Virus record (IMG/VR): IMGVR_UViG_3300018080_000514 | Location: 1-27,012 of that record | Source of the DNA: a virus | Direction: 5' to 3' (one strand) | DNA length: 27,012 nucleotides | Part shown: positions 1 through 27,012 of the stretch, piece by piece | How positions within the stretch are numbered: the stretch's first letter is position 1 | Layout of the letters: the number at the start of each line of letters is the position of its first letter | Position numbers and translations under genes: made by a program | Notes under the pieces: model-generated | The model's input: only the letters and a program-made list of their open reading frames with translations | Told to the model about the DNA's origin: nothing | Databases searched by the model: none

Positions 1-99
1 GACGGTGGCCTGTATGAAATCATGCAGGATACAGAATCTATAATCAAGGGTATGGAAAAAATAATCAAGGAAGGAGAAGAACATGTGCAGGGGTTGTAG
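1..99 (+). CDS. 3' end of an unidentified protein (cut by window edge)
   Basis: The frame is open from base 1 to a TAG at 97-99 and encodes 32 residues starting DGGLYEIMQDTESIIKGMEK. It is charged and probably helical, and its start lies outside the window. The strong AAGGAG site of the next gene lies inside its last codons, so the two overlap by 17 bases in the manner of the rest of this operon. Too little remains to suggest a function. It is called a gene rather than chance because of the spacing and the codon use shared with the genes downstream. Confidence 0.5.
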   Translation, partial: DGGLYEIMQDTESIIKGMEKIIKEGEEHVQGL

Positions 100-352
100 C
101 ATGAAAATAAAAGGAAAATCATCTACATATGAGTATTTAGCGTGGTTTGATGAATATCAATACATTCAGCAAAAGATGAAAGATTTAAACAAAATGATAC
201 TGGATTATGAAAACCAGGTGGACAAAGAATACAAACCCACGATTTCAAAATTCAGGCGGGAGATGATAAGGTGTCGGCGTAGTTTTTGTAAAGCAGATAT
301 TATTTTAAATGAAATCTATTTACGAAAGGGGGAAAAGCATGCCAAAAGCTAA
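83..352 (+). CDS. small hypothetical phage protein (89 aa)
   Basis: The ATG at 83 follows an AAGGAG site by about 7 bases. A second in-frame ATG at 101, directly after the upstream stop, is a weaker alternative that would give 83 aa. The protein is rich in Lys, Glu and Tyr and looks mostly helical, with a basic stretch (KFRREMIRCRRSF) near residues 57-69. No signal peptide, membrane segment or known motif is visible. It ends inside the start of the next gene, overlapping by 14 bases, so it belongs to the same operon. The function is unknown. Confidence 0.6.
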   Translation: MCRGCSMKIKGKSSTYEYLAWFDEYQYIQQKMKDLNKMILDYENQVDKEYKPTISKFRREMIRCRRSFCKADIILNEIYLRKGEKHAKS

Positions 353-515
353 AGTAGTTATTGAGTTGAATCAAGATCAAGCAAATCTATTGCAGGAAAT
401 TCTTTTGGAACATACTGATGAAGGCCCAGCCGGGGAAGGATGGGCTTCCCCAAAATTGTGCGAATTACGGGAAGTGATCTGTACAGCTTGTTCTACAAAA
501 ACTCGCTCAAAATAA
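339..515 (+). CDS. small hypothetical phage protein (58 aa)
   Basis: The start at 339 is preferred because AAAGGGGG lies 6-9 bases upstream. An in-frame ATG at 309 has no such site. The product begins MPKAKVVIELNQDQANLLQE and looks like a short beta strand followed by a helix, then a Gly/Ala/Trp loop (EGPAGEGWASP) and a second helix with two Cys. The overall look, strand then Q/L-rich helix, recalls small phage accessory proteins of unknown role. Its last codons form the left arm of an inverted repeat (501-508 with 530-537), so translation could affect folding of the RNA downstream. Confidence 0.6.
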   Translation: MPKAKVVIELNQDQANLLQEILLEHTDEGPAGEGWASPKLCELREVICTACSTKTRSK

Positions 516-611
516 CTCAACTTATCACAGAGCGAGTGAGCAGCCAGTCCATGAGACCAACATAGGGTTGGTACCTGAATGGATTGATCAGTCCGGACTG
601 GCTGCTTTTTT
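501..611 (+). terminator. branched inverted-repeat RNA element ending in a T-run
   Basis: Four complementary segments can be read directly. ACTCGCTC (501-508) pairs with GAGCGAGT (530-537). AGCAGCCAGTCC (539-550) pairs perfectly over 12 bases with GGACTGGCTGCT (595-606). Inside that long stem are two small hairpins, ACCAAC/GTTGGT (556-572) and GGATT/AGTCC with one G-T pair (581-594). The RNA would fold as a three-way junction on a 12-bp stem, stacked next to the first hairpin. Six T follow at 606-611, so the simplest reading is a rho-independent terminator or attenuator upstream of the 627 gene. An independent small RNA is the alternative. No known ribozyme or riboswitch core was recognised. 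Confidence 0.55.
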
Positions 612-626
612 AAAAAGGAGGTTTAT

Positions 627-944
627 ATGGAATTAGTACCATTAGTACCATTAGTACCATCAGAAAGACCATTAGTATCAGAAAGACCATATTTTGGCAA
701 AGAACAGATCAGGTCATCAAGAGAATTAAAAATAGGGGATAAGGTTATTCCTGTACACTTTAATAATGTAGAAAATAGCCCAGTTACAATAATTGGGTAC
801 TTTGTAAATGAAATTGGAAAAGGTTTTATGATTAGAAATGAGTACAACAGAATAGAAAAAATGTTTCATTCAGACAAAGGACTCTTACCATATAAACCTT
901 CTGGAAAATGGAATCCTACTAACTGGTTAAAGAAAGCTAAATAA
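627..944 (+). CDS. hypothetical protein with repetitive N-terminus (105 aa)
   Basis: The ATG follows AAGGAGG with 6 spacer bases, just after the T-run of the branched RNA element. Residues 2-22 are built from short repeats (LVP three times, then SERP twice) and encoded by near-perfect tandem DNA repeats, so this segment is likely flexible. Residues 35-90 (LKIGDKVIPVHF, VTIIGYFVNE) look like a small beta-barrel of SH3 or KOW style. The C-terminus is basic. No catalytic motif is visible. Function unknown. The repeats stay in frame for any change of three, six or nine bases. Confidence 0.65.
   Translation: MELVPLVPLVPSERPLVSERPYFGKEQIRSSRELKIGDKVIPVHFNNVENSPVTIIGYFVNEIGKGFMIRNEYNRIEKMFHSDKGLLPYKPSGKWNPTNWLKKAK
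632..688 (+). repeat. short tandem repeats inside the 627 gene
   Basis: ATTAGTACC occurs three times head to tail (632-658). ATCAGAAAGACC then occurs at 659-670 and again at 677-688, separated by ATTAGT. The unit lengths of 9 and 18 bases keep the reading frame. Such arrays arise by replication slippage and can vary in copy number. Confidence 0.85.
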
Positions 945-957
945 AAAGGAGGTAACA

Positions 958-1551
958 ATGGCACACGAAGAACTGAAAAAACAGTATGTGGAAGATTGTT
1001 TGAATTATGAAAGGCCGTGGAAACTGTGGGAAATTAGAAGTTCACAAGACACTTGGTGTCCCTGTACAAGCGAACCGGGATGGTTGGGTTGTTGCCAATA
1101 CCGCCGAAAAGAACCGCCCTTTGATTGTGAATATTTCTCCGGCCTGAACTGGCGGGAGGCTGAGAAGTATGTGGGGAAGATGATGGAGTTTTCGGACGAT
1201 CCTGATTGTGATGGATGGATAAAAGGTAAGTTAATATCGCTCGATTATAGGGAAGGATTAAGGTTTGAATCTGAGTCTGAATCATATGAGTACTGCCGCA
1301 CCTGCCTCGAAACCTTCCAGCATCCAACCATCCCGGTAACGGTCCACGGCAAAACCTACGAACTGCCGAAGCCGGAGACGGAAGCGCCTAAAAAGGGAAC
1401 GATATATTGGTCATGGTTCCCTCATGTTATTAGAAAATGCCTTTGGCACAACACCCCACCAGAAAATATCGAACTTAAAGCAGGCATGATCCACCTAACC
1501 GAAGCCCGCGCCCAAGCATGGGTCAACTTCTGGCGGGAGATTCACGCATGA
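958..1551 (+). CDS. hypothetical phage protein, Cys/Trp-rich (197 aa)
   Basis: The start has an AAAAGGAGG site. The protein is rich in Trp, Tyr and Cys, with Cys clusters at WCPCTSEPGWLGCC (about residues 33-46) and YCRTC (about 112-116) that could bind a metal or form disulphides. A C-terminal block with TIYWSWFP, KAGMIHLTEARAQAWVNFW resembles a conserved tail seen in phage hypotheticals, but no function is known to me. Base composition varies along the gene, GC-rich near 1300-1390 and 1490-1550 and AT-rich around 1220-1290, hinting at a mosaic origin. The stop overlaps the next start (ATGA). Confidence 0.7.
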   Translation: MAHEELKKQYVEDCLNYERPWKLWEIRSSQDTWCPCTSEPGWLGCCQYRRKEPPFDCEYFSGLNWREAEKYVGKMMEFSDDPDCDGWIKGKLISLDYREGLRFESESESYEYCRTCLETFQHPTIPVTVHGKTYELPKPETEAPKKGTIYWSWFPHVIRKCLWHNTPPENIELKAGMIHLTEARAQAWVNFWREIHA

Positions 1552-1760
1552 AATTTATAATATCTTTATTTCTTATATTACTTTGTGTGTTTACAGGGGG
1601 GGTATGTAGTACTTTGTTATTTTTTCATTCCAATGGATACACTTTATATACTCCTAAACAAATTGAAATAATTAAAACAGAAAGTTGGATGGAAGGGTAT
1701 CATCGTAGACAGCTTGATGATTTACCAGCACCACAAATTAATGGATGGTGGACTGAATAA
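1548..1760 (+). CDS. small membrane or lipid-anchored protein (70 aa)
   Basis: The start at 1548 overlaps the preceding stop as ATGA, with GGGAGA about 8 bases upstream. An earlier in-frame ATG at 1518 lies deep in the upstream gene and is unlikely. Residues 2-26 are a hydrophobic stretch (MKFIISLFLILLCVFTGGVC), either a single membrane anchor or a signal peptide with a poor lipobox around Cys20. The remaining 45 residues are polar and would face one side of the membrane. The role is unknown. Superinfection exclusion or host-envelope modification would be typical for a small early membrane protein, but nothing here proves it. Confidence 0.6.
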   Translation: MKFIISLFLILLCVFTGGVCSTLLFFHSNGYTLYTPKQIEIIKTESWMEGYHRRQLDDLPAPQINGWWTE

Positions 1761-1966
1761 TGCAATTAGAAAATTATGATATAGCCATTAAAGGACTTAA
1801 AGGAATATGCAAATCACCGTCTATTTGGGGGTCGGTAAAAGGAAAAAACGAGTTAGTTCCTTTAATATATTTTCAAAAGCCTAAATGGATGGATGAAGAT
1901 GACTTTTATGAAATTGTACGATCAGTAAAGTTACGTATACCTAAAGAAAAGGAGTTTAAAGAATGA
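1760..1966 (+). CDS. hypothetical protein (68 aa)
   Basis: The start overlaps the previous stop as TAATG, implying translational coupling because no good Shine-Dalgarno site is visible. The sequence mixes beta-like stretches (ELVPLIYFQKP) with an acidic helix (WMDEDDFYEIVRSVKL) and ends in a basic tail. It looks like a small globular alpha/beta protein. I recognise no family. It sits in a run of four overlapping small genes leading to the SbcC-like half gene. Confidence 0.55.
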   Translation: MQLENYDIAIKGLKGICKSPSIWGSVKGKNELVPLIYFQKPKWMDEDDFYEIVRSVKLRIPKEKEFKE

Positions 1967-2193
1967 GTACACCAGCACAAAAAATTGTAGAAGAAGAAAT
2001 CTTTTTGAAAGAACGTATGAAGAGTGGTGTAATGGGAATAGTGCAGAATCAAGTAAATGATTTTATGAATCAAACTGGAACTAAAGTACAAAGTATTGAA
2101 ATACGTTTTCTGGACGTTTCAACTTTGGATGAACCTACGGCTATATTTCATTATATGAATGTAAATTACATTATTCCAAAAATAGATGTGTAA
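1963..2193 (+). CDS. hypothetical protein (76 aa)
   Basis: The ATGA overlap with the previous gene and an AAAGGAG site about 6 bases upstream fix the start. The first 40 residues are helical, with an amphipathic segment (QKIVEEEIFLKERMKSGVMG). The second half is likely a beta hairpin (SIEIRFLDVS, AIFHYMNVNYIIP). No known motif is seen. It ends 5 bases before the SbcC N-terminal half, so it may be co-translated with that ATPase subunit, but a functional link is only suggested by position. Confidence 0.6.
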   Translation: MSTPAQKIVEEEIFLKERMKSGVMGIVQNQVNDFMNQTGTKVQSIEIRFLDVSTLDEPTAIFHYMNVNYIIPKIDV

Positions 2194-2198
2194 TCATT

Positions 2199-3263
2199 AT
2201 GATTAAATCACTGCATATCCAAAATATTCAAAACCACAAGAATTCTAAACTGCTTTTTCATCCTGGTGTCAATATAATAGTGGGACCAAGTGAACACGGT
2301 AAATCAGCTATAATGAATTCTTTGTACTGGGCATGGCAAAACAGACCCCTTGGTGATCCACACAGAAATTGGGGTGGTGGAGTAATGCTATCAAGGGTTG
2401 TACTGGATAATGGTATTGTTGAAATATCAAGAGATAAACAAACACAGTACAAAATAACAACCCAAAAAGGAACCAAAACATTAAAAGCTGGTGGTCAGAA
2501 TCCACCAGATGAAGTAACCGCCCTTTTCAACATGGACAGAAAGATTAATTTTCAAAAGCAACTGGAAAAAGATGCTCCTATCTTTTTGTTAAGTGAATCA
2601 CCGGGGGAAGTTGCTGCTTTCTTTAATAAAGTGGCTGGTCTTTACAAAATAGATAAAACAGTATCCAAGGGGAAGGCTGATTTAAGAAAGACTGAACTCC
2701 AATTAAATAACATTAAAGAACAAATACAAGATAAGGAAAAAGACCTATCAAAATACGCCGGTATTGATGAAAGGTATACTAAGGTATGCACTTACACCCA
2801 AACCCTTGAAAAACACGAAAATAGTACCCGTATTTTAAACAATACCGGCCTTATGTTGTACGAAATACGTAAACTTGAAAAGTTGAATGAAGTTTTACAA
2901 AAAAGGATGCAGTTAAAAGATGCTTTTGGTAAAGCAATTGTACTTAAAAATAAAATACGAGATTCTTTGGTTTATGTTCAGGAGATCAATGAGAAAAACA
3001 ATACGATCAATGGTGTTACAAAACAAAATAGACTTTTGGGACATAGACTGAAAATAAAAGAAAAAGTAGATGCACTGAGTGATATTGTAATTGAACAAAA
3101 AAAGAAAACTGGTTTTATGAGTACCCTTGAGGAAGTAATATTGCATATTTCTGGTACTTCAAGGGCGGTAGATCATTTACAAGAAGACAAAGAAGAATTA
3201 CAAGAACAATTCCATGAATTGATGCCAAACGTATGTCCATTGTGCGATCAGGAGGTGAAATAA
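2199..3263 (+). CDS. SbcC/Rad50-like ATPase, N-terminal half ending at a zinc hook
   Basis: This is the N-terminal half of an SMC/Rad50/SbcC-type ATPase, which normally tethers and feeds DNA ends to a Mre11/SbcD nuclease. Residues 1-10 begin with the usual strand (MIKSLHIQNIQNHKN). Walker A is GPSEHGKSA at 29-37. A block typical of the family (NFQKQLEKDAPIFLLSES) lies near residues 115-132. Residues about 155-345 are coiled coil. The protein stops right after CPLC (Cys346, Cys349), the zinc-hook motif that in full-length Rad50 sits mid-protein. Walker B, signature and H-loop are absent here and are supplied by the gene at 5697-6308. The upstream gene is 5 bases away. The ATPase assignment is firm. 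Separate translation of the halves is seen directly. Their assembly is inferred. Confidence 0.9.
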   Translation: MIKSLHIQNIQNHKNSKLLFHPGVNIIVGPSEHGKSAIMNSLYWAWQNRPLGDPHRNWGGGVMLSRVVLDNGIVEISRDKQTQYKITTQKGTKTLKAGGQNPPDEVTALFNMDRKINFQKQLEKDAPIFLLSESPGEVAAFFNKVAGLYKIDKTVSKGKADLRKTELQLNNIKEQIQDKEKDLSKYAGIDERYTKVCTYTQTLEKHENSTRILNNTGLMLYEIRKLEKLNEVLQKRMQLKDAFGKAIVLKNKIRDSLVYVQEINEKNNTINGVTKQNRLLGHRLKIKEKVDALSDIVIEQKKKTGFMSTLEEVILHISGTSRAVDHLQEDKEELQEQFHELMPNVCPLCDQEVK

Positions 3264-3270
3264 TAAAACC

Positions 3271-3537
3271 ATGATTGATAGACTTTCTATAACAGGATCT
3301 TGTGATTTCAAACCAACAAAAGAATTACGTGATTTTATGTGTAATCAGTCTTGTGATGAAGAAGTTTCTTTTGAAGCTACATTTGATCCAACAGATCCAA
3401 TAGACCCAATAGATGATTTAGAAGTAGGGCAAGAAGTTGATTTGTTTTATGATAAAGAACATGTACTCTGTACTTTACAAGTAACAAATAAAACCAAAGA
3501 AGGAGTGACACTTAAATTAATGAAAAGGACAAAATAA
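3271..3537 (+). CDS. hypothetical acidic protein within the SbcCD operon (88 aa)
   Basis: The ATG at 3271 lies 12 bases after AGGAGGTGA, a slightly long spacing. The protein is acidic in the middle, with a short DP-rich repeat (DPTDPIDPIDD, about residues 40-50), followed by a beta-rich segment (EVGQEVDLFYDKEHVLCTLQV) that resembles a small OB- or SH3-like barrel. No catalytic residues stand out. Its stop overlaps the nuclease start (TAATG), so it is translationally coupled to the SbcD-like gene. The function is unknown. Confidence 0.6.
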   Translation: MIDRLSITGSCDFKPTKELRDFMCNQSCDEEVSFEATFDPTDPIDPIDDLEVGQEVDLFYDKEHVLCTLQVTNKTKEGVTLKLMKRTK

Positions 3538-4427
3538 TGATACGAAAAAAGAAACCTTTTAATCCTGATCTTATCATCAGTGCAGATTGGCATTTAAGGG
3601 ATACGCAACCTAAATGCAGAACAGATAATTTCTGGGAAGCACAATGGGGCAAAGTTAAGCAGGTACTTACTTTATCAGGTAAGTTAGATTGTCCTATATA
3701 TCTTGCTGGTGACTTATTTCAACATTGGAAAACAAGCCCTTTCCTTTTAAATAAAACAATAAGAGAATTTCTTCCACTTAACGGGTTCATTTATTCTATT
3801 ATCGGCAATCACGACATGCCAGGACACAATATCGAAAACATGGAAAGGTCCGGTTTACAAATTTTATTTGATACAGATATTATACATAGAATACTTTTTC
3901 AAGTTGATTGGGGAACAGATCCGGCTAAACACCGGCCTTTACGAATTAAAAAAAGGACTATAGTATTTGCCCATATTATGACATACAAAGACATTCCCCC
4001 TTGGCCCGGTTGTGAAGACCCAGAATGCCATGAATTATTTGATTGGTTTCCTGATGCTGATTTAATTGTTACTGGTCACAACCACAGAACCTTTACTGCA
4101 AGAAAGGGTAAACAGCTTTTAGTCAACCCCGGTTCACTTACACGGCACAAAGCAGATCAAATAGACCATAGACCTTGTGTATTCTTTTATGATTCTAAGC
4201 AACATAAACTAAAACGCCATTACCTTAAAATAAAAAAGGGGGTGATTAGCAGAGAACATATTGAAATCAAAAAGCACAAAGATAAACGATTAAATGCTTT
4301 TATTGAGAAACTAAAGCAAGGGTGGGATGCTGGACTAAGTTTTGAAGAAAATATTGAAAGAGGGATAAAGGAAAATAAAATACCAAAACGGGTACAAGAT
4401 ATTATTTATACCTGGATGGAGGAGTAA
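3537..4427 (+). CDS. SbcD/Mre11-like metallophosphoesterase (DNA nuclease)
   Basis: This is a calcineurin-like phosphoesterase of the Mre11/SbcD type, which uses two metal ions to cut DNA ends and hairpins together with the SbcC ATPase. All metal-site motifs are present in order: ADWH (Asp17, His19), GDLF (Asp59), GNHD (Asn91, His92, Asp93), a His in AHIMTY (His146) and GHNH (His181, His183). Residues 195-220 (LLVNPGSLTRHKADQ) match the PGS region after the last motif. The C-terminal 70 residues are basic and helical and may contact the ATPase. At 296 aa it is shorter than bacterial SbcD and closer to phage versions. The start overlaps the preceding stop (TAATG). It lies between the two SbcC-like half genes. 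Confidence 0.92.
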   Translation: MIRKKKPFNPDLIISADWHLRDTQPKCRTDNFWEAQWGKVKQVLTLSGKLDCPIYLAGDLFQHWKTSPFLLNKTIREFLPLNGFIYSIIGNHDMPGHNIENMERSGLQILFDTDIIHRILFQVDWGTDPAKHRPLRIKKRTIVFAHIMTYKDIPPWPGCEDPECHELFDWFPDADLIVTGHNHRTFTARKGKQLLVNPGSLTRHKADQIDHRPCVFFYDSKQHKLKRHYLKIKKGVISREHIEIKKHKDKRLNAFIEKLKQGWDAGLSFEENIERGIKENKIPKRVQDIIYTWMEE

Positions 4428-4428
4428 T

Positions 4429-4668
4429 ATGCTTCTACATATAAATAAATTTAGACATTATCATTTTTGGGGTGGGAATTTATGCGGTTTATCTAACATA
4501 AAATCTATAGAATTAACAAAAAATGATATAGAAGGTTTAATAAAAGAAATACAACACAACCCAAAAAGAATTAACTTTTATTTAGAAAATTTAAAATCAA
4601 AAATGAAATCAGAAATAAGAGGACAAAGCGCAAATTTAATAATCATAGATGATCCTTTAGGAGAATAA
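4429..4668 (+). CDS. hypothetical protein (79 aa)
   Basis: A GGAGGAG site ends 4 bases upstream of the ATG, one base after the nuclease stop. The N-terminus is rich in His, Phe and aromatic residues (HINKFRHYHFWGG). The middle has a Lys-rich helix (IEGLIKEIQHNPKRINFYLENLK split by a turn). It ends in LIIIDDPLGE, which vaguely resembles a Walker-B strand but has no ATPase context. I do not recognise the family. It is AT-rich like its neighbours and clearly in the same operon. Confidence 0.6.
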   Translation: MLLHINKFRHYHFWGGNLCGLSNIKSIELTKNDIEGLIKEIQHNPKRINFYLENLKSKMKSEIRGQSANLIIIDDPLGE

Positions 4669-4670
4669 TT

Positions 4671-4955
4671 ATGAGCATCGAAAATGAATTACTGAGTATT
4701 AAAAAGAAACTGGCTAAAACAGAAAATGAAATAGCCCGTAATGATGGCAGGTTAAGTGGACTGTACGATGATCTCAGAAGTGCATTAGATTTACCTAAAA
4801 GCGCAAGTAAAGACAAAATCATTAAAGCTGGTAACACTAAAATACAGTCCTTAAAAAAGCAAATTAAAAAGGATGAAGACACCCTTGAAGAACTGATGGA
4901 AGAAATACAGGAAGAAATACAAACATGGGAGGATGAAGATGAGGATAATAATTGA
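4671..4955 (+). CDS. free coiled-coil protein in the SbcCD operon (94 aa)
   Basis: The protein is almost entirely heptad-like helix. A first coil covers residues 1-40 and a second about 55-90, joined by a short segment (LPKSASKDKIIKAGN). It ends in an acidic tail (WEDEDEDNN). Small coiled-coil proteins of this look accompany phage SbcC-like ATPases. That is from memory of such operons and not proven here. The N-half ATPase has a much longer coil than the C-half, so this protein could pack against the unpaired coil. The start is 2 bases after the upstream stop. The codons of the acidic tail contain the ribosome-binding site of the next gene. Confidence 0.65.
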   Translation: MSIENELLSIKKKLAKTENEIARNDGRLSGLYDDLRSALDLPKSASKDKIIKAGNTKIQSLKKQIKKDEDTLEELMEEIQEEIQTWEDEDEDNN

Positions 4956-5235
4956 CAATGACGGGGAAGCAGCACCCTTTTTGCTTCCTGAAGAAATAAA
5001 AAAGGGTGATATTTTATGTATTAATCCACACACAGGTTATGTAGAAAAAACCACAAAAAATATTAGTGATGGTGATGCCTTTATTGCTGGGGAAGACGTC
5101 ACAACAAGATATTGTTATATTCAAGCAAACACTCATTTAATTTATAATGCTGGAGATGTGGACCCCGCAACAAAATTTTATAATAATTCAATAGGTACCG
5201 ATTTTATTTACGGGTTAGGGGATGAAGATGAATAA
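4939..5235 (+). CDS. hypothetical protein (98 aa)
   Basis: Two in-frame ATGs lie at 4933 and 4939. The second is preferred because GGGAGG (4927-4932) is then 6 bases upstream, while the first touches it. The protein is beta-rich (MRIIIDNDGEAAPFLLP, KGDILCINPHTGYVEKT) with a turn-rich middle, and ends in an acidic GLGDEDE tail. The segment GDILCINPHTGYV followed by GDAFIAGEDV recalls small phage beta-barrel decoration or SH3-like domains, but this is not enough for a name. It overlaps both neighbours. Confidence 0.55.
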   Translation: MRIIIDNDGEAAPFLLPEEIKKGDILCINPHTGYVEKTTKNISDGDAFIAGEDVTTRYCYIQANTHLIYNAGDVDPATKFYNNSIGTDFIYGLGDEDE

Positions 5236-5497
5236 AGTTATATGGAAGTTTGAATTTGAAACCAATGATGTTGTCGAAATACAAATGCCAAAACACGCTG
5301 AGATACTTTATTTGAACGTTCAGCATAATCCATGTATCTGGGCTTTATGTAATCCAAGCGCACAAAGAGAAACACGTGTATTTAGAATTTACGGAACTGG
5401 AAGCCCTATTTCACAAGAAACGCCCAAAACTTATATTGGTTCGTATCATTTGATGAGTGGTGCGTTGGTCTTTCATGTCTTTGAGGTAAAAACATGA
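5228..5497 (+). CDS. DUF7352-type small protein (89 aa)
   Basis: The pattern KVIWKFEF, then a Met-Pro-Lys step (IQMPKHAEIL), then VQHNPCIWALCNP, FRIYGTGSP and a terminal GALVFHVFE matches a small conserved phage and bacterial family I know as DUF7352. The fold is a compact beta sandwich. Its biochemical role is unknown. ATG 5228 is preferred over 5222 because AGGGG then sits 6 bases upstream. It overlaps the previous gene by 8 bases and the next by 4 (ATGA), so it is embedded in the operon between the SbcD-like gene and the SbcC C-terminal half. Confidence 0.7.
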   Translation: MNKVIWKFEFETNDVVEIQMPKHAEILYLNVQHNPCIWALCNPSAQRETRVFRIYGTGSPISQETPKTYIGSYHLMSGALVFHVFEVKT

Positions 5498-5700
5498 TTA
5501 ATAAATTGTGGGATGATTATTTATTTCATTGCTTTGTAAAAAAAATTGAGCGGGAATGTTATTTAATTTTTAATGAAATATTATTAGGTGATTGGTACAA
5601 AAAAACTTTAGATTACCAAGCAACAAAACTTTATATTTCTTTATTAGATTTAAAGATAGAGTTAATAAAATCCTTTCATAAACCAAAGGAAATTAAATGA
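5494..5700 (+). CDS. hypothetical protein (68 aa)
   Basis: The start overlaps the previous stop and its own stop overlaps the SbcC C-half start, both as ATGA. The sequence is helical, rich in Leu, Lys, Tyr and aromatic residues, with no clear membrane segment, no Cys-pair motif and no known signature. It is strongly AT-rich. Position suggests tight translational coupling to the C-terminal ATPase subunit at 5697, so it may be an accessory to that module. The sequence itself does not show a function. Confidence 0.55.
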   Translation: MINKLWDDYLFHCFVKKIERECYLIFNEILLGDWYKKTLDYQATKLYISLLDLKIELIKSFHKPKEIK

Positions 5701-6308
5701 TTGATTTAGAACATTTAAAAGAAAAACTACAAGCTAAACGTACAGAAAGAGATTTAATAAGTAAACAACTGAATAATTTAAAATACCAAAATAAAACCTT
5801 AAAGACTCAAGTAATACGCAAAGAAAGAGCATTGGAATTCATAAAAGACATTGCCTTAAAAACACAAGCACAACTGGAGTACCATCTTAGTGATATGGTC
5901 AGCACTGGCTTGAATACGGTATTTGATACTGAGTACAATTTTAAGGTACTGTTTGAAATCAAAAGGGGTAAGACTGAATGTGGGCTTTGGTATGAAAAAG
6001 ATGGTAATTTAGTAGACCCTATCAGTATGAGTGGATTGGGTGCAGCAGACATAGCAGCCTTTTGTTTACGATGTGCAGGTTGGAGTATGACAAGGCAGTA
6101 CAGAAATACATTAGTACTGGATGAACCCATGACACATTTAAGCCTAAACCATCACGAAAGGGCTGGAGAACTTATAAAGATGTTGAGTAAAGAACTTGGA
6201 TTGCAGATTATTATGGTAACGCATAGTGAAAGATTTACAAACTTTGCAGATAAGATTTTTGAAGTAAAAATGAAAAAAAGGGCATCAAAGGTGAAAGTAT
6301 TAAATTGA
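5697..6308 (+). CDS. SbcC/Rad50-like ATPase, C-terminal half
   Basis: This is the partner of the N-terminal half at 2199. Residues 1-60 are coiled coil. The signature region reads SMSGLGAADIAAF (110-122), a variant of the LSGG motif seen in phage SbcC-like proteins. Walker B is TLVLDEP (138-144) with Asp142 and Glu143, followed by the D-loop and an H-loop His in VTHSERF (His176). No Walker A and no CxxC are present, so this polypeptide cannot hydrolyse ATP alone. Complementation with the N-half would rebuild a complete ATP site. Its coil is far shorter than that of the N-half. The start overlaps the preceding gene (ATGA). It is the last + strand gene before the convergent junction. Confidence 0.9.
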   Translation: MIDLEHLKEKLQAKRTERDLISKQLNNLKYQNKTLKTQVIRKERALEFIKDIALKTQAQLEYHLSDMVSTGLNTVFDTEYNFKVLFEIKRGKTECGLWYEKDGNLVDPISMSGLGAADIAAFCLRCAGWSMTRQYRNTLVLDEPMTHLSLNHHERAGELIKMLSKELGLQIIMVTHSERFTNFADKIFEVKMKKRASKVKVLN

Positions 6309-6309
6309 A

Positions 6310-6337
6310 CCCAAAAACAACCCCCCAAAACCCCCCC
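6310..6337 (-). other. G-run motif with G-quadruplex potential at the convergent junction
   Basis: On the - strand this reads seven G, four T, six G, TTGTTTTT and three G, starting 2 bases past the SbcC C-half stop. Splitting the seven-G run gives four G-tracts with loops of 1, 4 and 8 bases, a plausible but not ideal quadruplex. Two further G-runs follow at 6375-6385 on the same strand. The + strand is the matching C-rich sequence. It lies where the two operons meet. Confidence 0.4.
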
Positions 6338-6351
6338 TAATTTCAATTTAT

Positions 6352-6380
6352 AAGGGGCAAGGCATACAACCTTACCCCTT
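6352..6380. terminator. hairpin between convergent operons, possible bidirectional terminator
   Basis: AAGGGGCAAGG (6352-6362) and CCTTACCCCTT (6370-6380) pair over 11 positions with one mismatch and a 7-base loop. Neither side has a strong T-run, so it would be a weak intrinsic terminator. Its place between the end of the + operon (6308) and the end of the - operon (6459) fits a terminator. The rest of 6309-6458 holds three degenerate copies of a CTTAAAT-type motif (6392-6424) and no gene. Confidence 0.4.
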
Positions 6381-6458
6381 ACCCCCTAAACCGCTTTAAA
6401 TTACCTTAAATCGCCCTTAAATCAATTATACCATTTTCAAGCCATTTGGCTGACAAAC

Positions 6459-6545
6459 TCATATTCCCACCGGGGTGCTTTGGCCTGTACAACAACACCC
6501 GGACATGATTGCCATTATTGCCAGTACTACGAAAATGTATCTCAT
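6459..6545 (-). CDS. tiny lipoprotein-like peptide (28 aa)
   Basis: The start overlaps the stop of the upstream gene as ATGA, which supports translation of this very short frame. The product is a hydrophobic signal segment (MRYIFVVLAIMAIMSGCCC) with a lipobox-like IMSGC at Cys17, then only eleven further residues with two extra Cys. If processed it would be a lipid-anchored peptide of about 12 residues. Very short outer-membrane lipoproteins serve as o-spanins in some phage lysis systems, but no partner is obvious here. It is the last gene of the - strand operon. Confidence 0.5.
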   Translation of the reverse strand: MRYIFVVLAIMAIMSGCCCTGQSTPVGI

Positions 6546-6922
6546 GCCACTTCCTTCCATGTTCCTGGTTCGCTCATTCTCATACTGCTGATCCATTGAT
6601 ACGGCATAGATTCCCACCGCCTGACATGCCGCTGCCGGTTGTCCAGAATCCAACCGTCATGGCTGCATACCAAGTGACTTTCGTTAATTTCTGTTTTGCA
6701 CATTACCAGCTTAATCTTTGCCGGATCTTCCCCGGCCAGGAGTAACATTTCAGAGCAGGTCATGGCGAACCCATCACAATCGTCACGGAACACATCGCCC
6801 TTCTCCACGGCATCGGCGTGACTCATCCAGTGGTCAAAATAATCCGGGTGCAATTCCTTGTCAGGTACATACACAAAATGAGTCAATACTTTCCAGTGGA
6901 CCGTTTCAGATACCCGGCTCAT
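6542..6922 (-). CDS. transglutaminase-like cysteine peptidase (126 aa)
   Basis: The order of motifs fits the bacterial transglutaminase-like cysteine proteinase (BTLCP) fold: FRDDCDGFA with the nucleophile Cys49, SHLVC with His83 and WILDNRQ with Asp94. The substrate is unknown. In phages such proteins occur near tail and lysis genes and could cut peptide crosslinks in the cell wall or process virion proteins. No signal peptide is seen. The start overlaps the upstream lipoprotein gene and the stop overlaps the 28-aa gene, both as ATGA. The family assignment is good. The biological target is inferred only from position. Confidence 0.8.
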   Translation of the reverse strand: MSRVSETVHWKVLTHFVYVPDKELHPDYFDHWMSHADAVEKGDVFRDDCDGFAMTCSEMLLLAGEDPAKIKLVMCKTEINESHLVCSHDGWILDNRQRHVRRWESMPYQWISSMRMSEPGTWKEVA

Positions 6923-7104
6923 TTATCTGCCTGTTTGCAAAACGGAGAATCGGGAAACTCAAAACAATGCAAGACATATCCCAGCGGCGGGTTTGCTGGA
7001 TCACCCTCCGGTAGCGGCTTGTGCTCAACAGCTGTGCAGCCGAACAACAACACAATCAGGCACACGGACCAACAGATTAAAGCTGCGTAGAAATATTGTT
7101 TCAT
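6919..7104 (-). CDS. small lipoprotein (61 aa)
   Basis: The N-terminus is a hydrophobic signal segment with a lipobox ending at Cys23 (VLLFGC). The mature part is about 39 residues, Pro-rich at first (HKPLPEGDPANPPLG), and ends with a CFEFPDSPFCKQ segment whose two Cys could form a disulphide. Small Pro-rich lipoproteins close to lysis genes are typical of outer-membrane spanins, so that is one possible role, without proof. Both ends overlap neighbouring genes as ATGA, so it is part of a four-gene coupled block. Confidence 0.65.
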   Translation of the reverse strand: MKQYFYAALICWSVCLIVLLFGCTAVEHKPLPEGDPANPPLGYVLHCFEFPDSPFCKQADK

Positions 7105-7682
7105 ACTGCCCCCAAATCAGCCCAGCCTGCGGGATACACAGACGGACTCCAAACATTTGCGTTGATCTTTGATTCCCAGATATGGCCGTTGAACGTCACC
7201 TTATCGCCAATCTGATAGGCGTCATGCGCTCCTTGCGGTTGTACCCATTCCGGTATCACATTCTCCGGTACCGCCTTGGTAAACAGTGCCGCCGTGGTAT
7301 CCGGAGGCCAGTCAGATTGCTTGTTGTGACCCTGGACAATCCGGTATAGCTGGCCGTCATGGGCCAGCATATCGCCGGTTTCAAGGATTGTACCATCGTC
7401 CAGATCGGACCATTTCCGGTATACACTCAGCAGGGCTTCCACTTCATCGTCAAGCAGATCCCCTTCCAGCACCATCCCGGCAAGGACTGATCGGGCGGTG
7501 GCTATGTCGCACTGTTCAGGCAAGACCCCTTCCGGTACTTCGGTGATAGGCTTCCGGCTGATAGTCGTGCTGTTGCTGTCAGCGTCCATGACAGTATCCC
7601 CGATGATTCGGGAGCCGTTGTTGGTTGAGGCGTACAGCCGGACGTGGTTTCGATTTCTGTATTCAGATGTTTGCTGTATCAT
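7101..7682 (-). CDS. phage tail-associated protein with carbohydrate-binding modules (193 aa)
   Basis: The start at 7682 is chosen because GGGAGG lies 7 bases upstream and the ATG overlaps the stop of the 59-aa gene at 7679 (ATGA). The alternative ATG at 7697 lies inside that gene. Two related modules are visible. Residues 100-136 (GDMLAHDGQLYRIVQGH, SDWPPDTT) and 154-192 (AYQIGDKVTFNGHIWESK, WSP, GWADLG) have the Trp/Tyr pattern of chitin-binding type 5/12 carbohydrate-binding modules common at the ends of phage tail proteins. Residues 45-100 resemble a linker found in prophage tail proteins. A role in binding cell-surface polysaccharide is inferred. Confidence 0.75.
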   Translation of the reverse strand: MIQQTSEYRNRNHVRLYASTNNGSRIIGDTVMDADSNSTTISRKPITEVPEGVLPEQCDIATARSVLAGMVLEGDLLDDEVEALLSVYRKWSDLDDGTILETGDMLAHDGQLYRIVQGHNKQSDWPPDTTAALFTKAVPENVIPEWVQPQGAHDAYQIGDKVTFNGHIWESKINANVWSPSVYPAGWADLGAV

Positions 7683-7858
7683 GCCGCAGCCTCCCATCGT
7701 TGCTGATCCCGATTCCAGACGCTTTTCCAGTGCCCGGATGATTCAGTCTGCAAAGCCTTCACTGCTTCACGGTAAGGTAGAGGGGTTTTCTGTCCATTAA
7801 TGGTGACTTTGCCGAACAGGTTTCTTTTAACGATGTGGCCGTTTATAACTGTTTTCAT
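7679..7858 (-). CDS. small hypothetical protein (59 aa)
   Basis: The frame runs from an ATG at 7858 with a GAGGAG site 6 bases upstream to a TGA that overlaps the next start as ATGA. The product begins MKTVINGHIVKRNLFGKVTI and ends GHWKSVWNRDQQRWEAAA. It is basic and Trp-rich with a probable beta hairpin then helix. Good ribosome-binding site, coupled stop and codon use like its neighbours support a real gene. The function is unknown, perhaps an accessory to the adjacent tail-fibre genes. Confidence 0.65.
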   Translation of the reverse strand: MKTVINGHIVKRNLFGKVTINGQKTPLPYREAVKALQTESSGHWKSVWNRDQQRWEAAA

Positions 7859-7867
7859 GATTGCTCC

Positions 7868-8089
7868 TCACATTTCAGTACATTTAGCATCAGGGTATTG
7901 CCGTTTTAAACTGGCCAGCACATCTTCACGAGTTCCTTTGAGGTCTTCGATAAGGGTCAAATCCTTGGTTCGTGATCCATCGCTATGCCGATAGTTTCGG
8001 GTGCAGGCAACGCAGCGGTTGTCTTCTATGACTACGGCTGACCAGCTATCCGGTAAAGCTGATTTTTGGTATTCGATAAAGGTTGTCAT
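7868..8089 (-). CDS. hypothetical protein downstream of the fibre gene (73 aa)
   Basis: A TAGGAGG site sits 6 bases upstream of the ATG, 8 bases after the fibre stop. The sequence suggests a small alpha/beta fold: a strand pair (WSAVVIEDNRCVACTRNY), a Lys-rich turn, and a helix (REDVLASLKRQYPDAKC). Three Cys are present. Small proteins directly after a phage fibre gene are sometimes fibre-assembly chaperones. Here that is only a positional guess. Confidence 0.6.
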   Translation of the reverse strand: MTTFIEYQKSALPDSWSAVVIEDNRCVACTRNYRHSDGSRTKDLTLIEDLKGTREDVLASLKRQYPDAKCTEM

Positions 8090-8097
8090 GTTACCTC

Positions 8098-9639
8098 CTA
8101 TAAGCTCGGATCAAGGAATCGCACCTTGACGATTGCGTTGGGATTAAAGCCGGTTTCGACTGAGGCCATGTTCCGGGTGGTGCCGTCTTGGGTTGAGACA
8201 AGGTGGAGGCCGGTGGCGGGGATGTCGGTGAGGGCTTTAACGGAGATATTATCAAATATTGCATTTGAGTTTTCACCCGATGTATATAGTTGTACATAGG
8301 CTGATAAACTATTAACTGTAAAATATTCTGATTTGGTCCCTATAGATGTATATGTTGAAGATACTGGTTCAAAACCAGAAGCTGTTGCATCAACACGAGA
8401 CCCAAAAGAACTTGACTTGCTTATATTGTCACGAGTAAAAAAGCACAGTTGGCCTTGAGATATAGCTAATTGTTGACCTGCGCTTCCGAATGTATCACCA
8501 CCTGTCAACTGTGTCTGTAGTTGCTGGCTTACAATAGATAATATCGCATCTGAATAGGCTGTCCATCCGGTAGTATCACCAGTTGCAAGATCCCCATTCG
8601 TAACCAACTCATTCCCCAGAGCCTCCCCACCCCCAACCGTATAAGCATACGCCCTGGCAGTCTTGTCGGCATCGTCCACGAATTCAAGCAGGTAATTACT
8701 CGTGCCGTCACCTTCGGCAGCAAGACCAGAAAAGTCCTCATCGTTGATGTCGAACATCATGGCTTCGCCGTCTTTCGTAGCGAGCTTCAGATCCCCGGCG
8801 GTGCAGGTCCATTCAACCAGATCCAAGACCCATTGCGGGACCGATCCCGTAACCGTCAGCGTCCAGTCTTTCTCCAGCAGGGACACAACAGCCAGGGCAG
8901 TGTCAGATGGTGACCCTTCGGTTCCCCAGGATGGGGCGGCGTTGTTGACACCAGAAATGTTAAGGACACCGCCGATCCCACCAGCGTCGTCCAGATCCTC
9001 TAAAAAAGAATTAACGCTTGTCTGTGATAAGACAATACCACGCACCTCCAAGAAACAGCCCCAGGCAGGCAGCGGAGTGGTAGTATACTGTTCAATATTT
9101 GTTCCATATACAGATAACCCCTGCCATGAGTTAACCCCAGTTAGCCCGGAGAACACGGCAAACTGGTTCAAGTCTCCAGAGATATTTGTTTGGTACATAA
9201 TAACTAAAGTCATAGCACCCGCACTATAGTTATTGAAGTTTCCATATAATCCGGTAGTATGACAATAAAATTTTTCAAGGCTTGTTAGGTTATTAAGGGA
9301 ATCAACATCACCTGTCAGGTCTCCATTATTCTGCAAATACAAAGAGGTAAGTTCAGATAGTGGCGATAAACACTGCAACCCCTCACCATTCAAGGTATTG
9401 CCATTCAAGTTAAGGGCCGTCACATGCCCCCCGGATACCGTCACGCCGTACCAGTCCCCAACAGTCGTGTCGGTTCCCCAGCCGGTGTTGTCGGTCCAGG
9501 AATCCCCGTCCGTGGCATCGTAGAAGGCAATGAGGGCATCGGCCTCGGCTTGGGGGACGTCGGTGGAGGTGAAGCCAGTATCCCCGAATAAAGACTTAGT
9601 AACATCCTGTGTTACTGCTTGTGTTACATCTCTAAGCAT
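8098..9639 (-). CDS. leucine-rich-repeat tail fibre or receptor-binding protein (513 aa)
   Basis: Residues 30-65 (ALIAFYDATDGDSWTDNTGW, then WYGVTVSGGHVTALNLNGN) are the classic cap and first repeat of a bacterial leucine-rich-repeat domain, followed by several irregular repeats to about residue 215. A middle region covers about 215-350. Residues 350-470 look like a beta-sandwich carbohydrate-binding domain (NELVTNGDLATGDTTGW, then FDNISVKAL), and the end is a short beta tail. There is no signal peptide, as expected for a virion protein. A role in host-surface recognition is inferred from domain type and position after the tail genes. By eye the gene alternates between GC-rich and AT-rich blocks (AT-rich about 8230-8600 and 9000-9390). 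Start by GGAGGG site. Confidence 0.8.
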   Translation of the reverse strand: MLRDVTQAVTQDVTKSLFGDTGFTSTDVPQAEADALIAFYDATDGDSWTDNTGWGTDTTVGDWYGVTVSGGHVTALNLNGNTLNGEGLQCLSPLSELTSLYLQNNGDLTGDVDSLNNLTSLEKFYCHTTGLYGNFNNYSAGAMTLVIMYQTNISGDLNQFAVFSGLTGVNSWQGLSVYGTNIEQYTTTPLPAWGCFLEVRGIVLSQTSVNSFLEDLDDAGGIGGVLNISGVNNAAPSWGTEGSPSDTALAVVSLLEKDWTLTVTGSVPQWVLDLVEWTCTAGDLKLATKDGEAMMFDINDEDFSGLAAEGDGTSNYLLEFVDDADKTARAYAYTVGGGEALGNELVTNGDLATGDTTGWTAYSDAILSIVSQQLQTQLTGGDTFGSAGQQLAISQGQLCFFTRDNISKSSSFGSRVDATASGFEPVSSTYTSIGTKSEYFTVNSLSAYVQLYTSGENSNAIFDNISVKALTDIPATGLHLVSTQDGTTRNMASVETGFNPNAIVKVRFLDPSL

Positions 9640-9654
9640 TTTGTCCCTCCGTTT

Positions 9655-9993
9655 TTACCAATCAAAACCAAAATACTTAGTACCTGACGTATATGCTGCA
9701 TCATTTAGTACACCAGCCCTCCACTGAACACCAGCAGCACCAATTGACATTTCTTTACGATCATTAGAAGTAAATGTTTCGTACGTTTCCCATGTTGCTC
9801 CAGTAGCGGGTGGTTTTCTTTGCAGTACTACAGTCATAGTACCACTACCAGATACATCGAACCAGAACTTACCCCCTTTAGAACCTTTTATATTCCTTGG
9901 ACCTAAAGTGGGGGTAAAATAACCACTTGCTCCGGGTGAAGTATCCACTTTTGCGTACTTCATAAAATCAGTACTTTCTTGAGTATTTGCCAT
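9655..9993 (-). CDS. small virion-type beta protein (112 aa)
   Basis: The start is preceded by AAAGGAG. The sequence is beta-rich with alternating Gly, Thr and aromatic residues: GPRNIKGSKGGKFWFDVSGS, MTVVLQRKPP, TWETYETFTSNDRKEMSIG and VQWRAGV. This looks like a single jelly-roll or Ig-like sandwich of the type used in phage virion decoration, and I have the impression of similar small proteins next to fibre genes, but cannot name a family. It lies 15 bases upstream of the fibre gene in the same operon. AT-rich relative to the fibre ends. Confidence 0.6.
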   Translation of the reverse strand: MANTQESTDFMKYAKVDTSPGASGYFTPTLGPRNIKGSKGGKFWFDVSGSGTMTVVLQRKPPATGATWETYETFTSNDRKEMSIGAAGVQWRAGVLNDAAYTSGTKYFGFDW

Positions 9994-10011
9994 TATTATT
10001 CTCCTTTATTA

Positions 10012-10389
10012 TTATCCACGCCTAATTGTATTATGATGGACTTGTATATGAAAGTGAATCCCTTGTCCTACATTATGAATCTGTGCTACTTTATACTGTC
10101 CTGGTCTTTTAGGATCATATTCCCATTCATCATTTACTTCTTCCACTATAGCTTCTGGTATTCCTGCCGGATAGCACCATGTTCTTAAATCAATAGCGCG
10201 TACAGGAAAAACACCATGTAAATCATTTGGATGTTTTTGGTGTCTGTGAAACTCAGTAACTACCAATCCCCAATGCCGTGCTATGTATTCAACAATGGGT
10301 ATTAATTTAGGGTGCATTCTATATCTAAGCATACCCTCAAGGACATTAACACTCTTTACCATAATTTCACCAGGAACGATGTATCGCAT
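10012..10389 (-). CDS. M15-like metallopeptidase, probable cell-wall hydrolase (125 aa)
   Basis: The likely zinc ligands and their surroundings resemble D-Ala-D-Ala carboxypeptidase/VanY-type (M15) enzymes: a His-rich loop with DLHG (His58), VRAIDLR (Asp67) and GIHFHIQV (His112, His114). The His to Asp distance is 9 rather than the usual 7, so the family call is moderate. The domain covers the whole protein. No signal peptide or membrane segment is present, so export would need a holin or injection with the tail. AGGAGG precedes the start, which overlaps the stop of its degenerate paralogue (TAATG). An endolysin role is plausible given the small membrane proteins upstream. Confidence 0.6.
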   Translation of the reverse strand: MRYIVPGEIMVKSVNVLEGMLRYRMHPKLIPIVEYIARHWGLVVTEFHRHQKHPNDLHGVFPVRAIDLRTWCYPAGIPEAIVEEVNDEWEYDPKRPGQYKVAQIHNVGQGIHFHIQVHHNTIRRG

Positions 10390-10739
10390 TAACGCCTCCT
10401 TGTTTCATCACATGTTTTTATGTTTAACAAAAAAGAATCCACCTCTTTAGGGTTTTGTACTACTTCAGCAACTCTTTTTATATCCCTTTGATTATACTTC
10501 CAGTTACTATTGATTTGAGTTACTAAACGAAATAATTGACTTCCTTGATAATGATCTGGATCAAGGATAATTTCTTTTACAGGCAACTTAGGGTTCTTTA
10601 CAGGATGATACCCTTGAAGAATCGTAAAACCACCTCTACCAGACAGCATACTCAAAATTTGGATTAGTACTGGTTCATGCCGTGCTTCCATCAAATACTG
10701 AAGAGTACCCATATCATTTATACAAATCATTGATGTCAT
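10389..10739 (-). CDS. degenerate paralogue of the downstream M15-like protein (116 aa)
   Basis: Side by side with its neighbour, this protein shares a consistent pattern: HEPVLIQIL against HPKLIPIV, GYHPVKNPKLPVKEI against the loop ending VFPVRAI, INSNWKYN against VNDEWEYD, and RVAEVVQNP against KVAQIHNVG, all in the same order and spacing. The putative metal ligands are lost: Asp67 of the neighbour aligns with Ile58, and the HxH pair aligns with hydrophobic residues. It is therefore probably a non-catalytic copy, perhaps a regulatory or structural partner. Start overlaps the upstream gene by 4 bases (ATGA) and its stop overlaps the peptidase start. Confidence 0.6.
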   Translation of the reverse strand: MTSMICINDMGTLQYLMEARHEPVLIQILSMLSGRGGFTILQGYHPVKNPKLPVKEIILDPDHYQGSQLFRLVTQINSNWKYNQRDIKRVAEVVQNPKEVDSFLLNIKTCDETRRR

Positions 10740-11140
10740 TGCTGATTCCCAATTTCTGTAGTCCTTCTATCCCGTTCATCTGAGCGTTTAACATACCCTT
10801 CAAACAGCCCTGCCATTGTATCTAATGCTGATCGAATACCTTGTACTTCTTCCCGGATCTTTTTATTGTCTTCTCTGGTTTCATTCATGCGCTGTTCAAT
10901 ATTATCCAGCTTTTGTATTTGACCAGATTCGTTTCGTACATGGTCCGCAAATTGAGTTTTTAATACATTAACACAGCAATGTTGCCTACAAGAATCACAT
11001 TCATCCACGGTTCTATAAATCTCCTTTGTTTTAACTCGCCCAGATTGCAGCCAATTCCATACCACTTTACCTGCAATACTAATTACAAAGATTGTCATTA
11101 CCGCCAGAAATGTATTCAGAATCATCGGATCAACAGTCAT
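10736..11140 (-). CDS. membrane-anchored coiled-coil protein with Cys cluster (134 aa)
   Basis: Residues 8-32 form one membrane segment (FLAVMTIFVISIAGKVVWNW). A Cys cluster follows at about 49-56 (CDSCRQHCC), then a long coiled coil to about residue 110 (KLDNIEQRMNETREDNKKIR). The layout of an N-terminal anchor followed by a coil resembles inner-membrane spanin subunits and some phage holin-associated proteins. The Cys cluster could bind a metal or crosslink the oligomer. It sits upstream of the M15-like pair, as expected of a lysis module. The exact role is uncertain. The ribosome site (GGGGCGG) is only moderate. Confidence 0.65.
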   Translation of the reverse strand: MTVDPMILNTFLAVMTIFVISIAGKVVWNWLQSGRVKTKEIYRTVDECDSCRQHCCVNVLKTQFADHVRNESGQIQKLDNIEQRMNETREDNKKIREEVQGIRSALDTMAGLFEGYVKRSDERDRRTTEIGNQQ

Positions 11141-11161
11141 ACCGCCCCACTTTCATTTAAC

Positions 11162-11542
11162 TCACAGTCTTTGTTTTGGGTCCATCTGCCACGCAATAGA
11201 TTTTTTATGAAAGTACCCAGGCCATACCACCACAACACAGAACTTCACCCACCGCCTAACAGGTGGTGTTCCACAATATTTCATAAACTCCATATAAACC
11301 CGCGCAGCTACCCACTTTGACACCTTTGGTGATGAGTCTTTCCTACTTAAATAATCATGGATCAGACCAGCAACTTTCGATGTTCCCCTAACTATAGGTG
11401 TAGACTCCCAATCACAGGTAAAATAAAGGGGGATGCAAACCCACTGGTCTAAAACATCACTATAAAACCAAAACCTTTTCATAAGTTTTGACCAGAAAGA
11501 ATCTATAATTTGGCTTATGGGCATTTCAGGGATTTCGGTCAT
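11162..11542 (-). CDS. DUF1353 family phage protein (126 aa)
   Basis: The signature of DUF1353 is clear: TCDWESTP near residues 42-49 (family pattern DxxSxP), AGLIHDYLSRK with His62-Asp63-Tyr64, a helix equivalent to the AARVYMEFMKYCG segment, and a C-terminal aromatic strand (WVKFCVVVVWPGYF). The family is common in tailed phages close to lysis genes. Its activity has not been established to my knowledge, though the conserved HD-Y motif hints at a catalytic or metal-binding role. No signal peptide is seen. AT-rich, in the same operon as the membrane coiled-coil gene 21 bases downstream. Confidence 0.8.
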   Translation of the reverse strand: MTEIPEMPISQIIDSFWSKLMKRFWFYSDVLDQWVCIPLYFTCDWESTPIVRGTSKVAGLIHDYLSRKDSSPKVSKWVAARVYMEFMKYCGTPPVRRWVKFCVVVVWPGYFHKKSIAWQMDPKQRL

Positions 11543-11589
11543 TGCATCACCTCTTTATTTTACTGTATCAAACATGAAACCTATTTTTT

Positions 11590-12090
11590 TCAGTCTTTTT
11601 TCAGCATGGCCTCAGCAATAGCCGCTGCCATTGCAGATGCGATAGCCGGATCTTGAATCGAATTGAGAACCTTCGATACAAAAGCAGACTGTTCATCCAC
11701 ATTCCACTGCCGGTCAATCGCCATGTCAGCATGACGCACTGCCTGCTTCGCTACCATATTGGCTGTTTCTATGGCATTTTGAGTGGCTTGAAGGTTAAGT
11801 TTTTCTCTGGCTTCATCGTTCTGCGCTGCGTTGGATATCTTGTTGTCAAAATGAGTCCGCTTTGCCCGGATATCTGTCAGGCTTTCATGCTGGTACTCGT
11901 CATACATCCGTTTCATGTTTGCTTTCCAGGCTTCACCCTCTCCGATGTCATAGGTACGTTCTTCTGATACCTGCGTGTTGGTTTGCCCGGTAAGCATTGC
12001 AGAAAGTTTCTGAAACAGGGAGTCCATACCCTGGTTCAGTTCCTGCCCGATTTGCTGTCCAATCTGTTCTGCTAATTGTTCATTTTCCAT
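11590..12090 (-). CDS. helical protein, possible virion component (166 aa)
   Basis: The start at 12090 is taken because AAAGGAA lies 7 bases upstream, while the upstream in-frame ATG at 12129 has no site. The protein is rich in Gln, Ala and Asn and predicted all-helical: an N-terminal amphipathic helix (QLAEQIGQQIGQELNQGM), a middle helix (DIRAKRTHFDNKISN), then NAIETANMVAKQAVRHADM and IDRQWNVDEQSA, and an Ala-rich end (IASAMAAAIAEAML). No membrane segment is clear. Helical Gln/Ala-rich proteins at this position in siphovirus genomes are often minor virion proteins. I cannot name a family. Confidence 0.65.
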   Translation of the reverse strand: MENEQLAEQIGQQIGQELNQGMDSLFQKLSAMLTGQTNTQVSEERTYDIGEGEAWKANMKRMYDEYQHESLTDIRAKRTHFDNKISNAAQNDEAREKLNLQATQNAIETANMVAKQAVRHADMAIDRQWNVDEQSAFVSKVLNSIQDPAIASAMAAAIAEAMLKKD

Positions 12091-12149
12091 GATTCGTTCC
12101 TTTCGCTTGTTGGTTAATGTAGGTTTCATGTTTGATGGATTAACAAGAA

Positions 12150-12566
12150 TTATAAATTGGCCCTCAACAGGTTAATGCTGATCCTGATAGCCGATACATA
12201 AGGGCGGTACTTTTCCATAAACTCCACATCATTCAGAATCACCACTACTTCAGTAGCCAGCACACTTATTTTTTCAATAGTTTCCGCATCTTCAGGAAAT
12301 GCCTTTAGGATTTTTGTAGTGGCTAAATAATCATCTTCCAATTTAGCCAGCTTCCCCAAAGTCTTTTCAGAAAACAATGTCTGGACCTCTGGATCTGTAA
12401 TCACAATTCTGATGTTACGATAAATCCTGTCAGTTGTTGCCAAGAGCTTTTCTGTTTTTGTCAACTCAACTTCAACACTGTCTGGACCTTTTGGTTGAGG
12501 GCCACCACAACCAAAGCCAGTAAACAGAAACATAACGATTGCCAATGCTGCGAATAACTTTTTCAT
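12150..12566 (-). CDS. phage-encoded lipoprotein (138 aa)
   Basis: The start at 12566 has an AAGGAG site 7 bases upstream and opens a signal peptide (MKKLFAALAIVMFLFTGFGC) with the lipobox Cys at 20. The mature part has an early turn (GGPQPKGPD) and then a helical bundle, with helices near residues 35-55, 60-85 and 90-130 (EDDYLATTKILKAF, ISVLATEVVVILNDVEF). An upstream in-frame ATG at 12635 lacks a ribosome site and would put charged residues before the signal, so it is rejected. A surface lipoprotein in a late operon may contribute to lysis or to exclusion of competing phages. This is an inference. Confidence 0.75.
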   Translation of the reverse strand: MKKLFAALAIVMFLFTGFGCGGPQPKGPDSVEVELTKTEKLLATTDRIYRNIRIVITDPEVQTLFSEKTLGKLAKLEDDYLATTKILKAFPEDAETIEKISVLATEVVVILNDVEFMEKYRPYVSAIRISINLLRANL

Positions 12567-12576
12567 AACAAGCTCC

Positions 12577-12720
12577 TTAAAATTTATATGTATAAAATGG
12601 AACAGGACCGATGTCGGTTTTTGTGAACCATCCACCGTCCGCGCTATACAAACTGGAACACCAGCACATCAGCACCATCGCCAATGTTGCTGCTATCAAA
12701 AAGGTTCGTTTTGCTGTCAT
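12577..12720 (-). CDS. short exported peptide (47 aa)
   Basis: The ATG at 12720 follows AAAGG by 8 bases. An in-frame upstream ATG at 12807 lies inside the adhesin gene and has no site. The product has a signal-like N-terminus (MTAKRTFLIAATLAMVLMCW) and a small-residue cleavage site SLYSA before a 21-residue mature tail ending FYTYKF. Whether it is cleaved is unsure. It lies between the adhesin and the lipoprotein. The role is unknown. Confidence 0.55.
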   Translation of the reverse strand: MTAKRTFLIAATLAMVLMCWCSSLYSADGGWFTKTDIGPVPFYTYKF

Positions 12721-12736
12721 TTTTGAATCCTTTCTT

Positions 12737-13483
12737 TTAAGTATAAACCCTGAATATTTTTGCCCTGCCGTGCCCATCCCGAACCCCGGTTTCAGTTTCC
12801 CCGTCATCTACTCCACCGATATAAGAAGACCCACCGCCGCCGCCTTTTCCTGCGCCGCCGCCGTACCATCCAGAGCCGCCGCCAGCAACAAAATTACCCG
12901 TTACTGAAAAATCGTGACTACCCCCTAACCCAAAATCTCCGTTAGGCGATCCTCCCGCCCCTTGAGTACCGCCCTCCCCTCCGGAACCTTCCCCGTCATT
13001 CCCGTTCAAGCCGCCACCGTCTCCACCATATCCACTGGTTGACCCGCCGCCGCCGCCAGCAACCAACACTCGATCCGACAAGCCTGTTCCACCGATACGA
13101 AAGTCAGTAGCACCGCCACCACCACCACCATAAACACCATGAGGATCACCGCCACCGTTGAACCCCCCGTCACCGCCATCATTTCCCTTTCCACCGACAC
13201 AAACCCGGACCGACGTTGTTTCTGTCAGCGTCACACTGCCTTTTGCATGCCCGCCAAGACCCGGTTCGTCCGGATCTGACCATGTCCTATATCCCCCTCT
13301 TGCACCCCATGCTTCAAACAGATATGTGCCGGGAGCAAGCTCGACATCAAAACAAGAGCCCGTGTATTCATATGTTCCTATTTCAATTTGATCGCACGGC
13401 CACACCAGCACATCGCCCTTATAGACCCTCTCAATCTCAGTAGATCCGAGATAAATCGCCGCTATATCACAAAGATTGACCAT
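12737..13483 (-). CDS. glycine-rich tail adhesin (248 aa)
   Basis: Residues 1-30 form a short N-terminal segment with YLGSTEIERVYKGDVLVWP, a pattern seen at the head of phage tail fibre proteins. Residues 35-248 match the Gly_rich domain (Pfam PF12810) also found in ALK-type receptors: SCFDVELAPGTYLFEAWGAR, then polyglycine runs, DRVLVAGGGGGS, WYGGGAGKGGGGGSSYIGG. Such Gly repeats can fold as a polyglycine II helix bundle, as in the S16 gp38 adhesin. It likely sits at the tail tip and contacts the host. The TAATG overlap couples it to the hub gene. Repeated GGC/GGT codons make the DNA GC-rich and repetitive. Confidence 0.8.
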   Translation of the reverse strand: MVNLCDIAAIYLGSTEIERVYKGDVLVWPCDQIEIGTYEYTGSCFDVELAPGTYLFEAWGARGGYRTWSDPDEPGLGGHAKGSVTLTETTSVRVCVGGKGNDGGDGGFNGGGDPHGVYGGGGGGATDFRIGGTGLSDRVLVAGGGGGSTSGYGGDGGGLNGNDGEGSGGEGGTQGAGGSPNGDFGLGGSHDFSVTGNFVAGGGSGWYGGGAGKGGGGGSSYIGGVDDGETETGVRDGHGRAKIFRVYT

Positions 13484-16419
13484 TACTCCACCTGAATCAA
13501 ATACAACACCCCGTCAACCGGGGTCATGGCATCATAGTCTGTTTGAGTGGTGTAAACGATATTGCTGACCTGACTGCTATAAACAGTTGTCCACGCATCT
13601 TCTGAGTCTGTGCCGGATGAGTAAGCGATGGGTGTAAAATCCGTAAAATCGATAATGCCCGTACTAAATTCAATCGCTTCAATGCTGACGGCAATATCTT
13701 CATCAATGGAAACAGAACTGATTAAAACGTCCCTGGTTTCGCCGTACAGAGAATCGGAAATGGTAATCACCTGATCCGGCTTTAATTGCAAATGCTCCAA
13801 AGTTGGGATCAGTCTGAAAGACAATCGGTTCAGCTTTTCCAATTTTCTGTTGAAATACATCACCCCCAGCCGCTGCGCCACATCTACGGCATCGTATCCG
13901 GTCACATCTCTGAGATACACAACGCTCAATGATTCAGAATCCGGGGAAGTGATCCCGGCAATCGTACCGACTGAGGGGTCAGATGGCACCACAAGTTTGT
14001 TCGTGACCGTTTGTGGTGTTCCTGCGCCTTGGATATATTCGATGTGCCCACCATCGCTGTCAGAAGGCCAGACCGGAGTATATCGAAACGATCCGGAGAT
14101 TACATCTGTTTTATCAATCGTTGCAACTGATGTACTGGACCGGGTATGTAGCTTGATTTTGTCCGTCATTGTCACATATGAATTGCACTGATTAAGCAAA
14201 TTTGCCAACCGCTGTTCAGACGGGATCTGCTCGTAAAAGCCCCCCACCCATTCGATATTCCATGTTGAATATTGCATCCCTGCGCTTTCAAATGTAGACC
14301 CGGCCCCTGTGTCGATATAGCCAGCACTGACACCGATATCCTTGAAAAACTGTTCCAGCACCGTTTCCGGCGACACCGTATCTGCCGCTGATATTTCAGT
14401 AGATGTATATTTGACCGCCGGATCTAAAAACCGTTCCCCATCCTTCCACAACCCAGAAGCGTCTGCCGTTCCATCGCCGTCGCTGTCATGGATAATCGGT
14501 TGCAGCAACTTATAACCGTCTTCGGTGGTTTGTGTCATCGTATACTCAGACGCAAGCCACGAGAACTCACCCGCTGGCCAGTCAAGCGGTGTCCTGATCC
14601 GGGTGATGTCGTAGGTATACGATGAATCGCCCAGCACATACTTTCGTTCTGTGCCTGTGTTAACTGACCGCAACGGAATCATTGCCGATCCGAATATCTG
14701 AGGGATCACGTAATTGTCATCAGTGTTCACCGTTTGCCCCGGCCAGACTGATCCGGGTTGTTTCGTTGCCGGGTGATCTGAGTCCAGGCATTTTTCAAGC
14801 AGACTTGTGCAGTACATCCGGGCTTTACCATAGATTTTTTCATACCTGCGGACAGCCAAAACGAAAGTTTCAACAAGACTTCCGTTCAAAAGCAATCTGA
14901 GTGTTGCCGTTTGCCCGGTCAGGTCTACCCCGGCAGGTGGGTCTTTAATGTCCATCGTGACATCGGCCAGGTTACACAATCCATTTTCATCGGATGACCG
15001 GCGCAGGGTGATACCGGAAAATGAGCCAGTGACGATATTTGCTGTGTATGCGTTACCTTCGTAGTTAGGGCTTGACTGACTCCAATGGTATGTCGAGACA
15101 TCCAAAAGCCAGTACCGGGTGACACCGACATCAACCGCAGCAAACGTCATGTCTGACCCTGTTATTTCAAAAGAACCGGGTTCAAGCGTTATTGTGCGAT
15201 TTGCCAATAATGATACATCTGAACCAGTGATTTCAAAGGTGCCGGATTCAAGATTGATATTGCGATTGCATGTTAACCCAATATCAGACCCCGTGATAAC
15301 GAAAGAGCCGGGTTCAAGCTCAATTTCTTTTGTGCCTGTGGATAGGATTATGTCTGACCCGGTGATGATAAATGAACCGGGTTCTAAAACAATTTCATAT
15401 TGATACGATAAAAGATCATCCGTTAAAGATGCGTTTGTGGCTTTGATCCAGGCGGAAGAACGCACGACATCTGAAATGCGGACCTCGGCAACTTTGCCAT
15501 CAAAAAATTTAACCAATGCACCTGAGTTTTCAGCCCCAATCCTTATGTCATCCGCTGATGATGACAGTGTAAAACCGGTGTCTGTGTCTATACTTGACCC
15601 GGCCAAAAAGCCCTCTGTTCCAGTTGCGCTCCATGTACCTACAAAATAATAATATTGTGCGGAAAAAGGCCCGGCAGTAGTACAAAGAGACGAGTCTGTG
15701 AGGAATCGCAATGAGTTGTCATCGTTTAGGTATGTTAGTGTTCTCGATGGGCTGGGACCGGTTTCTGTAATCTCTAAAAGAATTTCGTCTGTACCGCCAC
15801 TATATCCACCATCTGGGTTAAAAAATATCTCTTGGGTGCCAACGGTTGTCGGGCCAGACGAAATCGCTGTTTTTTGGATATAATCATCCGTGCCATCAAA
15901 ATCCAGCGCCTTGCCATAATCAGCATCGACCAGATCGCCGCTGGTCATAGACCCAGCAGGTGTTCCGTCGTTGCTGTTGCTCGTAGAATCCAGAATACAA
16001 CCAGACCCACCAGACGGGTCTTGATTCATGTGATAAACGGCAACAAAATTTGAATCCCAAACAGACTCGGCGGCAGTATCCCCGGTTTCACCAATGTAAG
16101 TGGTGTTGTCTGTCCATGTGGAGTCCCATTCAATCGTCAGTTCAGTGTCGGCAGAGCTGGAAATAGAATCAACTTTTACATGGAGCGTAGCTTCTTCGCC
16201 AGTGTCGTCCCACTCTTCAATTTCACAATACAGCTCAGTCCCGCTTGAGTTTTTGACCTTGATCTTTTTGGAGTTGCTACCAAGGTCATCAAAAATCTTC
16301 GTGACATCCAGCGCATTTGTACCAGACGTGCTGGACAGATGGATCATTATCGGGAAATCTGATAACGTCGAGTCTATCTTGCTGCTGTCTATTGTGATTA
16401 TGAATGAACCGGAAGCCAT
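13483..16419 (-). CDS. tail hub/tip protein with DUF2341, LamG-like and repeat domains (978 aa)
   Basis: Four parts can be separated. Residues 1-105 match DUF2341 (GSFIITIDSSKI, DFPIMIHL, YCEIEEWDD, TIEWD). Residues 115-335 are a concanavalin/LamG-like sandwich (DSTSNSNDGTPAG, KALDFDGTDDYIQ). Residues 342-430 hold four 22-23 residue repeats of the form LEPGSFxITGSD. Residues 430-978 look like a tail hub, with VTGYDAVDVAQRLG and a hub-type beta end (LKPDQVITISDS). The first domains probably bind carbohydrate at the cell surface. The last anchors to the tail tip and corresponds by position to lambda gpJ. Start is coupled (TAATG) to the 42-aa gene, and the stop to the adhesin gene. Domain boundaries are by eye. 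Confidence 0.8.
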   Translation of the reverse strand: MASGSFIITIDSSKIDSTLSDFPIMIHLSSTSGTNALDVTKIFDDLGSNSKKIKVKNSSGTELYCEIEEWDDTGEEATLHVKVDSISSSADTELTIEWDSTWTDNTTYIGETGDTAAESVWDSNFVAVYHMNQDPSGGSGCILDSTSNSNDGTPAGSMTSGDLVDADYGKALDFDGTDDYIQKTAISSGPTTVGTQEIFFNPDGGYSGGTDEILLEITETGPSPSRTLTYLNDDNSLRFLTDSSLCTTAGPFSAQYYYFVGTWSATGTEGFLAGSSIDTDTGFTLSSSADDIRIGAENSGALVKFFDGKVAEVRISDVVRSSAWIKATNASLTDDLLSYQYEIVLEPGSFIITGSDIILSTGTKEIELEPGSFVITGSDIGLTCNRNINLESGTFEITGSDVSLLANRTITLEPGSFEITGSDMTFAAVDVGVTRYWLLDVSTYHWSQSSPNYEGNAYTANIVTGSFSGITLRRSSDENGLCNLADVTMDIKDPPAGVDLTGQTATLRLLLNGSLVETFVLAVRRYEKIYGKARMYCTSLLEKCLDSDHPATKQPGSVWPGQTVNTDDNYVIPQIFGSAMIPLRSVNTGTERKYVLGDSSYTYDITRIRTPLDWPAGEFSWLASEYTMTQTTEDGYKLLQPIIHDSDGDGTADASGLWKDGERFLDPAVKYTSTEISAADTVSPETVLEQFFKDIGVSAGYIDTGAGSTFESAGMQYSTWNIEWVGGFYEQIPSEQRLANLLNQCNSYVTMTDKIKLHTRSSTSVATIDKTDVISGSFRYTPVWPSDSDGGHIEYIQGAGTPQTVTNKLVVPSDPSVGTIAGITSPDSESLSVVYLRDVTGYDAVDVAQRLGVMYFNRKLEKLNRLSFRLIPTLEHLQLKPDQVITISDSLYGETRDVLISSVSIDEDIAVSIEAIEFSTGIIDFTDFTPIAYSSGTDSEDAWTTVYSSQVSNIVYTTQTDYDAMTPVDGVLYLIQVE
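15130..15396 (-). repeat. four LEPGSF-type protein repeats in the tail hub gene
   Basis: Four consecutive units of 66-69 bases encode repeats with the consensus [I/V]xLEPGSFxITGSD plus about nine variable residues (residues 342-430 of the hub). Each has the DNA core GAACC(C/G)GG. The third unit differs most (LESGTF). Similar ITGSD-type repeats occur in other phage tail proteins and look like tandem small beta motifs acting as a spacer. Confidence 0.8.
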
Positions 16420-16547
16420 TACAATGTAACCTCTACAATCACTTGTTTATCTGTCTTCTCACAATCTAACCGCTTGATCTCAATCAGCGCAAACGTCAAT
16501 AGCACCGCCATCACCCCAAGCAAAACACCTATCAACAAATCTTTCAT
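16419..16547 (-). CDS. small single-span membrane protein (42 aa)
   Basis: The frame runs from an ATG at 16547, overlapping the stop of the upstream gene as TAATG, to a TAA at 16421-16419 that overlaps the hub start as TAATG. Both couplings strongly support translation. Residues 4-22 (LLIGVLLGVMAVLLTFALI) form a membrane helix, followed by a basic then mixed tail (IKRLDCEKTDKQ). It could be a tail-tip or lysis-related membrane peptide, for instance aiding DNA entry. No family is recognised. Confidence 0.65.
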   Translation of the reverse strand: MKDLLIGVLLGVMAVLLTFALIEIKRLDCEKTDKQVIVEVTL

Positions 16548-16972
16548 TACGCAGGTGCCACCGTGAACAGGCTTGCCCCGATTGTTGCCACAAACTCCTC
16601 ATCTTCTGCGATGGAGATGGAAGAACCGTAATCCCAGTAACAAATCAAAGGGTCCGCTGGACTGGCCGATGAATCGTTATACATCACAACATACCGAAAC
16701 GGCCCAAACCCCCCGGCGGTTGCGGTCCATGTTACCGTTGTTCCTGTTAGCGTCCCGGTTCCACCAGACTGTGAATAGTCGTTTTGCACATCAGCGGGAG
16801 CGTATCCGTTTTCTTCTGTAATGCCTGCCAAGTCGCCCTTGACAGCGTGAGTCGATGCGTTGGGTGCGTTATTCGTAAGATACAGCTTCAGCGTATCCCC
16901 TGCTGCCTGTAAATCATGCACCTTTGCCCCGAAGTCTTCGCTGAATTGTTCAAATGCGTGAAAAGTTGCCAT
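16547..16972 (-). CDS. tail protein, beta-rich (141 aa)
   Basis: The start has AAGGAG 5 bases upstream. The protein is a beta-sandwich type common in phage structural cassettes: FEQFSEDFGAKVHDL, DTLKLYLTNNAPNAS, NGYAPADVQ, then VTWTATAGGFGPFRYVVMYND and a final IGASLFTV. The pattern (short N-terminal helix, then strands with a GT-rich hairpin) is what I expect of a minor tail or decoration protein in siphoviruses. It lies between the distal tail gene and the hub, so it probably sits near the tail tip. The stop overlaps the 42-aa gene start. Confidence 0.7.
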   Translation of the reverse strand: MATFHAFEQFSEDFGAKVHDLQAAGDTLKLYLTNNAPNASTHAVKGDLAGITEENGYAPADVQNDYSQSGGTGTLTGTTVTWTATAGGFGPFRYVVMYNDSSASPADPLICYWDYGSSISIAEDEEFVATIGASLFTVAPA

Positions 16973-16981
16973 GTGTTCTCC

Positions 16982-17389
16982 TTATGTTTTTGTTCCGATT
17001 ACCCGTAGTTGAACCGATGCGATGCCAATATGATTTGGCATAGAAACGTCGTACCGCTTGACCAGCGATGTCATAAACTGGACGGTATACGTTTCTGAAT
17101 CCTTGGGGTGCTGCCAGTAAAATGTTCGCTCCATCCCGTTTGCTTTGGTTGCGTCACAATAAAAATCTTCGATGGTTTCAGCGTCAGATTCGGATAGGGC
17201 AGTCCACATCAAAGTAGCCGTCCAGATGCTTTTGTTGGACTTAGATACGACAGTTGGATCACCGTCGTCAGACTCATAAACGATCTGAGACTTTCGCACC
17301 TGCTCCGTCATTGTCTTTTGGGGTGCTACTGATAACTCAGTTGTTTCATAATCAGCATCAACCTGGCTTAATGAATCTGCCATCGACAT
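16982..17389 (-). CDS. minor tail protein, distal-tail type (135 aa)
   Basis: GGGAGG is 7 bases upstream and the ATG overlaps the tape-measure stop (TGATG). A second ATG at 17383 is possible. The protein has strands around a conserved core: KSIWTATLMWTALSESDAET, DFYCDATKANG, RTFYWQHPKDSETYTV and a final strand with VQLRVIGT. This resembles minor tail proteins encoded right after the tape measure, by position equivalent to lambda gpM. It likely forms part of the tail tip ring at the end of the tube. Confidence 0.7.
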   Translation of the reverse strand: MSMADSLSQVDADYETTELSVAPQKTMTEQVRKSQIVYESDDGDPTVVSKSNKSIWTATLMWTALSESDAETIEDFYCDATKANGMERTFYWQHPKDSETYTVQFMTSLVKRYDVSMPNHIGIASVQLRVIGTKT

Positions 17390-20300
17390 CAGGCCACCTC
17401 CCGTTTGACTGCAATGTGTGTTTCTTCATCGTTTCTGTGCAACGTCACATGCCCATCTTTTAGAAGCTGTTCCAGGGCTTGTGCATCAATGTTGACTGAT
17501 ACCTGTGTCGTACCATTGGCTACTTGATTGACTAAGGCCCGAATTTCGGTTGCCAAGGCTTCGTTTCCGGCACTTGTGGTTGATTGTACATTCGGCGTCG
17601 TGGTAAAGCCCCTCAAGTCGGTCATTACATCGGAATAAATGCCCGTTCTGTCACCGGCATACGCGGCCCCGTATTCTAAATAATCAGGAGCGGATTCAAC
17701 CAGCTTTCGAGTAGCGGCTTCCACTTCTTCGGGGGTGGATGCAGATTGTAGATTGAGCTTTGCCAATTCGTATTCGTTTGCGTAATACTCCATGCTTTGG
17801 ACCGGGGCCATGCTGCCGCCCTGGAGGTCATCAATCAGGTCTTGAATGGATTGGGCGGAGTCTTTTCTTGCTTCGGTCAGTTGGCTTTCAAGGTCAATGA
17901 CATCTTCCAATCCAGAATACATTTCCTGAATAATCGGGATGTACGTTTCCATTGCAGCACGAGCCGCGTCAATATCTCCGCCCGTCAGAACAAACTGTTT
18001 TCCAATATTCGTGAGAACGGGTGAAAGTTCATCGAATATCTGCCGTGCTATTTGCTCATTAATCATATTCTGGAGAGCTTCAGCGGCAATATCACCGGCG
18101 GTTTTTCCGGACTTCAAGCCAACAGCAATGCTGCCGGCAGACAGGCCACTGATGGTCGCTCCCATCACAAGGTTGCGTTTCTCTTCAGCTTCTGTCACCA
18201 TCTCCGTCGATGCGTTGAGCTGCTCCATTGTAGCGATATAATTCGCCCATGTCTGGGTCATCACACCAAGCTGAGTTGTCAATTCACCGCCGGAAATCAT
18301 TTCAACTGCTGTGTTCATGTCCGCCAAAACAACATTGACTTGCCGTATCTGCTGATATGCTTCAAGGGCGGTCTGGCCTACATTTTCAATTCGTTCATTA
18401 AACCGCGCCATGAAATCATCGGAGTTTTTCACTACCGTTGCAAACTCCGCGAAGGCTTCCCATTGTGTGCCGTCTTCCGGGGCAATGTCTCTGAAAAAAC
18501 GCTGGTTGAACGTGCTGGAATCAATGTCAGGGATAACCGCCTGAACCAATTCATCGAGAATGTTTGTAAAAACAGAATCGGTCAACTCTTTGATTGAACC
18601 GCCCTTATCCATACGCCCGGATGATGTAATGAAATGGGCATCTCTGAGAACGTCGTTCATGCTGATGTCGAACAGCTCTTCATAGGTGCGGAACATCCCA
18701 TCGAAGTAGTTGTATATCTGTGTTTGGGTTTCTCCGCTGTCTACGTCGGCAAACCGAAGATAATAATCAAAATTCTTTGACTTTTGCCCCAGCTTTTGAA
18801 CACTTGAGTGCGTCTGTGGGCCGCCTCCAAGTTCTGCAATCATCTGGGCTTTTGTTTTACCGGCTTCAGCCAGATCCCTTGCACTCATTTGGTTGATCCG
18901 GTTTACTTGCTCATTGTATGTTCTGCTTGCAAGTGTTGTATATTGGCCGGTTCTCAATGCCTGTGAATCATTGGATTGAAACCCGATGCTGGGCCTGTCA
19001 CCAAAAAAACCATCAATCAGCTTTGGCACAACAAAAGCCGCTATTGCTGCAAAAGGGAGCGCTGCCATCATGGACCCCATAGCCGGACCACCCAGCGGCG
19101 TTGTGGCTCCAGGTGCGCCGAATTGCCCAGCACCAACCCAAGACGAACCGGGAGACGCTACTGATATCCCTTGAGTCAAGCCGCCGCCCCATAAGCCGGT
19201 TTGCTGCCCCAAAATACCAACGGCATTTGAAAGATTACCGGAACCACCAAGCCAAGATCCCAAGGCATTTGTGCCAATTCTGGTGCCAATGCTTCCCATT
19301 AGACCGGACCCGCCGCCAGCACTCGGCAAGCCAAGCAAATTGCCAACAGAAGATCCCGCCATACCCTGCATCAGCGGCCCGAAAATGTTTGTCATGGCGG
19401 CATGTGCGACCATGTTCGCAACTGACCTATAGAACATGTCTTCCATAGTATCCAAGAGATTGCCCCAAAAGCCCTCGGTCTCTCTGAATAGGTCATAGAA
19501 CGTGTCGGCGGCAAAGCGGTGCATGTCATCATAGACACGTTCCCATTCTCTGAGGTATTCTTTCCGGGCTTTTTCTTGTAATCTTTCTTGTTCTTTTATT
19601 GCATCTTGTTCTGCTTTTGTTCTATCATCCAAAATCTTTTTAGTTTGATTATACAAATCTTGGTCAACACGCATTCTGCGTTCTTTTTCTGTAAAATTAA
19701 TTGCATCAAGATTTTGAATTAATGCAAGGTCAAGCTCTTGCTGAATACGTAATTTTTCATCAGCTGCGTCTTGTGCAGCTTGTACTTGCTTTTCGTATAG
19801 TCCGTTTAAATGTTCAGTTCTTTCTTCCCTTATTTTCTTTAATTTTAAATCAAGCAATTTTTGTACTTTTACTTCATCAAACCCACGATCTATCTGTGCT
19901 TGTGCTTCCCTTTTTGCTAATTTTTCTCTATACAAAAAAGAATCCATTGTCATTTCATCTATTTCATCTAATATAGACTGAAATGCTTTACTTCGTTCTG
20001 TTACGCCTACAATGGAAAGTCCTTCATTGTTTATTTCTTTTTGTAATGTGTTTATTTGTTCCAACCAAGGGGGAAGAGCCTGTAGAGCTATTTTGGCTTT
20101 AACAGATGCAACCCTAAAATCATTCATACGATCTGCAATCTCAAAAGAAACAACCTGCATCTGCAAATCTTTATACTCGTTGCGTAATTCTTCCAGAACT
20201 TCTTTTTCAGTTTTTATTTCTTGTTGAGAACGTTCATGGCTTCCTTGTATTGCTTTTGCTGTTTCAAGTGCTTGGTGCTTGGTTTTTATTTCATTCTGTA

Positions 20301-21312
20301 AATATGCACGGTAACGTTCATCCCGTTTCTCAGCAAGTATTTGTTCTTGGTTTTCAATTTCCTGTATTTGGTTTCGTAGTCCTTCTAATTGTGTTTCAAG
20401 CGTTTTTCCACGAATTCCTTCACTTAATAAATTTAATACATTTGCAGATGATTCAGCTAAATCAGCAAAGAAATCCAAAATACCAGAATCAGCTATTGCT
20501 CTTTGTATATTGACAATAGCATTCCCAAACCTTTCAAATGATGCCCTTGCTCTATCACCCGCGTCTTCCGCTGCCATACCAAATCTACTTTCAAGAACAT
20601 CGGCTAATTTTGGAAGGAGTTCAGAAGCTAATACTTGCCCTTGCTCAAGCATTTTATTTAATTGCTGTGTAGTGACCCCCATTGCTTCGGCTGCCATCTG
20701 AAAAGCACCAGGAAGTCTTTCACCCAACTGCCCTCTAAGCTCTTCTGCCTGCACATTGCCTTTAGAAATCATCTGAGATAAAGCACGTAATGTTCCTGTT
20801 GTGTCATCAGCACTCATACCAAGAACAGCACTTGCTTTTGTAACTGCGCCAAAAACCCTTTCTATTTCTCTTCCTTCAAGAGATGTGTTTTTAGATGCAG
20901 CTAATATGTTTTTGTAAGAATCTTCGAGTGAGGTTAAACCCAACCCCAAATCATTTGCTGTTTTCTTTAAATTCCCTAAAATTCTATTTGATTCAACTGC
21001 ACTGCCTGTTATTGTTTTATATGATCTTTGTAACGCATCAAGAGCGGCACCTTGTCTAATTATGTCACCAGTAAACTGAGATATTTCCATAGTTGCAAGC
21101 ACAGTTGCATAACCAAGAGCGGCAGCGCGTACAGTTTTCAAAAAACCATTAAACGCTGTACTTGTCTTTTTAACACTTCTATCAATTTTACGCATTTCTC
21201 TTTCAGAAGTATTAGACATAGATTTAAGTTCGCTTTTTACTTGACGAACATCTTTACGCAACTCTGCTATGTCTAATCCCATCGAAATGGCTAATGTACC
21301 AATGTCACTCAT
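17389..21312 (-). CDS. tape measure protein (1307 aa)
   Basis: The tape measure sets tail length and is ejected ahead of the DNA. Residues about 55-300 carry the conserved phage tape-measure domain, with the hallmark SKGNVQAEELRGQLGERLPG at 183-202 and FGNAIVNIQRAIADSG. A long coiled coil follows (300-590, many QEIENQEQILAEK-like heptads). Residues 600-760 are Gly/Ala-rich with hydrophobic stretches (MMAALPFAAIAAFVVPKLI) that may insert in the host membrane. The last part is helical. At about 1.5 angstrom per residue the tail would be roughly 190-200 nm long, an estimate from the usual rule. The ATGA overlap links it to the chaperone T frame. Composition shifts near 19560 from AT-rich (N-part) to GC-richer (C-part). 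Confidence 0.92.
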   Translation of the reverse strand: MSDIGTLAISMGLDIAELRKDVRQVKSELKSMSNTSEREMRKIDRSVKKTSTAFNGFLKTVRAAALGYATVLATMEISQFTGDIIRQGAALDALQRSYKTITGSAVESNRILGNLKKTANDLGLGLTSLEDSYKNILAASKNTSLEGREIERVFGAVTKASAVLGMSADDTTGTLRALSQMISKGNVQAEELRGQLGERLPGAFQMAAEAMGVTTQQLNKMLEQGQVLASELLPKLADVLESRFGMAAEDAGDRARASFERFGNAIVNIQRAIADSGILDFFADLAESSANVLNLLSEGIRGKTLETQLEGLRNQIQEIENQEQILAEKRDERYRAYLQNEIKTKHQALETAKAIQGSHERSQQEIKTEKEVLEELRNEYKDLQMQVVSFEIADRMNDFRVASVKAKIALQALPPWLEQINTLQKEINNEGLSIVGVTERSKAFQSILDEIDEMTMDSFLYREKLAKREAQAQIDRGFDEVKVQKLLDLKLKKIREERTEHLNGLYEKQVQAAQDAADEKLRIQQELDLALIQNLDAINFTEKERRMRVDQDLYNQTKKILDDRTKAEQDAIKEQERLQEKARKEYLREWERVYDDMHRFAADTFYDLFRETEGFWGNLLDTMEDMFYRSVANMVAHAAMTNIFGPLMQGMAGSSVGNLLGLPSAGGGSGLMGSIGTRIGTNALGSWLGGSGNLSNAVGILGQQTGLWGGGLTQGISVASPGSSWVGAGQFGAPGATTPLGGPAMGSMMAALPFAAIAAFVVPKLIDGFFGDRPSIGFQSNDSQALRTGQYTTLASRTYNEQVNRINQMSARDLAEAGKTKAQMIAELGGGPQTHSSVQKLGQKSKNFDYYLRFADVDSGETQTQIYNYFDGMFRTYEELFDISMNDVLRDAHFITSSGRMDKGGSIKELTDSVFTNILDELVQAVIPDIDSSTFNQRFFRDIAPEDGTQWEAFAEFATVVKNSDDFMARFNERIENVGQTALEAYQQIRQVNVVLADMNTAVEMISGGELTTQLGVMTQTWANYIATMEQLNASTEMVTEAEEKRNLVMGATISGLSAGSIAVGLKSGKTAGDIAAEALQNMINEQIARQIFDELSPVLTNIGKQFVLTGGDIDAARAAMETYIPIIQEMYSGLEDVIDLESQLTEARKDSAQSIQDLIDDLQGGSMAPVQSMEYYANEYELAKLNLQSASTPEEVEAATRKLVESAPDYLEYGAAYAGDRTGIYSDVMTDLRGFTTTPNVQSTTSAGNEALATEIRALVNQVANGTTQVSVNIDAQALEQLLKDGHVTLHRNDEETHIAVKREVA

Positions 21313-21809
21313 TGATATACCTTCCTAAGTCTAACCGGCTCTTTGGTTTCCTTACTCTTGATTACATCGTACTTTTTACCGTACTCAGTCCTGCTTTTAT
21401 TCTTCGGTGGTTTTGTTCGTTGTGGCACTCTTTCTTCTAAAGCGTACTTATACCGCTTACCATCTTTACCTATATACGGTTTTAGTTCTTCTTCAGTAAG
21501 AAGTCTTCTTTTTGCTTTTTCATCCCCTAATGCCATTACCATAGTTTTTGCTGATTCAACAACATTTGAAGACGCTTTATCTTTCTCTTTTCCAAACTCA
21601 GGCAAAAAATCTTCAAATTTTAAATGTGATCCATCTTTAAACTTAATAAATGCTGAAGAAAATCTGTAAGCTATTAAGGCCAATTGAATCATTATTTGTA
21701 TATGTGGTAATGGGTTCTTAGCTGAAAACAATTCCCATTCTTTTGCTTGTTTAAATGAAATACTGTCTAACATGCCATCCACATCAACATGACCCATGTG
21801 CCTTGCCAT
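21309..21809 (-). CDS. tail assembly chaperone T part, made as G-T fusion by -1 frameshift
   Basis: This frame is the T portion of a G/GT-type chaperone that escorts the tape measure during tail assembly. An ATG at 21809 exists but no ribosome site lies ahead of it. The frame is open upstream to the slippery site, and -1 shifting at 21842-21848 reads LRRPERKFWLNMARHMGHVD straight into it. The fusion would be about 306 aa (129 G codons plus 177). Residues of the T part are basic and helical, with a Lys/Arg-rich end. It overlaps the tape measure start by ATGA, as in lambda. The fusion is inferred from signals seen in the sequence, not measured. Confidence 0.85.
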   Translation of the reverse strand: MARHMGHVDVDGMLDSISFKQAKEWELFSAKNPLPHIQIMIQLALIAYRFSSAFIKFKDGSHLKFEDFLPEFGKEKDKASSNVVESAKTMVMALGDEKAKRRLLTEEELKPYIGKDGKRYKYALEERVPQRTKPPKNKSRTEYGKKYDVIKSKETKEPVRLRKVYQ

Positions 21810-21811
21810 AT

Positions 21812-22228
21812 TTAGCCAGAACTTTCTTTCTGGCCGCCTAAGTTTTTTGCCATTTCCTCTTCAGCTTCTTCAGTAGATCCATTAACTTCCCGTACTACTT
21901 CAATAATCTTATCCAGTACTTTAGCAGATTTATTAGAAAGTTCTTCGTAATGCTCTTCAGTAAACAACAAAGTTTTTGTATCTGAATCAGCATAAACACA
22001 AGAGGCAATCATTTTCGCCCTAAAGTTATCTGCATTAAACTTTCTGGTGCCATCTGTGTTTTCAACAAAAACTTTCTTTTCCCACTCTTCTTTCGTTTTA
22101 CCAGTCATGCCTTTGATGTACAACTTGCATCCCCATTCAGGAACCTTCAATTCTTTTACAGTAAGATCATTTACACCAAAGATATGTTTTCTGAGTTCAT
22201 TTACATCCTGAAAATCTTTGAATTCCAT
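21812..22228 (-). CDS. tail assembly chaperone G (138 aa)
   Basis: The product matches the G-type chaperone pattern: DLTVKELKVPEWGCKLYIKG at residues 21-40, WEKKVFVENTD, the segment MIASCVYADSDTKTLLFTEE, HYEELSNKSAKVLDKI and an acidic tail (EEAEEEMAKN). It is always made in full or shifted into the T frame near codon 129. It would bind the tape measure to keep it soluble while the tube is built. AAAGGAG precedes the start. It is the first gene after the tail tube and a weak hairpin terminator, fitting the lambda V-G-GT-H order. Confidence 0.85.
   Translation of the reverse strand: MEFKDFQDVNELRKHIFGVNDLTVKELKVPEWGCKLYIKGMTGKTKEEWEKKVFVENTDGTRKFNADNFRAKMIASCVYADSDTKTLLFTEEHYEELSNKSAKVLDKIIEVVREVNGSTEEAEEEMAKNLGGQKESSG
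21815..21848 (-). promoter_or_regulatory. programmed -1 ribosomal frameshift signal for G/GT
   Basis: On the - strand the heptamer A AAA AAC (21848-21842) lies in the correct phase of the G frame (GCA AAA AAC). After a 7-base spacer comes a perfect 7-bp hairpin, GCCAGAA (21834-21828) with TTCTGGC (21821-21815) and a 6-base loop. The G stop codon follows immediately. Heptamer, spacing, hairpin and direction of the shift all match known -1 sites in phage tail chaperones. Confidence 0.85.
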
Positions 22229-22274
22229 GTTCGTTCTCCTTTGATTAAGTTTTATGCATGTGCTTTAAATTGAA

Positions 22275-22293
22275 AAAGGTTTGATTAACCTTT
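22275..22293 (-). terminator. weak hairpin terminator after the tail-tube gene
   Basis: AAAGGTT (22275-22281) and AACCTTT (22287-22293) form a 7-bp stem with a 5-base loop. On the - strand the stem is followed by T residues (CCTTTTTC), a modest intrinsic terminator. It would lower transcription from the highly expressed tail-tube gene into the chaperones. The rest of the 86-base gap (22229-22314) holds the chaperone ribosome site only. Confidence 0.4.
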
Positions 22294-22314
22294 ACTTCAT
22301 TTACTGATTATGGA

Positions 22315-22737
22315 TTAAGATCCACTACCTGAATTCACTGTAACCTGCCCAGTTACCTTGATGGTAATATTACAAGTAATCTGAGAACCTGTGTCCAAAT
22401 TCAACGGAAGTTCCGTAACAAGACCACTGAACTCCAATGAAGTAACATCATCATCAGGCAGAATCATTTCGTAATCAACTTCAGTGTCAGACTCAAAATC
22501 AGTCTTCATGGTATCATAATCGGACCGTGTAAAGTTCATGGTAAAAGTCAATGTGCCGGGATCACGAAAACCGGCAATGAACTCACGATAACCACCAGTG
22601 CTTGCAAGAGACGTTACATCAATCGTCTCTCTGGACATCATTGGGCCGGAGATATTAATAACCTCCCCGACGGAAGCCCAAGCAGAACCTGTCCATTTTT
22701 TAAGTAATGCACCTACACTTGAAATAGCATTAGTCAT
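22315..22737 (-). CDS. major tail tube protein (140 aa)
   Basis: The beta-rich sequence fits siphovirus tube subunits: GEVINISGPMMSRETIDVTS, then TGGYREFIAGFRDPGTLTF, MNFTRSDYDTMK and a C-terminal strand pair (ITCNITIKVTGQVTV). The phrase FRDPGTLTF followed by a Phe-Thr-Arg-Ser step is characteristic. These rings stack around the tape measure to build the tube. A strong AGGAGG sits 7 bases before the start. It lies between the tail terminator and chaperone genes, as in lambda gpV. No extra C-terminal Ig-like domain is present. Confidence 0.85.
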   Translation of the reverse strand: MTNAISSVGALLKKWTGSAWASVGEVINISGPMMSRETIDVTSLASTGGYREFIAGFRDPGTLTFTMNFTRSDYDTMKTDFESDTEVDYEMILPDDDVTSLEFSGLVTELPLNLDTGSQITCNITIKVTGQVTVNSGSGS

Positions 22738-22764
22738 TTGTGTTCCTCCTACTAAGGTTTGTTG

Positions 22765-23175
22765 TTATACTCCAGATCGTTGAATCTGAAAGTTTAAAGA
22801 AAACTGATACCTGTTTTTATCATCAATCCCTAAATAAAGAATATCTGATCTAACAGCTATCTGTATATATCGAGTACCATTCCAAATTTCATTATTTCTG
22901 GCATAATGAAGATAGTACTTGACATCACGCATAAAATCATACCCAGTTATGTAATCCGTATTTCTGTGAATTATTTGAACTCTGGGATACTCATATCCAA
23001 ATTCACCTTGAGCGTTTCCACCACTATCCAATAGTACAGTACAGACATTTGGAGTATCTGGCAATGATGCAAGAAACAAATCCGTACCAAACACAAGACC
23101 AAATCCTGAACTGAAATCCACCAACATATCTTTTACATCTTCACTGGATGGATTGGATATGCTTGATAAGCTCAT
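22765..23175 (-). CDS. tail terminator protein (136 aa)
   Basis: Gene order (completion protein, this gene, tail tube) puts it at the place of lambda gpU, which caps the tube at its head end. The protein has an N-terminal helix (SEDVKDMLVDFS), a strand pair around VCTVLLDSGG, then YEYPRVQIIHRNTDYITGYD, a pattern I recognise from phage terminator/minor capsid proteins, and a final beta segment (NRYQFSLNFQIQR). Start overlaps the stop of the completion gene as TAATG with AAAGGAG upstream. Confidence 0.75.
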   Translation of the reverse strand: MSLSSISNPSSEDVKDMLVDFSSGFGLVFGTDLFLASLPDTPNVCTVLLDSGGNAQGEFGYEYPRVQIIHRNTDYITGYDFMRDVKYYLHYARNNEIWNGTRYIQIAVRSDILYLGIDDKNRYQFSLNFQIQRSGV

Positions 23176-23762
23176 TACAATACTCCTTTAACTTCTTTAG
23201 CAATAGTATAAAGAACCATTCCTTCATTTCTATCTATTGCATTTTCCAAAAACTTAGGACCGGAACCAGGACGGGTCCAACCTATTGAACTTTGGCCTCT
23301 TCCTGATACTGATTTCATATGTCCCAAAGCCCTGCTGGATACGCCCGATACACCAGTCATCTCATGTACATAAATTGCGTAATACGCTCCAAATCCAAAA
23401 GCTACAAACGGTCCTTTTGAACCAAGAGCTGATACTTTAGCTTGCATCTCTGATACTGTACTACTATGGACAGATTGCAATTTCGCGATATCACCCTTAT
23501 ATTTGCGATTTCCGCGACTTTCTTTAAAAGTGGGGGTTCCCCCTATGGGTGTCTTTCCGTCGCTTGTTACGACGAAGAAACTTGCCCTTAAATTGCCAAT
23601 GTCAACCGGAATCAAGGGTGACGTTTTGTCCATGTCCCGGCGTATAATTGTAACGGCGCGAATAAGCCCTTTCATAGTACGTCCTTGTATCTGGTTTATC
23701 TTAATGTTAAGATTCCTCATAACATTTTCTAAACCACGGACTTTATTTCTGGTATTCGCCAT
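23175..23762 (-). CDS. HK97 gp10-like tail completion protein (195 aa)
   Basis: The ATG at 23762 overlaps the upstream stop (TAATG) and is preferred to an in-frame GTG nine bases earlier. Residues 5-60 (RGLENVMRNLNIKINQIQGR, then DMDKTSPLIPVDIGNLRASF) match the HK97 gp10-type tail completion pattern, including the conserved PVDxGxLRxS step. A flexible Gly/Lys segment follows and then the typical FGAYYAIYVHEM. It joins the head-tail stopper to the tube and corresponds to lambda gpZ by position. A GWTRPGSGPKFLENAI motif near the end also fits the family. Confidence 0.85.
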   Translation of the reverse strand: MANTRNKVRGLENVMRNLNIKINQIQGRTMKGLIRAVTIIRRDMDKTSPLIPVDIGNLRASFFVVTSDGKTPIGGTPTFKESRGNRKYKGDIAKLQSVHSSTVSEMQAKVSALGSKGPFVAFGFGAYYAIYVHEMTGVSGVSSRALGHMKSVSGRGQSSIGWTRPGSGPKFLENAIDRNEGMVLYTIAKEVKGVL

Positions 23763-24115
23763 TACAACCACACTTTCCTAAAATACACATTACCCCCAAT
23801 GTCAGGTTTTTTATAATATCCCCGAATGGGGTATGCGTTTGTCACATTCTGAGGGGTATCTAAATCACCTGAATCAATATCTGTTAATTCACCCAAAAAC
23901 AAATATCCATCATTCTCAAAATCTTGAGATGCTGAATACACAACTGCCCTTGATACTTCTTCTTTACCCGTTGCACTTAAAAACAATTCCTGCCGTTCTT
24001 CCCAACGAACATCAATTTCAATGGCATCAGCAAATGAAAGTTTACCAAACCCATCTGTACTTGGACTTCCCCAATAAACTGCTTTCTGATTAAAACTTTC
24101 TGCTAAAAAATCCAT
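23762..24115 (-). CDS. head-tail stopper protein (117 aa)
   Basis: A small beta-barrel-like protein with FNQKAVYWGSPSTDGFGK, then IDVRWEERQELFLSATGKEE, VYSASQDFENDGYLFLGE and a C-terminal YFRKVWL. The pattern DxxWEER..........vvY is that of phage stopper/head-closure proteins (SPP1 gp16 or lambda gpFII type), which seal the portal after packaging. AAGGC is the only ribosome site, 9 bases after the adaptor stop. It is coupled by TAATG to the next gene. Position between adaptor and completion protein supports the role. Confidence 0.8.
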   Translation of the reverse strand: MDFLAESFNQKAVYWGSPSTDGFGKLSFADAIEIDVRWEERQELFLSATGKEEVSRAVVYSASQDFENDGYLFLGELTDIDSGDLDTPQNVTNAYPIRGYYKKPDIGGNVYFRKVWL

Positions 24116-24124
24116 TACAGTGCC

Positions 24125-24511
24125 TTATAATATTGGTGAATCATCAAATGACGGAATTGCTTCTATCTTAACCCGTTTTTTGCCCATCTTAGCCAGCTTT
24201 CCACTCGTATCAAATGCCATTGCTGTTTGTCCGTAAGTACTGGCATCAAACTTTAACCCAAGTTTAGGATAACTTTCTGCACCATCACCAATCTTTTTAT
24301 ACTGCGGTTGTCTTGCTTTTGTGATTGCTATTAAATGAGCAGCCATCCACTTTTCAATTATAGTGAGTGTTGCTTCTGAAAGACCATCATCAGTAGATAG
24401 TGTGGTATTAATAAGTGCATTTGCATCAGAAATATATCCGTCTACTTGTGTTTCAGTCAAAGACGTTGTGATTATAGCTTTTACATCTGCTGCATTTGTT
24501 CTAACAGCCAT
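24125..24511 (-). CDS. head-tail connector adaptor protein (128 aa)
   Basis: The N-terminal half is helical with a pattern of phage adaptor proteins (gp6/gp15 type): RTNAADVKAIITTSLTETQV, YISDANALINTTL, LTIIEKWMAAHLIAIT. The C-terminal part has a Gly/Tyr-rich segment (YPKLGLKFDASTYGQTAMAF). Such proteins form a ring under the portal. GAGG precedes the start. It is the first structural connector gene after the sulfotransferase, 16 bases away, in the order adaptor, stopper, completion, terminator. Confidence 0.8.
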   Translation of the reverse strand: MAVRTNAADVKAIITTSLTETQVDGYISDANALINTTLSTDDGLSEATLTIIEKWMAAHLIAITKARQPQYKKIGDGAESYPKLGLKFDASTYGQTAMAFDTSGKLAKMGKKRVKIEAIPSFDDSPIL

Positions 24512-24526
24512 AATTTACCTCACTTT

Positions 24527-25234
24527 CTACTTTCTGCTTTTCCAGAACTTGGGTTCAATGAAATCCATTACGGCAGGGCCGTTCCAAGTAAGTCCTAGCC
24601 ATTCCATTGTATACATCATTTGTTCATAATCTGCATTTACCATTCTTTCGGGCCACACCATCTGCACATTCAAACCAGCTTTAATAATTTCCACAAACTT
24701 TTCTTCATGCTGATGTACCCACCAAAGCCACCCTTCTTTCTCATTTTTAGCATCAACTGCTCTTTGAATCTTTTCACTGGCAAACGCAGTCATAAAACCT
24801 GTGCGCATACATGAATTTACAATATCAGATGTCTTTCTACGTACAATGATCCATTTACTGTTAGGAAAAGCATACTGCCAAACGGGCCACAAAAGAGACA
24901 TTTTTGCACATTTATACATCCACGGTTTATCTGGTGTCCATCCTTGTTTACGCATTACCCCTAAAACTGTTTCTTTAAATCTTTGAGGGATAATCACATC
25001 TTCAGTCTTTGGCAATGGAAACTGACCTCTTCTATCCATCCCCATGTTCATTAAGATTGGCTTTACAACCTTTTCCCTTAACTCATGATTTTCATACATC
25101 CCTTTAGGGTTCCATCGTCCTGGCCCTTGCGTATCCCCTTTAAATGCACCACATAGATGAATACAAGCTGCTACTAAAGACGTTCCTGACCTTGCTGCTC
25201 CTGTGATTAAGATTGGTTTATCTGTATAGTCCAT
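24527..25234 (-). CDS. P-loop sulfotransferase family protein (235 aa)
   Basis: Sulfotransferases move a sulfate group from PAPS to an acceptor such as a sugar. The 5'-phosphosulfate loop is ITGAARSGTSLVA at residues 10-22. The 3'-phosphate-binding segment is VRRKTSDIVNSCMRT at 131-145, following YKCAKMSLLWPVWQ. Residue spacing fits the P-loop family, and the length of 235 aa is on the short side. AAGGAG precedes the start. It lies between a two-domain glycosyltransferase and the head-tail adaptor gene, so it may sulfate sugars or a virion component, which is inference. PAPS would have to come from the host. Confidence 0.88.
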   Translation of the reverse strand: MDYTDKPILITGAARSGTSLVAACIHLCGAFKGDTQGPGRWNPKGMYENHELREKVVKPILMNMGMDRRGQFPLPKTEDVIIPQRFKETVLGVMRKQGWTPDKPWMYKCAKMSLLWPVWQYAFPNSKWIIVRRKTSDIVNSCMRTGFMTAFASEKIQRAVDAKNEKEGWLWWVHQHEEKFVEIIKAGLNVQMVWPERMVNADYEQMMYTMEWLGLTWNGPAVMDFIEPKFWKSRK

Positions 25235-25252
25235 GATTAGAACTCCTTAAAA

Positions 25253-26743
25253 TTAAACCCAGTTTTGTGCCACCCAAGGCAAATCCGTGCAGTCATGTAT
25301 CATTGGTTTTCCATGAAAGGATACCATTTTTACTTCTGCATCAGGTTTACCACCATTCATCTTTTTTATTTCTCGTTTATATGATTTATACATTCCAGGA
25401 TAGGCTTTTTGCCAAAATTCCATACCACCATTATATACTTTTGAATAAAACTTTCGTTCGCTTTTCTTTGTGCGTTTTATTATTAGTGCTGAATTTTCAA
25501 TAATGTCATTGTACCAAGAATCACCCCATCCACCTACAAACGAAATTAAATCCCCACCTGGTTTAGTATTATTATTGATAGCTCCACGCATACAAAACGG
25601 ACCAGAGTAATCCAAAATAGGATCAATGTTATCAATTACCAGTGTATCTAAATCAAACAAAAAGATTCGTTTATTATATAAAAAATCATTACTGAATTCA
25701 TACGCATATATTTTATTCAAATTTCCAAGTTTTTCAATATACGGCATGGGTATGTAACTTACATCACCTTTTCTGATAGCCTTTGAGTATTTATCATTTA
25801 AACACCAAAATGAACACTTACGAGTTGTGTTTCTTTTTATTGCATTAAATAACTTTTCTGGATAACGTTCATCGAACTTAGTTCCCCAGAAACAAGCAAC
25901 AATATGATGTTCAGGTTCTAACAAATCTTTATTGGTACTCACAAATCTTTTTATTTCAGAGTACCGTAGATAAGAAACATCTTCCCTTTCTACATTATTA
26001 AAGTAATCACATAACCACTTTCTCGACGTTGCGTTTTTGGACCAAGGCTTAATTTTACCATTAAAATGAATAATACGTGCATCTTCTGGTAACTCTTCCC
26101 ACATCTTAGCACCGTCTTGGGAATGATAAATACCCATTTCATCAGGAAATACCGCACAGTCCTTGGCTAAATTGTAACTCAACCATGCCTGATCCGATCC
26201 ACGCCATCCCACTTCTCGTGCTTTCTTTTGTCCTTCTTCAGAAAAGTTTTCCCAAATATGTGTATGAGTACCAGTTCTTAACAACCACGTTCCACCACCA
26301 ATCCTGTACGATCCATTTATAGGGCGAATTTTAGCCCTTTGTTCAGACTTGGGCCTCCAACCCACAAAATCGTTGGACATCGAAAATAAGGGGGCTAAAT
26401 CGTTCACAATCATGACATCAATATCAAGTAAAAGAATCCGATCCCCTAAACACTTTGCTTCTTTGGAAAAAAGCCATAATCTCCTATAACTGGACGGCAT
26501 TGTGGGTTTCTCAAGAGTCTTTACCTCTTTTATCCACTGTGCTTCTTTTGGTAACTGGAATAATTCTACTTTATCATTGAATCCTTCTGTTTCATCAGTT
26601 ACACAAATAAACCGATACGGAATGCTCATGTATTTATAAAGTAAGTTTGCTAACCTATTTACATGTTCAGGCCAATACCTCCTTGAACCTTCTTCATTCC
26701 AAAGAAAACACACAATAGAATTTTGTTCTTCACAATGCAACAT
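25253..26743 (-). CDS. tandem-domain GT-A glycosyltransferase (496 aa)
   Basis: Two similar halves are present. The first (residues 8-270) has IVCFLWNEEGSRRYWPEHV, a DxD motif in LLLDIDVMIVND (Asp107, Asp109) and IIHFNGKIKPW. The second (280-496) has IVACFWGTKFDERYPEKLF, DxD in FLFDLDTLVIDN (Asp364, Asp366) and VSFHGKPMIHD. Both follow the nucleotide-sugar GT-A layout, so each domain likely keeps an active site, and the gene arose by internal duplication. Start at 26743 is the first ATG. A TTG at 26788 would add 15 residues but has no better site. It overlaps the upstream gene by 14 bases. Sugar and acceptor cannot be told from sequence. Confidence 0.85.
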   Translation of the reverse strand: MLHCEEQNSIVCFLWNEEGSRRYWPEHVNRLANLLYKYMSIPYRFICVTDETEGFNDKVELFQLPKEAQWIKEVKTLEKPTMPSSYRRLWLFSKEAKCLGDRILLLDIDVMIVNDLAPLFSMSNDFVGWRPKSEQRAKIRPINGSYRIGGGTWLLRTGTHTHIWENFSEEGQKKAREVGWRGSDQAWLSYNLAKDCAVFPDEMGIYHSQDGAKMWEELPEDARIIHFNGKIKPWSKNATSRKWLCDYFNNVEREDVSYLRYSEIKRFVSTNKDLLEPEHHIVACFWGTKFDERYPEKLFNAIKRNTTRKCSFWCLNDKYSKAIRKGDVSYIPMPYIEKLGNLNKIYAYEFSNDFLYNKRIFLFDLDTLVIDNIDPILDYSGPFCMRGAINNNTKPGGDLISFVGGWGDSWYNDIIENSALIIKRTKKSERKFYSKVYNGGMEFWQKAYPGMYKSYKREIKKMNGGKPDAEVKMVSFHGKPMIHDCTDLPWVAQNWV

Positions 26744-27012
26744 GGTATTTACCTGACAATTTCGTAAGTTTATGCTCAATTTTAGCAACTACCTTATGTA
26801 CTGGTTTTTTAGCAGAATTAAGTGTGATAATATTGCATTTTCTTTCTTGCAGTATAGGCAAATATTTTTCATGTGCATCAATGCATCTCAGTGTCTTTTC
26901 GTATCTGTTCCTTTCTTTGCGTTCTTCGTTCCTTATCTTTAGTGTATTTTTGTCTGCTGTCATTACTACCAATAATTCTGGCAAAGGCACTGTACTAAAA
27001 TATTCTTCTGCA
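26730..27012 (-). CDS. C-terminal part of a nucleotide-kinase-like protein (5' end outside window)
   Basis: The frame is open to the right edge and encodes 93 residues before its stop. The sequence PELLVVMTADKNTLKIRNEE followed by RKERNRYEKTLRCIDAHEKY, CNIITLNS and a closing helix matches the C-terminal region of P-loop nucleotide kinases of the thymidylate/deoxynucleoside type: a strand, an Arg-rich lid, then a helix and final strand. The Walker A part, which would prove it, is beyond the edge. A GTG at 26990 could also start a short version but the upstream residues (AEEYFST) fit the family. A kinase of another type is possible. Confidence 0.55.
   Translation of the reverse strand, partial: AEEYFSTVPLPELLVVMTADKNTLKIRNEERKERNRYEKTLRCIDAHEKYLPILQERKCNIITLNSAKKPVHKVVAKIEHKLTKLSGKYHVAL

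What the first reader, a model, noticed from the sequence alone, without database searches (positions are those of the whole stretch)
2199..6308. SbcC/Rad50 ATPase split at the zinc hook into two genes that flank SbcD
The N-half (354 aa) has Walker A and stops five residues after its first hook Cys, at CPLCDQEVK. The C-half (203 aa) has signature, Walker B and H-loop but no Walker A or hook. Normally both are one polypeptide of 600-1000 aa with the hook in the middle. Here they are separate genes 2.4 kb apart with the nuclease and six small genes between. A protein whose ends are a P-loop and a hook must meet its partner in trans. This could be a compact multi-part Rad50-Mre11 machine. Split forms may exist in other phages, so novelty needs a check.
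Basis: partly seen in the sequence, partly recalled or inferred. Interest (0 to 1): 0.72.

Follow-up and report, generated by a model that had tools for sequence, protein, structure and literature searches.

The report
Naturally split phage Rad50 (SbcC)
A group of bacterial viruses encodes the DNA-break-repair ATPase Rad50/SbcC as separate protein pieces instead of one long chain, next to its partner nuclease and a small, previously unrecognised coiled-coil protein, and this cut-up design is conserved across dozens of viruses.

Summary
The N-half (2199-3263) carries the N-terminal Rad50 lobe, Walker A and one long arm ending in CPLC. The C-half (5697-6308) carries the C-terminal lobe with Walker B. 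An Mre11-type nuclease lies between them. This is not decay: profile searches found 74 distinct loci with the same split, no same-family fusion, Walker A K and Walker B DE in 74/74, CxxC near the N-half's C-terminus in 70/74, nuclease metal ligands invariant, and dN/dS well below 1. Predicted structures of the halves match complementary parts of the same Pyrococcus Rad50 head, which was itself solved from two separate chains. It is single-copy beside nearly every split locus and usually just upstream of the C-half, giving an order N, S, C collinear with an ordinary one-chain Rad50. S may be the missing descending-arm segment; that step is inferred. The module follows polymerase, clamp-loader, RecA and endonuclease VII genes in the nearest relatives, suggesting recombination and end processing. 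I found no description of it in the papers searched. Verdict: new variant of a known kind; core reading well supported, S's role open.

The parts
2199..3263 (+). N-half of split Rad50/SbcC: N-lobe with Walker A (residues 29-36), Q-loop region (Q121 near-invariant), long ascending helix ending in CPLC hook motif (C346, C349)
   Evidence: PF13476 over cut-off; phrog_16465; AF2 pLDDT 87, residues 1-123 match Pfu Rad50 2-141; 66-member alignment; motif counts
3537..4427 (+). SbcD/Mre11-type calcineurin-like nuclease, 296 aa
   Evidence: Metallophos Pfam hits; 40-member profile best matches are Mre11/SbcD chains; D17, H19, D59, H92, H146, H183 invariant in 74/74
4671..4955 (+). S: 94-aa coiled-coil protein, conserved single-copy companion of the split; proposed descending-arm segment
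   Evidence: iterated profile, 98 hits in 98 loci, one per locus; no hits among reversed ORFs and recovered at 9e-10 with its own clade left out; dN/dS 0.01-0.21 in close relatives
5697..6308 (+). C-half of split Rad50/SbcC: about 45 aa of coiled coil, then C-lobe with signature-like motif (112-118), Walker B (D142, E143), H-loop (H176)
   Evidence: phrog_15167; AF2 pLDDT 95.7, residues 54-203 match Pfu Rad50 738-882, Z 16.0; D/E 74/74
3271..3537 (+). small ORF (88 aa) between N-half and nuclease, no family match; passenger or unknown
4429..4668 (+). small ORF (79 aa) after nuclease; a similar 88-aa ORF sits at the same place in L002
4933..5235 (+). small ORF (100 aa), no family match
5222..5497 (+). 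DUF7352 protein (91 aa); a similar 112-aa ORF sits between S and the C-half in L002
   Evidence: PF24043 2.3e-23
5494..5700 (+). small ORF (68 aa) overlapping the C-half start by 4 bases (ATGA)

Best explanation
The locus encodes a phage Mre11-Rad50 (SbcCD) complex whose Rad50 subunit is made of separate chains. The N-half folds into the N-terminal ATPase lobe plus the ascending coiled-coil arm tipped by the CxxC zinc hook. The C-half folds into the C-terminal lobe plus the first ~45 residues of the descending arm. The two lobes assemble in trans into one composite ABC head (Walker A Lys35 facing Walker B Asp142/Glu143), two such heads sandwich ATP, and the Mre11-type nuclease docks at their base to process DNA ends or hairpins during phage replication and recombination. 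Shown: the sequence anatomy, conservation, selection, gene linkage and complementary structural matches. Inferred: the physical complex, ATP hydrolysis, Zn binding and the DNA substrate. The small S protein is most likely another member of the complex (about 0.7) and, less certainly (about 0.45), the upper part of the descending arm. Read this way, the gene order N, S, C repeats the domain order of a single-chain Rad50.
For: N and C profiles hit complementary parts of the same Rad50 chains (3aux: N 4-222, C 174-368; 5f3w: N 4-218, C 175-369). AF2 models match Pfu Rad50 2-141 (Z 13.1) and 738-882 (Z 16.0); entry 1f2u holds exactly these as separate chains. 62 unique loci found by a C-half pattern alone: 53 have an N-half within the fetched stretch, 58 the nuclease, 59 S, none with N and C in one ORF. 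Complete phage genomes hold one N and one C each; four host genomes hold one such pair each. Catalytic residues invariant. dN/dS: C 0.02-0.18, S 0.01-0.21, nuclease 0.05-0.28, N 0.06-0.38 in pairs with enough change. Two loci fuse the nuclease to the N-half, supporting partnership. For S: one per locus; order N-D-S-C in 58 and N-S-C-D in 13 of 74; in L105 an S-like stretch follows the hook in the D-N fusion (E 5e-4); Lamassu LmuB model PDLC03859 aligns N at 5-341 and C at 429-594, leaving an 87-position gap of S size. Context: DNA polymerase A, clamp loader, RecA and endonuclease VII genes upstream in L002/L003.
Against: No complex was modelled or tested. The signature motif lacks the canonical LSGGE (Ser in only 22/74). 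The H-loop His is 53/74. The N-arm length varies (about 145-346 residues) while S and the C-half coil stay short, so a simple paired arm is not explained in the long-armed members. The L105 S-like stretch is weak by profile-profile comparison (P 0.007), and coiled coils give false similarity. Microbacterium phage Magritte has both halves but no CxxC in its N-half.
Confidence: 0.85

Rival explanations
1. The halves are decayed fragments of a once intact SbcC, kept by chance.
For: Split genes can arise by frameshift or insertion; a homing-type AP2 gene lies between the halves in Bacillus phage vB_BboS-125.
Against: 74 distinct loci with the same split and invariant motifs; dN/dS well below 1 in all four genes; each half has its own start and a defined end just after CxxC; no other AAA_23-type SbcC in the window record or in two complete phage genomes searched.
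Confidence: 0.02
2. The two ATPase halves act separately or with other partners (for example the N-half as a DNA-tethering protein through its hook, the C-half as a regulator) rather than forming one head.
For: In Magritte and some IMG/VR contigs the halves lie far apart in the genome, and no interface was modelled.
Against: An ABC ATPase lobe with only Walker A or only Walker B cannot form a catalytic site; both sets are invariant; 1:1 co-occurrence; complementary structural matches.
Confidence: 0.08
3. It is an SMC-like defence or counter-defence system (Lamassu-like: LmuB with a nuclease) rather than a replication-recombination enzyme.
For: N- and C-halves match LmuB models at 7e-16 and 1e-5.
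Against: The nuclease is Mre11/SbcD type with no PADLOC match; the module sits in the replication-recombination cluster of the nearest relatives; LmuB itself is Rad50-like, so the match shows kinship, not function.
Confidence: 0.07
4. S is not part of the Rad50 rod but an accessory regulator of the nuclease complex (a small coiled-coil adaptor). This rival concerns S only and is compatible with the core reading.
For: S is often directly downstream of the nuclease gene; N arms differ greatly in length while S does not; in Magritte S (gp245) sits beside a different nuclease, far from N and C.
Against: Order collinear with a single-chain Rad50 and adjacency to the C-half; S-like stretch after the hook in L105; S-sized gap in LmuB alignment.
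Confidence: 0.4

Closest known systems
Mre11-Rad50 / SbcCD (archaeal Rad50, E. coli SbcCD, T4 gp46/gp47)
   Same: N- and C-lobes, Walker A/B, H-loop, CxxC hook, coiled-coil arm, Mre11-type nuclease, replication-recombination context
   Different: Rad50 is one chain in these; here it is at least two chains with the nuclease gene between, CxxC at the chain end, non-canonical signature motif, and an extra conserved small coiled-coil gene
Two-chain crystal construct of Pyrococcus furiosus Rad50 (entries 1f2t, 1f2u, 1ii8)
   Same: N-lobe (2-148) and C-lobe (738-882) as separate polypeptides forming one head; the phage halves match exactly these chains
   Different: Made in the laboratory without most of the coiled coil and without the hook; the phage split is natural and keeps one full arm with the hook
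Mre11/Rad50 fusion proteins (Mimivirus R555 and others; PMC3175470)
   Same: L064 and L105 fuse the nuclease to the Rad50 N-half; the paper notes that fusions of Bacillus phage 0305phi8-36 and Anaerostipes lack one P-loop NTPase segment
   Different: In Mimivirus both Rad50 lobes are in the fusion; the passages read do not describe a separate C-half gene. Phage 0305phi8-36 is not held here and was not tested
Lamassu LmuB (SMC-like defence ATPase)
   Same: Rad50-like single chain of about 610 aa; N- and C-halves align to its two ends with an S-sized gap between
   Different: Single chain; works with other nuclease effectors; defence function
PHROG families phrog_16465 ('exonuclease'), phrog_15167 ('ATPase'), phrog_18563 (unknown)
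   Same: These are the N-half, C-half and, for six S members, the S family in a public phage library
   Different: Catalogued separately, without recognition that they are pieces of one Rad50

Membership tests
Rad50/SbcC | N-lobe with Walker A and Q-loop homologous to Rad50 | tested here: met
   Profile hit to Rad50 3aux 8.8e-19; fold match Z 13.1; K35 74/74, Q121 73/74
Rad50/SbcC | C-lobe with Walker B and H-loop homologous to Rad50 | tested here: met
   Rad50 7e-16; fold Z 16.0; D142/E143 74/74, H176 53/74
Rad50/SbcC | Canonical ABC signature LSGGE | tested here: not met
   Motif is [S/R]-G-[G/L]-G-x-x-D; Ser 22/74, Gly at the Glu position 74/74
Rad50/SbcC | Zinc-hook CxxC at the tip of the coiled coil | tested here: met
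   CxxC in the last 30 residues of 70/74 N-halves, at the end of a helix 189-341 in the model; Zn binding not testable
Rad50/SbcC | Both lobes in one polypeptide joined by an antiparallel coiled coil | tested here: not met
   Separate ORFs in the window and all 74 loci
Rad50/SbcC | Linked to an Mre11/SbcD nuclease | tested here: met
   SbcD-type gene in all 74 split loci; profile to Mre11 1e-14
Rad50/SbcC | ATP-driven head dimerisation and ATP-dependent nuclease activity | not testable with these tools
   Needs biochemistry or a multimer model
SMC proteins | Globular hinge domain between the arms | tested here: not met
   N-half runs as helix to the CxxC end with no hinge in the model
Lamassu (LmuB) | LmuB with LmuA/LmuC partners | tested here: inconclusive
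   LmuB-like score for the halves, none for the nuclease or S; larger neighbourhood not tested for LmuA/LmuC

The most novel reading that the evidence does not exclude
Rad50 in these phages is a three-chain machine: N-half arm with hook, S as the upper descending arm, and C-half with the lower arm and C-lobe. The rod then has two chain breaks, one right at the zinc hook, so DNA could be let in or out by opening the rod, and the head and arm could be assembled or exchanged piecewise.
Probability: 0.35. Interest if true: 0.8.

Novelty: new variant of a known kind. Interest (0 to 1): 0.62.

Why it matters
Whether the continuous coiled-coil rod and closed hook of Rad50 are needed for its function is a long-standing question. 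Here nature has cut the rod in the same places across many viruses and kept it under selection. That gives a compact system (354 + 94 + 203 + 296 aa) in which heads, arm and nuclease can be expressed, mutated and recombined separately, and it identifies an unrecognised fourth component. It also means that phage annotation pipelines calling these genes 'exonuclease', 'ATPase' or 'hypothetical' are missing a recombination complex.

Tried and rejected
Decay was rejected on conservation and dN/dS. Searching for same-family N-C fusions gave none; the only single-chain SbcC loci found (L107-L110) score far lower and fall outside the split clade in a quick tree that had only three of these as outgroups and no printed support. 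Single-sequence searches reached few relatives; profiles were needed. Pfam and PHROG matches of S to scaffold, FliJ, apolipoprotein and similar families scatter over many coiled-coil families and were taken as coiled-coil noise; S has no convincing solved relative. Profile-profile comparison of S with the N-half and with the L105 fusion was weak. The phmmer hits of the nuclease to VPS29 were superseded by the profile, which ranks Mre11 first. Phage 0305phi8-36 is not in the collections. Promoter and terminator counts do not exceed shuffles. No paper describing a split Rad50/SbcC was found, but subscription journals and preprints are not held.
Full report
OBSERVATION. The window is the whole of a 27,012-base virus record. 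ORFs are as stated: N-half 2199-3263 (354 aa, ending ...MPNVCPLCDQEVK), nuclease 3537-4427 (296 aa), C-half 5697-6308 (203 aa), with six small ORFs between, all on the + strand and closely packed, several overlapping. PF13476 hits the N-half once in the record and nothing else. The C-half matches SMC_N and AAA_15 C-terminal parts and the last ~190 positions of the SbcC-like PHROG 77.

THE SPLIT IS A CONSERVED DESIGN. First relatives: L002 and L003 (IMG/VR, 48% identical N-halves), Bacillus phage vB_BboS-125 (gp32 N, gp35 C) and Microcystis phage Mvi-JY20. Profile searches of viral contigs gave 111 C-half relatives (best 80 kept) and 24 N-half relatives, and a genome scan gave four Bacillota loci. 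Annotating all with HMMs: among 62 sequence-unique loci retrieved by the C-half pattern alone, 53 contain an N-half, 58 the nuclease and 59 the small S gene within the fetched stretch, and none carries N and C in one ORF. In total there are 74 unique split loci; CxxC lies within the last 30 residues of the N-half in 70. Several loci that seemed to lack N have it elsewhere in the contig. Complete genomes W01, W02 and W03 each hold one N and one C; in Microbacterium phage Magritte they are gp155 and gp2, tens of kb apart. Four bacterial genomes hold one such pair each, far above any other match. Counts are not prevalence: the search pattern biases them, some members are near-identical, and among 50,697 phage records only three distinct isolates were clear hits with both halves.

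COMPETENCE. Across 74 loci: Walker A Gly29/Gly34/Lys35 74/74, Q121 73/74, hook Cys 73/74 and 71/74, Walker B Asp142/Glu143 74/74, H-loop His 53/74, nuclease D17, H19, D59, H92, H146, H183 all 74/74. The signature is [S/R]-G-[G/L]-G-x-x-D rather than LSGGE. dN/dS in close pairs is well below 1 for N, nuclease, S and C. Decayed fragments would not look like this.

STRUCTURE. AF2 of the C-half: mean pLDDT 95.7, helix 3-75 then the C-lobe; best solved match Pfu Rad50 chain 1f2u_B, Z 16.0, model 54-203 on residues 738-882. AF2 of the N-half: mean pLDDT 87, N-lobe, helix 149-184, short break, one helix 189-341, then CPLC (residues 126-130 and the tip are less certain); residues 1-123 match Pfu Rad50 2-141, Z 13.1, and residues 1-128 match 1f2u_C (2-148), Z 12.9. 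Sequence profiles agree and are complementary on single chains (3aux, 5f3w, 3qku). In 1f2u the two lobes are separate chains (chain ranges), so the phage arrangement mirrors a laboratory construct. The structure tool takes single unmodified chains, so the interface could not be modelled.

THE FOURTH GENE. A 94-aa coiled-coil ORF (window 4671-4955) has a counterpart in almost every split locus. Iterating a profile from five members converged on 98 hits in 98 loci, one each. Reversed ORFs give none, and a profile built without the window's clade still finds the window's S at 9e-10. No S was found in the records of the single-chain SbcC loci tested; that search also missed the known S of Mvi-JY20 and of L064, so its negatives are soft. 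Gene order is N-D-S-C in 58 loci, N-S-C-D in 13, D-N-S-C in the two loci where D and N are fused, and N-D-C without S in one. So N, S and C keep the order that their counterparts would have in one Rad50 chain. In L105 an S-like stretch follows the hook inside a nuclease-N fusion (18.9 bits, E 5e-4), but pairwise profile comparison is weak. Lamassu LmuB model PDLC03859 aligns with the N-half at 5-341 and the C-half at 429-594, leaving 87 positions, the size of S. I infer that S is probably in the complex and possibly the upper descending arm. Against this: N arms range from about 145 to 346 residues while S stays near 80, and in Magritte S (gp245) is beside a different nuclease.

NUCLEASE. A 40-member profile ranks archaeal Mre11 and bacterial SbcD first. 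Two ligand positions covary: N91/H181 (32), Q91/D181 (34), N91/D181 (8), Q91/H181 (0). The Mimivirus paper also notes Asp in place of the Pfu His206 (PMC3175470).

FUNCTION. In L002 the module follows DNA polymerase A, clamp-loader and RecA-like genes, and in L003 a RecA-like and an endonuclease VII-like gene, so recombination-dependent replication and end processing, as for T4 gp46/47, is the likely role (inference).

KNOWN OR NEW. The families exist in PHROGs under unlinked names, and vB_BboS-125 annotators called them exonuclease and ATPase. The Mimivirus paper noted that a Bacillus phage fusion lacked one NTPase segment. I found no paper that describes Rad50/SbcC as a conserved split protein, within an open-licence library. 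I rate it a new variant of a known kind.

Noticed in passing
L004:8424-9404 (NC_048735.1 about 22423-23403): An SbcD-like ORF in Bacillus phage vB_BboS-125 lies in a stretch where the record has no annotated gene.
   Followed up: partly
window 3537-4427 and 73 homologues: Two metal-ligand positions of the nuclease covary: N91 with H181 or Q91 with D181, never Q with H, suggesting two alternative metal sites.
   Followed up: partly
L124:863-1980 (OR553905.1 126362-127479): In Microbacterium phage Magritte, S (gp245) follows gp244, whose sequence suggests a PD-(D/E)XK or Cas4-like nuclease, not SbcD; a separate SbcD-like match is at 119660-120067.
   Followed up: partly
L121:1839-2891 (Magritte gp155): An N-half without any CxxC hook, in a genome that also has C-half and S.
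   Followed up: no
window 24527-26788: A glycosyltransferase-8-like and a sulfotransferase-like gene lie beside the structural genes on the - strand.
   Followed up: no
window 5222-5497: DUF7352 gene between S and C-half; L002 has a similar ORF at the same place.
   Followed up: no
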